Shown in pieces: positions 1 through 64,000 of a stretch of DNA of 64,000 bases. Under the pieces are notes generated by a model. It was not told the DNA's origin, searched no databases, and saw only the letters and a program-made list of their open reading frames with translations. The stretch is from Kangiella shandongensis (GTDB taxonomy: Bacteria > Pseudomonadota > Gammaproteobacteria > Enterobacterales > Kangiellaceae). Location of the stretch: positions 62,001 through 126,000 of the forward strand of contig NZ_JACNML010000001.1 in assembly GCF_020005365.1 (NCBI RefSeq). The letters are read 5' to 3'. Position 1 is the first letter of the stretch; each line of letters starts with the position of its first letter. Both the position numbers and the translations under genes were made by a program.

Positions 1-1
1 G

Positions 2-697
2 GCCAAAATTGCCCATATCAATAAATCTGAGTTTTATCGGTTAAATCCAGCATATAACAAGTTATTTATTCCGGAAGAACATGGCCAGGCGACCATACTG
101 GTACCAACCAAAAATATTCAATTATTCCAAAAAGGTTTAATGAATATAAACCCTGGGCAAAGCCTGGGTTTACTCACCTATACCGTAAAGTCTGGTGATA
201 ACCTGAGTCTTATCGCCAAAAAACATAAAACTTCCGTTCCAACTTTAAAGAGTATTAATAAGCTCAAATCAGATTTCTTACAAGTTGGACAGGTTCTAAA
301 AATGCCTGGCTTTGCTAATGCTTCTGAGCACGAACTGAATTTCATGGCCACTCTCGATAAAAACCGTCAACGTCGGCGTTACCAGACCTACCGGGTACGC
401 AGTGGTGATAATTTGTGGAGTATCGGAAAACGCTTCGGGGTCAGCTCTTCGAAAATAGCACGTTGGAATAATATCAGTAAAAACAGTACCTTACGCATAG
501 GTCAAAAACTCAAAGTCTGGTCCAAACGCTATGCCAGTTACGCCTCAGCGAAAACCTCATACCGTGTAAAATCCGGTGATTCACTATCAACCATTGCTCG
601 TAAGTTTAAAGTAAAAGTCAGCCAGCTCACCAAATGGAACCGTCTGTCGCGGAATAGCATCATTCGACCGGGGCAAACACTGACGATTTACCGTTAA
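2..697 (+). CDS. mltD: Membrane-bound lytic murein transglycosylase D, C-terminal part (5' truncated by window edge)
   Basis: The reading frame is open from base 2 with no start, so the gene begins outside the window. The visible part starts with the end of the catalytic/linker region (RLNPAYNKLFIPEEHGQ) and then carries three LysM repeats (TYTVKSGDNLSLIAKK, TYRVRSGDNLWSIGKR, SYRVKSGDSLSTIARK), each about 45 residues long. LysM modules bind peptidoglycan glycan strands. MltD proteins join an SLT-type transglycosylase domain to C-terminal LysM repeats, cut murein in the periplasm and are membrane-anchored. The catalytic glutamate is not in view, so the name rests on the pre-LysM linker and the LysM array. 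A strong hairpin terminator follows. Confidence 0.85.
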   Translation, partial: AKIAHINKSEFYRLNPAYNKLFIPEEHGQATILVPTKNIQLFQKGLMNINPGQSLGLLTYTVKSGDNLSLIAKKHKTSVPTLKSINKLKSDFLQVGQVLKMPGFANASEHELNFMATLDKNRQRRRYQTYRVRSGDNLWSIGKRFGVSSSKIARWNNISKNSTLRIGQKLKVWSKRYASYASAKTSYRVKSGDSLSTIARKFKVKVSQLTKWNRLSRNSIIRPGQTLTIYR

Positions 698-703
698 TTC
701 TCC

Positions 704-737
704 AATAAAAAAGGGCCCGTTCAGGCCCTTTTTTATT
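704..737. terminator. Bidirectional rho-independent terminator
   Basis: Stem GGGCC (713-717) pairs with GGCCC (724-728) and is flanked by a run of A before and a run of T after, so it can end both the plus-strand mltD transcript and the minus-strand natB operon. Confidence 0.85.
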
Positions 738-751
738 GCTCGAACAGTAAC

Positions 752-1948
752 TTAACTTCTGAAAAGTACTTTTTCTTTCTTAAAGAACTGTGTCGTGAAA
801 TACAGCAAACCACCAGCAATCACCACAGTGGATGCCAAGAGCACCCCTATCATGCCGTAATCAACGGTTCCTTTAATTAGATCCTTCATCGCCAACGCCA
901 CATTGGTGATCGGTATCATTGCCGTTTTCACATCCAGCTCCATACCAGGAACAAAAGCAACAATCACCGGCATAAAGCCCAGCATAAAGATTGGCGACAT
1001 ATAAGCTTGTGCTTCTTTCATGTTCTTTGCATAGATCGAAGCACTGAGCATGATGGAAGCGAAGATACTGGTCAATGGCACCAACAAAACGGCAACTAAC
1101 AATAAGTCTAGACCAGAGATGTTAGACAAGAAGTCCAGACCGCCCATTTTTCCACCCATGGTAAAGATATAAGTCCATATAAAGTAACTGAGCAGTGTTA
1201 CAATAACGGTAAAGAAACTGGCAGTAAAAATCACCGCGAACTTCGCTAATACGATACGCCCTTTGCTCATTGGCGTTAGCAGCAAAGTTTCCAAAGTACC
1301 GCGCTCCTTTTCACCCACACCCAGCTCTAAAGCTGGATACATAGCGCCCGATACAGCAAGCGCAATCAGGATATAAGCAATTAATGGCCCAGCAAACTCT
1401 CCCATCCGCTCACGCTCAGAGGCAAAGTTTTTGTTTTCAATCGATATCGGGGTATTAAAAGCTTTGACATTATCAGTTGTCAGATTGAACTTCTCACCTA
1501 AAGCTAAACGTTGTGTATTGTTATACAGCTCAATAATATCTTTCACACGCTTGCTGGAAATATTATCCAGTTTCGATGAACCCTTGAAATAAAGGTTAAT
1601 CATCTCTTGCTTGGTACTGCTGGAAGGCATTGAAGCTGTTTCAGGAACCTCAATAATAAAGTCTACATTATCATCCAGAATCTCATTTTTATAATCACTG
1701 CTTTCAATAGTGACTTTTTTGAAATACTTTTCAGCAGTAAAAAGGTCGGTTAACCCTTCAAAGGTATCGCCATTGATAAATGCGATTTTTAGCTCTTTTG
1801 TTTCCGCTTCTTCTGTTTTGCTCTGGGTAAACTTACCAATCCCAAAAAACAATACCGGAAAAATGATTGTGGGTAATAAAATTGAAAATATTAATGTTTT
1901 CTTGTCCCTTAAAATCTCTAACAATTCTTTTTTATAGACCAGCCACAT
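752..1948 (-). CDS. natB: ABC-2 type transporter permease, NatB-like
   Basis: 398-aa permease of an ABC-2/NatB type exporter. One N-terminal membrane segment (about residues 20-40) is followed by a large extracytoplasmic domain of about 140 residues and then five to six hydrophobic segments. The motif VGEKERGTLETLLLTP between the soluble domain and the membrane segments is typical of NatB/YhaP-type permeases. It starts 1 bp after the natA stop, so the two form one exporter. NatAB of Bacillus extrudes Na+; the substrate here is not shown by the sequence. It is the last gene of the run ycjX-ycjF-natA-natB and is followed by a terminator. Confidence 0.85.
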   Translation of the reverse strand: MWLVYKKELLEILRDKKTLIFSILLPTIIFPVLFFGIGKFTQSKTEEAETKELKIAFINGDTFEGLTDLFTAEKYFKKVTIESSDYKNEILDDNVDFIIEVPETASMPSSSTKQEMINLYFKGSSKLDNISSKRVKDIIELYNNTQRLALGEKFNLTTDNVKAFNTPISIENKNFASERERMGEFAGPLIAYILIALAVSGAMYPALELGVGEKERGTLETLLLTPMSKGRIVLAKFAVIFTASFFTVIVTLLSYFIWTYIFTMGGKMGGLDFLSNISGLDLLLVAVLLVPLTSIFASIMLSASIYAKNMKEAQAYMSPIFMLGFMPVIVAFVPGMELDVKTAMIPITNVALAMKDLIKGTVDYGMIGVLLASTVVIAGGLLYFTTQFFKKEKVLFRS

Positions 1949-1949
1949 A

Positions 1950-2750
1950 TTAAGCTACCTCTATTTCTTTATTATCAACATTATGTAAGAAGGCATCGTA
2001 TAGATTACCCGACGGTGTCTGTGCTGCGAACTCCCGGGTATTACCGAAAAACTTGGTTTCGCCCAAATCAATCAGGCAGACATCATCACAGAGTCGCTCG
2101 ACTTCATGCAGATGGTGGGTCGAGAAAATTACAGCCATTTCCGAACCTTTATAGCTCTCAATAAAGTCGAGCACCGTTTTTGCTGAAATAACGTCAAGAC
2201 CCGTTGTCGGTTCATCAAAAACCAGTACTTTGGGATCATGAATCACGGCACGCGCAATTGAGGCTCGCTGCATCATGCCAGTGGATAAGTCATCGGCTCG
2301 CTTACCAGCAAAGGTATGCATATCCAGCATGGAAAAAATCTTATCAATGCGCTCATCCATGACCAACCTGGACAAACCATGCATACGACCAAAGTACTCG
2401 ACGTTCTCACGAACCGTTAAGCGATGGTAAAGCCCTGTTTTACCAGATAAAAAACCAATAAGTTTCTGTGCGTAGCGTGGCTCCTTAGTCACGTCATGAC
2501 CATTGATAAGAATCTCACCTTTGGTTGGCTCAAGCGCAGTAGATAACATCCGCAGGGTCGTCGTTTTGCCTGCGCCGTTCGGCCCGAGTAACCCCAGTAC
2601 CTTACCTTTATCACAACTAAAACTAACATCTCGAACCGCATGGAGGACACCGTCCCCTTCCCTTGGATCGATAGTTTCTCGATTCTTTTTCTTTTTAGCT
2701 TCTTTTTTATCATACGCAAAGCTCTTCGCTAAGCCCTTAATTTCAATCAT
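1950..2750 (-). CDS. natA: ABC transporter ATP-binding protein, NatA-like
   Basis: 266-aa ATPase subunit. Walker A GPNGAGKT is at residues 56-63, the signature LSTGMMQR at about 155-162, and Walker B VLVFDE at 175-180 followed by PTTGLD. The switch histidine lies in STHHLHEVE. Unusually, a very basic/charged stretch (residues 15-34, KKEAKKKKNRE) sits between the first two beta strands. It drives the NatB-like permease encoded 1 bp downstream. The gene starts 2 bp after the ycjF stop, which ties this exporter transcriptionally to ycjXF. Confidence 0.9.
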   Translation of the reverse strand: MIEIKGLAKSFAYDKKEAKKKKNRETIDPREGDGVLHAVRDVSFSCDKGKVLGLLGPNGAGKTTTLRMLSTALEPTKGEILINGHDVTKEPRYAQKLIGFLSGKTGLYHRLTVRENVEYFGRMHGLSRLVMDERIDKIFSMLDMHTFAGKRADDLSTGMMQRASIARAVIHDPKVLVFDEPTTGLDVISAKTVLDFIESYKGSEMAVIFSTHHLHEVERLCDDVCLIDLGETKFFGNTREFAAQTPSGNLYDAFLHNVDNKEIEVA

Positions 2751-2752
2751 AC

Positions 2753-3829
2753 TTATGATTTCCCCTGTTCTTTCTTATCAACTGCATTATCAGCACCTGA
2801 AGCACTTTTCACTAGTCCAGCGACCTTGCTGTAAATTGACTTTCTTATCTCACTTAATTTGGGTTTACTGTTAGCATCGAAAACTACCGGACGACACAAA
2901 TGCATCGTCTGCAGGCCCATTCTAGCCACCAACAAACCAACACCAATACCCTGAGCAGCTTTAGTGGAAATAGTGGCTGTCAGCCCTTTCCCCAGCAGTT
3001 CTACTCCCGCGTCGGCGGCCAGTTCGCTGGCCCCGGCCAACATCATATTCTTAAATACCTTTTTAGTCATCTCCAATCGACTTAAGGCAGTTTGCGGGCA
3101 GCCGTACAAATGCGACAATTGCTCTATCATCTTACTGCCACGCCAGGCCACCAGCGCCATATCAGCGGCAGCCAGGGGGCTAAGGGCGACCATCGCAGCC
3201 GCTTCTGCGGCATGCTTAGTGATAATATCAATGGCCATTTTATCCAGTCCCTTGAGCACTGTATTCGAATAAATCTGAATTAGCTCCTGGTCATTGTGAA
3301 CCTGCTGCTTTCTCTTCTGGTACTGTTGCTTAAGTTCCCGGATATCAACAAACTCATCAATTTCCGCGCTCAAATTATCAAGCTTTCCAGTTGCTTGTCC
3401 ATAGCTGTTTTTATGCAACAATGCTGCAAACTGCTTTTGCTGCTGCTGTCGCTCTTTAAAACGGCGTCGAGCACGCCAGCCTTTCAACAGCATGTATCCA
3501 CCACTAACGACAACCGCGCCAGCAATGACACCAACGACACTACCTAATAACCAATGAGTTTGCACTAAGCTGCTGACGAACTGTATCGCTTCATATCCCG
3601 CAGCGATGACCACAAAAGCAGATAAGGCGGGCCAGAATAATCGCCGGAGTAAACTTTTCTTTTTGGACTGGCCTTTCAACTTAGGCAGCTCCTCCAATTC
3701 ATCTTCAGCTCCTTCTGACTGAACCAATTGGTGCTCCTGTTCGGCTTGAGCCAGAGACTCTCGTAACAGCTTTTCTGCTTTCTGGTGTTCTTTATCCTTA
3801 CTGTAAAATTTGACAGGCTTATCACTCAT
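2753..3829 (-). CDS. ycjF: YcjF-family inner membrane protein (DUF697/TIGR01620)
   Basis: 358 aa. A charged cytoplasmic N-terminus (about 75 residues) is followed by two close hydrophobic helices (about residues 70-115), a coiled, Gln/Lys-rich stretch, and a C-terminal helical domain rich in Ala (AAEAAAMVALSPLAAADM), as in TIGR01620/YcjF proteins. The start codon overlaps the ycjX stop by 4 bp (ATGA), the conserved ycjX-ycjF pairing of gammaproteobacteria, where both belong to envelope/heat stress regulons. The biochemical role is unknown; by pairing it probably anchors or partners the YcjX P-loop protein at the inner membrane. Confidence 0.85.
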   Translation of the reverse strand: MSDKPVKFYSKDKEHQKAEKLLRESLAQAEQEHQLVQSEGAEDELEELPKLKGQSKKKSLLRRLFWPALSAFVVIAAGYEAIQFVSSLVQTHWLLGSVVGVIAGAVVVSGGYMLLKGWRARRRFKERQQQQKQFAALLHKNSYGQATGKLDNLSAEIDEFVDIRELKQQYQKRKQQVHNDQELIQIYSNTVLKGLDKMAIDIITKHAAEAAAMVALSPLAAADMALVAWRGSKMIEQLSHLYGCPQTALSRLEMTKKVFKNMMLAGASELAADAGVELLGKGLTATISTKAAQGIGVGLLVARMGLQTMHLCRPVVFDANSKPKLSEIRKSIYSKVAGLVKSASGADNAVDKKEQGKS

Positions 3830-5250
3830 GAAAACTTATCCCCCAGCAGAAATTGCAACACCTTATCCATGCGAATATAAGGTAACGGCTCATCAGCATT
3901 GAGTTGCGGAATCCCAAAAGGTGAAAAATCAATAGCAAGATGTTGCCACTCGTTTCGACTTAGTGAGCTTGTCGGTATTTTCCCCGGGTAGTGCAATACC
4001 GACTCCTCAGTTTCTGTGTCCAGACCTTTAACGCATAACAATGCTTCACCGTCATGCTCGGTCGATACCGGCTCAGATGTAGTCACCGCGCTGATCGCCA
4101 TGGTATCAACCTCAACCCCTTCGTAACCCACATCATTCTTCGCCTGAGCAATCATTTTTTGCATAAAAGATTCTATGTTGGCATGTTGGTCGGGTGGAAT
4201 AAGATCAACTTTGGTCGTTGCTATCATTAACTTATCAATCGATGGCGAGAAAAGACGTTTAAGCCAGTTAGAGCGTCCGTAACTAAAACCCGCAAGCAGT
4301 TGCTCTATAGTTTTTTTCAAGTCCTGGTAGGACTCATAACCACTTTCGAGTACGGTCGTGGTATCGACCAGTAAAATTTGTCTATCGACTTTAGCAAAAT
4401 ATTCTTCGAAAAATGGCTTAACGATCTGCTGCCGATAATAGTTGTAACGTCGCTCCAGGCTTTTAAGCAGAGAGCGTTCCTCTAGTGAGCTCCAGTCCAG
4501 AGACAACACATCCGCATTGATAATCGGAAAAAAATCCAACACAGGGGCTCCTGAAAGCTCCCCGGGCAATATAAAACGTCCGGGGAGCGCAATACTGTTA
4601 TCACCCTCAGAGTACCGATACTCCAGTAAGGCCTTGCGGTATTCACCTGCCAATTCCGACAACTGCCCACTACCGTCAACTTCATCAAATTCCCGGTGAA
4701 ACTCCAGCTGAGCAATGGCGTCGGTGGCTTGCTGGGTATACTTTCTGCGCCGCTCACTCTGTAAAAACTGGCTACATTGCTGAGACCATTCTTTATAACT
4801 TAACGCCAGCAGCGGTAAATCTAATAACCACTCACCCGGGTAGTCGATAATGTCGATCGTTAAATGGGACTGTTCTTGAACCTTACTTAGCCACTGGCTT
4901 TTAATCTGGTAGCGGCATTTGAGCTGTGCCTGAGAAATACTGGTCGTCGAGGCCGGCCAGTTGGCTGGTTCAGCGGTGAGACTTTCCAGACACTGATGGT
5001 ACTTAAACGCCGGTACATGGAGCTCATCGTGCAGCTCCAGTTTAGCCGCTTTAAGGCGTCCTTCGGTAGCCACCTCAAGAAAAGGTAACTGCTGCTCTGT
5101 AGAAGCGTGTAAAATCTGGTTAATAAAAGAAGTGATAAAAGCCGTTTTCCCCGCTCCACTCAAGCCGGTAACAGCGATTCGAATATGCCGATCTAAACTT
5201 CGCTCCCACAGATCGTTAACTTTAGTTAATGTTTTATCTAGCCAATCCAT
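3826..5250 (-). CDS. ycjX: YcjX-family P-loop NTPase (DUF463)
   Basis: 474 aa. The Walker A motif GLSGAGKT is at residues 29-36, followed by AFITSFINQ, the hallmark opening of YcjX/DUF463 proteins. Further family features are the IIDYPGEWLLDLPLL (switch/Walker B region) and a late TKVDLIPPDQ that resembles the NKxD base-recognition motif of GTPases. YcjX is a dynamin-like/G-protein-like stress protein of unknown function. It heads the operon ycjX-ycjF-natA-natB. The upstream gap to the M16-like gene is 73 bp, so the promoter could lie there or further upstream. Confidence 0.88.
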   Translation of the reverse strand: MDWLDKTLTKVNDLWERSLDRHIRIAVTGLSGAGKTAFITSFINQILHASTEQQLPFLEVATEGRLKAAKLELHDELHVPAFKYHQCLESLTAEPANWPASTTSISQAQLKCRYQIKSQWLSKVQEQSHLTIDIIDYPGEWLLDLPLLALSYKEWSQQCSQFLQSERRRKYTQQATDAIAQLEFHREFDEVDGSGQLSELAGEYRKALLEYRYSEGDNSIALPGRFILPGELSGAPVLDFFPIINADVLSLDWSSLEERSLLKSLERRYNYYRQQIVKPFFEEYFAKVDRQILLVDTTTVLESGYESYQDLKKTIEQLLAGFSYGRSNWLKRLFSPSIDKLMIATTKVDLIPPDQHANIESFMQKMIAQAKNDVGYEGVEVDTMAISAVTTSEPVSTEHDGEALLCVKGLDTETEESVLHYPGKIPTSSLSRNEWQHLAIDFSPFGIPQLNADEPLPYIRMDKVLQFLLGDKFS

Positions 5251-5323
5251 ATTTTGCCCTATTTAAACACAGTCAGTATAGCCCAGATAGCAAGGACAAA
5301 ATATGAAGAAACGTAATAAAATA

Positions 5324-7120
5324 TTACTTTGAATAAGTCTCCAGCAGGCGCTGAGCAAACAATTTAAACTCGTTTAAACTCAAGTCAGTTACGGAAAAGC
5401 TCAGTTGTTGCTTGTAATTTTCAAGTGCAAAAACCTCTGACAGCAATGCAATCTGGTACTCATTATCCTGTAGTACTACATTGTTTAACAGACCTTGCTT
5501 CAGAGCAGTAAACTCCTCGTCATTCATCTGCTGGATGGCCTTAAGGTGCTCAACTCCTGTCTCTCCGGCTTGAAAAGTAAGCACTGTCCTTTCTCGATTG
5601 ACGTTAAAGAATCCCGCTGGCTGTAGCGCGATTACCGAGTTGTCTTTGTATACTTCAAAGCCGTTTGCAGCTTCAGTTAATAACTTAAAATAAAGTAACT
5701 CACTTGATGCCCAGTCTTGATCACCAGGTACTGCTGGTATATTGAGTCCTGATGATGAACCTGCGATATCGATTTTTTGATAGTGGCTTGGAGTAATAAC
5801 ATCTAACTTTAAAGTTGCCGGTAACTGTCCCAGTCCGAAAAACACTTTTTCTAAGTCACCGATAGCAAAGTTGCCATTAAAAGCTAGCATGACATCACCT
5901 TGCCTGATACTCTCAACCTTCGCCAGAGGGGCAATAACTTTATCAACGATCTCACCTATTACTTGAGCCGACTGCTGTGGCAAAAAAGTAAAGCTGATCG
6001 TTCCTTGCTGTGCACTTTGAGCAGCAGTTGCATAGTAGGGCAGTGCCTTGCAGTCGATATGGGTACACATGTCTGCACTCGAAACGGTTACAGTCACCCC
6101 GTAGTAATCACCACGACTCTTCAATTCATATGAATCGACATCGAAACTTTCCATAAAGCTTTGGCTCATCTTTAAGTCAGCCACGCGCTCTAAACTTATC
6201 GACTGCTGCGGGGCCGACTCAAAGTTGACGTTATATCGTTTATAAAGAGCGACAACATCTTCAATCGAAACAGCCGGGAGGTTACTGTAAAACTGGGTGA
6301 ACTCTTCAAAGCTATCTTCTGAAGTAAAGGAAGCTAAAAGCTCAAGCCATTCAAAAGGATCTCTATCGACAAATTCCAAACGTTGCAATAAGTCGCTTTT
6401 ATAATTGGCAACATACTTATCGTCCACGATGAGCATCTTCTGAAACTCACTCCTGCTGCACTCCACGGTTTCTCTCTTAACAATAAAAGCTGGAACCTTT
6501 GTAGGCTCAAACCGACACAGTATAAAAGCCGTAAGTAAGCTTGTTTCTCTCGAGACTGCAGGCAGCTTTTTTTCTTTCTCTTTATCCTTTGTTGCAAACG
6601 GGTAAGGCAATTGTAGGGTATTGTTTGAAGGAAGTTGTTGGCCTGGGCCCGACTCCACCTTCTCAGCCACATTTAATGCCGCATTAGAGTAAATGCGATT
6701 GATATTGCCGAGCACTCTTTGTTGGTTAATTGAGCCTAAAACTGTAAAACGCAAAAAGTTAAACTGGTTATTGCGTAAAGTATTAATGGACTCCTCAAGC
6801 ACCCCCTCCAGCTCATCATCAGGCAGCTTGACAATAACCGTATGGTAGTCACCCGGAAAATCTTTAGCTATAAACTGATAGCCTCGATATTTATAATATT
6901 GAGTAACGGACTGGATTACGTTGTCTGGGCCAATAAAGCTAATACTAAAGTAAGAGATATTCTCGAACTTAGCATCAATTAGCTGGACCTGGACAGCATC
7001 ATCAATCGACTCCTCAATAACAGAATCAACACCCTCTAAAATGTTTTCTGCATACGAGGCGTAAGGCATTAGCGCAAGACAACATAAAATAAGAAACGAT
7101 TTCAAATTCAATACCTGCAT
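5324..7120 (-). CDS. Secreted protein, possible degenerate M16-peptidase-like fold
   Basis: 598 aa with a clear Sec signal peptide (hydrophobic core about residues 7-20, cleavage near SYA-EN). I do not recognise it firmly. Segments such as VSIEDVVALYKRYNV, GDVMLAFNGNFAIGDLEKVFFGLGQLP and the C-terminal LSLNEFKLFAQRLLETY resemble the post-catalytic repeats of M16 (pitrilysin/insulinase) peptidases, but the zinc motif HxxEH is absent, so I infer a non-catalytic relative. A bare AGGA abuts the ATG; TTG at codon 4 (7111) would have better ribosome-binding spacing and still keep the signal peptide. The gene lies 73 bp upstream of ycjX on the same strand. Confidence 0.6.
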   Translation of the reverse strand: MQVLNLKSFLILCCLALMPYASYAENILEGVDSVIEESIDDAVQVQLIDAKFENISYFSISFIGPDNVIQSVTQYYKYRGYQFIAKDFPGDYHTVIVKLPDDELEGVLEESINTLRNNQFNFLRFTVLGSINQQRVLGNINRIYSNAALNVAEKVESGPGQQLPSNNTLQLPYPFATKDKEKEKKLPAVSRETSLLTAFILCRFEPTKVPAFIVKRETVECSRSEFQKMLIVDDKYVANYKSDLLQRLEFVDRDPFEWLELLASFTSEDSFEEFTQFYSNLPAVSIEDVVALYKRYNVNFESAPQQSISLERVADLKMSQSFMESFDVDSYELKSRGDYYGVTVTVSSADMCTHIDCKALPYYATAAQSAQQGTISFTFLPQQSAQVIGEIVDKVIAPLAKVESIRQGDVMLAFNGNFAIGDLEKVFFGLGQLPATLKLDVITPSHYQKIDIAGSSSGLNIPAVPGDQDWASSELLYFKLLTEAANGFEVYKDNSVIALQPAGFFNVNRERTVLTFQAGETGVEHLKAIQQMNDEEFTALKQGLLNNVVLQDNEYQIALLSEVFALENYKQQLSFSVTDLSLNEFKLFAQRLLETYSK

Positions 7121-7155
7121 TCCTATCTATCACCAGTTTATCAATTATCAGGCAC

Positions 7156-7184
7156 AAAAAAAGCGCTATAAATAGCGCTTTTTG
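7156..7184 (-). terminator. Rho-independent terminator after the TonB2 operon
   Basis: AAAAAGCGCTA and TAGCGCTTTTT form a perfect stem around a short AT loop, 17 bp past the stop of the TPR gene. It separates the TonB2 operon from the M16-like gene. Confidence 0.8.
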
Positions 7185-7200
7185 AGTTTAGAAAAGTAAA

Positions 7201-8532
7201 CTAGGACTCATCTTCTGATTCTGAGCTTTCTTCTTTTCCGATTTCTGCCATTGAGTCACGCATTTTCTTCAGGTCACCAATATATTTAATATATGCATTT
7301 GCATTTTTAGCAACTTTAGAATATTTTTTTGCGCGCTTCATGGTTGCAATAGCAGCTTCTTCTCGACCAAGACGGAACTGCGAGACACCTAGGTTCATAT
7401 AGGCGTAACCTATATCACCTTTCTTTAAGTTACCTTTCCGAATTGCTTCCTGGTACTTTTGTGCAGCTTTCGCGTAGTCATCATTATCTTGGTACATGAT
7501 GGCAATTTTATAATCATATTTACCAGATGATGTAAATGATGAAGCTTTTTCGTATGCAGTAACGGCATTCTCCAAGTCCTTCGCATAGAAGTAATTATCA
7601 GCGACTCGCTTCCAATTATCCTCTGTCGACTCCACAACACCTTTATCGATACCTTCTTTTAAGCGTTCTGCTGCTAAACGAGGCGTCCTATTGTTTGCGA
7701 ACAAAGCTGATAGCTGTTTATATTTAGTTTCACTAGTCCAGATGCCGTTCATACGTGCTAGTTCGGCTAATGCCAGCATATCTGCTTGCTTACCTCGACG
7801 GCTGTAAACAGCAAATAAGTTGTTATAAACCGCCTTATCCGCAGGGAAAAGCTCAACCATGTCTTCACCAATCACTTCAGCACCCGCATTATCGTTAAGA
7901 CGGATATGAGCACCAAACATCATGCTGTATAACGGTTTCTTTGAGCTAGCACCCAGCTGTAACCCGATGTAAGCTGGACAAATTGCATCCCTATATCTTT
8001 TGCTGTTATACAAAAGGCTGGCGTAAGATGCATAGGAATTAGCTGGCGGCTTTATTGCTTCTGCAAAGTACTTTTCCATCCATTCAATAGCTTTCGGGTA
8101 ATTTTCTTCTATAGAATATAACTGTGCCACACCTCTACGGAGGCGAACAATATCTTGCTTACGCAAGAATCCGCTATTAATAGCTTTCTGAAAAGCAGTT
8201 CGTGCCGCACTGTAGTTTTCAATTGCCTGATAATTCATACCCAGCAGAGATTGTGCGCGACCAACAGCGACCTTATCGCTAGAATCAGCTATCAGCTCGT
8301 TCAATATTGCAATCGACTCACGATGCTTGCCGTCAGCATAAGCCTCATTCGCTGCTGTGATTTTCTTAAAAGCAGATTGTGAGCTGATCGATCCTACAGA
8401 GTCTTCTTCATACTTGCCTTCAGTTGGAGCAAGCGGCTTACAAGAAGCTGTAAGTTTTGTTTGCGGTAGCGCCATTGCGCTCCCTGCAAACATCAACCCA
8501 GTGACTCCTAAAAAAATTGATAATTTATTCAT
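7201..8532 (-). CDS. TPR-repeat periplasmic protein of the TonB2 operon
   Basis: 443 aa from ATG at 8532; an in-frame GTG at 8541 would add three residues. A signal peptide (hydrophobic core LGVTGLMFAGSAMA) is followed by tandem TPR-type helix pairs over most of the chain, for example YSAARTAFQKAINSGFL, ENAVTAYEKASSF and AKAAQKYQEAIRKGN, and an acidic C-terminus (EESSESEDES). A TPR protein is the usual last gene of TonB2-type clusters (DUF3450-TtpC-ExbB2-ExbD2-TonB2-TPR). It is likely a periplasmic scaffold that helps the transducer complex, an inference from context. The start lies 21 bp after the tonB stop. Confidence 0.82.
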   Translation of the reverse strand: MNKLSIFLGVTGLMFAGSAMALPQTKLTASCKPLAPTEGKYEEDSVGSISSQSAFKKITAANEAYADGKHRESIAILNELIADSSDKVAVGRAQSLLGMNYQAIENYSAARTAFQKAINSGFLRKQDIVRLRRGVAQLYSIEENYPKAIEWMEKYFAEAIKPPANSYASYASLLYNSKRYRDAICPAYIGLQLGASSKKPLYSMMFGAHIRLNDNAGAEVIGEDMVELFPADKAVYNNLFAVYSRRGKQADMLALAELARMNGIWTSETKYKQLSALFANNRTPRLAAERLKEGIDKGVVESTEDNWKRVADNYFYAKDLENAVTAYEKASSFTSSGKYDYKIAIMYQDNDDYAKAAQKYQEAIRKGNLKKGDIGYAYMNLGVSQFRLGREEAAIATMKRAKKYSKVAKNANAYIKYIGDLKKMRDSMAEIGKEESSESEDES

Positions 8533-8553
8533 ACTTATCACACTTGTTTGAGA

Positions 8554-9189
8554 TTATTGATCAAGCTCGAACTCCATCTTGTATCTCATATTACGTTGAT
8601 GGATAGGCTGACCATTGACAATTCTTGGCTTAAACTTCCATTTGCGTATAGCTCGCATCGCGTTTCTTCTGAACACACCACGCGGATTTTCTTCTTCAAC
8701 GGAAATGTTGGATGGTGTTCCATCCGGGCCAATATCAAGAGTAAACAGTACATAACCCTCGATACCTTTCAATTGCGCCTGAACTGGGTATTGCGCCGGT
8801 GGCTGGTAGACAGGGATTGCATCACCATCGCCCATTCCAGCGAAGTCAGTCTGGCCTTGACCAAGACCGCCAATATAAATACCTGAACCATCCATAGAAG
8901 CATCAATATTGTCAATTTTGATGTCCACTATCGCAGTAACAACTTTTTGTTTCTGTTGCACTTGCTGCTGCTGAGGTGGTGGCGGCTCTTTTGGTGGTGG
9001 CGGCTTTTTAGGAGGACGACGTTCTTTACGTTGAACTTGCTTGTCTTCCTCAACGAAAGCCACTTCAACCTTAATGTTATCCATATCTTCATCTTTTGTA
9101 TCATCAGAAGAGATCAAAAGATTCATTAATAGGAATAACCCTACCACAATACCAAAGGCAAACAGTGCACTTAAAATAACTCTCATCAT
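8554..9189 (-). CDS. tonB: TonB-family energy transducer (TonB2 type)
   Basis: 211 aa. An N-terminal membrane anchor (about residues 5-27) is followed by a periplasmic Pro/Lys-rich spacer (PPKKPPPPKEPPPP then QQQQVQQ) and a C-terminal TonB domain ending in the family's typical sequence, with FTLDIGPDGTPSNISVEE, NAMRAIRKWKFKPRI and YKMEFEL. It carries proton-motive energy from ExbB/ExbD to outer-membrane TonB-dependent receptors. The N-terminus is short with little cytoplasmic sequence, as in TonB2 proteins of Vibrio and Shewanella. It lies 3 bp downstream of exbD. Confidence 0.92.
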   Translation of the reverse strand: MMRVILSALFAFGIVVGLFLLMNLLISSDDTKDEDMDNIKVEVAFVEEDKQVQRKERRPPKKPPPPKEPPPPQQQQVQQKQKVVTAIVDIKIDNIDASMDGSGIYIGGLGQGQTDFAGMGDGDAIPVYQPPAQYPVQAQLKGIEGYVLFTLDIGPDGTPSNISVEEENPRGVFRRNAMRAIRKWKFKPRIVNGQPIHQRNMRYKMEFELDQ

Positions 9190-9192
9190 CGT

Positions 9193-9594
9193 TTACTGTA
9201 CCTTCTCTGTTGCGACTGAAACCTTGGCGCCAGCACTCTTAGCAAAGTCGATGACTTTAAGAACAAGCCCTGCTTTTGCCTTTTTGTCAGCCTGGATGAC
9301 TACCTCACCTTCCAGGTTCTCAGTACGCAATGATTGGATTTTTGATTTAACTTCTGCAGGCTGCACAGTCGTTTTATCTATCGTAATCGTGTTTTTGTCG
9401 TCAATTGCCACAAAGATATAAGCGTTTTTACGCTCTTTTGCTGTGGTTGCAGTAGGTTTGACAACTTCAACGCCCGCTTGTTTCACAAAAACCGTAGTAA
9501 CGATGAAGAAGATCAACATAATAAACACAATGTCTAACATTGGAGTCATGTCGATCTCTACATCTTCTTGCTTTCTTTTATCTTGTATAGCCAT
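9193..9594 (-). CDS. exbD: ExbD/TolR-family biopolymer transport protein
   Basis: 133 aa. The N-terminal cytoplasmic tail precedes one membrane helix (about residues 18-40) carrying the family motif DMTPMLDIVFIMLIFFIVTT, whose Asp (in MLDIV) is the proton-carrying residue of ExbD/TolR. A periplasmic domain follows (VVIQADKKAKAGLVLKVIDFAK). It works with ExbB to power TonB. Short spacing to exbB upstream (17 bp) and tonB downstream (3 bp) indicates one transcript. Confidence 0.93.
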   Translation of the reverse strand: MAIQDKRKQEDVEIDMTPMLDIVFIMLIFFIVTTVFVKQAGVEVVKPTATTAKERKNAYIFVAIDDKNTITIDKTTVQPAEVKSKIQSLRTENLEGEVVIQADKKAKAGLVLKVIDFAKSAGAKVSVATEKVQ

Positions 9595-9611
9595 GTAGCT
9601 TCACCCAATGA

Positions 9612-10124
9612 TTAATGGTGTGGAAGGTTATCGGCTAACTGGTGCGTTTTCAAATAAGCTGTTTGCTCTAAACGGCTACTGAAAAAGATACCAGATAGTG
9701 CTGCAACCATCCCCGCCATTGTTGGAATTGTCGCTTGGAAGATACCGCCCGCCATTTGACGTGCACTACCTGAGCCCTGACCTGACATACCATCGAAAAC
9801 ACTGATCATACCCGTAACCGTACCTAAAAGGCCCAGTAGCGGACAAATTGCAATCAAGGTTTTGATTAATAGCATTCTTTGGTTCAAAGCTTCTCTCGCT
9901 ATTGAGACCCAAGCATCACGGATTTGGTGTGCGCGCCATGATGTTTGATCGTCACGCGAGTTCCAACGAGCAATAATCGAACGAGCTTCTTTGGGGAACT
10001 GCCCATAGATGTACCAGTAGCGCTCGATAATAAAGGTCCACATGAGGAAGAGAACGAGTCCTATCCACCATAGGACCCATCCACCTTTACCGATAAACGC
10101 TAATATCGTATAGATTAATTCCAT
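9612..10124 (-). CDS. exbB: ExbB/MotA/TolQ-family proton channel protein (ExbB2)
   Basis: 170 aa, shorter than E. coli ExbB, with three hydrophobic segments: about residues 12-32, and the paired segments ALIAICPLLGLLGTVTGMISVF and GGIFQATIPTMAGMVAALSGIFF. The second segment holds the conserved LLGTVTGM of the MotA/TolQ/ExbB family. It forms the membrane channel that, with ExbD, energises TonB. It is the second ExbB-family member in this operon, after the larger TtpC-like protein that ends 10 bp upstream. Confidence 0.92.
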   Translation of the reverse strand: MELIYTILAFIGKGGWVLWWIGLVLFLMWTFIIERYWYIYGQFPKEARSIIARWNSRDDQTSWRAHQIRDAWVSIAREALNQRMLLIKTLIAICPLLGLLGTVTGMISVFDGMSGQGSGSARQMAGGIFQATIPTMAGMVAALSGIFFSSRLEQTAYLKTHQLADNLPHH

Positions 10125-10134
10125 AAGGAAATTC

Positions 10135-11481
10135 CTATCCGTTATTTTCGTCGTGTTGAGCCATTAGACCCGTGCTTTGCTCTTCAAGTACATGAATGAT
10201 GCTCTTACTTTTACCCGCAACAACAGCGTGTAGGAAAGTAAGTGGGATTGCTGCTAATAGACCCCAAACAGTAGTTACCAATGCCTGAGAAATACCGTTC
10301 GCCATCAAACGTGGGTCACCTGTACCGTGTAGGGTAATTGATTGGAATACCTCAATCATACCAACAACTGTACCTAATAGACCTAACAACGGACCTAGCG
10401 CTGCAATAACCTTGATTAAGTTAATACCACGCTCAATCTTAGGTGTTTCTTTAAGAACTGCTTCGTCTAGCTTCAGCTCTAAGTTTTCTACATCTTCATC
10501 TTTGTTCGCTAAGTAGACTTTCATCACACGACCAAGCGGGTTGTTGCCAGGTGTGCTTGATTTCTTTTGCGACGCAACTTTTGGACCCGTAACCATGTAA
10601 AGCGTGAATAGACGCTCTAACGCGATTAAGATACCGATCGCTAATAAGATCATAACGGTAGAGCCGGCAAAGCCTTTAAACTTCCACAAACGATCAGGCA
10701 AGCTCATTTTCAGCTTTTCTAACTGCAAAATACCGCCTTTAGTTGGGTCGATGTAAAGACCAGCATAACCAGAGGCTGCTGACTCATAACCTGATGCCAA
10801 GTCACGAACTTCGGCTGCTGGCTGAACTTGTAGCGTCTTAATCTGACCTTGATCGTAAATAAGGTACTCGTTACCTGTTAACAAGTTGAAAGTACCAATA
10901 CGTTCAACTGTCTGCGTTTCAGTACGGCCCGCTTCGTTGACAACGTCAGCAGCAAAGTTTGCTGTATTACCCTGCTCGGATAATTCCTGAAGCATTAATA
11001 CGTAGAAACCACGAAGGTCGTCCATTTTTGGCAGCTCTTCAGCTTCAATCAACTTGTCTAGCAATACACCACGCCCCGGGTATTGTGCACTAATCAGTGA
11101 TGAAGCAATGTCACCCGATAGGCTGTTCGCTGCTTGACGAACAACACCGAATAACTCACCCAAGTTACCTTGCTTAACACGTAGGTCTTCGGCAATTTGC
11201 GTCAGTTGCTTTTCATTTTCGTCAAACTGAGCTTTTAAACGTTCACTTCGAGCTTCTTCCGCAGCTAGCTTAGCTTTGGCATCCGCTAAAAGCTTATCTT
11301 GCTGGCTTTTCTTACGCTGAAACTCTTGAACGCGCTGGTTATTCACCTGCTCTTGAATACGCTCTTTATCCCTTACTTTCTTAAGAAGGTCGGCGTGTGA
11401 CAAACTTTCAGCGGCGTTCGATACGGCTGAAACGCTAAACGCTAAGGCGCCAGCAAGTGATAATGCTAAAATGTTTCTCAT
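10135..11481 (-). CDS. ttpC: TtpC-like large MotA/TolQ/ExbB-family protein with periplasmic coiled-coil domain
   Basis: 448 aa. A signal peptide (cleavage near SNA-AE) is followed by a long coiled coil (about residues 25-110: KVRDKERIQEQVNNQRVQEFQRKK and similar), a periplasmic domain, and a C-terminal ExbB-like membrane module with three helices including ALGPLLGLLGTVVGMIEVF and the TTVWGLLAAIPLTFLHAVVAG region. This architecture and size match TtpC of Vibrio TonB2 systems, which is required together with ExbB2/ExbD2 for TonB2 function. The start overlaps the DUF3450 gene stop by 4 bp. Confidence 0.88.
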   Translation of the reverse strand: MRNILALSLAGALAFSVSAVSNAAESLSHADLLKKVRDKERIQEQVNNQRVQEFQRKKSQQDKLLADAKAKLAAEEARSERLKAQFDENEKQLTQIAEDLRVKQGNLGELFGVVRQAANSLSGDIASSLISAQYPGRGVLLDKLIEAEELPKMDDLRGFYVLMLQELSEQGNTANFAADVVNEAGRTETQTVERIGTFNLLTGNEYLIYDQGQIKTLQVQPAAEVRDLASGYESAASGYAGLYIDPTKGGILQLEKLKMSLPDRLWKFKGFAGSTVMILLAIGILIALERLFTLYMVTGPKVASQKKSSTPGNNPLGRVMKVYLANKDEDVENLELKLDEAVLKETPKIERGINLIKVIAALGPLLGLLGTVVGMIEVFQSITLHGTGDPRLMANGISQALVTTVWGLLAAIPLTFLHAVVAGKSKSIIHVLEEQSTGLMAQHDENNG

Positions 11482-12254
11482 TGTGCTGCCTCCGTAACTG
11501 GGACTGGTACTTTGAAGAGTTCTTGAGTTGCGACACCTTTCGCCATGTTAATAGCGCTACTCACTGAGTCTAAGTACTCTTTAGGCAATGGTTGCCATGT
11601 ACCTGAGTTTTTATCCCAGTAGGCACCACTTTCACCGTCAACAGTTAAGTAAACATAAGATAGACGCCCTACACGTAGAAAATCTACAGTTAGAGCTTCA
11701 CCATCTTTATCAATATTACCAGTACTCGCTGATACAGCGTTACCGTACTGCATTTCAATTTGGTAAGCTTCTAAAATCTTGCGATATTTTTCAGAAACTG
11801 TAACTTCAGCAGAATCCATCAAAGCGTACAAATTCTGTACACGCTCTTGGCGCTTTTCGATGTTAAATGGAATATCTAATTGAACAAACTCATCAAGGGT
11901 TTTGATCATTTCATCCATTAAAGGAAGAACACCCTTCTCAGTCTCGTCAATGGTTTCCATTTCTTTACTGCTTTCAGCAATTTGTTTTTCCTGAGAAGCA
12001 ATTTGTCTTTCAAGCTGAGTATTATAAATGCGCAAACTGTCAACTTGTTGCAAAGTGTTTCTGTACTCTAGAGCCAAATCAGTTGTTTGCTCTGCTAGAC
12101 GATCTACAGATACCTGCGTACTCGCTGCCTTCTTATCAATTCGTTTCTCTACAGTCATAGAGGAATTGAATGGGCCAGCAGCAATTGTGCTTCCCATGAC
12201 AGCGGAAGCCAATAAGGCAACAGCCGTTTTTTTAAAAAGTACTTGTTTTTTCAT
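11478..12254 (-). CDS. DUF3450-family periplasmic coiled-coil protein
   Basis: About 258 aa from ATG at 12254 (sequence MKKQVLFKK), which gives a proper signal peptide (AVALLASAVMGSTIA-AG); an upstream in-frame ATG at 12338 would put 28 residues before it and is less likely. A coiled coil spans about residues 50-110 (TTDLALEYRNTLQQVDSLRIYNTQLERQ region), followed by a compact domain with SYVYLTVDGESGAYWDKNSGTW. DUF3450 genes regularly precede TtpC-ExbB2-ExbD2-TonB2 and the protein is thought to assist that complex in the periplasm. It is the first gene of the operon. Confidence 0.85.
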   Translation of the reverse strand: MKKQVLFKKTAVALLASAVMGSTIAAGPFNSSMTVEKRIDKKAASTQVSVDRLAEQTTDLALEYRNTLQQVDSLRIYNTQLERQIASQEKQIAESSKEMETIDETEKGVLPLMDEMIKTLDEFVQLDIPFNIEKRQERVQNLYALMDSAEVTVSEKYRKILEAYQIEMQYGNAVSASTGNIDKDGEALTVDFLRVGRLSYVYLTVDGESGAYWDKNSGTWQPLPKEYLDSVSSAINMAKGVATQELFKVPVPVTEAAQ

Positions 12255-12555
12255 AAACTTACCCAAATTTCTGTTCAGAAATTGTTTCATTAAAAGTCGA
12301 TGTAAAAGAAACTTAGTAGGATCCAGACCAAAAATCAAGGAATTAAAGGCTGGAAAGTGTTAAAACAGTCTCTTTATTGTCAACTTAAACCAATCGGTCT
12401 TCGTGCGGTGAAAGAAATCAACTATAAAGGAGAAGGCCTGTAACGGTCAACAAAACATTACAGCTAATTTACATTTAGTAATATCTTCAGATAACTTTTT
12501 TTTATACTTGAATGCAAGCCCGACATGAGTTCTGCATGAACCGAGTCAGCTTTGA
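12255..12555. other. Intergenic region, TonB2 operon leader / OMP gene downstream region
   Basis: About 300 bp between the DUF3450 start and the stop of the minus-strand barrel gene. It must hold the TonB2 operon promoter and leader, but I see no convincing -35/-10 pair, no clear Fur-type inverted repeat, and no strong terminator hairpin for the upstream barrel gene. Confidence 0.4.
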
Positions 12556-13716
12556 CTAAAAGTTAATACTACCACTTAACTTAATATATTTTGGGCTCTG
12601 AAAGGTATATGGGGTTAAACCCGTATCGTCAAATGGCTGCATGTTTTTTTCGTCTACTGACACGTTACCTAACAAATTCATCAGGTCGATTCGAATGACC
12701 AGCCCAACATTATCCCAGTCCCCTTGATATTGAACACCAATATCTAATGTTGTGCTGTTGAAATCTAATTTGCTGGTATCCGCGGACAACAACGATACAA
12801 TCTGGGGGGATTTTTGCTGGAAAAAATGTCGACTGAGGTTAGCATCCAGACTCCAGTCATGATTGATATCATATTGACTGAAAAGCGAAAAACTCTGTTC
12901 ATCCAGCTGACTGTGCGACATTTCTAAAGCATCTAACTTGTAAGGCTGCCAGTTGAATACTGAACTTGAGCGATTGACTTTACCACCATAACTTAATCGC
13001 TCTCCGGCCTGGCGAGTTAATCGTATCTCAATCCCTTCAGCAGCTTTATCAAAACCAGTCGACGCATCCAACTCAGACAATAAGTTTACGGCTTCCGGTA
13101 GACCATCTTTATTCAGATCAAACCAGTAACGCTGATTGGTGAGGCTACTTTGCGTCAAGTCAAACAAACTATTGTCGGCGGCTTTTTGCGTCAAATCTGA
13201 CTTAGTATAACTAATACTAACAGCCCAACTGTCATTAACTTGTTGCTCAAAGCCAAATGAGAAATTTTCCCCTTCTATACCGCTTTCGTTATAGTCCAGG
13301 AAGTCATCAACTTTAATAGAAACGGGGACTCGGCGGTTACCATAATCAATATAAAAAGTTGATTCGCCTCCGTTAGGGCTGTAAGCCGAATTTAAACGGT
13401 ACTGTTCGGTAAAAGCCGACTCTTGTGACTGATTAAGATCTAAAGAGACTTTCCAAAAACCATCTTCTCCGTCAACTAAGCCCACAGACAGGCTTTCAGC
13501 ACCTTGATAAGAAGGAAAATCTGTCTCTCCAGCATACAAAGGAATAGCCTTTGATGAAGAGTAGTAGTCAAACAACTCGGTTACCGAGGAACTATTTAGC
13601 GCATATGGTGACCAATCGCTAGAAGGCTCGGAAATACCTTTACTTGCAACTGCGGTACTGCTAAGGAATAGAAGTACTGACGCAGTAATTACTTTTACCT
13701 GACTTAAAGGTTTCAT
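12556..13716 (-). CDS. Predicted outer-membrane beta-barrel protein, unknown function
   Basis: 386 aa. The signal peptide (VITASVLLFLSSTAVA-SK) is followed by alternating polar/hydrophobic strands with many aromatic residues, and the chain ends in KYIKLSGSINF, the C-terminal Phe signature recognised by BAM in barrel proteins. A loop with DLNKDGLPEAVN resembles a calcium-loop/FG-GAP-like turn. Length suggests roughly 14-16 strands. I cannot name it. It sits next to, but is separated by about 300 bp from, the TonB2 operon and diverges from sapA; it lacks a plug domain, so it is not itself a TonB-dependent receptor. Confidence 0.7.
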   Translation of the reverse strand: MKPLSQVKVITASVLLFLSSTAVASKGISEPSSDWSPYALNSSSVTELFDYYSSSKAIPLYAGETDFPSYQGAESLSVGLVDGEDGFWKVSLDLNQSQESAFTEQYRLNSAYSPNGGESTFYIDYGNRRVPVSIKVDDFLDYNESGIEGENFSFGFEQQVNDSWAVSISYTKSDLTQKAADNSLFDLTQSSLTNQRYWFDLNKDGLPEAVNLLSELDASTGFDKAAEGIEIRLTRQAGERLSYGGKVNRSSSVFNWQPYKLDALEMSHSQLDEQSFSLFSQYDINHDWSLDANLSRHFFQQKSPQIVSLLSADTSKLDFNSTTLDIGVQYQGDWDNVGLVIRIDLMNLLGNVSVDEKNMQPFDDTGLTPYTFQSPKYIKLSGSINF

Positions 13717-14036
13717 TGCTCACTCTACACTTTGTTGTCTAAAGTCACACAGCACTGGTTACTTTCTATTATGGCGTTAAAGTGTGTTAAAGCTTCAACT
13801 CGCTATGTGCCCCAAAACGTTGCCTCAAAGGCATTTTAATTAGGATTACAGTACTAGACCGTTGCTTAAGAGCAGCTGAACAGTACGGTATTTAATACAT
13901 TTTAGTATATCAGTTTCCCTATGCCTTTCAACTTGTTACGGTGTGAACTTAGTGGCTGTTCACAGCTTGTTACAAGTTCTACCGCTGCCCTGAGAAACCT
14001 TGACACTCAGTAAGTGCTAGGCACTGGAGGTTAAGC
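13717..14036. promoter_or_regulatory. Divergent regulatory region between OM barrel gene and sap operon
   Basis: It contains a perfect inverted repeat TGTGAAC-N9-GTTCACA (13942-13964), the direct repeat CTTGTTAC at 13932 and 13966 (the second copy inside the palindrome CTTGTTACAAG), and the small palindrome AGTGC-TAG-GCACT (14013-14025) touching the GGAGG at 14026-14030. These look like operator/leader elements for the flanking genes; no regulator can be named. Confidence 0.5.
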
Positions 14037-14075
14037 TTGTTATTATTAAGAAATCTAACGAAAACAAAGACCTGA
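14037..14075 (+). CDS. Possible 12-codon leader ORF overlapping sapA start
   Basis: A strong GGAGG (14026-14030) lies 6 nt before TTG (14037), which opens a 12-codon frame (MLLLRNLTKTKT) ending TGA at 14073-14075, overlapping the sapA ATG by one base (TGATG). The sapA ATG itself has no good Shine-Dalgarno, so the leader could couple translation. The alternative is that sapA starts at ATT (14042) in its own frame. Confidence 0.35.
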   Translation: MLLLRNLTKTKT

Positions 14076-15763
14076 TGATAAACGATAGCGTTTATAATTG
14101 CATCATTCGTACCGTGCCAAGCTTGGCAGCTGTAGCCCTGCTTCTATGCACAGCATGTACTCCTGATGCTTCCCCAGAAAGCAGCGAAAAGTCTCGGCAA
14201 CTGCTCGTCTATTGTTCGGAGGGCAGCCCTGACAGCTTCAACCCTCAGCTCGTAACGTCGGGTACTTCGTATGACGCCACGGCTAACATTATTTACAATC
14301 AGCTGGTGACCTACAAGCCGGGCACCACGGAAATTATACCGTCGCTGGCCAAATCCTGGAGCATCAGTGACGATGGGCTGCGGTATACTTTAAACCTCAG
14401 GCAAGATGTCCCATTTCATAGCAACCAGCTCTTTACCCCCAGTCGGCCTCTGAATGCCGACGATGTCCTGTTCAGTTTCAACCGACAAAGATTAAGCAAT
14501 CACCCTTATCATGGGATTTCAGGTGGACGTTATCCTTATTTCACGGCACAAAGCCTCGACCAGCTGATCAAAGACATTCGTAAAAAAGGCAAATATCAGG
14601 TCGAATTTATTTTAACTCGCCCAGAAAGCCCTTTCCTGTCAATTTTAGCAACACCTTTCGCTTCGATACTCTCAGCGGAATACGCTGCTCAACTTAATAA
14701 AATGAAACACCCAGAGTGGATTGATAGCAAACCTATTGGAACTGGACCTTTTCGCTTTGACCGCTATGAGCCAGACGCTTATATCCGCTATGAACGTTTT
14801 GACAACTACTTTGTCCAATCCCAACGGGTTAAGAATCTGGTTTTTGCTATCACACCCGATGCCGCAATGCGCTTTGCCCGGTTCAGTGCCGGTGAATGTG
14901 ATGTGATGAGCTACCCTTTGCCTGTGCACCTGCGAGTCGCCCAAAAAAATGATCTGGACATTGTGCAAACACCCGGTCTCAACGTGGCTTATTGGGCTTT
15001 TAATACTGAAAAACCGCCATTCCATGATGCCAAAGTCAGACAGGCTCTGACCATGGCCATTGACCGTGAGGCTATTTTGCAGACAGTCTATGACCGTCAG
15101 GCATCCCTGGCGACCAATCCCATCCCCCCTTCTTCCTGGGCTTATAATAAAAACATCAACAAAGTGACCTTTAGCAAGCGGCAGGCTTTAGAGTTACTAA
15201 AAGAAGCGGGGTACGGTAATGGCTTTACCATTGATATTTGGGCAATGCCAATTCAACGGGCTTACAATCCCAATGCTCGAAAAATGGCAGAGATGATCCA
15301 GCAAGATCTGGCGGATATTAATGTCGAGGCCCGTATCATTACTTATGAGTGGGGCACTTTTTTATCTCGTGTCGCACAAGGTCTTCACCACAGTGTTCTT
15401 CTAGGCTGGAATGCGGATAATGCCGATCCGAATAATTTTTTCAGTCCGCTATTAAGCTGTACCTCTGCCATTAGTGGCAATAACTACTCCAAGTGGTGCA
15501 ACCGGGAGTTTGACGAATTGATTTTAAAGGCAAGAACCTCCTCTGAACAAACGGTAAGAAAGCGCTATTACGATGAAGCTCAGGAAGTCTTTAAACAGCA
15601 AGCCCCCTGGTTAACCATTGCTCATGCCAACAACAGTGTCTTAGTGCAACACAACGTTCACGGCTTAATTATTTCACCCATCGGCAATATCAGCTTTGAA
15701 GGTGTCACTATTTCTGAGTCAACAAGCAGCGAGCTCACTGACACAGAAGGAGAAGCCAAATAA
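14075..15763 (+). CDS. sapA: Peptide ABC transporter substrate-binding protein SapA
   Basis: 562 aa, SBP_bac_5 (DppA/OppA/SapA) family. The N-terminal export signal ends in LLLCTAC, so it is probably a lipoprotein, though the -3 Cys is unusual for a lipobox. Family features are SLAKSWSISDDGLRYTLNLR with FHSNQLF, GTGPFRFDRYEPD and the C-terminal LGWNADNADPNNFFSPLLSC. SapA binds antimicrobial peptides and heme in the periplasm of enteric and Haemophilus strains and feeds the SapBCDF importer. It is the first gene of sapABCDF; its stop overlaps the sapB start (TAATG). The true start is uncertain (see the leader ORF). Confidence 0.88.
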   Translation: MINDSVYNCIIRTVPSLAAVALLLCTACTPDASPESSEKSRQLLVYCSEGSPDSFNPQLVTSGTSYDATANIIYNQLVTYKPGTTEIIPSLAKSWSISDDGLRYTLNLRQDVPFHSNQLFTPSRPLNADDVLFSFNRQRLSNHPYHGISGGRYPYFTAQSLDQLIKDIRKKGKYQVEFILTRPESPFLSILATPFASILSAEYAAQLNKMKHPEWIDSKPIGTGPFRFDRYEPDAYIRYERFDNYFVQSQRVKNLVFAITPDAAMRFARFSAGECDVMSYPLPVHLRVAQKNDLDIVQTPGLNVAYWAFNTEKPPFHDAKVRQALTMAIDREAILQTVYDRQASLATNPIPPSSWAYNKNINKVTFSKRQALELLKEAGYGNGFTIDIWAMPIQRAYNPNARKMAEMIQQDLADINVEARIITYEWGTFLSRVAQGLHHSVLLGWNADNADPNNFFSPLLSCTSAISGNNYSKWCNREFDELILKARTSSEQTVRKRYYDEAQEVFKQQAPWLTIAHANNSVLVQHNVHGLIISPIGNISFEGVTISESTSSELTDTEGEAK

Positions 15764-16722
15764 TGTTTGCCTCGCTCCTAAAACAGTTAGGGACACTCCT
15801 TATCAGTCTGCTTGGGTTAACGGTTTTAACCTACATTCTCAGCCTGCAATCGAATATCCCGATCCACGACTACAAAAGTAGTAACGTCTTTTTACAGTAC
15901 TTTGAGTACCTGCAGTTCTTACTTCAGGGAGACTGGGGGATATCAAGCATCCACAAACGTAGCGTTTTAAAAGATTTTCTACAGCATTTCCCAGCTTCAA
16001 TAGAGTTAATTGCTCTAGCATTAACCTTAGCGGTGACGACTGGTCTGGGCTTAGGCATACTATCCGCTAGTCGACGTGGCGGCTGGCTTGATAATACCCT
16101 GATGACATCTTCTTTAATCGGCTATTCAATGCCAATTTTCTGGTGGGGCATGTTACTGGTTCTACTCTTCTCACTAACCCTTGGCTGGACTCCGGTAGCA
16201 GGCAGGTTAGACTTTCAATATAACATCGAGCCCTACACCCGCTTCATGCTCATTGACACCTTACTGCATCATAATAAATACGGCTTCAATGCTTTTTTGA
16301 ATGCATTGCATCACCTGATTCTGCCGGCAGTGACGCTCAGCACCATCCCCATGGCTATCATTGCCCGCATGACCCGATCATCGTTGCTGGCAGTATTGAA
16401 GTCTGAGTATATCCGTACGGCACGCTCAAAAGGGATTAGCAAACGACGTATTATCTGGATCCATGGCCTGCGCAACGCTTTACAGCCAATTCTAACCATT
16501 AGTGGCGTCCAGGTTAGTATTATCATGTCCGGAGTCATCGTTACCGAATATATTTTCGCCTGGCCAGGAATCGGAAAGTGGTTACTGGAAGCCGTTTCAC
16601 GACGTGATTTTGCCAGTATCCAGGGTGGCGTTCTGGCTCTGTCAATTGTGGTCATTGCTTTCAACCTTGCTCTGGACTTTTTAAGCATCTACCTCAATCC
16701 CCGTTTGAGGAGACCATCATGA
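15763..16722 (+). CDS. sapB: Peptide ABC transporter permease SapB
   Basis: 319 aa, BPD_transp_1 permease of the Dpp/Opp/Sap type. It has an N-terminal helix, then a cluster of five helices from about residue 85. The EAA-type cytoplasmic loop reads EYIRTARSKGISKRRIIWIHGLRNALQP, which contacts the ATPase. The length matches E. coli SapB (321 aa). It overlaps sapA by 1 bp and sapC by 4 bp, so it is translated coupled with both. Confidence 0.9.
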   Translation: MFASLLKQLGTLLISLLGLTVLTYILSLQSNIPIHDYKSSNVFLQYFEYLQFLLQGDWGISSIHKRSVLKDFLQHFPASIELIALALTLAVTTGLGLGILSASRRGGWLDNTLMTSSLIGYSMPIFWWGMLLVLLFSLTLGWTPVAGRLDFQYNIEPYTRFMLIDTLLHHNKYGFNAFLNALHHLILPAVTLSTIPMAIIARMTRSSLLAVLKSEYIRTARSKGISKRRIIWIHGLRNALQPILTISGVQVSIIMSGVIVTEYIFAWPGIGKWLLEAVSRRDFASIQGGVLALSIVVIAFNLALDFLSIYLNPRLRRPS

Positions 16723-17594
16723 GAAAATCACTGGTAACAGCAAATCAAAAGGCAGCCTGGGTCATTTACAAGCAGAACAAAGGCGCTCTGATTGGTTCTG
16801 TCATTCTGGCACTCATCTTATTAATGGCTTTAACCGGCCCGTGGCTGGCACCCTATGATCCAGCCCACCAGTTTAGTAATAAAGTATTGGTACCGCCCAT
16901 TTGGAATTCCGCTGGTGACTTTGACTACTTCTTCGGGACAGACGATTTAGGCCGAGACCTGCTTTCACGGCTGCTCTACGGTGCCCGCTTATCACTGCAG
17001 CTCACTCTCACCGTTGTTGTGACTGCAGCAATTACAGGGATCATAATCGGGGCGGCATCGGCATTTCTTAATCCGACCTTGCGCTCTTTGCTGATGCGTA
17101 TTATGGATTTATTATTATCGTTCCCATCGTTATTACTGGCTATTGCTATCGTAGCCATTATTGGTCCCGGGTTACCTAATGCTATTTATGCCGTTATTAT
17201 CGTTCTAATTCCACAATTTGTTCGTATTACTCAATCCGCCATCAGCGATGAGCTCAATAAGGACTATGTCATGGCAGCCAAGCTGGACGGAGCTAAACGT
17301 TTCCGACTACTGACCCACCATGTGTGGCCCAATATTGTGCCAGCCTTAATTGTCCAGCTGACCTTTAGCTTCTCTACGGCGCTGCTCGATATAGCAGCGC
17401 TTGGCTTCCTCGGCCTGGGTGCCCAGCCTCCCATGGCAGAATGGGGAACCATGCTATCGGAATCTCGAGCATTTATTCAGTTTGCACCTTGGACCATGAC
17501 ATTACCTGGCGTGGCCATTTTTCTGACAGTTCTGTCCATTAATTTAGTCGGCGATGGCATCCGCGATGCTCTCGATCCAAGACTTAACCGGTAA
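16719..17594 (+). CDS. sapC: Peptide ABC transporter permease SapC
   Basis: 291 aa with an N-terminal OppC-type segment (helix about residues 22-45) followed by HQFSNKVLVPP and FFGTDDLGRDLLSRLLYGARLSL, the standard DppC/SapC entry motif. The EAA loop is KDYVMAAKLDGAKRFRLLTHHVWPNIVPA. It forms the heterodimeric pore with SapB. ATGA overlap with sapB; sapD begins 5 bp after its stop. Confidence 0.9.
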   Translation: MRKSLVTANQKAAWVIYKQNKGALIGSVILALILLMALTGPWLAPYDPAHQFSNKVLVPPIWNSAGDFDYFFGTDDLGRDLLSRLLYGARLSLQLTLTVVVTAAITGIIIGAASAFLNPTLRSLLMRIMDLLLSFPSLLLAIAIVAIIGPGLPNAIYAVIIVLIPQFVRITQSAISDELNKDYVMAAKLDGAKRFRLLTHHVWPNIVPALIVQLTFSFSTALLDIAALGFLGLGAQPPMAEWGTMLSESRAFIQFAPWTMTLPGVAIFLTVLSINLVGDGIRDALDPRLNR

Positions 17595-17599
17595 ACACT

Positions 17600-18577
17600 A
17601 TGGGACTACTGCAAGTTGAAAATTTAAGCGTTGAGTTTAAAACTGATGAAGGCATCATCACGGCAGTCGATAAAGCGAAAATAGCGATTAACGCTGGGCA
17701 GGTACAAGGCGTTATTGGCGAGTCCGGATCAGGGAAGAGTGTTATGGCGCTGGCAATAGCAGGTTTACTATCACCGGCAGCTACCATGAGAGCCGATTTA
17801 TTCAACCTGGATGGCCATGATTTAACCCGCATGAGTTCCGCCGAACGACAAAAGATTATCAGCAGTAATATTTCCATTATTTTTCAGGAACCAACGTCGA
17901 GCCTGAATCCCTCTTTAACCATCGGTTATCAACTCGATGAAACCATTCGTTTTCATGGTGGCGGAACGCGTAAAGAGCGTTTTGAGAAATCGTTGGAGCT
18001 GTTGAACCAGGTCGGCATCATGAATGCTAAGCGTCGTTATAAAGAGTACCCTCACCAGCTATCTGGCGGCCTCAACCAGCGTGTGATGATTGCCATGGCA
18101 TTAGCCTGTCAGCCAAAACTGCTTATCGCGGATGAACCAACCACGGCACTCGACGTAACCGTACAGTCACAAATACTGGATTTGTTGCTGAAACTTAATG
18201 AGGAACATCATATGGCCCTCATGTTAATTACTCACGACTTTTCAATATTATCTGAAACGACAGACAAAGTTTATGTCATGTACGGCGGGCAAATTGTCGA
18301 ATCAGGTCGAACCTACAATTTACTAAGTCAGCCATACCACCCTTATACCAAGGCGCTGCTCGATAGTGTTCCACACTACGGGATGCACTATAAAAAAGGG
18401 CGGCGCCTCTTTAACCTCAAAGGCAGTACACCATCGCTGGATCACTTGCCCGTTGGCTGTTATCTGGGACCTCGCTGCCCTTATGCCAATAAGAAATGCG
18501 TTCAACCTCCGGAGCTTCGTTCTCTTAAAGGACGTAAGGTGCGCTGTCACTTCCCACTGCTGGAGGATGATTCCTAA
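17600..18577 (+). CDS. sapD: Peptide ABC transporter ATP-binding protein SapD
   Basis: 325 aa. Walker A GESGSGKS is at about residues 39-46, followed by the Q-loop IFQEPTSSLNP, the signature LSGGLNQRVMIA, Walker B LLIADEPTTALD and the H-switch ITHDF. The C-terminal oligopeptide extension holds four cysteines (CYLGPRCPYANKKC, then C in VRCHF), which in DppD/OppD-type proteins bind a [4Fe-4S] cluster. The length fits E. coli SapD (330 aa). It pairs with SapF. Confidence 0.9.
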   Translation: MGLLQVENLSVEFKTDEGIITAVDKAKIAINAGQVQGVIGESGSGKSVMALAIAGLLSPAATMRADLFNLDGHDLTRMSSAERQKIISSNISIIFQEPTSSLNPSLTIGYQLDETIRFHGGGTRKERFEKSLELLNQVGIMNAKRRYKEYPHQLSGGLNQRVMIAMALACQPKLLIADEPTTALDVTVQSQILDLLLKLNEEHHMALMLITHDFSILSETTDKVYVMYGGQIVESGRTYNLLSQPYHPYTKALLDSVPHYGMHYKKGRRLFNLKGSTPSLDHLPVGCYLGPRCPYANKKCVQPPELRSLKGRKVRCHFPLLEDDS

Positions 18578-19362
18578 TGCCAAACTTATTTGCCGCAAAG
18601 GACATCAGAAAGAGTTATAAAGTCTCAAACAACCCCCTCAAAAAAGGTGCGCTGGAAGTACTGCAAGGCGTTAGTTTCAGCCTCAACGAAGGACAAACGC
18701 TGGCCGTTGTCGGAGAGTCAGGCTCTGGCAAATCAACCTTAGCACGCATCCTGGTTGGGGCCGATAATCCAGACAGTGGGGAACTGCTATTTGAAGGCCG
18801 GAATATCTTAAAGAAGAAAAATAAATTCGAATGGTATAAAAATATCCGCATGATTTTTCAGGACGCGTCTGCATCGCTCAACCCCAGAACTACCATCAGG
18901 CAAAGCCTTGAAGAACCATTGCATAACGGCACAAACTATACCTCCAGCCAGCGACGAGAAAGAATTCTGGAAGTCCTGGAAATGGTTGGGCTCCGCCCCG
19001 AGTATGCTGAACGTTATCCGCATACTTTCTCTGGAGGACAGCGCCAGCGCATTGCCATCGCTCGGGCGCTCCTGCTTAGGCCTAAAGTCATCGTTGCTGA
19101 CGAGCCTGTATCTGCGTTGGATGTATCCGTCCAGGCCCAGATCATTAACTTGCTACTCGATTTACAAGATCAACTCGATTTAGCTTACGTCTTTATTTCA
19201 CACGATCTTGGCCTAGTCCAACACTTCAGTAATAAAGTGCTGGTATTAAATGATGGTAAGCAGGAGGAATATGGTCGTGTTACCGACATTTTCAGTCAGC
19301 CTAAATCTCAATACACTCTGGAATTATTGAATGCTTCGGCCGGTTACAAAAAACCAACCTGA
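18577..19362 (+). CDS. sapF: Peptide ABC transporter ATP-binding protein SapF
   Basis: 261 aa. Walker A GESGSGKS at about residues 46-53, FQDASASLNP Q-loop, signature FSGGQRQRIAIA, Walker B VIVADEPVSALD and switch ISHDLG are all intact. It lacks the C-terminal Cys-rich extension of SapD, as usual for SapF/DppF. The start overlaps the sapD stop (TAATG). A strong terminator follows 18 bp after the stop, closing the sapABCDF operon. Confidence 0.9.
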   Translation: MPNLFAAKDIRKSYKVSNNPLKKGALEVLQGVSFSLNEGQTLAVVGESGSGKSTLARILVGADNPDSGELLFEGRNILKKKNKFEWYKNIRMIFQDASASLNPRTTIRQSLEEPLHNGTNYTSSQRRERILEVLEMVGLRPEYAERYPHTFSGGQRQRIAIARALLLRPKVIVADEPVSALDVSVQAQIINLLLDLQDQLDLAYVFISHDLGLVQHFSNKVLVLNDGKQEEYGRVTDIFSQPKSQYTLELLNASAGYKKPT

Positions 19363-19380
19363 TAAGCACTAGTCGGACAC

Positions 19381-19410
19381 AAAAAAGCCACTCAGCTGAG
19401 TGGCTTTTTT
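19381..19410. terminator. Bidirectional terminator between sapF and ppiD
   Basis: The fully self-complementary GCCACTCAGCTGAGTGGC is flanked by six A and a run of T; it serves the convergent sap and ppiD transcripts. Confidence 0.9.
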
Positions 19411-19426
19411 TATATTGGTAAACGGA

Positions 19427-21340
19427 CTATCGTTTTACTTCTACTGTACTCTGGAAGTACTTAACGACATTGGAATTTTCATCCTGCGTACTCAGGTTCT
19501 TCGCCATTTGCTCTAACTGAGTACGAGTAGCATTATCCATTTCCTCTGGGTCAGGATAATTAATACCCTTCAACTCGATTACAGCATAATCACCATTGCT
19601 AAGCGGCTTGACGTCATACACCGTTTCATCACCCAATGATGCAGGCAGCTGATATACTGCTGATACCAGATCAAATTTCATCCCGGAGTCACGACGCTTC
19701 AACTCGGTATTCTCTTGCCAGCTCAAACCTTTTTCAGAAATCAGAGATTCCGTTGACTCTCTTTTTGCAAGGGCTGCAAGGACTTCATTCGCGAAAGCTT
19801 CACTCTCTACAGCTGCTTTCTGCTGAGTCATAGTTTTAACAATCTGTTCTCTTACTTCTTGAAGAGGTTTAACCGACTCTGCCTGATAATCGGTAGCCGT
19901 TACATAAATAATGTCTTTGCTGCCAAGCTCAATTTTGTCACTCACTTCTTTAGAATCAATAACTTGAGCTGTAAAAGCTTTTTCCAGTAAAGCTGGTTCG
20001 GCCGCAACCCCCGTTGCATTCTGTTTACTGAACATACCCGTTTCTGCCACATCCAGGCCAACTTGCTCAGCAAACTTGTTAATGTCGTCACCATATTCAA
20101 ATAAGGCTTCATCCAGCTTAGATTCTTTCGTGTAGAATTCATCATTAGCGGCTTCTTTAGCAAGTGCCTCTATAATATCATCGCGAACCTCTGCTAACGG
20201 CGTCGTAGAACCGCCACGACGCTCCACTAGTTTGATGATATGAAAACCAAACTGTGACTCAACCACATCAGATACGTCCCCAGCTGCTTCTAAAGCTAAC
20301 GCAGCCTTCTCAAACTCAGGATCCCAGCCAGTACCCGCGGACTCTGCGCTTTGCTCGACCGCATCAACCCAATCCAGTTGACCACCGTTTTCTGCACTGA
20401 AAGTATCGCTCGAATGCTCTTCTGCTAAAGTCGCAAAATCAGCACCCTGCTTGATCTCTTCAAGCAGATTCTCTGCTTTTGCTTTCGCACTCTCTACAGA
20501 GTTATCAATTAAGATATGAGCCACCTGAATTTCGGCAGGCTCCTGATAGTTCGATTTTTGCTGCTCGTAATACTCCTGGACAGCAGCCTCAGTAACCTCT
20601 GACTTTTTAGCTTCGATCAGGTTATCGGCCGACAACCGAACATATTTTAAGTTAATTTGCTCTGGCTGCTTAAATTGCTCTTGATTCTTTTGATAGTAGT
20701 CATTAATGGCATCTTCATCAAAAGTCACCGATTCGGCAAATGTCGCCACAGGAACACGCAAAACACGAACGTCACGCGTCTGTTCCTGTAGACGATACAA
20801 GGTCTCAACTTCATTCGGTAAAGCAAACCCCGAGTTATTCAAACCATCTTGCAGCTGCTCGCGTGCAATTGATTCTCTGGCCATTTCAGCCAGGCGGTCT
20901 TCAGACATGCCGTTTTGGCGCAGAATTTCTTTGGCCTGAGCAGGAGAATATTCGCCCGCTATTTGAAATGCCTCGTTAGTACGGATCCAATCTTTTACCT
21001 GGGCTTCTGAAGCAGCAAAACCTGCCCGGGCAACACCAGCAACGACAACTTCATCATTAATTAACTGCCGTTCAATCGTTTGGCGTAATTGCTCACGGCT
21101 AGCTTCTGTTGGATAACGCTGTTCAAAGCCTTGAGCATCACGCTGGCGCATCAGGTCGATTTGTCTTTGCACGCGTTGGCTGCTGATAGAAACACCATCA
21201 ACCTCAGCGATTCGATTTGGATCACCACCAAACATATTGGCGCCAAAGTAGCCTGCTCCAATGAAGAACACAATAATGAGGAACATAACGAACTTCATTA
21301 TCGGGTTATTCATGCTTTGCTGAATCTTTTCCAACATCAT
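19427..21340 (-). CDS. ppiD: Peptidyl-prolyl cis-trans isomerase/chaperone PpiD
   Basis: 637 aa. A single N-terminal membrane anchor (FVMFLIIVFFIGAGYFG, about residues 16-34) is followed by a SurA-like N-terminal chaperone region (to about 250), one parvulin PpiC domain (about 270-375: VAHILIDNS, GADFATLAEEHSSD, GGQLDW, FGFHIIKL), and a second, degenerate C-terminal region. PpiD is anchored in the inner membrane and receives newly translocated proteins at SecYEG. The position just after hupB matches E. coli and Pseudomonas. A terminator follows tRNA-Asp upstream, so it likely has its own promoter. Confidence 0.95.
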   Translation of the reverse strand: MMLEKIQQSMNNPIMKFVMFLIIVFFIGAGYFGANMFGGDPNRIAEVDGVSISSQRVQRQIDLMRQRDAQGFEQRYPTEASREQLRQTIERQLINDEVVVAGVARAGFAASEAQVKDWIRTNEAFQIAGEYSPAQAKEILRQNGMSEDRLAEMARESIAREQLQDGLNNSGFALPNEVETLYRLQEQTRDVRVLRVPVATFAESVTFDEDAINDYYQKNQEQFKQPEQINLKYVRLSADNLIEAKKSEVTEAAVQEYYEQQKSNYQEPAEIQVAHILIDNSVESAKAKAENLLEEIKQGADFATLAEEHSSDTFSAENGGQLDWVDAVEQSAESAGTGWDPEFEKAALALEAAGDVSDVVESQFGFHIIKLVERRGGSTTPLAEVRDDIIEALAKEAANDEFYTKESKLDEALFEYGDDINKFAEQVGLDVAETGMFSKQNATGVAAEPALLEKAFTAQVIDSKEVSDKIELGSKDIIYVTATDYQAESVKPLQEVREQIVKTMTQQKAAVESEAFANEVLAALAKRESTESLISEKGLSWQENTELKRRDSGMKFDLVSAVYQLPASLGDETVYDVKPLSNGDYAVIELKGINYPDPEEMDNATRTQLEQMAKNLSTQDENSNVVKYFQSTVEVKR

Positions 21341-21410
21341 AGCTGAAATTACCTTTCGTTTATAAACTTTGCTTTATTTGTAGATTACCGGCTTTTATAA
21401 GCCAGTTATA

Positions 21411-21434
21411 AAAAACGCGCCTAATGAGGCGCGC
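21411..21434 (-). terminator. Terminator after hupB-tRNA-Val-tRNA-Asp
   Basis: On the minus strand CGCGCC/GGCGCG forms a stem with loop TCATTA followed by TTTTT, 8 bp beyond the tRNA-Asp 3' end and upstream of ppiD. Confidence 0.8.
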
Positions 21435-21442
21435 TTAAAAAG

Positions 21443-21519
21443 TGGCGGAGCGGACGGGACTCGAACCCGCGACCCCCGGCGTGACAGGCCGGTATTCTAA
21501 CCAGCTGAACTACCGCTCC
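21443..21519 (-). tRNA. tRNA-Asp (anticodon GTC)
   Basis: 77 nt on the minus strand: acceptor GGAGCGG/CCGCTCC, D-arm AGTTCAGCTGGTT, anticodon loop with GTC, T-arm GGTTCGAGTCC, CCA encoded. Close to the E. coli tRNA-Asp sequence. The discriminator base is G. Confidence 0.97.
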
Positions 21520-21533
21520 GAATTTTTAAGTCC

Positions 21534-21565
21534 TCACCACAAGCGTTCAACTGAACTTGTGGTGA
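21534..21565 (-). other. Long hairpin in tRNA-Val/tRNA-Asp spacer
   Basis: TCACCACAAG (21534-21543) is perfectly complementary to CTTGTGGTGA (21556-21565), and outer AAGTC/GACTT can extend the stem past an internal loop. There is no T-run, so it is probably an RNA processing signal in the polycistronic precursor rather than a terminator. Confidence 0.6.
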
Positions 21566-21571
21566 AAGACT

Positions 21572-21647
21572 TGGTGGGTGGTACTGGGCTCGAACCAGTG
21601 ACCCTCGCCTTGTAAGGGCGATGCTCTCCCAACTGAGCTAACCACCC
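21572..21647 (-). tRNA. tRNA-Val (anticodon TAC)
   Basis: 76 nt on the minus strand: GGGTGGT...ACCACCC acceptor, D-arm TAGCTCAGTTGGGAGAGC, anticodon loop CTTACAA (TAC), T-arm GGTTCGAGCCC, CCA encoded. It starts 13 bp after the hupB stop, so it is co-transcribed with hupB. Confidence 0.97.
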
Positions 21648-21660
21648 GCAAAAACGGCGC

Positions 21661-21933
21661 TTAGTTTACCGCGTCTTTAAGCGCTTTACCAGCTTTAAAT
21701 CCAGGAACTTTTGCGGCTTTAATTTGGATAGTTTCGCCAGTCTTAGGATTACGGCCTGTACGAGCTGCACGCTCTTTTACAGAGAAGGTACCGAAACCAA
21801 CTAAAGAAACTTGCTCACCTTTTTGTAGCGAGTCAGTTACAGCACCTAGCATTGAATCCAACGCACGACCTGCTGCTGCTTTAGAAATATCTGCGCCTGC
21901 TGCAATAGCATCAATTAATTCTGATTTATTCAC
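21661..21933 (-). CDS. hupB: DNA-binding protein HU-beta
   Basis: 90 aa, the standard HU length. It begins [26 protein letters not shown] and carries the beta-arm [21 protein letters not shown] with the conserved RNP motif (proline that intercalates DNA) and C-terminal [15 protein letters not shown] bends and compacts DNA non-specifically. It follows lon as in most gammaproteobacteria, has its own promoter (22021-22050) and a GGGGAAAG Shine-Dalgarno, and is followed closely by tRNA-Val and tRNA-Asp. Confidence 0.96.
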
Positions 21934-22020
21934 ACACTTTCCCCTTTATTTTTTAGAAATCTGTGATTAAAAAAATATACTGCGTTTCTTAGAGTTTTTA
22001 TGCATAACTCAAGGTGCTCT

Positions 22021-22050
22021 GTTATATCAATTGACTGTCAAAACTGTCAA
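22021..22050 (-). promoter_or_regulatory. Predicted sigma-70 promoter of hupB-tRNA transcript
   Basis: On the minus strand TTGACA (22050-22045), an 18-bp spacer and TATAAC (22026-22021), about 88 bp before the hupB start. The -35 is a perfect consensus and the -10 has one mismatch. Confidence 0.65.
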
Positions 22051-22101
22051 GATAATTTAGAGCAATATGGCTAAAAGTCTCTAGAAATCAGCATTTCACG
22101 C

Positions 22102-24504
22102 TTAATGTGGTTGAATTTTGTTCTGTTCACCTTTTTCTGCTGATGCAGTTTCGGGTTTCGATTCAACCGGTTTACTGATAGGCTCAGGCAATCGCTCAAG
22201 AGCAATATCAATAACTTCGTCAATCCATTTCACAGCAATGATCTCAAGATCCTGCTTAATATTTTTAGGTATATCCTCGAGATTCCGTTCATTTTCTTTC
22301 GGGATAATCACCGTTTTTATTTCACCTCTGTGTGCTGCCAGAAGTTTTTCTTTAAGCCCACCGATCGGCAGAACTTCACCACGTAAGGTAATCTCCCCCG
22401 TCATAGCAACGTCTTTTCGCACCGGAATTTTAGTCAGGCTGGAAATCAGCGCCGTACACATACCGATACCCGCGCTCGGGCCATCTTTCGGCGTCGCACC
22501 TTCTGGTACGTGGATGTGCAGGTCTTTCTTCTCATAAAAGTCAGGTTCGATACCTAACGCTAAACAGCGGCTACGAACCACCGTCATTGCAGCCTGAATC
22601 GATTCTTTCATCACGTCACCAAGCTGACCAGTAAAGACCGTTTTGCCTTTGCCGTCCATAACCACGGATTCAATCGTCAATAATTCACCGCCAACCGAAG
22701 TCCAGGCAAGTCCAGTAACCTGGCCCACCTTATTACTCTCACCTGCGCGGCCATAATCAAAGCGTTGCACACCCAGATATTTATTGATGTTCTTTTCCGT
22801 AACCTTGACCGTTTTCTTAGCCTTTTTCGCTAACAGCTGCTCTTTGACCGTTTTACGGCAGACTTTCGATATCTCACGCTCCAGATTACGCACACCCGAT
22901 TCACGAGTGTAGTAACGGATAATACTACGAAGCGCATTATCAGACAGTTCCAGCTCGTTTGTCTTCAAACCAGCATTTTTAATCTGCTTCGGCAACAGGT
23001 ATCGCTTGGCGATCTCAACCTTTTCATCTTCGGTATAGCCCGGGATTCGAATAACTTCCATCCGATCCAGTAACGGTGCCGGAATATTCATGGAGTTCGA
23101 TGTTGCGATAAACATCACTTCTGACAGATCATAATCCACTTCTAAATAATGGTCACTGAAGGTATGGTTCTGCTCAGGGTCCAGCACCTCAAGCAATGCA
23201 GAAGAGGGATCGCCACGCATATCCATCGACATTTTATCGATCTCATCTAACAGAAATAACGGGTTCTTAACAGCAATCTTGCTCATGCGCTGCATAATCT
23301 TACCCGGCATCGCACCGATATAGGTACGACGGTGGCCACGGATTTCTGCTTCATCACGCACACCACCTAACGCCATACGAACATACTTTCGGCCTGTGGC
23401 ACGAGCAATCGACTGCCCTAATGACGTTTTACCCACACCAGGGGGACCGACAAGGCACAATACCGGTCCTTTCAGCTTCTTCACTCGTTGCTGCACGGCC
23501 AGGTATTCGAGAATACGATCTTTGATCTTCTCTAAACCATAATGATCTTCATCCAACACTTCTTCGGCTTTAACCAGATCATGTTTTACTCGACTACGCT
23601 TTTTCCAGGGCACTCCCAGCAGCCAGTCAATGTAACCACGAACGACGGTCGCTTCGGCCGACATTGGTGACATCATTTTTAATTTTTTCAGCTCAGCTTC
23701 GGCCTTCTCCTTGGCTTCTTTTGTCATGCCAGCTTCTTCGATCTTCTTCGCTAACTCTTCATGCTCTGAAGCCGTTTCCTCACCATCACCCAGCTCTTTC
23801 TGAATCGCTTTTATTTGCTCATTCAGATAATACTCACGCTGATTCTTTTCCATCTGGTTCTTAACGCGACCACGAATCCGTTTTTCCACTTCCAGCAGAT
23901 CCATTTCGCTTTCCATCTTGCTCATCAAGTGCTCAAGACGCTCTACCACAGACTCCATTTGCAGTATTTCCTGCTTGTCTTCAATATTCAAAGACATATG
24001 GGCAGCGATGCTGTCCGCCAGACGGCTTGGATTTTCAATGCCGGACAAAGTAGTCAGAATCTCACTCGGAATTTTCTTATTGAGCTTCACATACTTGTCA
24101 AAGCTATTCAGTGCCGCTCGAGCTAAAGCATCTTCCTGATCTTCCTGTCCCGAGACATTTTCTATCAGGCTCACCTCAGAGATAAACATGGGATCCGTTT
24201 CTACAAAACGCTCAACTTTTGCTCGCTGTACACCTTCTACCAAAACTTTGACATTCCCATCAGGGAGTTTCAGCATCTGTAAAATTGTTGCCACACAGCC
24301 GTGATCAAATACTTGATCAGTATCCGGCATATCTTCAGTCGCTTCCTTCTGTGCGACTAACATGACTTGCTTATCACCGTTTGTCGCTTCCTCCAATGCT
24401 TGAATCGACTTTTCTCGCCCAACAAACAGCGGAATCACCATGTGTGGGAAGACCACAACATCGCGTAACGGTAATAATGGAAGTTGTTTAGTTTCTAATG
24501 GCAT
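22102..24504 (-). CDS. lon: ATP-dependent Lon protease
   Basis: 800 aa, near the usual 780-810. An N-terminal LON substrate domain ([23 protein letters not shown]) is followed by the AAA+ domain with Walker [10 protein letters not shown] (about residue 350), Walker [10 protein letters not shown], and the C-terminal protease domain with catalytic Ser in PKDGPSAG (about 680) and catalytic Lys in [10 protein letters not shown]. Lon degrades misfolded and regulatory proteins in the cytosol. It follows clpX by 89 bp, which contain a 9-bp stem hairpin. The C-terminal tail ([21 protein letters not shown]) is a charged extension. Confidence 0.97.
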
Positions 24505-24550
24505 GAACTCTACTTTCCTGGGATTTATAAAAATCTACTCAGTGGGAAAT

Positions 24551-24574
24551 GGTTACAGCGAACAAGCTGTAACC
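24551..24574 (-). other. Hairpin in the clpX-lon intergenic gap
   Basis: GGTTACAGC (24551-24559) and GCTGTAACC (24566-24574) form a perfect 9-bp stem with a 6-nt loop, 20 bp beyond the clpX stop. No U-tract follows on the minus strand, so it may be a weak terminator, a 3' stabiliser of clpX mRNA or part of the lon leader. Confidence 0.5.
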
Positions 24575-24593
24575 ACAACATAATTTATATGTA

Positions 24594-25862
24594 CTACTCA
24601 GATGCAGCCTTGGACTGGTTGTCGTAAATCAATAAAGGCTCTGCTTCACCCTTTACAACAGCACCGTCAATACAGACTTTACTGACCCCTTCTAATGAAG
24701 GTAAGTCATACATGGTGTCTAATAAAATTTCTTCAAGGATGGAACGCAATCCTCGAGCTCCTGTACGGCGAGCCATCGCTTTTTGTGCAATCGCTGCTAA
24801 CGCATCTTTACGGAACTCCAGCTCAACATTCTCCAAAGAGAATAACTTGCTGTACTGCTTAGTCAGGGCATTTTTGGGCTCGGTTAAAATACGCACTAAC
24901 GCCGTTTCATCCAGCTCTCTTAAAGTCGTCACAATCGGTAAACGACCAATAAATTCAGGAATTAAACCAAATTTAACCAGATCATCAGGCTCCACCATCT
25001 TCAGCATTTCACCGACTTTTGCGCTATCGTTAACTTCTTTAACATCAGCACCGAAGCCGATACCGCCTTTCTCGGTACGCTCCTGGATCACTTTTTCAAG
25101 TCCTGCGAATGCACCACCACAGACAAACAGGATATTGCCGGTATTTACCTGCAAGAACTCTTGCTGCGGATGCTTACGACCGCCCTGAGGTGGAACTGAT
25201 GCCACAGTACCTTCGATAAGTTTTAATAAAGCCTGCTGTACGCCTTCACCGGAAACATCGCGCGTAATAGACGGATTATCTGACTTGCGGGAAATCTTAT
25301 CGATCTCATCAATATAGACGATACCGCGCTCAGCCTTTTCCACGTCATAATCACACTTTTGTAAAAGCTTCTGTATGATGTTTTCAACGTCTTCACCGAC
25401 ATAACCGGCTTCCGTTAAAGTAGTCGCATCAGCCATGGTGAAAGGAACGTCCAACATACGAGCCAACGTTTCCGCCAGTAACGTTTTACCACTACCTGTT
25501 GGGCCGATCAGCAATATGTTACTTTTACCTAACTCGACGTCCTGGTGTTCACTGGAATGAGGTTCACTTTCAAGGCGCTTATAATGATTATAAACCGCGA
25601 CAGAAAGCACTTTTTTTGCTTCTTCCTGACCAATCACATACTGCTCTAAAAACTCAGCAATCTCCTTTGGTTTCGGTAATTTTTCCTTAGCTTCTTTCGA
25701 CGCAATCTCTTGAATTTCTTCAATAATAATGTCATTGCATAAATCCACACACTCATTACAGATAAATACGCGAGGACCTGCAATCAGCTTTTTTACTTCG
25801 TGCTGACTTTTGCCACAAAACGAACAATAGAGTGTTTTATCGTCGGAGTTCTCGTTACTCAT
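24594..25862 (-). CDS. clpX: ATP-dependent Clp protease ATP-binding subunit ClpX
   Basis: 422 aa, standard length. The N-terminal C4 zinc-binding domain has Cys at residues 13, 16, 35 and 38 (CSFC, CNEC). AAA+ motifs are Walker A GPTGSGKT (about 120), Walker B VYIDEIDK, pore loop GYVGED, and the IGF loop needed to dock on ClpP (GGIGFGA, residues near 270). It unfolds tagged substrates and feeds them to ClpP. In this genome clpX is separated from clpP by about 4 kb carrying two unrelated genes, so it needs its own promoter upstream of 25862; a GAGGT Shine-Dalgarno is present. Confidence 0.97.
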
Positions 25863-26204
25863 TTTCTACCTCAAGCAAACGCCTTGAATCAAATTATCGG
25901 CGTGGCTTTAATTAATGCTTTCTATACTCTGCTAAGCAGGCGTTTCCATAAAGAGGAAATGAGGCTGATTCGTGATATTTCAAGTATGAAATGAAGGTTT
26001 GCCGCTACATTAACCTCAGAAATCACCTCTTTATAGGTTAACAGTACCAAATATAGCCCAGCAACAAAAGCAAAAAGCCGCGCAAAGCCAGAACAGCTCT
26101 AAATTTTACACATTTTGTCCTATGTCTAGCACGCTGTGGTTAACGGTCTCAAACCTCGATTATGCTATACTGTTGACAGGTTCAAATTGCTGCCGAGACG
26201 CCCA
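25863..26204. other. Divergent intergenic region, clpX / phosphatase-kinase gene
   Basis: 342 bp with no convincing gene. It must hold the clpX promoter (minus) and the promoter for the plus-strand fusion gene. A -10-like TATACT lies at 26166-26171, 34 bp before that gene's ATG. TTAATTAA near 25910 is a small palindrome. No heat-shock-type -35/-10 pair for clpX is obvious to me. Confidence 0.4.
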
Positions 26205-28085
26205 ATGAAACATTTCAAGGTACCGCTTTCTGCCATTCTTCTCTTCCTGCTGGCCATGCTGGTGATACCGTCTGAAGGCGAAGCCAAAAGAACGGTAGCA
26301 GTAACCGATGTTCACGGCGCTTACCACTCACTGATTAACGTTCTGCAGCGAAGCAAGGTCATTGACAAAGACTTGGACTGGAGCGGGCAGACCGATGTTC
26401 TGATCAGTATTGGCGATAACCTGGACCGAGGCCCTGACTCCAGAAGAGTACTGGATCTGCTCATGCGGCTTGAGCGGGAAGCTCACAAAGCAGGTGATCG
26501 GGTCGAAGTTCTACTGGGCAACCATGAAGCCATGGTGATAATGTCCGATCTGCGCTATGTTTCGAAAGATGAGTATGCCGCTTTTATCCCCGAGGAATCA
26601 GAACAGTCTCGACAGTCAGTTTACGAGGACTTCCTCGATTACTCAGATCGTGACGATAACGCCGGTAGCCTGCAAGCTTTCAATAAAATGTATCCTCCTG
26701 GTTATTTCGGACTGGTCGCCAGCTTCGCTCCCGATGGCCGCTATGGGCGTTGGTTATTGCAGAACAACGTTGTTACAACCTTGGACAACCGCACTTATGT
26801 ACACGGCGGCATCTCAAAACAACTATTAGAGCTGAATTTAAACGAAGAAGAACTGAACCAAAGGTTTCGTCAAGACCTATCCGACTACGCCACTTTATAT
26901 CATCAGTTAATTGACGCAGGATTATTCAAGCATTATTTCAACAAACTGGATCGAAAAGAGGTTGCTACAGCGCTGGTCGAGGGGAAAATACGCTCTCGCG
27001 CTCTCAACAAACCCAGTACAGTCAAAAAAGCACGTCGCTTTCTCAAGGTTGCCGACTCCCTGATGCTAACCACCTTTGGGCCTATCTGGTATCGGGGTAA
27101 TATCTATTGCCACATCTACTCAGAGCGACAAACGCTAGACAATGCATTACAACGCTTCCACTCTAAACAAATTTTGGTGGGACATACTCCCGACAAAAGC
27201 CGCAAGGTACGCTCGCGGTTTGATAATCGGCTCATTCTGCTGGATACCGGTATGTTGCGCAGCCATTACCATGGCCATCCCAGTGCAGTCATTATCGAAA
27301 ATGACGCATTACAAGTGCTTAACATCGACGACTCCAGCAATACCGCCCCCATTCCGGACCCCACTCGCAAACCGTTATACCCCGATGGACATAACGATGA
27401 CTATCTGAACAATTTTTTTAACCGTGCGGAAGTAGTCGAGCAGAAGGAGTTAGAGAATTTCTACAGCAAACCATTAAAACTGACTTTTAAAAAAGGTGAC
27501 GTCGAGCACCATGCAATTTTTAAGTATTTAGACAGTGATCCCAATATGGAGAAGCAAGACTGGGAAAGACGACTGGGCAACCTCGCCGATCGCTATATTT
27601 ACGACTTGGCGGCTTATAAGCTGGATCGGATGCTTGGCCTTTACATGGTTCCCTTCACTATGGAGTACCGACTGAATGATCGTCCCGGGGTTATTCAGTA
27701 CTGGGTTGAAGACTCGATCACACGAACAGAGCTGATCGAACAGGATAAATCACTATATAGCTTCTGCTCTACTGATGAGGCTGAAGATATCATGCATATT
27801 TTTGATTGGCTGATATACAACGAAGACCGAAATACTGGTAATCGCTTATACAGTAAAGACAACGGTTTTTTGTGGTTGATTGATCATACTCGAGCCTTTC
27901 GAGTTAAAAGCAAGCTACCCGAATACGAAAGAACTGCTCCAGACTACCTGTCCCCAGAATATAAACTCCAACTTCAGTCATTGGATCGAGCGCAGCTTAT
28001 GGCCGAATTAAAAGACTACCTACACCCAAGACAGATTATCTCTCTATTAACACGTCGAGATAAAATTCTTAAGCGTCTTCACTAG
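26205..28085 (+). CDS. Secreted PPP-type phosphatase fused to a PI3K/HipA/FAM20-like kinase domain
   Basis: 626 aa from ATG at 26205; an in-frame GTG at 26136 would bury the signal peptide (hydrophobic core residues 7-22, cleavage near GEA-KR), so the ATG is preferred. Residues about 28-370 form a calcineurin-like/PPP metallophosphatase related to Shewanella-like phosphatases: DVHG (35-38), GDNLDRG (70-76), GNHE (105-108), HGG (200-202), GH (326-327). Residues about 420-626 resemble the PI3K/HipA/FAM20 atypical kinase fold: a candidate ATP-binding Lys in HAIFK (440), LAAYKLDRMLGLYMVP, catalytic-loop EDRNTGN (540-546) and metal-binding LIDH (Asp560). It therefore may both remove and add phosphate outside the cytoplasm. 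It sits between clpP and clpX, convergent with a translocase-like gene whose end it overlaps by 17 bp. The kinase call is inference from motifs. Confidence 0.75.
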   Translation: MKHFKVPLSAILLFLLAMLVIPSEGEAKRTVAVTDVHGAYHSLINVLQRSKVIDKDLDWSGQTDVLISIGDNLDRGPDSRRVLDLLMRLEREAHKAGDRVEVLLGNHEAMVIMSDLRYVSKDEYAAFIPEESEQSRQSVYEDFLDYSDRDDNAGSLQAFNKMYPPGYFGLVASFAPDGRYGRWLLQNNVVTTLDNRTYVHGGISKQLLELNLNEEELNQRFRQDLSDYATLYHQLIDAGLFKHYFNKLDRKEVATALVEGKIRSRALNKPSTVKKARRFLKVADSLMLTTFGPIWYRGNIYCHIYSERQTLDNALQRFHSKQILVGHTPDKSRKVRSRFDNRLILLDTGMLRSHYHGHPSAVIIENDALQVLNIDDSSNTAPIPDPTRKPLYPDGHNDDYLNNFFNRAEVVEQKELENFYSKPLKLTFKKGDVEHHAIFKYLDSDPNMEKQDWERRLGNLADRYIYDLAAYKLDRMLGLYMVPFTMEYRLNDRPGVIQYWVEDSITRTELIEQDKSLYSFCSTDEAEDIMHIFDWLIYNEDRNTGNRLYSKDNGFLWLIDHTRAFRVKSKLPEYERTAPDYLSPEYKLQLQSLDRAQLMAELKDYLHPRQIISLLTRRDKILKRLH

Positions 28086-29718
28086 TTCCAGGCTTTATTT
28101 TGACTTCCCATGCAGTGCTGACTTCAAAGCCCGCAAAGTCTTTAGCTACCAGCTCGAGCTGCAACTTTTGCTCAGTCTCAGGCGGAGGCTCAAACATCAC
28201 AGTTAAAGCCTCATCATCGAATTGACACCAGGCAGGAAGCTGCTCTCCATTAGCTTCCCTTAATTGATAACGAATCATATCTCCAAGGTCCGGCTCAACG
28301 AAAGTGTTTTCCGGAATTGAAATCGTACTTTGCTTTCCAGCCGTAAGCGATTCAGGTTTTAGCGAAACAGCAAGCACAGGCGGACGCCCTTCCGCTTGCT
28401 CTTTATCTCGACGTTTATAATGCCGGCGAATAGCCAAAGCAGTCCAGCAACAAGTGGCTGCCAATATGGCATTAAAGGTTATAAACTCAAGCGTGCCCAA
28501 ACCAAATACATTAACCCCAATGGCGACACTGGCACCATACATTAGATCGCCAAACCGGTAAAAAAAAGTATCCGTGGTGTTCTTACTTAAATATTTTTCG
28601 TCCCTGGACACCGGCAAGAACAAAGCATGACGACTGGTATTTTGAATCGAGTAGTTAACGCTATTTTCGGCAATGAGCGCCCACTTAACGACCCCAAAAA
28701 AAGGAAAGAACAGTATCAGACTATAATTAATCATCATGACAAAGGGCAAAATAAAGATTGAAGCACCAACCCCTATCCACCGAAACAGACGGGCAACAAC
28801 AAAAAGCTGTAACAACAACCCTATCAGAGTAAACCAGGCAATATAGTCGGAATAAAAATCCGTCATAAAGAGTTGCTCTTCGTAACTACCTCTTGGACCC
28901 ACTTGCTGTGCCTGGTTAATGACAAACTTAGCCAGTACATACTCTCCGACAGAGTTAATCCAGTTATAAAGCAAGATAAATAGCGCGATTAATAATAAGT
29001 AACGACTCTGGAAAAAAAGCGAAAAACCTTGCCACCATTGGTGTCGCGTTCCTAATGCCTTACTGTCTGAAATAGCTCGAGAAGTTTTTGGTACCGACTG
29101 ATAACTTAATTTAACCAGACAGTTCACAACAAACAGTAGCGTTGCTGACAATAGCACCAGTCCCGTTACGCCGAATACGGGGAAAAGCGCGCCTCCCAAC
29201 TTCGCCCCAACCCAAGCCCCCATGGTGCCGCCTATGGCAATGGCTGCAAATAACCGTTTACCACTCATTGAATTAAAACAGTCGGCACAGAATGCCCAGT
29301 ACAAAGCGACCATGGTGACGCTGAAAACGCCCAGCCAGATATAGAACGCTATACCAATGGCTAAACCAAGATATTCAGCAACTGCAAAAAGTAAAAGGTG
29401 ACTTACAAAAAACAATAAAACTCGTCTTAAAAACAACGACTTGTCTTTATGATCAGAAAACTTGTAGTAATAACGACTGAATAATGGAATAACCGCTAGC
29501 AGAATGGTTGCTTGTGCGGCAGTGGTATAGCTCTTAAGTTCTGCACTGCCATCAGAAAGGATCAGAGGATCTCGTATAACTTTCAGCAAATAGTACGCCG
29601 TCATCAAGATGAAGAGACTTACGAACATCAATACGACGCTGCGTCCTTCTCCAGCTCGGATCCAGACGAAGTGCGCCAACAGGCGTTCTATCCAGTTATA
29701 TCGGCGGCGTTCTTCCAT
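28069..29718 (-). CDS. ATP/ADP-translocase-like (TLC/MFS) membrane protein with C-terminal CADG-like domain
   Basis: 549 aa. Twelve or so hydrophobic segments cover about residues 22-430. The N-terminal block RAGEGRSVVLMFVSLFILMTAYYLLKVIRDPLIL matches the bacterial ADP/ATP carrier-like/MFS family related to Rickettsia/chlamydial nucleotide transporters. The last about 100 residues form a soluble domain with IRYQLREANGEQLPAWCQFD and LELVAKDFAGFEVSTAWEVKI, the pattern of cadherin-like CADG/putative-Ig domains (G..LPxWL.FD, AxDxxG). That fusion is unusual. The substrate is unknown; free-living bacteria carry such proteins without proven nucleotide transport. It converges on and overlaps the phosphatase-kinase gene and lies between clpP and clpX. 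Confidence 0.75.
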   Translation of the reverse strand: MEERRRYNWIERLLAHFVWIRAGEGRSVVLMFVSLFILMTAYYLLKVIRDPLILSDGSAELKSYTTAAQATILLAVIPLFSRYYYKFSDHKDKSLFLRRVLLFFVSHLLLFAVAEYLGLAIGIAFYIWLGVFSVTMVALYWAFCADCFNSMSGKRLFAAIAIGGTMGAWVGAKLGGALFPVFGVTGLVLLSATLLFVVNCLVKLSYQSVPKTSRAISDSKALGTRHQWWQGFSLFFQSRYLLLIALFILLYNWINSVGEYVLAKFVINQAQQVGPRGSYEEQLFMTDFYSDYIAWFTLIGLLLQLFVVARLFRWIGVGASIFILPFVMMINYSLILFFPFFGVVKWALIAENSVNYSIQNTSRHALFLPVSRDEKYLSKNTTDTFFYRFGDLMYGASVAIGVNVFGLGTLEFITFNAILAATCCWTALAIRRHYKRRDKEQAEGRPPVLAVSLKPESLTAGKQSTISIPENTFVEPDLGDMIRYQLREANGEQLPAWCQFDDEALTVMFEPPPETEQKLQLELVAKDFAGFEVSTAWEVKIKPGTSEDA

Positions 29719-29906
29719 CGCGCCCTCCTATGATTTATAGGGATTACTGCGACAAGCCTAAGAGTACGAACCCGCTAAAGATTAATGTAGCGTAATATCA
29801 AGTGTTATACAGTAAAAAATAAGGAAATTATTAATTCAGGAGAGGGGTTGTACTAACTATCAGGAAGATACCACCCATGAAACGCTGCTCACAGGTGGTT
29901 TTGGTA

Positions 29907-30518
29907 TTACTTTCGAGAATTGATAATAGAGTCAACCAATCCGTACTCGATAGCTTCTTCAGCTGAAAGGAAGTTATCTCTGTCGGTATCTTTTTCAACT
30001 TGCTCAATCGGTTTGTCACAGTGATGTGACAAAATGCCATTCAGACGTTTTTTCATTTCACTGATTTCCTGAGCATGAATCGCGATATCGGACGCCTGTC
30101 CCTGAAAGCCACCCAGCGGCTGGTGAATCATCATGCGCGAATTAGGTAAGCAATGACGCTTACCAGAAGCACCACCAGCGAGCAACAATGCCCCCATGCT
30201 AGCCGCCTGACCGACACAAACCGTCGAAACATCGGGACGAATAAATTGCATGGTATCGTAAATCCCCATACCCGCGGTCACAACACCACCTGGAGAGTTA
30301 ATATACAAATAAATATCTTTATCAGGGTTATCCGATTCCAAAAATAACATCTGCGCAATAATCGAATTGGCCATATGGTCTTCAACCGGACCAACACAGA
30401 AAATCACTCGCTCTTTTAACAAGCGAGAGTAAATATCGTAAGAGCGCTCGCCACGTGACGTTTGCTCTACAACCATTGGAATTAAAGCACTGTTGATGGG
30501 TTGCTCAATTTTGCTCAT
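29907..30518 (-). CDS. clpP: ATP-dependent Clp protease proteolytic subunit ClpP
   Basis: 203 aa. The serine-protease triad is visible: Ser107 in [11 protein letters not shown], His132 in MMIHQPLGG and Asp181 in [20 protein letters not shown]. An N-terminal propeptide of about 10 residues is likely. ClpP forms the double heptameric chamber used by ClpX/ClpA. It lies 73 bp after tig with a strong terminator in that gap, so it probably has a separate promoter or depends on read-through. clpX is not directly downstream as it is in most relatives. Confidence 0.97.
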
Positions 30519-30540
30519 ATCTAGACGATTCCTTATTCCA

Positions 30541-30569
30541 AAAAAAAGCGGATAAAATCCGCTTTTTTA
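30541..30569 (-). terminator. Rho-independent terminator between tig and clpP
   Basis: AAAAAAGCGGAT and ATCCGCTTTTTT enclose an AAA loop; the stem is followed by T on both strands. It lies 22 bp past the tig stop and 22 bp before the clpP start, directly in the 73-bp gap. Confidence 0.85.
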
Positions 30570-30591
30570 TACTGTGACTGAAAGGCTAAAC

Positions 30592-31884
30592 TTACTGTTT
30601 ATTAGTGTTTAGCATCTCGTCAAACTTAACGGCTTTCTCCGTTACTTTAGCTTTTTCCAGCACCAAGTCAACTACAGTATCTTCCAATACCAGTGACTCT
30701 ACTTCACGTAAGCGCTGAGGGTCGCCATAGTACCAGTCGATAACTTCTTTCGGCTCTTCGTAAACCGAGGCTAAGTCTTCAACTTGTGCACGAACTTTGT
30801 CTTCATCCGCTTTCAACTCTTCTGATTTAATGATTTCAGCAACCACTAAACCCAGTTTTACACGGCGTGAAGCCTGTTCTTCAAATAAGCTCGCAGGAAG
30901 ATCTGGTGTTTCACCTTTAGGAGCATTCATTTGCTGCGCCATCTCTTGACGCATACGATCGATTTCTTGATCAATCATTGCCTTTGGCATATCAAATTCA
31001 TGCTTCTCTACTAACTGATCCATCACTGCACCTTTGATGCGTGATTTGATAGCGTTGCGAAGCTCACGCTCCATATTCTTTTTAACGTCAGCTTTAAGTG
31101 CAGCCAGGTCATCAGCACCTAATTGCTCGGCTAAATCTGTTAGTGTTGGCAGCTCTTTCTTGTTAACAGCGTGTACGTGTGTCTCAAAAGTTGCTTCCTT
31201 ACCCTTAAGATCTTCTACATGATAGTCTTCAGGAAAGGTTACTTTAACTTCAACATCACTGTCCGCAGAAACGCCAACCAGTTGGTCCTCAAAGCCCGGG
31301 ATCATGTTGCCAGCGCCAATTTCCAATGGGAATTGTTTCGCTTCACCACCTTGGAATGCTTCACCGTCAACAAAACCTTTAAAGTCGATAACTACCTGAT
31401 CACCTTCTTTCGACTTACGCTTTACTTCAGCCCAAGATGCGCGCTGCTCACGTAGCGTATCCATCATTTTAGACAGGTCGTCGTCAGACACTTCTGATGT
31501 TGGCTTTTCGATTTCAAGCTTAGCCAGATCAGAGACTTCAACTTCCGGATAAACTTCAAAGGTTGCTGAGAACTTCAGATTCTCACCATCTTTGTTTTCG
31601 ATTAATTCAAGCTGTGGATAACCAGCAGGAGTCAATTTCTCTTGCTGAATTGCTTCGAAATAATGACGTTGCATAATTTCGCCAAGAACTTCCTGACGAA
31701 CAGAAGCGCCATAGCGCTTTTTTACAACTTTGAAAGGAACTTTGCCTGGACGGAAACCGTTCATCTTCACGGTGCGCGTCATTTCTTGTAGGCGTTTTTG
31801 TACCGCGCCGTCAATGTTCTCGGCAGGTACATCGATAACTAACTTTCTTTCTAAACCGTTATTGGCTTCAACTGAAACTTGCAT
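30592..31884 (-). CDS. tig: Trigger factor, ribosome-associated chaperone
   Basis: 430 aa, standard length. The N-terminal ribosome-binding domain contains the signature GFRPGKVPFKVVKKRYG (residues about 43-59). The FKBP-type prolyl isomerase domain follows (about 150-245: EGDQVVIDFKGFVDGEAFQGG, GAGNMIPGFEDQLVG) and the C-terminal helical arms form the chaperone cradle. It binds nascent chains at the exit tunnel. The gene follows the four-tRNA cluster as in Pseudomonas. A purine-rich CGGAGATCAGCG precedes the ATG as Shine-Dalgarno. Confidence 0.97.
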   Translation of the reverse strand: MQVSVEANNGLERKLVIDVPAENIDGAVQKRLQEMTRTVKMNGFRPGKVPFKVVKKRYGASVRQEVLGEIMQRHYFEAIQQEKLTPAGYPQLELIENKDGENLKFSATFEVYPEVEVSDLAKLEIEKPTSEVSDDDLSKMMDTLREQRASWAEVKRKSKEGDQVVIDFKGFVDGEAFQGGEAKQFPLEIGAGNMIPGFEDQLVGVSADSDVEVKVTFPEDYHVEDLKGKEATFETHVHAVNKKELPTLTDLAEQLGADDLAALKADVKKNMERELRNAIKSRIKGAVMDQLVEKHEFDMPKAMIDQEIDRMRQEMAQQMNAPKGETPDLPASLFEEQASRRVKLGLVVAEIIKSEELKADEDKVRAQVEDLASVYEEPKEVIDWYYGDPQRLREVESLVLEDTVVDLVLEKAKVTEKAVKFDEMLNTNKQ

Positions 31885-32007
31885 TCGCTGATCTCCGATA
31901 GGCTATTACTACATTCAATAGCTAATAATTAAAATGACCAGGTTTTCAGATGAAGACTTTAAGGGAGGAACCATCTTCAGACCAGCCTTTATAAGCTGAG
32001 TTAAAGA

Positions 32008-32092
32008 TGGTGCGAAAGGAGAGACTCGAACTCTCACGCCTCGCGGCACTGGAACCTAAATCCAGCGTGTCTACCAATTCCACCACTTTCGC
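32008..32092 (-). tRNA. tRNA-Leu (anticodon TAG)
   Basis: 85-nt class II tRNA: acceptor GCGAAAG/CTTTCGC, anticodon arm ending in ATTTAGG (TAG), long variable arm TGCCGCGAGGCG, T-arm AGTTCGAGTCT, CCA encoded. It is the last tRNA of the Pro-Arg-His-Leu transcript, upstream of tig. Confidence 0.96.
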
Positions 32093-32170
32093 ATTTTGAT
32101 TGCGGGCCCTGAGCCCTCATCGAACCGTATTGTAATTCCTGCTCAGCGTCAATGCTGCTCTACAAGAATC

Positions 32171-32247
32171 TGGGGTGGACGATGGGATTTGAACCCACGA
32201 CAACCGGAATCACAATCCGGGGCTCTACCAACTGAGCTACGCCCACC
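32171..32247 (-). tRNA. tRNA-His (anticodon GTG)
   Basis: 77 nt with the extra 5' G (G-1) that is the identity element of tRNA-His, anticodon loop TTGTGAT (GTG), T-arm GGTTCAAATCC, discriminator C and encoded CCA. Confidence 0.97.
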
Positions 32248-32292
32248 ATCAACCTCAATTTCTCCCCTCGTCTCCAGACCTTCCGCTCAAAA

Positions 32293-32369
<77 letters not shown>

Positions 32370-32402
32370 ATGTTAATCCTGACTCGAGGTGAGAATAAAA
32401 AT

Positions 32403-32479
32403 TGGTCGGAGATGAGGGATTTGAACCCCCGACATCCTGCACCCAAAGCAGGCGCGCTACCAGACTGCGCTAATCTCCG
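32403..32479 (-). tRNA. tRNA-Pro (anticodon TGG)
   Basis: 77 nt: acceptor CGGAGAT/ATCTCCG, D-arm TAGCGCAGTCTGGTAGCGC, anticodon loop TTTGGGT (TGG), T-arm GGTTCAAATCC, CCA encoded. First tRNA of the operon. Confidence 0.97.
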
Positions 32480-32517
32480 ATTTTTCGTCTCAAGGGGCTT
32501 GCCCCTGCGAGACGCGC

Positions 32518-32546
32518 ATATTACTGATTTCCCCCATACCCGTCAA
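32518..32546 (-). promoter_or_regulatory. Predicted promoter of the tRNA-Pro-Arg-His-Leu operon
   Basis: On the minus strand TTGACG (32546-32541), a 17-bp spacer and TAATAT (32523-32518), followed by the GC-rich discriminator GCGCGTCTCGC typical of stringently controlled stable-RNA promoters. A GC-rich hairpin (32486-32514) lies between the start site and tRNA-Pro. Confidence 0.75.
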
Positions 32547-32660
32547 CCACTTTTTATCGCTTTTTTCTAACTTTTTTAATCTTCTATAAAAGCATTGAGT
32601 AAGTTGGTTAATATTGCGACAATAACGCCTTTCAAACAATCATTTGAATCTATTTACTAC

Positions 32661-33515
32661 ATGACTGCTCAAATTCTTGATGGCAAAGCCATCTCAGCCA
32701 AAGTTAAAGACGATTTAGCCTTAAAAGTAAAGGCTCGCCTCGATCAAGGCCTTCGCGCGCCGGGTCTGGCAGTAATACTCGTGGGAGTTGATCCCGCGTC
32801 ACAGATCTATGTTAACAAGAAAGTAGAGGCTTGTGAAAAGGTTGGCTTCATTTCTCGCAAAATAGTGATGGAAGCTGATACCACACAAGAAGCTTTATTA
32901 GAGCAGATCGACCTGTTAAACAATGACCCAGCAATTGATGGTATCCTGGTGCAGTTACCACTACCTGATCACCTCGACTCCAACGTTATTCTGGAACGCA
33001 TTAAAGCCGATAAAGATGTTGATGGCTTCCACCCATACAATATGGGCCGTTTGGCGCAAAAAATGCCTACTATGCGTCCTTGCACCCCTTACGGTGTGAT
33101 GGTTATGCTGAAAGAGACTGGCATCGACTTAATTGGTAAAGATGCTGTGGTCGTTGGCGTCTCTAATATTGTCGGTCGTCCGATGGGCTTAGAGCTCTTA
33201 ATGGAACGCTGCACCGTCACTTATTGCCACAGTAAAACCAAAGACTTAGCGAAGAAAGTCTCGGAAGCAGACATAGTGGTTGTTGGCGTGGGTATTCCAA
33301 ACATGGTCAAAGGTGACTGGATCAAACCTGGCGCCATCGTCATTGATGTAGGTATTAACCGTCTTGAGACAGGCAAACTGGCTGGTGATGTAGAATATGA
33401 CGTAGCCAAAGAACGAGCTTCGTGGATTACCCCAGTACCAGGTGGTGTAGGACCTATGACCGTTGCGATGCTAATGAGTAATACGCTATACGCCTGCGAA
33501 AACCTGCACGATTAA
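32661..33515 (+). CDS. folD: Bifunctional methylenetetrahydrofolate dehydrogenase/cyclohydrolase FolD
   Basis: 284 aa from ATG at 32661 ([15 protein letters not shown]), the usual FolD N-terminus and length; an upstream TTG at 32595 is not needed. Motifs are [14 protein letters not shown] (catalytic Lys of the YxxxK motif), [10 protein letters not shown] and the NADP-binding/C-terminal [13 protein letters not shown]. It converts 5,10-methylene-THF through methenyl-THF to 10-formyl-THF in the cytosol. No Shine-Dalgarno is visible before the ATG. It diverges from the tRNA operon. Confidence 0.96.
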
Positions 33516-33537
33516 ATATCTGAAAGACTTTTCTGCC

Positions 33538-33572
33538 GAGCCAGTCCAAAATAATGTGAACTGGCTCACCTT
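33538..33572 (+). terminator. Candidate terminator after folD
   Basis: GAGCCAGT (33538-33545) pairs with ACTGGCTC (33560-33567), followed by a short, weak T-containing tract. It lies 22 bp past the folD stop. Confidence 0.4.
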
Positions 33573-33654
33573 TCATTATCAAAAAACTATTTGAGTTCAA
33601 TTGGTTGCGATACTCTAGCCTTGCAACAAATACACAACAAAGGGAACTCAAAAA

Positions 33655-34068
33655 ATGTTTGGAACTATCGTTTTAATACTCGCCATTATTGGTGGCCTGC
33701 TAGCTGCATCAAGTCTTATCGCCAGCAAATCTCAAGATGCCGGACAAGCTCTGAAGAAAATAGCACCTTACCAAGGTATTATTGGCGTTATCATTCTAGT
33801 AATAGGTTTATACTATTTCCTATTCCATAGTCTGGCAAACCTTGGAGCTATGATAAAGTTCACCGGTGGCTTGTTTAACATAATAACTCAAATCTTAATG
33901 ATTCTTGTCGGTTTTATTCTTTCTTACAGCTTAATTTCTGAAAAGCTCTTATCAAAGAATGAAGCGGCTCAAGAAAAAGGTGCTCAGGCAGCTAAGAAGC
34001 TTACAAAGATTCAGATTCCTCTGGGTATAGCGTTAGCCGTTTGTGCTCTATTAGCGCTAATCCTCTAG
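33655..34068 (+). CDS. Small four-helix membrane protein, unknown function
   Basis: 137 aa preceded by a good Shine-Dalgarno (AAAGGGAAC, 7 nt before ATG). Four hydrophobic segments at about residues 2-24, 40-58, 65-95 and 115-137, separated by short basic loops (SKSQDAGQALKK; KNEAAQEKGAQAAKKLTK). No conserved catalytic motif is visible and I do not recognise the family. It lies between folD (plus) and the convergent phospholipid cluster (minus), so it may be monocistronic. Confidence 0.7.
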   Translation: MFGTIVLILAIIGGLLAASSLIASKSQDAGQALKKIAPYQGIIGVIILVIGLYYFLFHSLANLGAMIKFTGGLFNIITQILMILVGFILSYSLISEKLLSKNEAAQEKGAQAAKKLTKIQIPLGIALAVCALLALIL

Positions 34069-34111
34069 ATTTTATTTTTTTAATTCAGGCGCGTGCCAAC
34101 GCGCCTGAACG

Positions 34112-34666
34112 TTATGAAGGGAAATAGAAAAAATATAAGCTGTAAACAACTGTCCAGACACTCCCCCATATAATAATCATCCCTTTTCTTGAGAACTTTA
34201 AGTGGGACATTAAAACTAAGCTAATGCCTCTTGCCGTAAAAGCGATTAACACAAACCTCAGTAACCTTGCAGCAATCGAAACACCAATAAACAAAGCGGT
34301 CCCAATATCGACACTCGCCGCTTGCACCGCATACGTTTTATAGGGTACCCCCTGTAGCGGTCCCAATATAATCGCAGTAGCTCCGGTATCACCAAGCTGT
34401 TTTCCCACACGACTCATCAGCTCGCTATTAATTGCTGGCACCGCTTCAACCCAGTGCCATGCAGTTTCTGCCGCAAAAAAGCCCCAGTAGTACATGATTA
34501 GACCGCCGGCAACGGCTCCTGCTAACGCCCATAAAATAAGTCTCATCAAGCGCTCTTTACGCTCTAAAGCAAAATAGCTCAGTAAAACATCAGGCAAAAT
34601 AAAAAAAAGCGTTGCTTCAGCAAATCCCCAGCCAGCAGCTATACACTTTTTCGTCATCGCTTTCAC
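34112..34666 (-). CDS. VTT/YqaA-like integral membrane protein
   Basis: 184 aa with about five hydrophobic segments. The central GPLQGVPYKTYAVQAAS followed by VSIAARLLRFVLIAF resembles the SNARE-associated/VTT (DedA, YqaA) family signature, in which a G/P-rich re-entrant loop precedes an Arg-bearing helix; such proteins take part in lipid scrambling or membrane homeostasis. The start is GTG overlapping the plsC-like stop by 1 bp (TAGTG); ATG at 34657 is an alternative. It is the last gene of the phospholipid cluster, which supports a lipid-linked role. Family assignment is moderate. Confidence 0.6.
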   Translation of the reverse strand: MKAMTKKCIAAGWGFAEATLFFILPDVLLSYFALERKERLMRLILWALAGAVAGGLIMYYWGFFAAETAWHWVEAVPAINSELMSRVGKQLGDTGATAIILGPLQGVPYKTYAVQAASVDIGTALFIGVSIAARLLRFVLIAFTARGISLVLMSHLKFSRKGMIIIWGSVWTVVYSLYFFYFPS

Positions 34667-35322
34667 TATTCATCCCACTTTGGTAACTTGACCGAATCTT
34701 GTAAATCGTTAAATCGAGATTTCACATTCTCATAAAAGTTTTTACTGTTTGCTTCATACGTCATGGGCTCGGAAAACACCACATCACAAAAGAAAGGCAC
34801 AAACAGAGCGTCGCCTTTGGGCAGCGTTTTACCCAGGCCATGCATATAAATCGGGTAAATGGGTACTTTCGGGCATCTCTCAGCCAGCTTGACCACACCA
34901 TATTTCAGGTCTGTCATTTGCTCAGGTAGCCCTCGCGAACCTTCCGGAAAGAAGATTAGGATCTTGCCACTATCTAATGCCTTAGCACATTGTTCAATCG
35001 GGTTAACGCTTTTGTCTTTGCCCTGACGTTCAATCGGCAAAATGCCAATAATATTCAAAGCAAACCATGACATGAACCTATTTTTTAGAAAGTAATCAGC
35101 AGCAGCAACCGGCTGAACCTTGTGTAAGATTTTCAGGGGTAACAATGAGATTAAAACCATCGTATCCAGGTGACTATTATGGTTTGCGATTAAAATCGCT
35201 GGCCCACCTTTCGGTAAGATGGGCTCATTTTGGTAACGCAAACCAATGATGATCTTAACAACAGGCTTAATAATCACCGCAAAGAATAACCAACGTAGCA
35301 CATAATTAATGTATTTCATCAT
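34666..35322 (-). CDS. 1-acyl-sn-glycerol-3-phosphate acyltransferase-like protein (PlsC family)
   Basis: 218 aa. The N-terminal hydrophobic stretch is followed by the acyltransferase motif NHNSHLD (HX4D), GILPIERQGKDKS, and the substrate-binding FPEGSRG. It lacks other domains. The family transfers acyl chains to lysophosphatidate or related lysolipids at the inner membrane. It lies 11 bp after cdsA with GGGAG as Shine-Dalgarno, in the order CDP-alcohol transferase, CdsA, acyltransferase, VTT-like protein. It may be a paralogue of the housekeeping PlsC rather than PlsC itself. Confidence 0.85.
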   Translation of the reverse strand: MMKYINYVLRWLFFAVIIKPVVKIIIGLRYQNEPILPKGGPAILIANHNSHLDTMVLISLLPLKILHKVQPVAAADYFLKNRFMSWFALNIIGILPIERQGKDKSVNPIEQCAKALDSGKILIFFPEGSRGLPEQMTDLKYGVVKLAERCPKVPIYPIYMHGLGKTLPKGDALFVPFFCDVVFSEPMTYEANSKNFYENVKSRFNDLQDSVKLPKWDE

Positions 35323-35333
35323 TCGCTCCCAGT

Positions 35334-36293
35334 TTAGAAATAAAAGTAACGCATGACATGGAAAAACAATGGTGCGGTAAAGGTCAGACTATCCAGGCGA
35401 TCTAAAATACCGCCATGACCGGGGATTAACTGACCAGAGTCTTTAATACCTATGTCTCGTTTAATCGCTGATAGTGAAACATCACCAATAAAGCCTGCAA
35501 TACCAATACCCAAACCTACTAACAGGCCCTGCCACCAGATCATTGGTGTTAATAGTCCAGCTAAAATCATGGCTAAGATACCGGTAGTCACGACACCACC
35601 GATTAAACCTTCACGAGTTTTATTTGGACTAATGGTTGGCGCGATTGGCGTTGTGCCCATCAGCTTACCCCAGACATATTGAGCAACATCATTTAACTGC
35701 GTCAGCATCACTAAATAAAGCAACAAGGCAGCACCATCACCTGACATGGTTAAAGATTGATACTCACCTTCGCTGGGTAGCATCACTAAGTACGCCAAAT
35801 GGCTCAGAGTAAATACCGTTAACATCAATCCCCAGTGAATATTACCCACCGCACGCAGATAGTTTTTTGTTTCTCCAGCCAGCACCATACGGAATGGAAT
35901 AAACAGGAACGCATAAACCGGGATAAAGATAATAAACATGCCGTACCAACCAGTAGCGATCCAGTAGTATTGCAATGGAATGGTTAAGTAAGCCCAGAAT
36001 AAAACTCTGCGATCGACTAAGCGAGTCGGGGTCATAGAAAAGTACTCTTTCAGGGCAATAAAGCTGAGCATGGCAAATAACAGAACAGTGACTAATGGCC
36101 CCATCAATAGCGCCAGACCAAAGATACCAATCATAATCCACCAGGAATTAATCCGCTGCTTTAGCTCGGTATAATCTTTTTGTTTATTAACTTTGGTCAT
36201 AACCCAGCTAATAATGCTCGCAATAGATAATCCCGCTAATAAAAACATAAATACCTGTGTAACCGGTCGCATCGTTTCAAAATCAAAAAACAT
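35334..36293 (-). CDS. cdsA: Phosphatidate cytidylyltransferase (CdsA family)
   Basis: 319 aa, multi-pass membrane protein. The C-terminal signature SAIKRDIGIKDSGQLIPGHGG then ILDRLDS matches the CdsA PROSITE pattern, including the metal-binding Asp residues. It makes CDP-diacylglycerol from phosphatidate and CTP. The genomic setting (not next to uppS/dxr, but to a CDP-alcohol transferase and an acyltransferase) recalls E. coli ynbA-ynbB, so it may be the second, accessory CdsA of the genome. It starts 33 bp after the CDP-alcohol transferase stop. Confidence 0.9.
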   Translation of the reverse strand: MFFDFETMRPVTQVFMFLLAGLSIASIISWVMTKVNKQKDYTELKQRINSWWIMIGIFGLALLMGPLVTVLLFAMLSFIALKEYFSMTPTRLVDRRVLFWAYLTIPLQYYWIATGWYGMFIIFIPVYAFLFIPFRMVLAGETKNYLRAVGNIHWGLMLTVFTLSHLAYLVMLPSEGEYQSLTMSGDGAALLLYLVMLTQLNDVAQYVWGKLMGTTPIAPTISPNKTREGLIGGVVTTGILAMILAGLLTPMIWWQGLLVGLGIGIAGFIGDVSLSAIKRDIGIKDSGQLIPGHGGILDRLDSLTFTAPLFFHVMRYFYF

Positions 36294-36326
36294 GGTTATT
36301 CTCCTTAATATATTCGGTAGTTGCGA

Positions 36327-36917
36327 TTACAGCGCCGCTTTAATGCGATTAATCATGGTGACAAGAGACAAAGCAATTAACGCCACTAATAAGTAATTCA
36401 TATAGTCAGTGAACATTACCCAAAGCGGTAAAATGATACCTAACAAACCTAAAACAAAGGCACGATCACTCTTCCCCATGGGTCCTTGATATTGGCGCTC
36501 TTTCCCGAGCATGGGCGCGATAACACCAACAAACTCAACGATCATTGCCATAAAGATAAAAGCGCCAATCAGCCAAGGCGAAACACCCGGCAAAATAAAC
36601 AATGGCAACAATAATGCTACGTCAGAAACCACATCGCCGAGCTCATTAAGATAAGCACCTAACTTAGACTTCTGGTTATGCTCCCTTGCCAGCATGCCAT
36701 CGACAGCATTCAGTGCCATGCGCACAAATAAAACTGCTGGTAACAAGAAAAACCAGCTAACGCTTTGCTGCCACAGTATTAAGGCTCCCGTAGCAACACT
36801 CAGCAACACGGCAAAAACAGTGACCTGGTTTGCTGTAACGCCAGCTTTTGCTAAGCCATTGGTCAAGGGACGTAAAAGCTGCTGGAACTTTGGTTTTAGT
36901 TGATAAACTGAAATCAT
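36327..36917 (-). CDS. CDP-alcohol phosphatidyltransferase, YnbA-like variant
   Basis: 196 aa from ATG at 36917, which has a clear AGGAAAG Shine-Dalgarno; ATG at 36941 lacks one. Multi-pass protein of the CDP-OH_P_transf family. The family motif DxxDGxxARx8GxxxDxxxD reads NAVDGMLAR...GAYLNELGD here: Asn replaces Asp at positions 70 and 91, while Asp73, Asp95 and a further Asp99 remain. The enzyme would join CDP-DAG to an alcohol head group; which one cannot be read from sequence. E. coli ynbA lies next to a cdsA-like gene in the same way. First gene of the cluster, divergent from the XRE regulator. Confidence 0.82.
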   Translation of the reverse strand: MISVYQLKPKFQQLLRPLTNGLAKAGVTANQVTVFAVLLSVATGALILWQQSVSWFFLLPAVLFVRMALNAVDGMLAREHNQKSKLGAYLNELGDVVSDVALLLPLFILPGVSPWLIGAFIFMAMIVEFVGVIAPMLGKERQYQGPMGKSDRAFVLGLLGIILPLWVMFTDYMNYLLVALIALSLVTMINRIKAAL

Positions 36918-36977
36918 AAACTTTCCTTTTGATGTCCTCATTTCGATAGAGCTAAACTTCTCACAAAGACGATCATG

Positions 36978-37004
36978 TGGCGACCAATTATGCTATAGTC
37001 GCCA
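36978..37004. promoter_or_regulatory. Inverted repeat operator candidate between lipid cluster and XRE regulator
   Basis: Perfect 7-bp arms TGGCGAC (36978-36984) and GTCGCCA (36998-37004) with a 13-bp spacer that contains the -10-like TATGCTATA. It lies 61 bp before the lipid cluster ATG and 51 bp before the XRE gene, as expected for an autoregulatory/divergent operator. Confidence 0.55.
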
Positions 37005-37055
37005 TAAAATACGCCAAGGGTATCGTATAACTATACTTTCCAGCAGGAACAAACG

Positions 37056-37790
37056 ATGAGCCGTCAAACTACGCAGTTAATGGAAACCTTGAAACAGCAG
37101 CTACGCAGCCAAAACATCACTTACAAAGAGCTAGCCAACCATTTATCCATGAGTGAGGCCAATGTAAAACGGATGTTTTCGCAAAATAAACTATCTCTGG
37201 AACGTTTAGAGACAATTTGCAACCTGCTTCACATGGATATTCTGCAACTGGCACAAAGTGCTCAAAAGCAACAACACCAAATCACCGAATTAACACTGGA
37301 GCTTGAGAAGGAGTTAATGAAGGACGAAAAACTTCTACTGGTTGCTCAGCTCTGCCTGTCAGACTGGAAGTTTGATGAAATGCTAAAGAGATACCAGTTC
37401 ACGGAGCACCAACTCATTCAGTACTTAGCTAAGCTGGATAAGGTCGGTTTCATTGAGCTTTTACCCAACAATCGAATAAGAAAAAGGGTCAGCCCACACT
37501 TTAAGTGGCAATCTGATGGCCCAATACGTCGATTCTTTGGTGAGCACATCCAAAGTGAATTCTTTAACTCCCGCTTTGATCAGCCAAATGAAAAGGTCCT
37601 ATTTATTTCCGGTATGCTCAGTGACGAGTCGAATAAGAATATTCAGGCTTTAATTGAAGAGCTTGGCACTGCTTATCGCCAACAGCTAAGGCAGGACAAA
37701 GATTTAACGCTGGATGAAAAGAAAGGAACCAGTTTGGTGGTTGGGTTACGGAACTGGGAGTTATCGGTGTTTAATGATTTGAGGCGGTAG
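37056..37790 (+). CDS. XRE-family helix-turn-helix transcriptional regulator
   Basis: 244 aa. An N-terminal HTH (about residues 18-62: NITYKELANHLSMSEANVKRMFSQNKLSLERLETICNLL) is followed by a helical linker and a C-terminal domain of about 170 residues with WKFDEMLKRYQFTEHQLIQYLAKLDKVGFIELLPNNRIRKR, which itself looks like a second winged-helix-like module. No ligand-binding signature is recognised. It is transcribed away from the lipid cluster and shares with it a region holding the TGGCGAC repeat, so it is the likely regulator of that cluster and of itself. Confidence 0.8.
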   Translation: MSRQTTQLMETLKQQLRSQNITYKELANHLSMSEANVKRMFSQNKLSLERLETICNLLHMDILQLAQSAQKQQHQITELTLELEKELMKDEKLLLVAQLCLSDWKFDEMLKRYQFTEHQLIQYLAKLDKVGFIELLPNNRIRKRVSPHFKWQSDGPIRRFFGEHIQSEFFNSRFDQPNEKVLFISGMLSDESNKNIQALIEELGTAYRQQLRQDKDLTLDEKKGTSLVVGLRNWELSVFNDLRR

Positions 37791-37806
37791 CATGAGTATT
37801 TTATAT

Positions 37807-38039
37807 ACTTTTCTTGCTTGTCCAAGAAAAGTTATAAAAAGAAAGACACCCCTAGATTGAGATAATATAAATATTACTATCCTCACATTTCAAAAGTCAC
37901 TTAACGCACCGTGAAATACAGTCCCTCCATGGCCTGAATTTCACTATTTGAATCATCCACGATTCAAATTGCTATGCCTTTCTCAATGTTCAGCTCAATC
38001 TAATGGGGATATACTAGGAATGCACTATTCGTGCATTCC
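37807..38039. repeat. Four tandem inverted repeats in the XRE-cysS intergenic region
   Basis: In 233 bp there are four non-overlapping inverted repeats with different sequences: ACTTTTCTTG/CAAGAAAAGT (37807-37832, 10-bp arms), GTGAAATACAG/CTGAATTTCAC (37911-37944, one mismatch), ATTTGAATC/GATTCAAAT (37946-37969, 9-bp arms) and GGAATGCAC/GTGCATTCC (38017-38039, 9-bp arms). None is followed by a T-run of terminator quality on either strand. Confidence 0.6.
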
Positions 38040-38051
38040 ATTCAAAACCAA

Positions 38052-39449
38052 CTACCGTCTTCTCCAAGAAGTACCACCGGCACCATCTTCAAGCTCGATA
38101 TTAAGCTCGTGAAGCTTGTCGCGGATTTCATCAGCCAGGGCCCAGTTTTTATCGGCTCGAGCCTGTAGACGTTCTTGAACCAGTGCATCAATTTCTTCAT
38201 CTGACACATCACTGTCACCCACACCAGACTTTAAGAACTCTTCTGGATCGTGCTGCAGTAAACTCAATACGCCAGCCAGCTCTTTTAATTTTACAGCAAT
38301 AGTCGCCGCTTTCGGCATATCATCTGCTTTCAGACGGTTAACCTCTTTCGCCAGATCAAACAATACCGGCATGGCTTCAGGAACATTGAAATCGTCGTCC
38401 ATTGCTTTGATGAAATCAGCTTGCGCCTTGTCCATGATGTCATAACTGTCATCGGTTGCAGCTGGTAAGTCCACCCCTCTTAATGCGGTATACAAACGCT
38501 CAAGACTGGCATCGGCCGACTCCAGGTTAGCCTGGGTGTAACTCAGCTGACTGCGATAATGCCCACTCATCAAGAAGTAGCGCACCGATTCCGAGCGATA
38601 CTGTTTCAGCACATCACGAATGGTGAAGAAGTTCCCCAGCGACTTGGACATTTTTTCTTTATCGACCTGCACCATGCCTGTATGGATCCAGGTATTGGCA
38701 AAGGTGCAGCCGTTGGCGCATTCAGACTGAGCAATTTCATTTTCATGGTGTGGGAACTGTAGGTCAGAACCACCACCGTGAATATCAAAGGTTTCACCTA
38801 AGCACTTCTTGCTCATGGCTGAACATTCAATATGCCAGCCCGGGCGCCCTTTGCCCCATGGTGAATCCCAAGAAGGTTCGTTTGGCTTAGCCGCTTTCCA
38901 CAGGGCGAAATCCATCGGATCTTTTTTCGAATCACGCACATCAATGCGCTCGCCAGCATTTAACTGCGATAAGTCCTGACGACTCAGCTTACCGTAGTCT
39001 TTAAATGCAGGGACATGGAAATAGACATCCCCTTCATCCGTTGCGTAGGCTGCGCCCTTTTCTATCAAAGACTCGGTCATGGCGATGATTTCATCCATGG
39101 TAGTAGTAGCGCGCGGCTCTACATCCGGGCGCTGTAGACCAATGGCGTCAAAGTCCTGGTACATTTCTTCAATAAACTTATCAGTGATTGCACCGAATTC
39201 CTGATTCGTTTCGTTGGCGCGATTAATGATCTTGTCATCAATATCCGTGATATTACGAACGTAAGTTACGTCATAACCGCGAAACTTTAAATAACGATTA
39301 ATAACGTCAAACGCTGCATAGGTTCGGGCATGCCCAATATGACACAGATCATAGACCGTCACGCCACACACATACATAGACACCTTGCCTTCTTTCAGTG
39401 GCTTAAAAGGTTCTTTCTGACGAGTAAGGTTATTATAAATCTGCAACAT
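38052..39449 (-). CDS. cysS: Cysteinyl-tRNA synthetase
   Basis: 465 aa. Class I motifs: HIGHARTY (HIGH, about residues 37-44) and KMSKSLGN (KMSKS, about 268-275). Zinc ligands are Cys28 region (YVCGVTVYD), Cys in HIECSAM and His/Glu in [15 protein letters not shown]. The C-terminal anticodon-binding DALR-like domain ends in [13 protein letters not shown]. It charges tRNA-Cys in the cytosol. It is transcribed away from ppiB, sharing a 173-bp divergent promoter region. Confidence 0.97.
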
Positions 39450-39622
39450 GGCCGTTTATCTCTATCTCTTAATTAATATCTAAATTCAGACTATTTTTCG
39501 CTAAAATCGCATTTTGTTACTAAAATAAGTATCATATGCGCCAAACAGCCTAGCATTGTAACCAGCAACACGCTTTCAGGCTACCTTAAACCAGCGAAAT
39601 CATTAATTTTGAGGCAAACCCC

Positions 39623-40135
39623 ATGAGCAGCGCTAACCCAACAGTAACGTTTAAAACCAATCACGGCGAGTTCACTTTGGAACTATACCCAGAAAAAGCA
39701 CCTAAAACCGTGGACAACTTTTTAAGCTACGTTAAAGAAGGTCACTACGACGGTACAATTTTCCACCGTGTGATCCCTAACTTTATGATTCAGGGCGGTG
39801 GTTTTACGCCAGAGATGGATCAAAAAGACACGAAAGACCCAATCGCAAACGAAGCCAACAATGGGCTGAGTAATGAAATGGGTACAGTGGCTATGGCACG
39901 AACTATGGAGCCTCATTCAGCCTCTTGTCAGTTTTTCATTAACGTAAATGACAATGACTTCTTGAATTTTAAAAGTGAGTCAATGAATGGCTGGGGCTAC
40001 TGTGTATTCGGTAAAGTTACTGATGGCATGGACGTTGTAGAAGCCATTCGTAATGTGCCAACGGGTAGTTACAGCATGCATCAGGACGTACCGACAGAAA
40101 CTGTTCTGATTGAGAAAGCTGAAATTAACGGCTAA
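39623..40135 (+). CDS. ppiB: Cytoplasmic peptidyl-prolyl cis-trans isomerase B (cyclophilin)
   Basis: 170 aa, single cyclophilin domain without signal peptide. Conserved [15 protein letters not shown] (catalytic Arg and Phe), [10 protein letters not shown] and [11 protein letters not shown] are present. It speeds prolyl isomerisation during folding. It is preceded by GAGGCAA and followed after 2 bp by lpxH, the same pairing as in Pseudomonas and other gammaproteobacteria. Confidence 0.95.
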
Positions 40136-40137
40136 TT

Positions 40138-40860
40138 ATGACATTAGTAATTTCAGATCTACATTTATGTGAAGAGCGCCCGGACCTTACGGCGCTCTTT
40201 GAACATTTCATGCGTGAAATCGCGCCACAATCCGATGAGCTTTATGTGCTGGGAGATCTGTACGAAAGCTGGATTGGCGACGATGACGACTCCGAGTTTG
40301 TCGAATCCACTATAGAGCTGTTTAAAGCCTACTCGGACAGTGGTAAAAACCTCTATTTCCAGCACGGTAATCGCGATTTCCTTCTGGGCGATGTTTTTGC
40401 TGAAAAAACAGGCGGTCAGTTACTGGACGAAGTTCATCCTTATCAGCTTGGCAAGAAACCAGCGATTATGATGCACGGTGACAGTTTGTGCTGGGACGAT
40501 AAAGAGTATATGCAGTTCCGCCAAATGGTTCGCTCAGAAGAGTGGCAACAACAGCTCCTGTCTCAACCTCTCGCCGTAAGACGAGGTATTGCAGCTGATT
40601 TAAGAACGAAGAGCCGCGAGGCTCAGGAAAATAAAGCCAGCGCAATAACCGATGTGCACCCTCAAGCCGTTGAAGAAGTTTTAAAAGAGCATCATGCGCA
40701 AATTCTGATTCATGGCCATACTCATAGACCTGCTTTTCATGACCTTGAAATCGACGGAAAACACTGCCAGCGTATTGTTTTAAGCGACTGGGGAGAAAAA
40801 GGACATTACCTGACGGTTGACGGTGAAGATATTTCAGAACATTATTTTAAAGCCAGCTAA
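40138..40860 (+). CDS. lpxH: UDP-2,3-diacylglucosamine hydrolase LpxH
   Basis: 240 aa calcineurin-like enzyme. Metal ligands are visible in SDLHL (residues about 5-9), GDLYESWIGDD (about 40), HGNRDFLLG (about 79), MHGDSLC and HGHTHRPAFH. It cleaves UDP-2,3-diacylglucosamine to lipid X in the Raetz pathway of lipid A synthesis, on the cytosolic face of the inner membrane. Co-transcribed with ppiB (2-bp gap); the terminator overlaps its stop codon. Confidence 0.95.
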   Translation: MTLVISDLHLCEERPDLTALFEHFMREIAPQSDELYVLGDLYESWIGDDDDSEFVESTIELFKAYSDSGKNLYFQHGNRDFLLGDVFAEKTGGQLLDEVHPYQLGKKPAIMMHGDSLCWDDKEYMQFRQMVRSEEWQQQLLSQPLAVRRGIAADLRTKSREAQENKASAITDVHPQAVEEVLKEHHAQILIHGHTHRPAFHDLEIDGKHCQRIVLSDWGEKGHYLTVDGEDISEHYFKAS

Positions 40861-40878
40861 GTTGCTGGCTATTTTATT
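40851..40878 (+). terminator. Terminator overlapping the lpxH stop
   Basis: AGCCAGC (40851-40857) and GCTGGCT (40864-40870) form a 7-bp stem followed by ATTTTATT; the stem's 5' arm is the end of the lpxH coding sequence. Confidence 0.65.
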
Positions 40879-40884
40879 GAGACT

Positions 40885-41451
40885 TTAACAAAAAGGCTTC
40901 TCTAAGAAGCGTTCTTCAGCAAATGTGCTTTTCCTGCCCAGCGCTTTATTGCGATCAGGAAAGCGTCCGAATCGAATAATTTGATCGCGATGACACAACG
41001 CATGGCTGGTCGAATTGCTGTCTCCCAATTGAACAAACAACTCTACGCTACGCTCTTGTAGCTCCAAACCTTCCGCATGTTCAAACGGTAAATACATAAA
41101 TTTCCGCTGAACCGTTAATAAGCCTTGGTCAAAATGGTTATCAAGCGCATGTTGTGTTACTTCCCTAGCTTTAGGGTCATTGGCAAATGCTTCAGCTTGG
41201 CCACGATAAATGTTACGAGAAAACTGATCCAACAAAATGATTAAGGCTAGCGCCCCACTTTGCGTCTGCATCATCTCATCAAACAGCCCTTCGGCCGCTT
41301 GCTTGTTAGCTTCGCCAAAGCGGACTCTAATCTCCTCATCAAACTCAGGATTAGAGTCAAACCATATGTCACGGTTAGCACCCAACTCAGCCGAGTCGGG
41401 CGCACCAAACCAGAAGTTAATCACATCCTTGGTTAACTCTTCAAACGCCAT
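40885..41451 (-). CDS. DUF924-family protein
   Basis: 188 aa. Characteristic DUF924 sequences are INFWFGAPDS, ALIILLDQFSRNIYRGQAEAFANDPKA, FMYLPFEHAE and FPDRNKALGRKSTFAEERFL. The family is all-helical with a TPR-like fold and unknown biochemical role; some members occur near lipid or redox genes. It starts 11 bp downstream of the heme-protein gene, so the two are probably co-transcribed. Confidence 0.88.
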   Translation of the reverse strand: MAFEELTKDVINFWFGAPDSAELGANRDIWFDSNPEFDEEIRVRFGEANKQAAEGLFDEMMQTQSGALALIILLDQFSRNIYRGQAEAFANDPKAREVTQHALDNHFDQGLLTVQRKFMYLPFEHAEGLELQERSVELFVQLGDSNSTSHALCHRDQIIRFGRFPDRNKALGRKSTFAEERFLEKPFC

Positions 41452-41462
41452 AATTGTGGCTC

Positions 41463-43001
41463 CTAGTCTGCTTGTCGCTTAACAGATGCTTCCTCAGCAC
41501 CGTCCTGTTTCATCGCTTTTAAAGCAGCCTGCCACATTGGAATCGCCTTAAACGCTGTCACCATGTCGTAATCTAGAGCCACCTGATTCGAATCCATTGG
41601 CACATCGCCAGCACGGCTCTGGAACCACTTCATCCAGCCTTTTGAACCCGGCTTATTAAGAACTAAAGCGTCAGAGGGGCCACTGGACAACGGTGGAGCG
41701 CTTGCCTGTGGTGGCTGGGTGGTCGACGGTAATAAGAACGACGTCATATTCGGCTGGTTCGTAGTTAGGCTTTTGGGGTTATATTGTGCCGAGCTATGAC
41801 AACCCAGGCAACCAGCACTGGAAATTCCTACGGGATAATAATGACCACCAGCCCAGGCCGGCGTCACTACGGCTCCATCATTCGGTCCCGATAAGCGCCC
41901 ATCCCAACCCAACGTTGAACGAGCATACTCAGGTGTATCAAGGTTAATCCAGTTTTCCGTTAATTTTGGATTCACTGTTGCGGGGGGAGTAATGGCCGAG
42001 CTAGACGTATTAATCACATCAGGGTTACCGCCCCAGGTAGCTCCTAGCGGCACCATCTTGTCCCAGGCATCTTTACCAGGCGCATCCTTATCATAAATCA
42101 ACGTTGAGAAGACCCATCCAGTTTCCGGTGCCGCCTGGCTATCCTTAACAATAATATCAAACTGCATCAGATAGATATTGGTCAGGCTTGGATTGTTGAC
42201 ATCACCGGCGGATCCATTGTTGGGGCATTGAGACTTGTCGGGATTATTTCCTGAGCCATTACTTGTATTTAAAGGTGCGTAAATTGGAAGCATCGCAGCG
42301 CCTTCCATTGGTGACCAATCGGCACCGCAAGGTGTCACAAACGCAAACTTCACAATCACACTCCCTTCAGCATACTGCGCGCCAGGATTGGTAATGTTTG
42401 GCTTATAAGCTTCTTCTAGAGTAGTGCCCCATATGTTTCCAAGAGTAGCTGCCGCCGTGTTGTCATACAGCGTCAGGACATAAGTCGTTAAGTCCAGTTT
42501 CTGGTGAGTCAAAGTCCCTGCGGGAAAGCCGGAGCCCACATAAAACCCATGAATCGGTTCACGCTCGGTACCGAGCCAGATGGACTCCCACCAAGGCTCT
42601 TCACTGGCGTTCCAATTATCATAGTCATAAATTAATTTACGCATATCCTTCGAGACATAGCTTTTTAATGCCTCGACATATGCCATGGCGTTTTGTTGCG
42701 TAATTGGACCGTTATTGGTCACTTTTTTCCAGTCCGGCGATTGCTTTACTGCGGCTTCACTTGGGTAGTCATGACGGAGCTGAAACAGGTTACCGTTGTA
42801 AACGTCAGCTGGTGGATTTGGTAGTGCTGAATTTGTAAAGGGGTGGATCGGTGAGTTGGAATCGCTAAAATCCTGTGCGGTTGACGTTAAAAACGGAACT
42901 TTTCCTACTAAGTTCTCGTTATCCTGCTGACTTCCTGCAACTGCAGTAGCAGATGATGCCGCCAAAGCCAGCGACACCAACCCCAATATTTGCTTTTTCA
43001 T
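41463..43001 (-). CDS. Secreted c-type heme protein, single CxxCH, unknown family
   Basis: 512 aa with a Sec signal peptide (cleavage near AVA-GS). A single heme c attachment motif CLGCH at residues 398-402 lies in the C-terminal third; two other cysteines (225, 259) could form a disulfide. Possible distal heme ligands include Met in PNMTSF and later Met residues. The large N-terminal part is rich in Trp/Tyr/Asn (YDYDNWNASEEPWWESIW, WDKMVPLGATWGG) and looks like a carbohydrate- or small-molecule-binding beta domain, not a known cytochrome. Predicted periplasmic; function unknown. The purine-rich GGAGAGAACT precedes the ATG. Confidence 0.65.
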   Translation of the reverse strand: MKKQILGLVSLALAASSATAVAGSQQDNENLVGKVPFLTSTAQDFSDSNSPIHPFTNSALPNPPADVYNGNLFQLRHDYPSEAAVKQSPDWKKVTNNGPITQQNAMAYVEALKSYVSKDMRKLIYDYDNWNASEEPWWESIWLGTEREPIHGFYVGSGFPAGTLTHQKLDLTTYVLTLYDNTAAATLGNIWGTTLEEAYKPNITNPGAQYAEGSVIVKFAFVTPCGADWSPMEGAAMLPIYAPLNTSNGSGNNPDKSQCPNNGSAGDVNNPSLTNIYLMQFDIIVKDSQAAPETGWVFSTLIYDKDAPGKDAWDKMVPLGATWGGNPDVINTSSSAITPPATVNPKLTENWINLDTPEYARSTLGWDGRLSGPNDGAVVTPAWAGGHYYPVGISSAGCLGCHSSAQYNPKSLTTNQPNMTSFLLPSTTQPPQASAPPLSSGPSDALVLNKPGSKGWMKWFQSRAGDVPMDSNQVALDYDMVTAFKAIPMWQAALKAMKQDGAEEASVKRQAD

Positions 43002-43146
43002 AGTTCTCTCCTTCAGTGCTATTGGCTATACCATGGAAGGTACAACGTCTTATTATCACCATCCATAGTCATACCACACTAGCCCATTCGAACTATTGAA
43101 TACACATTTTTTTCAACAAATCCAACCACTTAAGTCATTATTGCAA

Positions 43147-43860
43147 TCAAAGAAGCCAGCTAACGTCAGTATTGCATTGAATTGGCCGCGTTTTCTCGCT
43201 ATCACGGAAAACTAAACCAGGCTTGTTACCAATCAATGTTAACTGGTTCTCCACCAACTTTAGAGCTGTTCCCTCTCGCGTACCGACAACATAACGATGT
43301 GGATTAGCACGAACGTATTCAAAAATACGCTCAGCACGAGTTTCGCCGTTATGGTTTGGCGGCTGGTAATCGGTGTAATGAGGGTTGATCTGAAAGTTCA
43401 CCAAAGCCAGTGCTTTAAAACTTCTCGGCTCAACAATTGGCATATCATTAGTAGTACAAATTGTTAATCCAGCTACGTTAGAGCCCGCGCTCCAGCCCAT
43501 ATAAGGCATGCCTTCATCAACCCGTTTCCGGATCGCGTCGACGAGCTCATTATCGTAGAGCTCTTTCAACAGGTGGAATGTATTACCGCCACCGATTGCA
43601 ATGGCCTCTGCATCTTCCACTGCCTTAACCGGATCATCAAAGCGATGAATCGAAATGACCTTTTTGCCAATGGTCTGGAAAGGCTTATTCACCTTGTCTT
43701 CATAGGCATCATACCCCATAGCGAAGCCGGCATACGGGATAAACAACACTTCTTTAATCTTGCTATCTAAAAAGTCATCAATCATCGGCAGGGCATGCTC
43801 TAAATACTCGGTTTGCCCTTCACGCGATGAACTCAGTAGTAATAGTTTTTTATCAGACAT
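43147..43860 (-). CDS. pepE: Dipeptidase E (alpha-aspartyl dipeptidase)
   Basis: 237 aa, S51 family. The nucleophile Ser lies in MGWSAGSNVAGLTICTTNDMPI, with AIGGGNTFHLLKELYDNEL before it and FQINPHYTDY, whose His is the expected triad member. It cleaves dipeptides with N-terminal aspartate in the cytosol. The length matches Salmonella PepE (229 aa). It starts 15 bp after the miaE stop. Confidence 0.93.
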   Translation of the reverse strand: MSDKKLLLLSSSREGQTEYLEHALPMIDDFLDSKIKEVLFIPYAGFAMGYDAYEDKVNKPFQTIGKKVISIHRFDDPVKAVEDAEAIAIGGGNTFHLLKELYDNELVDAIRKRVDEGMPYMGWSAGSNVAGLTICTTNDMPIVEPRSFKALALVNFQINPHYTDYQPPNHNGETRAERIFEYVRANPHRYVVGTREGTALKLVENQLTLIGNKPGLVFRDSEKTRPIQCNTDVSWLL

Positions 43861-43875
43861 AAATAACCTTCTTGT

Positions 43876-44511
43876 TTATACGGGAACGCCCGAATGAAAA
43901 CGGAACAGAGGGTCCGGAGACTCGATCAGCTCCTGCTCTTTCTGTAAAAAGAAATCAAGTCGCTCATCAATGTCACTGCCCGCATACTGCTTGGCCAAAT
44001 CGATATAGTCCATAAAGTGGCGCGACTCTGACTTTAATAAAAAGCGATAATACTTGGCTAGCTCGGGATGTGAATCTTTAAGGTAAGGTACTAACGCATG
44101 AAAACGCTCACAGGAGCGGGCCTCAATAATGCCTCCAATAATTAGGCCGTCAATAAATCGTTGTGGTTCGTCTTTGGCAACATACTGATGTAAACTCGCT
44201 GCGTAACGCGATGGTTTAATTGCCCGATATTTGATGCCCTGTTGCTCGATAAATTCCAGCACCTGCTCAAAATGCAGAACCTCTTCTCGAATGAGCTGCG
44301 ATAATTTCTTAAGCAAATCAAGTCGCTCCGGGTAACGGAACATCAACTTTACGGCAGTGGCAGCCGCTTTTTTCTCACAATGCGCATGATCGATCAGCAG
44401 AGTTTCCAACTCTTCTACCGCATGATCCAACCAGGCTTTTGGAGTTCCACAATACAGGAATTGTTGAATGGGACTAATATCAACGGACTTCTCCGCTACT
44501 TTTTCGGCCAT
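43876..44511 (-). CDS. miaE: tRNA-(ms2io6A)-hydroxylase MiaE
   Basis: 211 aa, ferritin-like di-iron enzyme. The opening FLYCGTPKAWLDHAVEELETLLIDHAHCEKKAA, the EEVLHFEQVLEF helix and IEARSCERFH carry the Glu and EXXH ligands of the two irons. It hydroxylates the isopentenyl side chain of ms2i6A37 in tRNAs that read UNN codons, using O2. Lies between tgpA and pepE on the same strand. Confidence 0.93.
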   Translation of the reverse strand: MAEKVAEKSVDISPIQQFLYCGTPKAWLDHAVEELETLLIDHAHCEKKAAATAVKLMFRYPERLDLLKKLSQLIREEVLHFEQVLEFIEQQGIKYRAIKPSRYAASLHQYVAKDEPQRFIDGLIIGGIIEARSCERFHALVPYLKDSHPELAKYYRFLLKSESRHFMDYIDLAKQYAGSDIDERLDFFLQKEQELIESPDPLFRFHSGVPV

Positions 44512-44578
44512 GCTTTGATTCAGTCGTTAGCGATAAAGCCGGCCATTATACTCCTTAGAGCCTATATTGTCAGTTACA

Positions 44579-46543
44579 CTACACTTGCGCTACCTGCCGC
44601 TTAAGTCGCTGTAACAAATCCTTAGAGTCAGACTTATTTCGATAACGCAGGCTTGTATAGGTTTTTATGGCAGGCGCCACTCGTGCATATAGCTTTGGTG
44701 AAGTGCGGCGAGTTATTTTCAGCAACTCTTTAGGCCCCGTCGATGGCTCACAGGGAACCCCTTTCTTTTTCAACCGAGTCAGCAACTTAATATACTGCTT
44801 TGCCACGGGGTCCAGTTTTTGCGTCGCTCGCAGCACCCAATAGCCAAAGATTAGACCGGCTAATAAGACAGTAACCAATAAACCGTATCCGAGATAGCGA
44901 TACTGATTTTTTTCGATACCCAGCTGACGCAACCAACCAAATTGCATATCTTTACTATACCCCATCACCGTATCACTCCAGAAATTTTGGATGGCATCCC
45001 AGCGCAAAGCAAGGTCCTGCAAAAAGCCTTGCGGTGGTTCAAACATGGCATCACCCCCAAACTCTTCAAGCCAGCCATCACGCGAGCTGGTTTGTCCCCG
45101 CAAGTCCTCCTCGACCCGCGACGGGTGGATCGCTGCGGTCGGATCAACTCGGCGCCAACCTTCACCATCTAACCAGACTTCAGTCCAGGCATGAGCATCC
45201 GACTGGCGTATAATGAAATAGTCGCCGTAAGGGTTGTATTCTCCCCCCTGATAACCCGCAACCACACGAGCCGGAATTCCGGCGGCGCGCATGATATAAA
45301 CAAAGGCACCGGCGTAATGCTCACAGAACCCTTCCTGAGTCTGGAACCAGAAGCCGTCAATGGTATCCTCCTCGATAACCTGCGGCGTTAATGTATAGTG
45401 GTATTGATTTTGATGGATGTAGGACAATATCCAACTGACAAATTGCTCATCGCTGCCATGTTCTCTCCGCCGCTCTTCGGCCCACTCTTTGGTTCTCTCA
45501 TTGGAGTCATCGGGAATCTGTAAATAGATACTCCGCTGATGCTGGCTTAACCCCTGCTGGGAAAAATCAATATTATAAGCCTGAGCCGAATAGGTCAGGC
45601 GTTGGGTCACTCGGCGACGTTTCAGCCAGGTGTTATCGCTGAACAAGTAAGCCCCATCAGGAGCCTCCGCTAACTGTTCCAGGCCGAAAATCCAGTTACG
45701 GTTATTCGGCTCCATTTGTACACGGTACTGGTAAGTGGCTTCACGAGGCAACCCCAACTCACCACGTAGCGGACTGTGTTCTTCTTTATGCCAGGTAAAG
45801 CCATCAAAACGCGCCAAAACCAGACCGCGCCAGTACATTTCACTGTTACTCGGCACCTTGTCCGCAAAGTCGACCCGGAAGGCGATATCATCAAAGGTAT
45901 GTAGCGCACCGATACTACCCGGTGCCATGGTATCATCAATACCAGAACCCGCCTGACTGTCATTCGGCATGGACCACAGCGGCGTCGAGCTGCGCGGAAA
46001 TAAGAAGAATAGAATGACCATAATGGGGATGGCCTGGACTAAGGTGATTGCAGAAGCTTTCCCTATCTTCTTTGTTCCTTTAATCCCCTGCGGGCTGTTT
46101 AATACCATTAAGCCAATCAGGATCAGAAGCATGGTGATTAGCAGGTAAACGCCCATCCAAATCGCTTCGCTGTAAAAAAACGCCGTCACCACGATAAAGA
46201 AGGAAATAAAAAGTACCAGCGAAGCATCACGGTAACTTTTTGCTTCTAACAGTTTAAAGCCATACATCAGGCTGATAAGGCCAATGCCTGCGTCTCTGCC
46301 GTTTAAGGTTTTAAACTGGAGGAAAACGCCGCCCACACATAGTAAAACGATCACCAGCAGTATCCACTTAGGGGCCTGTAGCTGATGGTGATTTAAATAC
46401 CACTTGGTAAGCAACAGTCCTATGGTTGTTGCTGTGATCCAGGACGGCAAATGAAACCACAATGGCAATAAAACCACAGCCTGTATTGCCAGCAACAAAG
46501 GAACAACTCCAGGGCGAGAAATTGGTAACTGCTTTACATTCAT
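44579..46543 (-). CDS. tgpA: TgpA-type membrane transglutaminase (DUF3488-transglutaminase-DUF4129)
   Basis: 654 aa. About six N-terminal membrane helices (residues 12-185, DUF3488) are followed by a periplasmic transglutaminase-like domain with the triad Cys407 (GFCEHYAGAF), His451 (DAHAWTEVW) and Asp467 (WRRVDPTAA), one more membrane helix near 560, and a cytoplasmic DUF4129-like tail. P. aeruginosa TgpA has this architecture and is essential there. It is the third gene of MoxR-DUF58-TgpA; the DUF58 stop lies 9 bp upstream. Confidence 0.93.
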   Translation of the reverse strand: MNVKQLPISRPGVVPLLLAIQAVVLLPLWFHLPSWITATTIGLLLTKWYLNHHQLQAPKWILLVIVLLCVGGVFLQFKTLNGRDAGIGLISLMYGFKLLEAKSYRDASLVLFISFFIVVTAFFYSEAIWMGVYLLITMLLILIGLMVLNSPQGIKGTKKIGKASAITLVQAIPIMVILFFLFPRSSTPLWSMPNDSQAGSGIDDTMAPGSIGALHTFDDIAFRVDFADKVPSNSEMYWRGLVLARFDGFTWHKEEHSPLRGELGLPREATYQYRVQMEPNNRNWIFGLEQLAEAPDGAYLFSDNTWLKRRRVTQRLTYSAQAYNIDFSQQGLSQHQRSIYLQIPDDSNERTKEWAEERRREHGSDEQFVSWILSYIHQNQYHYTLTPQVIEEDTIDGFWFQTQEGFCEHYAGAFVYIMRAAGIPARVVAGYQGGEYNPYGDYFIIRQSDAHAWTEVWLDGEGWRRVDPTAAIHPSRVEEDLRGQTSSRDGWLEEFGGDAMFEPPQGFLQDLALRWDAIQNFWSDTVMGYSKDMQFGWLRQLGIEKNQYRYLGYGLLVTVLLAGLIFGYWVLRATQKLDPVAKQYIKLLTRLKKKGVPCEPSTGPKELLKITRRTSPKLYARVAPAIKTYTSLRYRNKSDSKDLLQRLKRQVAQV

Positions 46544-46552
46544 AACCCGCTC

Positions 46553-47494
46553 CTACATTAACGCTAGTGCTTCAAGACAACGATGCATATGCTCCATACC
46601 CTGCCCCTTATCGATCGTTACGTGCGGCAGACGTAATGCATAAACTTGCTGGCTTTCTTCGGCTTGCAGCACAGCATCGGTTAAATACGAAATGGCGAGC
46701 TCTCTATCGTAATGAGCCACACTCTCCCAGCTTAAGCTGTATTGCTCACCAACATGATCTTCAAACTCTTTGCTTAATAAGCCGCGCTCCCTGGCATAGG
46801 CTTTCCACATAACTTGTTTGACCGAGTCCCCTGGCTGATAGTCTCTCACGCTGTGAAAATCTTCACTGCCCTCTTCAACGTGATGCCCCTCTTCGATACC
46901 TTCTTTACTGGCGATTAAAGGCTCAGGACACGGTATCGGTTTTGGGTATACCAGTAGCTGATAAGGCGAACGCACCCATGACCAGGCTTCAAAAATACCG
47001 AAAGGAAAGATGGTGGTGCAAACCATCCGCGGAACCTTCATCCAGCCTCTCTTTGCCGTTACAAGCCTGAGTTCGGTAGAGGCTTGAGAGAGTTCATCAA
47101 TATCAACATAGTGCACAGATTTTTTACTGAACCCAATGCCAATTCCTGTTCTCATACTTTGTGAGGCGTTCACTAACTGTAACGGCATCACAGCCTCGTC
47201 CCCGGCAAAAGCTGCAGCCAGTTTATGACATCGAACTTCGATTCCCTTGAGGTTGCGGAAGGTATAGAAGACCGACAGCAAACCAATCGCCAGCACAATA
47301 AAACCGGTCATAAAACCCATATTATTTTGGTAATTGGTCGAAGCCACAAGGATCAGAACCAAAATCAACAACATCAGCCAGCCACAACGTGTCGGCAGAA
47401 TATAAATATTGTTCTGCTTTAACACCGTTTGGATCTGCCGTGGTGTGCGCTTATCAATCCACAGGCTGACCTTATCCCTTATGGCACTTATCAT
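46553..47494 (-). CDS. DUF58-domain membrane protein (first MoxR system)
   Basis: 313 aa. Two adjacent membrane helices (about residues 35-80) precede a beta-rich region and the DUF58 motif DFHSVRDYQPGDSVKQVMWKAYARERGLLSKEFE, a VWA-like fold found beside MoxR ATPases. The start overlaps the moxR stop by 1 bp (TAATG). It probably bridges the MoxR ATPase to membrane clients together with TgpA. Confidence 0.9.
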   Translation of the reverse strand: MISAIRDKVSLWIDKRTPRQIQTVLKQNNIYILPTRCGWLMLLILVLILVASTNYQNNMGFMTGFIVLAIGLLSVFYTFRNLKGIEVRCHKLAAAFAGDEAVMPLQLVNASQSMRTGIGIGFSKKSVHYVDIDELSQASTELRLVTAKRGWMKVPRMVCTTIFPFGIFEAWSWVRSPYQLLVYPKPIPCPEPLIASKEGIEEGHHVEEGSEDFHSVRDYQPGDSVKQVMWKAYARERGLLSKEFEDHVGEQYSLSWESVAHYDRELAISYLTDAVLQAEESQQVYALRLPHVTIDKGQGMEHMHRCLEALALM

Positions 47495-48411
47495 TAGGCT
47501 GGTACAGGAGTCGTTTTCATTAGCTCTTCTATCAACTCCAGCGTTGAAGAAGAGGATGTTTTTACCAGCTGTAGCCTATGACGTGCGGACGCGACGAACA
47601 CCTGCTGAATATCATCAGGCAGTACATAATCACGTCCATCGACAAAGGCCCAGGCCTTGGCGGCACTGATAATTGATAAGCCAGCTCTTGGTGATAAACC
47701 ATGAGCAAAATCAGGACTACGGCGGGTGGCCTGAATCAACTCCATAACATACTGCAACAAATGTTCTGTTACAGTCACCTTATCCACTTTACGCTGTAGC
47801 TCCAACAAGGTATCTAAATCCAACATCGGCTCAAGCTTAACCATTCTGGTTCGGCCCGACTCTCCCTTCAGTAACACTTTTTCAAGTTCTGGATCCGGGT
47901 AGCCTAAATTAATCTTAAACAAAAACCGATCCAGCTGTGACTCAGGCAGAGGGTAAGTCCCTATCTGATGGGTTGGGTTCTGTGTCGCTATGACAAAGAA
48001 AGGGGTGGGCAATGGATAAGTCTGCCCTTCCACTGTCACCTGCTTCTCTTCCATCGCCTCCAGCAAAGCACTCTGAGCTTTCGGTGTGGCACGATTAATC
48101 TCATCGGCTAATACCAGCTGGGAAAAAACGGGGCCGGGATGGAACTCAAAAGCCGACTTTTCTCTATCAAAAATATTAGCCCCCACAATATCTGCTGGCA
48201 ATATATCACTCGTGAACTGAATACGCTGAAAGTCCAAACCAAAAACTTTTGCCATAGCCTGCCCCAAGGTCGTCTTCCCCATGCCGGGCAAATCTTCGAT
48301 CAATAAATGTCCCCGAGCCAATAGACAAACAACGGTCAATTTAACTTGGAGCGGTTTACCAAGAACAACTTTATTTAACTGTTCCAGTACAGGCAAAATT
48401 GATGAATTCAT
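47494..48411 (-). CDS. MoxR-family AAA+ ATPase (first system)
   Basis: 305 aa. Walker A is DLPGMGKTTL (about residues 42-50), Walker B LVLADEINR, sensor 1 VIATQNP, and the MoxR-specific YPLPESQLDRFLF, followed by the C-terminal lid with GLSPRAGLSIISAAKAWA. MoxR ATPases act as chaperones for assembly of metalloenzymes or envelope complexes. It is the first gene of MoxR-DUF58-TgpA and diverges from the small OM barrel gene. Confidence 0.93.
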   Translation of the reverse strand: MNSSILPVLEQLNKVVLGKPLQVKLTVVCLLARGHLLIEDLPGMGKTTLGQAMAKVFGLDFQRIQFTSDILPADIVGANIFDREKSAFEFHPGPVFSQLVLADEINRATPKAQSALLEAMEEKQVTVEGQTYPLPTPFFVIATQNPTHQIGTYPLPESQLDRFLFKINLGYPDPELEKVLLKGESGRTRMVKLEPMLDLDTLLELQRKVDKVTVTEHLLQYVMELIQATRRSPDFAHGLSPRAGLSIISAAKAWAFVDGRDYVLPDDIQQVFVASARHRLQLVKTSSSSTLELIEELMKTTPVPA

Positions 48412-48540
48412 ACAGTTCCTTGGGTTTGTGAAAAGATTATCATTAATCGTTCAATTCTGAACTTTGATTCAGGGAAAATTCAGTTTACTAAAACCATAAT
48501 GTACTTGCATTATTTAACAAGAATATTTGAGGAGACGACA

Positions 48541-49077
48541 ATGTCTTTTAAAAAACTATTTATCGCAACATCTATCGCACTATCTTCAAGCTTAGCGATG
48601 GCCAACGGCGTAAGCTATGATTATGTTCAGGGTAGCGTCCAGGACTATGACAACTTTGACGGAGTAGAATTTGACGGTTCTATGTCTTTCAATCAAAACT
48701 GGTACGGTAGAGCCGAAGTATTAAAAGGCGAAACTGACCACTTTGACCGTGACTCCGATCGCTATCGTATCAATGCAGGTTTCCATACACCAATTAACAA
48801 CTCTGTTGATTTTGTTGCTGAAGCAGGTTATGAAAACATTGATCAGGACCTTGATGTAGATGACTCAGGTTTCAATGCACTAGCCGGTTTCCGAGGCATG
48901 GCAAGCCAAAACATCGAGCTAGGCGGTTACGCCCAATACTCTGACGTCCTGGAGTCAACCGACGTGACTGTAGAAGGTCGTTATCACTTCAACAACAAGT
49001 TCTCTGTGGGCGTTGAGATTGGCCATGACGATGAGCTTGAAGATCATATCGGTGCAAATTTCCGTTACAACTTCTAA
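48541..49077 (+). CDS. Small outer-membrane beta-barrel protein (first of two tandem)
   Basis: 178 aa from ATG at 48541, chosen for the Shine-Dalgarno GAGGAGACGACA right before it and the signal peptide (LFIATSIALSSSLAMA-NG). Alternating strands, about eight, and the C-terminal FRYNF give an OmpA/OmpW-size 8-stranded barrel. Acidic loops (DYDNFDG, DQDLDVDDSG, GHDDELEDH) may bind cations. Function unknown. Its C-terminal GANFRYNF resembles that of the next gene (SGFDFRYNL), suggesting a tandem duplication. A strong terminator follows. Confidence 0.75.
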   Translation: MSFKKLFIATSIALSSSLAMANGVSYDYVQGSVQDYDNFDGVEFDGSMSFNQNWYGRAEVLKGETDHFDRDSDRYRINAGFHTPINNSVDFVAEAGYENIDQDLDVDDSGFNALAGFRGMASQNIELGGYAQYSDVLESTDVTVEGRYHFNNKFSVGVEIGHDDELEDHIGANFRYNF

Positions 49078-49091
49078 AAGTTAGTTACGAG

Positions 49092-49119
49092 AAGGCCGCA
49101 TTCCGCGGCCTTTTCTTTG
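49092..49119 (+). terminator. Terminator after first small barrel gene
   Basis: AAGGCCGC (49092-49099) and GCGGCCTT (49105-49112) form an 8-bp stem with a short loop followed by TTCTTTGTTT. Confidence 0.85.
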
Positions 49120-49185
49120 TTTCTCAACCTTCAGCTTTGTAGTACACTAAGCGCAATTTTTAAGCAATTTAGTAGCTCGAGAACC

Positions 49186-49812
49186 ATGAAAAAAACTTTA
49201 ATACTAACCGCTCTAACTCTGGCTCCAATACTATCGGTTCAGGCCAACGATAAGCTGAGTTACGAGTATATTGATTTTGGCTATACTCATAGCGAAGGTG
49301 AATTGACGAGTGACAAAGCTGGCTACAAACTCAGTCTCTCCCAAAGCCTTTCCGATAGCTGGTATTTAAAAGCAGGACTTCAATCCCAGTCCGCCGATGT
49401 CTGGCCAGACGGCAGTACTGCCGATGTAACTGCTCAGGAGTACTCTTTTGCCATTGGCTTTCATGTACCAACCAGCCGTACTCATGACTTCTTCATGGAC
49501 GTTGGCTATATTAAGTTTGACGGCACGGATATTATTCCACAATCGACTTACGGTAATGATGATGAAGGTTTAATGACTAATCTCGGTCTTCGAGGCCGCC
49601 TCTCTACCAGCTGGGAGTATTCGGTTTTTGCCGGATATAAAGACTATGATTACTCAACCTACGTGAATGAAGCGTTGCATGAAGATTCCAATTCGGCCGT
49701 TTATGGTTTCGAAGGCCGTTATTATCTATCACAAAACTGGTCATTTGGGGTTAATGTTTCGGAACAGATAACAGGTTTAACTTCAGGCTTCGATTTTCGC
49801 TACAACCTATAA
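49186..49812 (+). CDS. Small outer-membrane beta-barrel protein (second of two tandem)
   Basis: 208 aa from ATG at 49186 (MKKTLILTALTLAPILSVQA-ND, a typical signal peptide); upstream in-frame codons from 49117 run into the previous terminator and are not used. Strands alternate across the chain (WYLKAGLQSQSADVW, EYSFAIGFHVP, HDFFMDVGYIKF, WEYSVFAGYKDYDYS), ending in DFRYNL. About eight to ten strands; distant paralogue of the preceding gene by order, length and C-terminal sequence. Function unknown. Confidence 0.72.
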   Translation: MKKTLILTALTLAPILSVQANDKLSYEYIDFGYTHSEGELTSDKAGYKLSLSQSLSDSWYLKAGLQSQSADVWPDGSTADVTAQEYSFAIGFHVPTSRTHDFFMDVGYIKFDGTDIIPQSTYGNDDEGLMTNLGLRGRLSTSWEYSVFAGYKDYDYSTYVNEALHEDSNSAVYGFEGRYYLSQNWSFGVNVSEQITGLTSGFDFRYNL

Positions 49813-49927
49813 CACATAAGGGCTTAGATGCAGCATAAGGGAGCCGTATGTAACCTGACGTAACATGGGCAAAAATACTTTTATTCCCTCAAAACTCTGC
49901 TTTTGCAAACCATTTCACACAAATCGG

Positions 49928-49962
49928 AGGTTCTGTGAGACCTAGAACACAGAACCTTTTCT
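49928..49962 (+). terminator. Terminator-like hairpin in 49.8-50.0 kb gap
   Basis: AGGTTCTGTG (49928-49937) pairs perfectly with CACAGAACCT (49948-49957), followed by TTTTCTATTT. It lies 115 bp past the second barrel gene: either a distant terminator or the end of a small RNA encoded in the gap. Confidence 0.65.
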
Positions 49963-50022
49963 ATTTATTGTTAAAATTTCGGACAGTCTTGGTAAACAAA
50001 TGCGGAAAGGAAAGGTATCACC

Positions 50023-50181
50023 ATGAAATACGTGCTTGCTGCAATCGCTGGGATAGTAGGCATCAAATTTGCGATGAGCGAACCTGTTATCCTAGAAAAT
50101 GTTCTTCAGAATAAAGAACTACTAGGGGCTCTGGTATTAACGTTACTCGCGAAACCTTTGCTTAAGAGAATATTTGAGTAG
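50023..50181 (+). CDS. 52-aa small membrane-like protein
   Basis: 52 codons starting MKYVLAAIAGIVGIKF and ending LAKPLLKRIFE, TAG stop. A purine-rich GGAAAGGAAAGG sits 7 nt before ATG, a good ribosome-binding site, and a terminator follows 25 bp after the stop, so the unit looks complete. Two short hydrophobic helices (residues about 3-18 and 33-46) flank a polar turn (EPVILENVLQNKE). No known family recognised. Confidence 0.6.
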   Translation: MKYVLAAIAGIVGIKFAMSEPVILENVLQNKELLGALVLTLLAKPLLKRIFE

Positions 50182-50206
50182 TTATAATCCTCCCTATAGA
50201 ATTTCT

Positions 50207-50234
50207 AAGGTGGCTTTAGGCCACCTTTTATTTT
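50207..50234 (+). terminator. Terminator after 52-aa ORF
   Basis: AAGGTGGC (50207-50214) and GCCACCTT (50220-50227) with a 5-nt loop, followed by TTATTTT. Confidence 0.75.
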
Positions 50235-50256
50235 GCCTGAACAAAAGTGCGATAAT

Positions 50257-50286
50257 AAAAAAGCCCGGTTAAATCCGGGCTTTTTT
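50257..50286. terminator. Bidirectional terminator beyond fadJ
   Basis: AAAAAAGCCCGG and CCGGGCTTTTTT surround a TTAAAT loop, 16 bp beyond the fadJ stop. Confidence 0.88.
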
Positions 50287-50301
50287 ATTGATTACTCTTC
50301 T

Positions 50302-52455
50302 CTACGAATGGAAATTTTCACCGTTTTCTTTCATCGTTAACAGAATCTCAGCAGGAGCAAACCTATCGCCATGCTGCTTCTGATAGTACTGCAAACGCTC
50401 CACCACTGTTTCTATTCCTAACGAATCCATATAGCGGAGTGGTCCACCATGAAACGGTGGGAAGCCAATACCGAAGATAGCACCAATATCGCCATCTCGT
50501 GCGCTACGGATAATTCCTTCATCTAAACAACGAGCCGCTTCGTTGGCCATCAGCAACAAACCACGCTCTGATATTTCCTTAGCATCAACATGCTTATCAG
50601 GGCTGACACCCAATACAGAGTAGACACTTTCGTCAACCTCTTTGCCTTTCGACTTGCCGTCGTATTGGTAGAAGCCACGTTTGTTCTTCTTACCTTTTCG
50701 GTCATCTTCTTTCAGTTTTTCAAATGCTTTTGGCGTCGCCATACGCTCACCAAATGCATCCTGCAAGATCGGTGCCACTTTAGTCGCAACGTCGATACCA
50801 ACCTCATCTAATAAAGTGATGGGCCCTACAGGGAAACCGGCTTTAACCATGGCCTTATCCAGTTTTTCGATAGCAACGCCTTCGCTTAATAGGATTCCAG
50901 CTTCATTAATATAGGGCGCTAAAATGCGATTCACATAGAAGCCTGCACCGTCATTGACCACAATCGGTGTCTTGCCCTGCGTTTTCGCCAGTTCAACACA
51001 GGTCGTAATCACCCAGTCCGCAGTTTTATCCGTGGCGATAATTTCGACCAGCGGCATTTTTTCCACCGGCGAGAAATAGTGCAGACCTACCACCTGTTCC
51101 GGACGCTTGGCTGCCTCGGCAATGGTGGTGATCGGAATCGATGATGTATTAGTTGCAAAGATCGTCTTCTCAGAACAGTTCTGCTCCACCTCTTCAACCA
51201 TCTGATGCTTGAGTTTAATATCCTCAAACACGGCTTCAATCACCATATCGACATGCTTGAAGCCACTGTAGTCGGTTGTCCCGGTTAAATAAGACATGGT
51301 GTGGCGGGCAGTAGATGGACTGATAATCCGTTTTTTCATTTTCTTGGCAATCAATGTCCAGGAATAATTCAAAGCACCATTAACACCTTCCGTCCGAACA
51401 TCTTTGATTCGCACCTGTTTTTTTGCCTTATCGACCGAGACGTAAGCGATCCCGGAGCCCATTAAGCCGCCTCCCAGGACACCAACCTTATTGATAGCAA
51501 TAGCTTCGGCGTCAGAGTCAATGCCATTGTCCTTTTTCAAATCAGTGGTAGCAAAGAAAACACTGATTAACGCTTTTGCCTCACGCGATACAACCAGCTG
51601 TCCAAAGTTTCTCGCTTCAATGGCCAAGCCGGCGGTCATACCTTGAGCCATCCCCTTCTCTACACACTCAATAATCTTCTTCGGTGCTGGATAATTACCC
51701 TTGGTCTTCTTCTGAACCGTCTTTCGAGCCTGATCAAAAATAATATTGCGACCCAGTGGGTTGGTTTCCAACAACAGCTTTTGTATTCCTTTTACTGAAA
51801 AATAACTGCTGACGGGCGTTTTCTTTTCTTTACCTTTCCTTAGGTCATTAACGCACTTCCTGGCAGCTTTCATCAGGTTCGCCTGTGGCACGACTTCATC
51901 CACTAATCCCAGCTTCCTGGCCTGTTTGGGGAATAACTGTTTCCCCGTCAACATCATATCCAGTGAAGGCGCAATGCCGACTAATCGTGGTAGACGCTGA
52001 GTTCCACCACCACCCGGTAGCACACCAAGTTGCACTTCTGGCAACCCCAGTTTGGTCTTAGGGCTATCCGTAATGACGCGTCCGCTACAAGCCAATGCCA
52101 ATTCCAGACCACCACCAAGGCAAGCCCCGTGAATAGCCGCAACCACAGGTTTGTTCAGTTGCTCCAGTGCGTTAAAAAAACGATGTCCTGAAGATGATAA
52201 CTGCTCAGCGTCTTCGGCAGTATCAACTTTACCAAACATGGTGATATCGGCACCGGCGATAAAGCTGCCCTCTTTGCCGCTTTTAATGATCAACCCCTTA
52301 ATCGAGCTATCCGTTTTGATTTGTTCAATCACAGGTTGTAGCTCTTCGATGAACTCCATCTTCAAGACGTTTTGCGACTCGCCCGGCAAATCTATCGAAA
52401 TTACAGCAATGCCATCGTCCTGTTGTTCAAACGTAAAGAATGTATTATCCGACAT
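50302..52455 (-). CDS. fadJ: Fatty acid oxidation complex subunit alpha FadJ (enoyl-CoA hydratase / 3-hydroxyacyl-CoA dehydrogenase)
   Basis: 717 aa, like E. coli FadJ (714). The N-terminal crotonase domain has the oxyanion-hole motif FIAGADITMF and GGGLELALACSGRV with catalytic Glu in LPEVQLGVLPGGGGTQRLPRL. The NAD-binding domain starts near residue 325 (VGVLGGGLMGSGIAYVS), and the 3HCDH C-terminal domain has GLHYFSPVEKMPLVE (catalytic His) and FPPFHGGPLRYMD. It carries out steps two and three of beta-oxidation. Start overlaps the fadI stop (TAATG); the pairing with fadI and gene order indicate FadIJ rather than FadBA. Confidence 0.93.
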   Translation of the reverse strand: MSDNTFFTFEQQDDGIAVISIDLPGESQNVLKMEFIEELQPVIEQIKTDSSIKGLIIKSGKEGSFIAGADITMFGKVDTAEDAEQLSSSGHRFFNALEQLNKPVVAAIHGACLGGGLELALACSGRVITDSPKTKLGLPEVQLGVLPGGGGTQRLPRLVGIAPSLDMMLTGKQLFPKQARKLGLVDEVVPQANLMKAARKCVNDLRKGKEKKTPVSSYFSVKGIQKLLLETNPLGRNIIFDQARKTVQKKTKGNYPAPKKIIECVEKGMAQGMTAGLAIEARNFGQLVVSREAKALISVFFATTDLKKDNGIDSDAEAIAINKVGVLGGGLMGSGIAYVSVDKAKKQVRIKDVRTEGVNGALNYSWTLIAKKMKKRIISPSTARHTMSYLTGTTDYSGFKHVDMVIEAVFEDIKLKHQMVEEVEQNCSEKTIFATNTSSIPITTIAEAAKRPEQVVGLHYFSPVEKMPLVEIIATDKTADWVITTCVELAKTQGKTPIVVNDGAGFYVNRILAPYINEAGILLSEGVAIEKLDKAMVKAGFPVGPITLLDEVGIDVATKVAPILQDAFGERMATPKAFEKLKEDDRKGKKNKRGFYQYDGKSKGKEVDESVYSVLGVSPDKHVDAKEISERGLLLMANEAARCLDEGIIRSARDGDIGAIFGIGFPPFHGGPLRYMDSLGIETVVERLQYYQKQHGDRFAPAEILLTMKENGENFHS

Positions 52456-53777
52456 TATTCAACCTCCAAAATCATCGCTGCACCCAGACCGCCTGCTGCA
52501 CATGCTGTCGTTAATCCCAGACCGCCGCCGCGTCGTTTTAATTCGTTTAATGTTTGCGTAATCATGCGCGCGCCGGTTGCGGCGAACGGATGACCATAAG
52601 CAAGGGAGCCGCCCAGCACGTTAAATTTGTCCATATCAATCTCGCCAATTTTGGTGCGCTGCCCCAGATGTTCTTTGGCGAATTTGGTTGAACCAAAGGC
52701 CTGGATATTCGAGATGGTCTGCGCGGCAAAAGCCTCATGCATATCGATCAAGTCCAGATCGCTTAGTTTCAGCTTGGCTTTTTTCAGCGCCTTTGGCGTG
52801 GCGTAGGAAGGCCCCATCAGCATATCGTGATCGGCTTCGATCGCAGCAAAAGCATAACTTTTAATATAGCCTAACGGTTCATAGCCCAGGGCCTTGGCCT
52901 GAGACTCCTTCATCAACACAACGGCCGCCGCACCGTCACTTAGCGGTGTCGAGTTTGCCGCAGTCAAGGTACCGTATTTTTTATCGAATGCCGGACGTAG
53001 CTTAGCGTAGCCATCAAGCGTTGAATCAAAGCGCACTATATTGTCCTGGTGTAACGGATCTTTAGTATAAGGTTCGGCATAAGCCGTCATAACTTCACCA
53101 TCCAGTTTCCCTTCCTCCCAGGCTTGAGCCGCCAATGTGTGGGAACGATGAGCCAGCTCATCCTGCTCCTGACGGGTGATACCACGATCTCGCGCCATCT
53201 GCTCAGCATTTTGCCCCATGGTCAGCCCGGTGGAATATTCTTTAATGGCAGGAGGCACCGGCAATAAATCTTTGAAACGCAACTTCTTCAATATCGACAA
53301 TTTCTGGCCCATGGTTCTGGCTTTCTGCAAATCAACCAAAGCCAAAGACAGCTTTTTACTGACTCCAATGGGTACGACCGATGAGGAATCAGCACCACCG
53401 GCAATACCGACCGAAACGTCACCCACCATAATGGACTCAGCCAGGCAGGCAACACTCTGGAAACTGGTAGCGCAAGCACGTGATACGGAAAAAGCGTCGG
53501 TATGCACATCCATCGGCGTACCCAATACAATTTCACGAGCGATGTTCGGTGCTTCCGGCAAAACGACTACCTGTCCAAAAACCACGCGCTCAATCAACTT
53601 AGGTTCAAGCTCCGTTTTCTGCATTAGTTCGTTAACCACCATTTTGCCTAACTCAATAGCGTTAATCCCCCTGAAATGGGTCGCCTGCTTGGCAAATGGG
53701 GTTCTGAGTCCGGACACAATAGCAACACGGTCCTCTTTCTTGGAGCGGGTTGTCTTCTTTGTGGTGTTTTCGCTCAT
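52455..53777 (-). CDS. fadI: 3-ketoacyl-CoA thiolase FadI
   Basis: 440 aa from ATG at 53777, which has AGGAGAC 5 nt before it; an in-frame ATG at 53924 would add 49 residues across the promoter/operator and is rejected. Thiolase signatures: active-site Cys in [19 protein letters not shown]-terminal [12 protein letters not shown] (His) and [13 protein letters not shown] (second Cys). E. coli FadI is 436 aa. It releases acetyl-CoA in the last beta-oxidation step. A PsrA-type palindrome lies about 53 bp upstream. Confidence 0.94.
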
Positions 53778-53829
53778 GATGTCTCCTAATAAAGTGTTCT
53801 CACCTGATTCTACCGAAACACCGCAGGAT

Positions 53830-53847
53830 TTCAAACGAATGTTTGAA
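53830..53847. promoter_or_regulatory. PsrA-type operator upstream of fadIJ
   Basis: Perfect inverted repeat TTCAAAC-GAAT-GTTTGAA. The core CAAAC-N4-GTTTG fits the published PsrA box of Pseudomonas (G/CAAAC-N2-4-GTTTG/C), where this TetR-type regulator represses beta-oxidation genes until long-chain fatty acids bind. It lies in the 236-bp divergent gap between fadI and the second moxR gene. Confidence 0.65.
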
Positions 53848-54013
53848 TCAGATATATAAGCACGAAGGCCCCAATCGTCCTGTATTAACAAATAGTTGCA
53901 ACTTTTTATGGTTTTTTGATACAAAACAGCCTGCAGATGCTTTACATTAACTCAGTTCACTATTTCCCATGCTGACTGGGTATAAACACATTTTACGTGC
54001 AGAAAGGCAATTC

Positions 54014-54973
54014 ATGAGTACAAAAGAACAATTTATCCAGCTTGATGAATTTTTAAAATCCCGCATTATTGGTCAGGAGAGTCTGGTTCACCGAATGATC
54101 ATCGCCCTGCTCGCTGATGGCCACATACTGGTAGAAGGCGCGCCAGGCTTAGCCAAAACCCGAGCCATCAAAGAGCTATCCACGGCGATGGAAGGAACCT
54201 TCCACCGTGTTCAGTTTACTCCAGACTTATTGCCTGCAGACTTAACCGGAACAGAAATCTATCGTCCTCAGGATGGTAGCTTCCACTTCCAGAAAGGGCC
54301 TCTGTTCCATAACCTTATCCTTGCCGATGAGATTAACCGGGCTCCCGCCAAGGTCCAGTCGGCTTTACTCGAAGCCATGGCAGAAAGGCAGATAACCGTG
54401 GGCAGAGACAGCTTTCCCTTACCAGACTTTTTCCTGGTCATGGCCACGCAAAATCCCATCGAGCAGGAAGGCACTTATCCATTGCCGGAAGCTCAACTTG
54501 ATCGCTTCTTAATGCACGTCGAAGTGGATTACCCTGATCATGCAGCTGAAGCGCAAATTCTTACCGTTAATCGGCAGGAAGCCTTATCAGGCGAAACCCC
54601 AACAATGCTAACCATTAGTCAGAAGGAACTGTTTGCCGCGCGTAAGGAAGTGCTTGCCGTCCATATGGCGGAAGAAGTTGAGCAATACCTGATTCAGCTC
54701 ATCATTGCGACTCGTGCACCGGAGCAGCACGCAGCAGAGCTAGCACACTATATCGAGTATGGCGCCAGTCCACGTGCTACCATTGCCCTGGATCGTTGCG
54801 CCCGCGCTTACGCCTGGCTGGATAACCGAGACTATGTTACTCCCGGCGATGTCCAGGCTATCCTCGGCGAAATTTTACGCCACCGCATTATCCTGAGCTA
54901 TCAGGCAGAAGCCGAAGGCGTGACCACTAACGACGTCATCAATAAGCTTATCGAACTGATTCCTACGCCTTAA
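54014..54973 (+). CDS. MoxR-family AAA+ ATPase (second system, Bat operon)
   Basis: 319 aa from ATG at 54014 with AGAAAGG before it; an in-frame ATG at 53969 lacks a site. Walker A is EGAPGLAKTR (Ala in place of the usual Gly before Lys, common in MoxR), Walker B LILADEINR, sensor VMATQNP, then YPLPEAQLDRFLMHVEVDYP and GASPRATIALDRCARAYA. First gene of MoxR-DUF58-DUF4381-BatA-BatB/C-BatD, a module known for aerotolerance and envelope stress in several bacteria. Confidence 0.92.
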   Translation: MSTKEQFIQLDEFLKSRIIGQESLVHRMIIALLADGHILVEGAPGLAKTRAIKELSTAMEGTFHRVQFTPDLLPADLTGTEIYRPQDGSFHFQKGPLFHNLILADEINRAPAKVQSALLEAMAERQITVGRDSFPLPDFFLVMATQNPIEQEGTYPLPEAQLDRFLMHVEVDYPDHAAEAQILTVNRQEALSGETPTMLTISQKELFAARKEVLAVHMAEEVEQYLIQLIIATRAPEQHAAELAHYIEYGASPRATIALDRCARAYAWLDNRDYVTPGDVQAILGEILRHRIILSYQAEAEGVTTNDVINKLIELIPTP

Positions 54974-54987
54974 CGGCAGTTAATCAC

Positions 54988-55977
54988 ATGACCGAACACA
55001 ACGTTACAGCACAACAGGCCAGACAGCACAGCATCGAACTTAGCCTCGAGCAGCTGATCGCCTGTCAGTACTGGGCTAAAGAGTCGATCCCATTACCACA
55101 TAAGAAGACACGAGCCCACCTGGTCGGGGGTCATCTGTCACCGTTTAAAGGGCGCGGTATGGAGTTTGCCGAGGTCAGACAATACCAGCCCGGTGATGAT
55201 ATTCGCACCATTGACTGGCGCGTGACGGCTCGTACCGGCAAAGTCCATACCAAAGTTTTTCAGGAAGAACGTGAACGCCCGGTATATATTGTGACCGATT
55301 TGCAGGACACCATGTTCTTTGGCTCAAAAAACCGCTTCAAATCCACGCTGGCCTGCTTACAGTCGGCACGGGCTTTTTGGGCTGCATTTAACAGCGGCAA
55401 CCGCGTAGCAGGCTTATTCAGTACCGCTAACAAGCATATTGAGTTAAAACCTTCCAACCGCCGCCAGAATGGTCTACGCCTACTGCAACACCTGATGGAG
55501 TTACACAACCAGCGTTTAAGACAGGTTTATAGCGATAACGACGCTTACCAGATTAACCAATCCTCGTTGAGTGATACCTTGCTGCGCCTAAGGCACCTGG
55601 TCAAAGGCGGCAGCCTGATTTATATTTTTAGCGACTTTATGAATCTCAATCCGGAATGTCAGCAGCACCTGACCTACTTGGCACAACATAATGATATTTA
55701 TGGCGTAATGATTTACGATCCACTGGAGTCGAAGATACCAGTTCCCGGTCAATATACTTTGACCGACGGCTTACAGCATGTACACATTGACGCTACCAAC
55801 ACCCGTGACATGCAGCGTCATGAAGCACACTTTCAACAGAAAGTAGTGTCGATTCAGCAGCAGTTTACGCAGACCCAGTCGACCTTTACCTGGTGTTCAA
55901 CGGCAGATTCTATGACAGATTTAGCCTTGGATCCCAGCATAAGCCATGTCAACCAGCGGAACCGGGTGCAAGTATAA
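54988..55977 (+). CDS. DUF58-domain protein (second MoxR system)
   Basis: 329 aa, no membrane helix at its N-terminus, unlike the first system's DUF58 protein. DUF58 motif GRGMEFAEVRQYQPGDDIRTIDWRVTARTGKVHTKVFQEER (residues about 52-92) continues into a VWA-like region with RPVYIVTDLQDTMFFGS and LIYIFSDFMNL. Cytoplasmic partner of MoxR. It starts 14 bp after moxR and ends 3 bp before the next gene. Confidence 0.9.
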   Translation: MTEHNVTAQQARQHSIELSLEQLIACQYWAKESIPLPHKKTRAHLVGGHLSPFKGRGMEFAEVRQYQPGDDIRTIDWRVTARTGKVHTKVFQEERERPVYIVTDLQDTMFFGSKNRFKSTLACLQSARAFWAAFNSGNRVAGLFSTANKHIELKPSNRRQNGLRLLQHLMELHNQRLRQVYSDNDAYQINQSSLSDTLLRLRHLVKGGSLIYIFSDFMNLNPECQQHLTYLAQHNDIYGVMIYDPLESKIPVPGQYTLTDGLQHVHIDATNTRDMQRHEAHFQQKVVSIQQQFTQTQSTFTWCSTADSMTDLALDPSISHVNQRNRVQV

Positions 55978-55980
55978 ATC

Positions 55981-56517
55981 ATGAATAATGCAGCAACTAA
56001 CTCAAAGCAACAAACACAATTACTTGAACAGTTACGGGATGTTCATGCACCCGCAACTGTCGACTGGTGGCCACTGGCCCCCGGCTGGTGGGTTATTATC
56101 GGCTTGGTCATCTTGCTTGCCGTATTATTTGCTATAAAGCTATACTTGAAAAAACGCTACTATCGTTACTCTCGTCTGGCCATTGCCGAGCTCGAACAAC
56201 TCAAAACGAGTCACGAGCCACGCTGGTTGGCCAAAGCACAAAATATCATGCGCCGTGTCAGCCTATGTTACCTGCCACCACAAGACATTAAACAACTGGC
56301 CCAAACGGAATGGCAGGAACTACTACGAGCAACCAATAACAGAAGCTTAAGTGAGCAGACACTCGAAGCATTTGTCGACTTGCCATATAAGCCAGCAAGA
56401 GCCTCATCTGATCTCAACCGGGTGCAAGTCCTGAATGAAGTCATTGACTGGACATCACAACTGCCAGTACAGAGTAAACGCTGGCCGTTGGATACTGGAG
56501 AAAACGACGATGTTTGA
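55981..56517 (+). CDS. DUF4381-family membrane protein
   Basis: 178 aa. One membrane helix (WVIIGLVILLAVLFAIKLYL, about residues 30-50) follows a short APATVDWWPLAPGWW segment typical of DUF4381 proteins in Bat operons; the rest is a cytoplasmic helical domain (LAIAELEQLK, LPPQDIKQLAQTEWQELL). Role unknown, probably couples MoxR/DUF58 with the VWA proteins. Its 3' end overlaps batA by 8 bp. Confidence 0.85.
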   Translation: MNNAATNSKQQTQLLEQLRDVHAPATVDWWPLAPGWWVIIGLVILLAVLFAIKLYLKKRYYRYSRLAIAELEQLKTSHEPRWLAKAQNIMRRVSLCYLPPQDIKQLAQTEWQELLRATNNRSLSEQTLEAFVDLPYKPARASSDLNRVQVLNEVIDWTSQLPVQSKRWPLDTGENDDV

Positions 56518-57529
56518 ATTTCAGTGGCCCTGGCTTTTATTGCTACTTCCTTTGCCGTTAATCGTCTGGTGGTTTGAAGAACGCAAACAGCGTCAGCAAG
56601 CGCTCAAAGCTCCCCTGTTTCTGTATTGGAAAGTCCAGCATCAGCAAGGCAATAAGCGTAAAAGCCATTTCCCCTGGTATAATTTCATTCTGTGGTTACT
56701 GCTTATCATTGCCGTTGCTCGCCCCACCTGGGTCGGAGACTCGGTGGCTTTGCCCAGCAGCGGTCGTGACTTAATGGTCAGTGTTGATATTTCCGGCTCT
56801 ATGGAAATGGAAGATATGATGCTTCAAAACCGGCAGGTCAACCGCCTGGCCGCCGTAAAAGCCTTAATGACCGACTTTATTAAACGTCGTGGTGGCGATC
56901 GCCTCGGACTGATTCTGTTTGGTGAGCAGGCTTATCTACAAACACCATTGACGTTTGATCTTAAAACGGTTCAGCTGATGTTGGATGAAACCGAAATTGG
57001 CCTGGCGGGTTCATCGCGTACGGCCATTGGCGACAGCATCGGTTTAGCGGTCAAACGCTTAAAAGATCGGGATGCTGATAACCGTGTTCTCATCCTCCTC
57101 ACTGACGGTCAGAACAATACGGGAGTGCTTAATCCGGTTCAAGCTGCCGAACTGGCCGAACACGCCGGTATTACTATCTATACCATTGGCGTCGGTGCCG
57201 ATAAAATGGTGGTACGTAACAGCTTCTTTGGTAACCGTACCGTTAACCCGTCCAAGGAACTAGATGAAGAAACGTTAATGGCTGTAGCAAAGAAAACGGG
57301 AGGTCAATACTTTCGGGCCAGAAATACGCAGGAGCTAGAGCAAATTTATGGCAAGCTGGACGAGCTGGAGCCTGTCGAAGATATAGACCAGAGTTACCGC
57401 CCCAGCAAGGCTTTGTTTTATATTCCTTTGTTCTTCGCCATCGTGCTCAGCTTTATTCGGGTACTCTACAGCGTGCTTGTTTCTCGCTCCAGCAAAGCCC
57501 GCTCAAGTAGTGAGGTAGAGCATGCCTGA
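56510..57529 (+). CDS. batA: BatA-like VWA-domain membrane protein
   Basis: 339 aa from ATG at 56510 (MFEFQWPWLLLLLPLPLIVWW); an in-frame ATG at 56435 lies deep in the preceding gene. An N-terminal helix, a second helix near residue 60, then a von Willebrand A domain (about 85-285) with the MIDAS motif DISGSMEMED, LILFGEQAYLQTPLT and ILLTDGQNNTG, and a C-terminal helix (about 305-325). BatA proteins lie in the inner membrane with the VWA domain likely periplasmic. Overlaps batB by 8 bp. Confidence 0.9.
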   Translation: MFEFQWPWLLLLLPLPLIVWWFEERKQRQQALKAPLFLYWKVQHQQGNKRKSHFPWYNFILWLLLIIAVARPTWVGDSVALPSSGRDLMVSVDISGSMEMEDMMLQNRQVNRLAAVKALMTDFIKRRGGDRLGLILFGEQAYLQTPLTFDLKTVQLMLDETEIGLAGSSRTAIGDSIGLAVKRLKDRDADNRVLILLTDGQNNTGVLNPVQAAELAEHAGITIYTIGVGADKMVVRNSFFGNRTVNPSKELDEETLMAVAKKTGGQYFRARNTQELEQIYGKLDELEPVEDIDQSYRPSKALFYIPLFFAIVLSFIRVLYSVLVSRSSKARSSSEVEHA

Positions 57530-59261
57530 TTTGAGTTTATTCCACTTTATACGCCCCTGGGCATTATTATTGATAGTACCGGCGTTGCTACTGTTTTGGT
57601 TTTATCGCAAGCACGCCAGCTCGCAGGAAGGTTGGGCAGCACTCATCGATCAACATTTGTTGAGCTGGCTGGTCCCCCACTCCGAACAGGGTAGGCACCA
57701 GAAGTATTTACCGCGATTACTATTAACCTTCTGGATTATCGCAGCCATAGCATTAGCCGGGCCAACCTGGAAAAAGACACCACAACCGGTTTTCTCCAGC
57801 AAAGCCACCCAGGTAATACTATTGGATCTATCACTATCGATGGACAGCGATGATATCAAACCATCGCGTCTGGAGCGTGCTAAGTTTAAAATCAAAGATT
57901 ACCTTAAGCTGCATAACGAAGGATTAACCGGTTTAGTCGTTTATGCCGGTGACGGCTTTATACTAAGCCCCTTGACCAGCGACAAAGACACCATTGAGAA
58001 TCTACTGGGAGCCTTGTCAACCAAGATCATGCCTCTCCTTGGCAGCCGTCCCGAGCGTGGCTTTAAAAAAGCCATAGAACTACTGGATAACAGTGGCCTG
58101 GCTCAAGGTAAGATTCTGTGGTTTACCGACGGCGCAGAGAGTGAAAGTCTGGAAGCGATCGAAGATCAAATCGAAGATACGCCATACCAACTGAATATTC
58201 TCGCCATTGGAACCGAGGATGGTGCGCCCATAAAACTATCGGAAGAAGAAGGCTTTTTAAAGGACAATCGCGGCAACATTGTTATCCCGCAAATGAACTA
58301 TGCTCAACTGGCATCATTCGCAGAAAAGACCAATGCAGTACTAACCTCTGTAACCGTTGATAATCAGGATGTAAAACTCTTTGTACAGGCTTCTAATATC
58401 GCAACAGCAGATAATGCCGACGTTGACAACAAGTTTGTCGATGACTGGTTTGATTTAGGCTACTGGCTCGTTCTATTTCTGTTACCGCTAGTGTTATTAA
58501 GCTTCAAGCATCGCACCTTGTTGGGCTGTATCTGTCTGCTGAGTTTGTGCTCGGTGCTGTCACCTCAAGCTAAAGCCGACGCTATTGAAAACTTTTTCCT
58601 GAATTCGGATCAGCAAGGTAAGAAATTATTGGATGAGCAGGCATATTCCGAAGCTTATAGCACCTTTAACGATCCTCGCTGGAAAGCCCTGTCCGCCTAC
58701 CGCATGGGCAGCTACGATGCGTCCAATAACCTTTTAGAAAAGATTCCGCAGGAAACTCTGACAGCGGATGACTTTTATAACCAAGGTAATGCACTAGCGC
58801 TTAATGGACAGTATGATAAAGCGATTGAGGCATATGAACAGGCACTAGCACAACAGCCGGAGCATGAGGATGCCCGATACAATAAAAAGGTGGTAGAAAA
58901 ATTAAAGCAACAGCAGGAGCAGCAGCAACAAAACCAGCAGGAGCAAGATAAGCAGGGAGACTCAGACAGAGAGCAGCAGCAACAGGATAAACAAAGCTCT
59001 GAACAGCAGTCAGAACAAGAGTCTCAGGAACAACAACAAGAACAGCAGCAACAGACTCAACAGGAGCAGCAGGAACAAAAGCAACAACCCGAGCTGACCG
59101 AGCAAGAGCTTGAAGAGCAGTTCAAAGAGGAAGAGAAAGATCAAGAAATGGAACAGTGGTTACGACGTCTACCGGATGATCCCGGCGGCCTGTTGCGGCG
59201 TAAAATGTACCGTGAATATCAGCGTCGTGGACACAGGCAGCAAGTTGAAAAAAGTTGGTAA
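57522..59261 (+). CDS. batB: BatB/BatC-like VWA plus TPR protein with Gln-rich tail
   Basis: 579 aa. Two N-terminal helices, a VWA domain (about 88-260) with MIDAS DLSLSMDSDD, VVYAGDGFILSPLT and LWFTDGAES, membrane helices near 310-350, then a TPR pair (DDFYNQGNALALNGQYDKAIEAYEQAL, about 420-455). The C-terminus (about 465-560) is a low-complexity Q/E run coded by CAG/CAA/GAG, then LRRLPDDPGGLLRRKMYREYQRRG, a conserved tail of BatC-type proteins. So it fuses BatB and BatC. Overlaps batA by 8 bp; batD starts 6 bp after. Confidence 0.9.
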   Translation: MPDLSLFHFIRPWALLLIVPALLLFWFYRKHASSQEGWAALIDQHLLSWLVPHSEQGRHQKYLPRLLLTFWIIAAIALAGPTWKKTPQPVFSSKATQVILLDLSLSMDSDDIKPSRLERAKFKIKDYLKLHNEGLTGLVVYAGDGFILSPLTSDKDTIENLLGALSTKIMPLLGSRPERGFKKAIELLDNSGLAQGKILWFTDGAESESLEAIEDQIEDTPYQLNILAIGTEDGAPIKLSEEEGFLKDNRGNIVIPQMNYAQLASFAEKTNAVLTSVTVDNQDVKLFVQASNIATADNADVDNKFVDDWFDLGYWLVLFLLPLVLLSFKHRTLLGCICLLSLCSVLSPQAKADAIENFFLNSDQQGKKLLDEQAYSEAYSTFNDPRWKALSAYRMGSYDASNNLLEKIPQETLTADDFYNQGNALALNGQYDKAIEAYEQALAQQPEHEDARYNKKVVEKLKQQQEQQQQNQQEQDKQGDSDREQQQQDKQSSEQQSEQESQEQQQEQQQQTQQEQQEQKQQPELTEQELEEQFKEEEKDQEMEQWLRRLPDDPGGLLRRKMYREYQRRGHRQQVEKSW

Positions 59262-59267
59262 ATAACA

Positions 59268-61016
59268 ATGATGGCTCAAAATATACGGTTAAACATTTTT
59301 GCTAAGTTTCTACTATTAGCTTTATCTCTACTCCTGACGGCTACGGCTTCAGCTAAGATCACCTTGTCTTTAGATCGAACTGATATTCACGAGCATGAAA
59401 CCTTTCACCTCAGAGTTCAGGTCGAAGAGTCAAACACCTTAAGGCAGGGCGCCACAGAAAACTTTATTCCCGATGAAATCACCATTCGTAGCCGACAGGA
59501 ATATAACAGCAGCGTTATCGTTAACGGTCAATATAATTCACAGCGTGGCTGGGATTTTGAGCTACTGGCGGAAAAAGCTGGCACCTATACTATACCCGCG
59601 CTATCTATCGGTAATGAGCGCTCACAACCTTTTACCATCCGCATTTTACCGCAAAAGGACGACTTATCGGATACTAAAAACGCAAAAATAAAGCTGCGTG
59701 CCACTATCAGTGACGAAGAAGTCTATGTGCAACAACAGCTTATTTTTACCGTTCGTATTTACCGCTCAGTAGTGGCCCGTAATCAAAAAATCACCCCCAT
59801 TCGCGTTAGTAATGCACTGGTAGAACAGCTTGGTGATAATTCCAGTTTCGATGTGGTTAAAGATGGTAATAACTTCCAGGTGGTAGAACAACGTTACGCC
59901 ATTTTCCCTCAACAAAGTGGTGACATGGTCATTGAGCCTCTAACCTATAGCGCCACCATATTGGAAGACAACAACAGTCGTTCTCCCTGGCAACGCTCCC
60001 AATTAAAACCAGTCAGTTTAAGCACGCAAAAATACACCATTTCAGTAAAACCTAAACCACAAAATGCAGTCGAACCCTGGTTACCAGCCAAGAACCTAGA
60101 GCTGGAAGCAAGCTGGCAACCGGCCAACCAGACATTCAGAGTGGGTGAACCCGCAAACCTTGACTTAATCATCAAAGGTACCGGTCTGCTTAAAACACAA
60201 CTGCCTCCGTTAACCTTCCCCGAACAGGAAGGCATCACCATTTACCGCGATACACCACAGTATCGTCAACGCTTTAACCGTTTTGGCGTTAATAGCTACC
60301 ATTTTGAAAAAATTGCCGTTATCCCAAGCCTGTCTGGCGAAGTCACAATCCCAGAGTTAACGATCCCCTGGTGGAATGTGGACACCGATCAGCAGGAATA
60401 TGCGACCTTGCCGGCAATGACTTTTCGGGTAAACCCAAGCAATAAGCAGCTTAGCCAGAACAATCAACAAACGGTTATTCCCGACTCACAGCAAGTGGGG
60501 AGCATCGACAGCTCTGAGCTGTCCAGTGATCAGACGCAGCAAACAGACTCCTCTGCATCTCAAAAGAATTACTGGATGTATATCAGCCTCTCTCTAGCCG
60601 CTCTCTGGTTGCTCACGCTATTCGTCTGGTTTAAACAAAGACAACGCCGACACAGTCATACGATAGCTACGGGAGAATCCCAGGTAAGGTCGCCGGTAGC
60701 TCCCAGCACCCTAAAAAGAGCGACCTCGATGGCTAATAACAATGATGCCCGTGCCACCTCAAAGGCCCTGCTAAACTGGGTGGAACAGCAGGCGTCACTA
60801 CAACATATCCATAATCTCAACCAGCTTATTGATTACTGCCAGCAGCACCAGCTGGACAAGCTTGCTCAAGAGTTAAAAGCTCTACAGAAGAACCTGTATG
60901 CTGGCCCAGATACCTCCAAACCGTGGCAAGGAAGCGAACTCGCACGTCTGCTTCCTCAGCTCACAACGGACTTTAAACGAAAAGGCACAGCAGCATTACC
61001 CGGCCTCTATGATTAA
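59268..61016 (+). CDS. batD: BatD-like protein (oxygen tolerance)
   Basis: 582 aa. Signal peptide (LLLALSLLLTATASA-KI) then a series of Ig-like beta domains (ITLSLDRTDIHEHETFHLRVQV, AGTYTIPALSIG, VEPWLPAKNLELEASWQPANQTFRVGEPANLDLIIKG), the BatD family pattern, one membrane helix near 455-475 (YISLSLAALWLLTLFVWF) and a cytoplasmic tail. Predicted periplasmic face of the Bat complex. Last gene of the operon; 83 bp separate it from the SDR gene. Confidence 0.9.
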   Translation: MMAQNIRLNIFAKFLLLALSLLLTATASAKITLSLDRTDIHEHETFHLRVQVEESNTLRQGATENFIPDEITIRSRQEYNSSVIVNGQYNSQRGWDFELLAEKAGTYTIPALSIGNERSQPFTIRILPQKDDLSDTKNAKIKLRATISDEEVYVQQQLIFTVRIYRSVVARNQKITPIRVSNALVEQLGDNSSFDVVKDGNNFQVVEQRYAIFPQQSGDMVIEPLTYSATILEDNNSRSPWQRSQLKPVSLSTQKYTISVKPKPQNAVEPWLPAKNLELEASWQPANQTFRVGEPANLDLIIKGTGLLKTQLPPLTFPEQEGITIYRDTPQYRQRFNRFGVNSYHFEKIAVIPSLSGEVTIPELTIPWWNVDTDQQEYATLPAMTFRVNPSNKQLSQNNQQTVIPDSQQVGSIDSSELSSDQTQQTDSSASQKNYWMYISLSLAALWLLTLFVWFKQRQRRHSHTIATGESQVRSPVAPSTLKRATSMANNNDARATSKALLNWVEQQASLQHIHNLNQLIDYCQQHQLDKLAQELKALQKNLYAGPDTSKPWQGSELARLLPQLTTDFKRKGTAALPGLYD

Positions 61017-61099
61017 AGCCGACTAAATTGGCAGAAGAGTAACGGGTTGGTACAATGCCCGTCCTTAACGATTCAGATAAACAATGAGTAGGACATACT

Positions 61100-61858
61100 A
61101 TGGATTTCGCACAAACCAAAGCCCTTATCAGTGGCGGTGCTTCTGGCCTCGGTCTGGCAACAGCAAAACATATTATTGCTCAAGGCGGTAAAGTAGCTCT
61201 ATTAGATATCAATCAGGAACAAGGCGATGCTGCCGCGAAAGAGTTGGGTGATAATGCCATCTTTATCACCACCGACATCAGTCAGGAACAACAGGTTGAG
61301 GCAGCTGCAGACAAAGCAGCCGAGTTCATGGGTGGTATTAATCTTGCCGTTGGTTGTGCCGGCATTCTTGGAGCAGGCCTGATTCATAGCAAAAAGGGCC
61401 CCATGCCTGCTGATTATTTCCAAAAAGTCGTGGATATTAATCTGGTTGGTAGCTTTCTGCTGACGCGTGCCGCTTCGCGACACATGCAGGAAAATGAAGA
61501 AGTGAACGGTGAACGCGGAGTCATTATCCATACGGCATCCATCGCAGCCTATGAAGGTCAAGTCGGTCAAACAGCCTACTCAGCAACCAAGTCTGCCATA
61601 ACAGGCATGGTATTACCCTTAGCTCGAGAATTTGCCCGTATCAAGGTGCGAGTAATGGCTGTTGCGCCAGGCGTCTTTGAAACTCCAATGATGGAAAAAA
61701 TCACGCCGGAAGTTTGCGAAGAAATTGCCGCCGGTATTCCTAACCCATCCCGTTTCGGTAAGCCACAAGAATACGCGGAGCTAGTTCAGCATATTGCTGA
61801 AAATGCCTACCTTAATGGCACGACAATTCGTCTGGACGCTGCAGCTCGTTTACAGTAA
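61100..61858 (+). CDS. Short-chain dehydrogenase, 3-hydroxyacyl-CoA dehydrogenase type 2-like
   Basis: 252 aa classical SDR. NAD-binding GGASGLGLATA (TGxxxGxG), NAG variant VGCAGILGAG, catalytic Ser in HTASIAAYEG and YSATK (Tyr-x3-Lys). Sequence style (KKGPMPADYFQKVVDINLVGSFLL, VMAVAPGVFETPMME, PSRFGKPQEYAELVQHI) fits the HSD10/3-hydroxy-2-methylbutyryl-CoA dehydrogenase group active in branched-chain or fatty acid breakdown, in line with fadIJ nearby. Preceded by GAGTAGGACATACT as ribosome-binding region. Confidence 0.9.
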   Translation: MDFAQTKALISGGASGLGLATAKHIIAQGGKVALLDINQEQGDAAAKELGDNAIFITTDISQEQQVEAAADKAAEFMGGINLAVGCAGILGAGLIHSKKGPMPADYFQKVVDINLVGSFLLTRAASRHMQENEEVNGERGVIIHTASIAAYEGQVGQTAYSATKSAITGMVLPLAREFARIKVRVMAVAPGVFETPMMEKITPEVCEEIAAGIPNPSRFGKPQEYAELVQHIAENAYLNGTTIRLDAAARLQ

Positions 61859-61889
61859 CCCTGACAAAGGGCACTGTTTAGCTGTTTAT

Positions 61890-61923
61890 AAAAAGCGCCA
61901 GATATTATTGTTTGGTGCTTTTT
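61890..61923 (+). terminator. Terminator after SDR gene
   Basis: AAAAGCGCC (61891-61899) pairs with GGTGCTTTT (61914-61922, one G-T pair), then TTT. The hairpin's 3' arm overlaps the end of the 55-aa minus-strand gene. Confidence 0.6.
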
Positions 61924-62072
61924 TTCACCATATTCAAAAAAGAACGGTCCTGACCACGCTCTGCCGCGACCAGCTCCACACGATCTCTTTGCTGCTCTTT
62001 CCAGTAAGCTTCGAATACTTCGGTGTATTCTTTTGATTGCTTCATCTCTTCAGGCACTACTAATACACACAT
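61905..62072 (-). CDS. 55-aa small protein, unknown function
   Basis: 55 codons, starting MCVLVVPEEMKQSKEYTEVF and ending MVKKSTKQ. A good Shine-Dalgarno (TGGAG, 7 nt before ATG). Composition is charged and helical (KEQQRDRVELVAAERGQ), not membrane. No family recognised. It converges with the SDR gene; its 3' end runs into that gene's terminator hairpin. The clean start signal and codon use support a real gene. Confidence 0.6.
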   Translation of the reverse strand: MCVLVVPEEMKQSKEYTEVFEAYWKEQQRDRVELVAAERGQDRSFLNMVKKSTKQ

Positions 62073-62140
62073 TGTCGACTCCAAAAATCAGTTATGAAAT
62101 ATTTTATGGGTCTAGTAGAACAAAGGAATCTGAAGTTTCA

Positions 62141-62221
62141 ATGAATCAATTATGGCGAATTATGGCAATTATGGCTTTTTGCTTCCTTTTGTTCGTGGCT
62201 ACCTTTAAATCAGTCAGTTAG
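62141..62221 (+). CDS. Possible 26-aa membrane microprotein
   Basis: The 26-codon frame MNQLWRIMAIMAFCFLLFVA plus six residues is a single predicted transmembrane helix ending in KSVS. The upstream AAAGGAATC is 16 nt away, not ideal. Could be chance. Confidence 0.25.
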   Translation: MNQLWRIMAIMAFCFLLFVATFKSVS

Positions 62222-62254
62222 CTCGCTTGGGCACTCCTTATAAAAAAGCATCGC

Positions 62255-62566
62255 TTACCAAAACCCTCGTTCCCACTTATCGACACGATCAAGAAAGCCG
62301 GGGCAAAAGTGCTCCCGGTACTGTCGTCCGGTCAACAGGCTGTAAGCATGTGGAATTGCCCGCATTTCACAGCCTGGAGTGGCGATTAACGCTGCAAGGA
62401 TAAAGGAAATACCCAGGTGGACAAAAACGTAAAGTAGCCAAAGCAGACTAAAACCATTTAACACTAGCGTGACCGCGCTCAGTTCGCTTAAGGAGTTTAC
62501 CCCTAAGAGAGTTATAGTAATCCCTAGAACGACCGCTTGAGGCCAGCGCTTTGTATTTAAGCCCAT
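62255..62566 (-). CDS. Membrane protein, 103 aa or a 5'-frameshifted longer gene
   Basis: 103 aa from ATG at 62566 with two clear membrane segments (about residues 11-28 and 34-62) and a Cys-rich soluble C-terminus (PGCEMRAIPHAYSLLTGRQYREHFCPGFLDRVDKWE), whose three conserved-looking Cys/His suggest a conserved family I cannot name. The frame stays open upstream of the ATG for about 17 codons (hydrophobic, LVAIAPGFILLPPVFNIG) without a good start, ending at a TAG. This suggests the true start is lost or frameshifted. Confidence 0.5.
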   Translation of the reverse strand: MGLNTKRWPQAVVLGITITLLGVNSLSELSAVTLVLNGFSLLWLLYVFVHLGISFILAALIATPGCEMRAIPHAYSLLTGRQYREHFCPGFLDRVDKWERGFW

Positions 62567-62652
62567 ACCGATATTAAAAACCGGAGGGAGCAGAATAAAA
62601 CCAGGAGCAATGGCAACCAGATGCTATTTCTCGAAAATAGACTTTTTCCCAT
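62557..62652 (-). CDS. 31-aa membrane ORF overlapping the 103-aa frame
   Basis: ATG at 62652 opens MGKSLFSRNSIWLPLLLVLF plus 11 residues, one predicted helix, in another frame than the downstream 103-aa ORF, with which it overlaps by 10 bp. A one-base shift near 62620 would join it to the open upstream extension of that ORF, so it may be the real 5' end of one broken gene. Confidence 0.3.
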   Translation of the reverse strand: MGKSLFSRNSIWLPLLLVLFCSLRFLISVWA

Positions 62653-62670
62653 TAGTAAGTCATCACTGAC

Positions 62671-62793
62671 CTAAACAAGCTGCCATACCAAGTGTAGACA
62701 GGCAATACCTAGCAGCAGCCTCAGTATTCTGCCCATAATTTTAGGCGGAAGTAACGCCCCCTGATTTTCAAAATGCGTCTTAAACTTGCTCAT
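62671..62793 (-). CDS. 40-aa small ORF, possible membrane peptide
   Basis: ATG at 62793, sequence MSKFKTHFENQGALLPPKIM followed by a helix (GRILRLLLGIACLHLVWQLV) and TAG. GGGAAG is present just upstream. Lies directly upstream of the 31-aa and 103-aa frames on the same strand and could be their operon partner. Confidence 0.35.
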   Translation of the reverse strand: MSKFKTHFENQGALLPPKIMGRILRLLLGIACLHLVWQLV

Positions 62794-62896
62794 AGACTTC
62801 CCATATCGCCAACGCTAAAAGGGCTTAAGGAAGCTGCTATAGGCAAACGAACATAGCCCTGCTTCCTTTCTTCACTATAACAAAGCAAGTTAGGCA

Positions 62897-62920
62897 AAGC
62901 ACATGGAGTCCCATGTGCTT
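62897..62920 (-). terminator. Candidate terminator after NAD-GDH
   Basis: AAGCACATGG (62897-62906) and CCATGTGCTT (62911-62920) form a perfect 10-bp stem with a 4-nt loop, 10 bp past the stop; the following T-tract on the minus strand is weak (CTTTG). Confidence 0.55.
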
Positions 62921-62929
62921 ATAGAGCAC

Positions 62930-64000
62930 TTATTTGACGAGCCTATGGCTACGTTGGACCAGAATCTGCAGCTCCCTCAGGGCTACCGAAAACTTAGCAA
63001 ACTCATGCGTACTGCTTTGCTTGAAATCAGTGACCATTTCTCGCCAACGAGATAACACATCATCATGATCTGCCAGGAAGTGCTTGATCCGCGTCTCAGG
63101 TGATTTGTACTTGGCTGTCAGCGGCAACACGGCTTCAATCAGATTACGCTGTTGGAAATCCAATTCTTCACGGAAAGCGGCTCTGGCAAAGGCTTGCCAG
63201 TGGTTACTGACAGGTTGCGCAATAATCTGGTTGAGGAACCAGTGCAACTCAACCTTGGCACCCAGCTTATAGTAGACTTCTGCAACCGTTAGGATGGGTA
63301 GATCGTACTGCACCGCCAGCTCAATGATATCCATCGCTGAGAACATAGTACTCAAATAACTAACTTGCTTCGCCAGCTTCTGAGGCACGCCTTGCTCAAC
63401 CAGTTCTTTAATTTCCTTATCAATGCCTTCGGCTTCTTTTGCTTCGAGCGTTTTATGCACATTTTTCTGTAACTCAGCAACGCCTTTTCTGAAGTAATTA
63501 ACCACCTCTTCAATGGTCTGGTCTTTACTGCGATTACGCACAAACCAGCGGGTTGCACGGCGCACAATGCGACGGGCCTGGAACATCATCTTGGTCTGGA
63601 TGCTCGCCGGAACAACGTTATCCAGCGCTTCGATACTCTCGAAAAGCCCCTTCAAATCAAAGGTTTCCTTAGCCATAACGTAGCACTGGGCCACCTCACC
63701 AATATTGGCACCAACTTCATCAATAACCCGGAAGGCAAAATTCGTGCCCATGAGATTAACCATCTCGTTGGCGAGACTCATGGCAATAATTTCATCCTTC
63801 AGCGGATGCTTCAACATGTTATCGACATACTTGTTGCGCAATGGCTTAGGGAAGTACTCTAGTAAGTAACTCTCAAAATAAGAATTTTCGGTTACTTCAG
63901 GAATACAGAGAGAATCCTTTAATTCTATCTTGCCGTAGGCTAATAAAACCGCCAGTTCGGCTCGAGTCAAACCACGACCATTCGCTTCGCGCTCAAGCAA
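62930..64000 (-). CDS. gdhB: NAD-specific glutamate dehydrogenase, large type, C-terminal part (5' truncated by window edge)
   Basis: 356 codons in view, open to the window end, so the start lies outside. NGRGLTRAELAVLLAYGKIELKDSL is the hallmark of the C-terminal part of the about 1,600-aa bacterial NAD-GDH (GDH_2/Bac_GDH) family, followed by LLEYFPKPLR, IIAMSLANEMVNLMGTNFAFRV and ATRWFVRNR. The catalytic dehydrogenase domain lies further upstream, out of view. The enzyme deaminates glutamate to 2-oxoglutarate and ammonia, a catabolic role. Confidence 0.93.
   Translation of the reverse strand: MLEREANGRGLTRAELAVLLAYGKIELKDSLCIPEVTENSYFESYLLEYFPKPLRNKYVDNMLKHPLKDEIIAMSLANEMVNLMGTNFAFRVIDEVGANIGEVAQCYVMAKETFDLKGLFESIEALDNVVPASIQTKMMFQARRIVRRATRWFVRNRSKDQTIEEVVNYFRKGVAELQKNVHKTLEAKEAEGIDKEIKELVEQGVPQKLAKQVSYLSTMFSAMDIIELAVQYDLPILTVAEVYYKLGAKVELHWFLNQIIAQPVSNHWQAFARAAFREELDFQQRNLIEAVLPLTAKYKSPETRIKHFLADHDDVLSRWREMVTDFKQSSTHEFAKFSVALRELQILVQRSHRLVK

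Follow-up and report, generated by a model that had tools for sequence, protein, structure and literature searches.

How could a kinase work outside the cytoplasm, and why would it share one polypeptide with a phosphatase? These questions are raised by an open reading frame in the 64,000-nucleotide stretch of Kangiella shandongensis DNA that we analyzed (the window), which belongs to a genome of 2.8 Mb. The frame (26205..28085, + strand) is open from an ATG at 26205 to a stop codon ending at 28085, has an alternative, longer GTG start at 26136, and, judged by its motifs and profile matches, encodes an exported PPP phosphatase-kinase fusion of 626 aa. Residues 1 to 27 (26205..26285, +) were read by eye as a signal peptide, since the N terminus is hydrophobic and ends in SEGEA followed by KR. 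Comparable leaders occur in the homologues, some of which (L010, L015, and L018) carry a lipobox-like cysteine there. A sequence-only reading made earlier had placed both domains behind a signal peptide, and our by-eye reading supports export.

By profile matches and motif residues, the N-terminal half (approximately residues 28 to 380; 26286..27344, +) is a Shewanella-like PPP phosphatase whose activity is predicted. DVHG lies at residues 35 to 38, GDNLDRG at 70 to 76, GNHE at 105 to 108, HGG at 200 to 202, and GH at 326 to 327; the full PPP motif set read there earlier is thus borne out. The Pfam model Metallophos matched the fusion protein with an E value of 2.8e-12 and the Shewanella PTP structure 2zbm matched it at 1.4e-29, and a profile of 27 family members, searched against the PDB, found Shewanella PTP at 8.8e-50, together with FAM20B at 1.3e-9 and FAM20A at 1.1e-8. 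Judged by these domain profile E values, the motifs of the fusion exceed chance expectation. Moreover, the PPP metal-binding set D-H-D-N-H-H is present in the window protein and is kept in 88 of 92 full-length members of the family.

The C-terminal domain (residues 408 to 626; 27426..28082, +) was assigned as FAM20/TIGR03843-like from kinase profiles and NCBIfam. Its motifs, K440, EDRNTGN at 540 to 546, and LIDH at 558 to 561, were likewise found where the sequence-only reading had put them. K440 (27522..27524, +) is, by alignment, the presumed ATP-binding lysine; D541 of the N-x-D-R motif (27825..27827, +) and D560 of IDH (27882..27884, +) are, by alignment and profile, the presumed catalytic and metal-binding aspartates. 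Among the Pfam models, PI3_PI4_kinase (3.9e-5) and HipA_2 (6.1e-4) matched the fusion protein below their curated cut-offs, and Fam20C reached an E value of 0.068, with 13.3 bits against a curated cut-off of 26.8. At an E value of 0.1, Fam20C was matched by 18 of 27 members (best, 0.0013) and HipA_2 by 23 of the 27 full proteins. TIGR03843 (SCO1664) was the sole NCBIfam family matched by the kinase domains, and all 21 kinase-intact members matched it (best, 1.6e-20); the window fusion protein did so at 1.6e-9, below the family cut-off, its kinase domain scoring 42.3 bits against the curated 172.4. When a kinase-only profile of 21 members was compared with the PDB, it found FAM20A (2.2e-9), FAM20B (1.9e-8), and FAM20C (6.1e-7). 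Because PI4K2B reached only 0.33 and no HipA structure was among the nine matches at an E value of 1, FAM20 is, by sequence, the nearest solved relative. Of the HipA/PI3K/FAM20 type proposed earlier, the FAM20-like part is supported by profile.

Two AlphaFold models, each built from three sequences (window, L021, and L022), were of low confidence (pLDDT, 43.5 and 52.2). The second (pLDDT, 52.2; pTM, 0.44) has a kinase-like order of strands and helices, as far as a low-confidence model can be read, and Foldseek on this same model gave nothing at 0.001, with 48 of the 50 listed matches being kinase entries by title. From the pattern of triad loss described below, the kinase is probably real and active in the window protein and a pseudokinase in many relatives. 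Alternatively, the kinase fold might carry out other envelope chemistry, for example, AMPylation or glutamylation. Kinase-like folds with non-kinase chemistry do exist, as in SidJ and SelO. In the portion of PMC7948968 available, "bacteri" occurs in the reference list only, where one title names a polyglutamylating bacterial pseudokinase. However, K440, N-x-D-R, and IDH match the FAM20 pattern, and a PPP phosphatase partner would suit phosphomonoesters, which makes other chemistry quite improbable.

We then considered how widely the fusion occurs. Fusion matches, with phosphatase-only matches counted, were present in 27 of 61 related genomes. Matches to the kinase-domain profile were found in 26 of 394 genomes of the order, 3 of 369 in a class sample, and 1 of 398 in a phylum sample, each count including the window's own genome, as well as in 60 of 196 genomes of the order to which G564 belongs (the second order). 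The second-order search gave 70 match rows, of which 61 were fetched in 60 regions, 2 (G564) had already been fetched, and 7 were left out (G1273:C115, G1158, G1223, G1232, G1216:C15, G1098, and G1110). The resulting alignment holds 95 sequences, 34 from the first set and 61 from the 60 second-set regions; 92 are full-length fusions, from 80 genomes of one class, so the search for the same architecture elsewhere that had been suggested earlier was answered positively. Most reading frames span 580 to 800 aa, and the shorter ones lie mainly at contig ends. The viral contigs scanned held no relative, and the plasmids scanned yielded three records only, with partial metallophosphoesterase matches.

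The catalytic state of these proteins varied in a characteristic way. According to the automatic alignment, with a gap scored as a loss, the triad K440/D541/D560 is intact in 42 of 95 sequences, lacks two residues in 18, lacks all three in 35, and lacks a single residue in none. The sequence-only reading had tied the kinase assignment to conservation of this triad; it is not conserved in 53 of the 95, yet it is lost by twos and threes and never singly. Such all-or-none behavior is what a catalytic set would show if it were either maintained as a whole or freed from constraint. Counted in the same way, both motif sets are retained by 36 of the 92 full-length proteins; in 52 only the phosphatase set is kept and in 4 only that of the kinase, and none lacks both. 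The kinase-only state is clear for L027, L028, and L029 and hangs on a single residue in L196, which should be read with caution. Thus, the phospho-cycling by one enzyme that had been suggested earlier lacks support as a general rule, 56 of 92 members keeping the motif set of just one activity.

In G021 and G031, two fusion copies flank the carrier gene described below; the first copy is phosphatase intact with a ruined triad, and the second is the reverse, as though the two activities had been naturally divided between the tandem copies. Of the two copies in G026, one retains both sets and the other just the kinase set. A full-length tree places separate kinase losses in G008, in G011/G013/G016, in G564/G728, and in the first tandem copies, and phosphatase loss once. 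In a tree of the phosphatase domain, the branching among G016, G018, and G011/G013 is not settled, and the kinase state changes at least six times in all. A further locus in G067 (L109, contig C48, 7924-8817) holds a kinase domain without a phosphatase, with the triad intact; a carrier of the fusion-linked clade (L149) lies elsewhere in that genome.

What, then, keeps a dead half in place? Two cysteines, C302 on the phosphatase side (27108..27110, +) and C521 on the kinase side (27765..27767, +), occur in every full-length protein (92 of 92), regardless of active-site state. No other cysteine occurs in the mature region of 26 of 27 first-set proteins (L002 has a single extra one, and any further ones fall in the leader) or of 52 of 60 second-set proteins. 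Because the pair is universal and the protein is exported, we predict a disulfide between the two domains, which would explain why inactive halves are retained.

The second question, the source of nucleotide, led to the neighboring gene. At 28069..29718 (-), in convergent orientation to the fusion gene and with a 17-base overlap, lies a gene for a membrane protein of 549 aa that is NTT (ADP/ATP carrier)-like by profile comparison with solved carriers. A carrier profile with paralogues matched the solved ADP/ATP carriers 9j3n (2.6e-20) and 9j3j (8.9e-13), the adjacent set alone matched 9j3n at 1.1e-9, and profile positions 19 to 440 align with the solved NTT. Beyond this region, residues 446 to 537 (28108..28383, -) form an Ig/dystroglycan-like C-terminal domain, for which He_PIG gave 5.5e-4, below its cut-off, and dystroglycan 3e-6 with a family profile. 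Fourteen of the 18 adjacent carriers have this domain, which is missing from K. aquimarina-type carriers (449 to 457 aa); similar domains are arrayed in very large proteins of G013 and G033.

The surroundings of the pair differ among genera. In Kangiella (window 22102-31884; L117, L118, L033, and L034), the fusion gene, with the carrier where present, sits between clpX and clpP and interrupts an otherwise usual lon-clpX-clpP-tig block. The two genes are convergent in Kangiella, L035, L038, and L044 and on the same strand in L036, L037, L040, L041, L043, and L111 to L113; gene order thus varies across genera, and the fusion-carrier pair is kept together. Lon, ClpX, ClpP, and trigger factor were set aside as functional partners, since in other genera these neighbors change and the carrier persists. 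L034 departs from this order, its next genes being one that looks pilin-like by eye and one of 1,110 aa. Trees set the clade of the carrier apart from paralogues of the same genomes, which are never found beside the fusion gene.

The residues required for ADP/ATP exchange by AtNTT1 are given as K155, E245, E385, and K527 in the consulted portions of PMC10654386 and PMC3306366. In the carrier, whose residues we numbered by hand, only E385 is clearly kept (as E259); K155 is replaced by Q69 and E245 by G130, and K527 falls on R388 or D391, depending on the alignment followed. With one of four clear, a canonical ADP/ATP exchanger is unsupported by signature residues, and nucleotide is a putative substrate of the carrier. 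The same replacements would be in keeping with a carrier that serves the kinase by moving its acceptor or phosphorylated product (a sugar, lipid, or nucleotide-sugar), the triphosphate coming from another source, and so would the matches of adjacent carriers to MFS_1 (7 of 18) and to Pfam TLC at an E value of 0.001 (5 of 18, the window carrier having no match) and the extra Ig-like domain. Yet the profiles find ADP/ATP carriers as their best solved relatives, and an exported kinase would be left without a known triphosphate source. We thus regard an acceptor or product carrier as unlikely.

To relate the carrier to the two activities, we compared its presence with kinase state. Among 20 Kangiella genomes, the carrier adjoins the fusion gene in all 10 that are kinase intact, while the four kinase-dead ones (G008, G011, G013, and G016) have no adjacent carrier and only a distant paralogue elsewhere, the fusion gene directly facing clpP in G008, G011, and G013. 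The six without a fusion gene, two of them incomplete (55% and 86%), also lack the carrier. In the second order, whose members other than G564 were new to the analysis when tested, the carrier clade was present in 11 of 15 kinase-intact genomes (two by partial genes) versus 2 of 39 kinase-dead ones and was adjacent in 5 of 15 versus 1 of 39, an adjacency count affected by the position of L187, L189, and L195 at contig ends. Over 82 genomes, the clade occurred in 32 of 37 kinase-intact genomes, two of these positives (G1136 and G1144) resting on partial genes, versus 2 of 45 kinase-dead genomes (Fisher test, 3e-15, a statistic that ignores kinship). These data indicate that intact kinase halves are largely confined to genomes that retain the carrier clade.

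The exceptions run in both directions. Five kinase-intact genomes are without the carrier, namely, G1134, G1167, G1123, G039, and G1161; these are 79, 80, 81, 89, and 92% complete, respectively, and some of the absences may be assembly gaps. Two kinase-dead genomes have it (G1146, adjacent, and G1178), and a broad count that takes in a divergent, long-branch subgroup lacking the Ig-like domain adds G728, G1191, and G1235, making 5 of 45. Universal adjacency was rejected, as the carrier is not adjacent in 11 of the 37 kinase-intact genomes, of which 10 belong to the second order. The 82-genome test was run outside G067, G1158, G1223, G1232, G1098, and G1110; G067 was left out for its kinase domain without phosphatase and a 96-residue fragment at a contig end, and G1223 and G1232 hold a carrier of the clade with kinase states unread, so that they could add exceptions. 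G1123 and G1241 were counted but stand outside the tree for want of a phosphatase domain.

Because phosphatase-only genomes mostly do without the carrier, it seems to serve the kinase half. The same observation tells against nucleotide salvage, whereby the phosphatase would trim extracellular nucleotides for the carrier to import: the carrier is mostly absent where the kinase is dead, even though the phosphatase motifs are intact. Salvage could draw on a match between the phosphatase and a bis(5'-nucleosyl)-tetraphosphatase model (4.5e-8, under that model's cut-off) and on characterized NTTs having been studied for uptake, as stated in the consulted part of PMC5381601, but we consider it very improbable.

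A different objection is that the kinase fold serves mainly in structural or regulatory support of the phosphatase, with the carrier correlation reflecting shared descent. The 52 of 92 members that have no kinase triad, yet retain the domain and its cysteine, could be so explained, and supported independent contrasts number only four: the carrier follows the kinase in two to three, shows no difference in one to two, and opposes it in at most one, in a few pairings (sign test, median P of 0.25). With four contrasts, this test is unable to reach 0.05. On the other hand, both motif sets are kept in 36 members, L027 to L029 retain the triad beside a ruined phosphatase set, and G067 has a kinase domain alone. 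Furthermore, within Kangiella, kinase decay accompanies carrier absence in G008 and in G011/G013/G016, between which lie the intact G017 and G018. A mainly structural or regulatory role thus appears improbable.

The reading that we consider just probable is that of an extracytoplasmic kinase/phosphatase whose kinase is supplied with nucleotide by the NTT-type carrier. The fusion would be an exported bifunctional enzyme, periplasmic or, in some relatives, a lipoprotein, whose N-terminal PPP metallophosphatase takes phosphate off and whose C-terminal FAM20-like kinase puts phosphate on, both probably acting on one shared envelope protein or glycan. The C302-C521 disulfide would hold the domains together, each fold being kept even after its activity is lost. 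The periplasm produces no ATP, and an exported kinase would for that reason work where a dedicated carrier is present. The NTT-type carrier, here the convergent neighbor, would carry nucleoside triphosphate through the inner membrane, with the diphosphate presumably moving the other way.

Paralogous NTT-like carriers were also seen near NAD(P)-type enzymes, in 10 of 28 paralogue loci (flanks, about 1.5 kb or less), a count made by hand with L073 and Ig-only matches excluded. The neighbors are epimerase-like in L066, L068, L069, L142, L143, and L147 and aldo/keto-reductase-like in L139, L262, L271, and L273; all six epimerase-like proteins have a twin-arginine-like leader, and the Pfam model Epimerase was run on two members of the family. 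Two of the carrier loci, L250 (G1232) and L249 (G1111), encode identical proteins in genomes of different families, possibly through draft-genome contamination. These paralogue loci hint at a broader link of NTT-like carriers with exported nucleotide-dependent enzymes. A wider proposal is that, in some Gram-negative bacteria, the periplasm is fed with ATP: nucleotide exported by an NTT-type carrier would reach a FAM20-like kinase/PPP phosphatase, stapled by a disulfide, for the reversible phosphorylation of envelope molecules, and, generally, NTT-like carriers of free-living bacteria would supply exported nucleotide-dependent enzymes with cofactors. In this full extent it is possible but doubtful. 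If true, the ATP-fed periplasm would parallel, in bacteria, the ATP-supplied Golgi kinases.

New relative to the sequence-only reading are the paired conserved cysteines, the tandem copies that split the activities, and the carrier inherited along with the fusion. In titles and abstract openings of the literature on FAM20-like bacterial kinases, phosphatase-kinase fusions, periplasmic ATP, and NTTs, a scope with most subscription journals and all preprints outside it, the pairing was not found, and in the portion of PMC12599244 available, "fam20" occurs in the reference list only. Our data suggest a bacterial way of running phosphorylation outside the cytoplasm. If this is true, it would give ATP-dependent phosphorylation a route into the Gram-negative envelope, and the active, half-dead, and split enzymes would form a natural series in which the mutual dependence of a kinase and the phosphatase opposing it could be tested.

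Each part of the system has a known relative from which it departs. FAM20A, FAM20B, and FAM20C (5wrr, 5xom, and 5yh3) are exported as well, are similar by profile in the N-lobe and the FD-LI-N-x-DR ... D region, and likewise include intact and pseudokinase members side by side (FAM20A is titled a pseudokinase). Unlike them, the fusion is bacterial, is joined to a PPP phosphatase, has IDH where FAM20A has LDN, and has two conserved cysteines, whereas FAM20 kinases carry a disulfide set of their own. TIGR03843 (the SCO1664 family) and HipA_2 are matched by most or all members examined, but the window domain falls far under the TIGR03843 cut-off. The Shewanella PTP and Shewanella-like PPP structures (2z72, 2zbm, and 1v73) align with the fusion over the PPP motifs and their flanks; they are, however, chains of 336 to 342 residues without a kinase domain and, in the aligned segment, have no cysteine at the place of C302. 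The solved NTTs (9j3n, ADP,ATP carrier protein 1, and the chloroplastic 9j3j) share profile positions 19 to 440 and the E385 equivalent with the carrier, which differs in its replaced K155 and E245 equivalents, its uncertain K527 equivalent, and the Ig-like domain it shares with most adjacent carriers. Kangiella, moreover, is a free-living genus. According to the consulted part of PMC5381601, characterized NTTs come from parasites and plastids, and those of free-living bacteria are widespread but uncharacterized; the present locus would, if the favored reading is true, offer the latter a candidate job. Finally, the AceK-type bifunctional kinase/phosphatase also combines opposing activities in a single polypeptide, but AceK is cytoplasmic, is built of other folds, and has no carrier.
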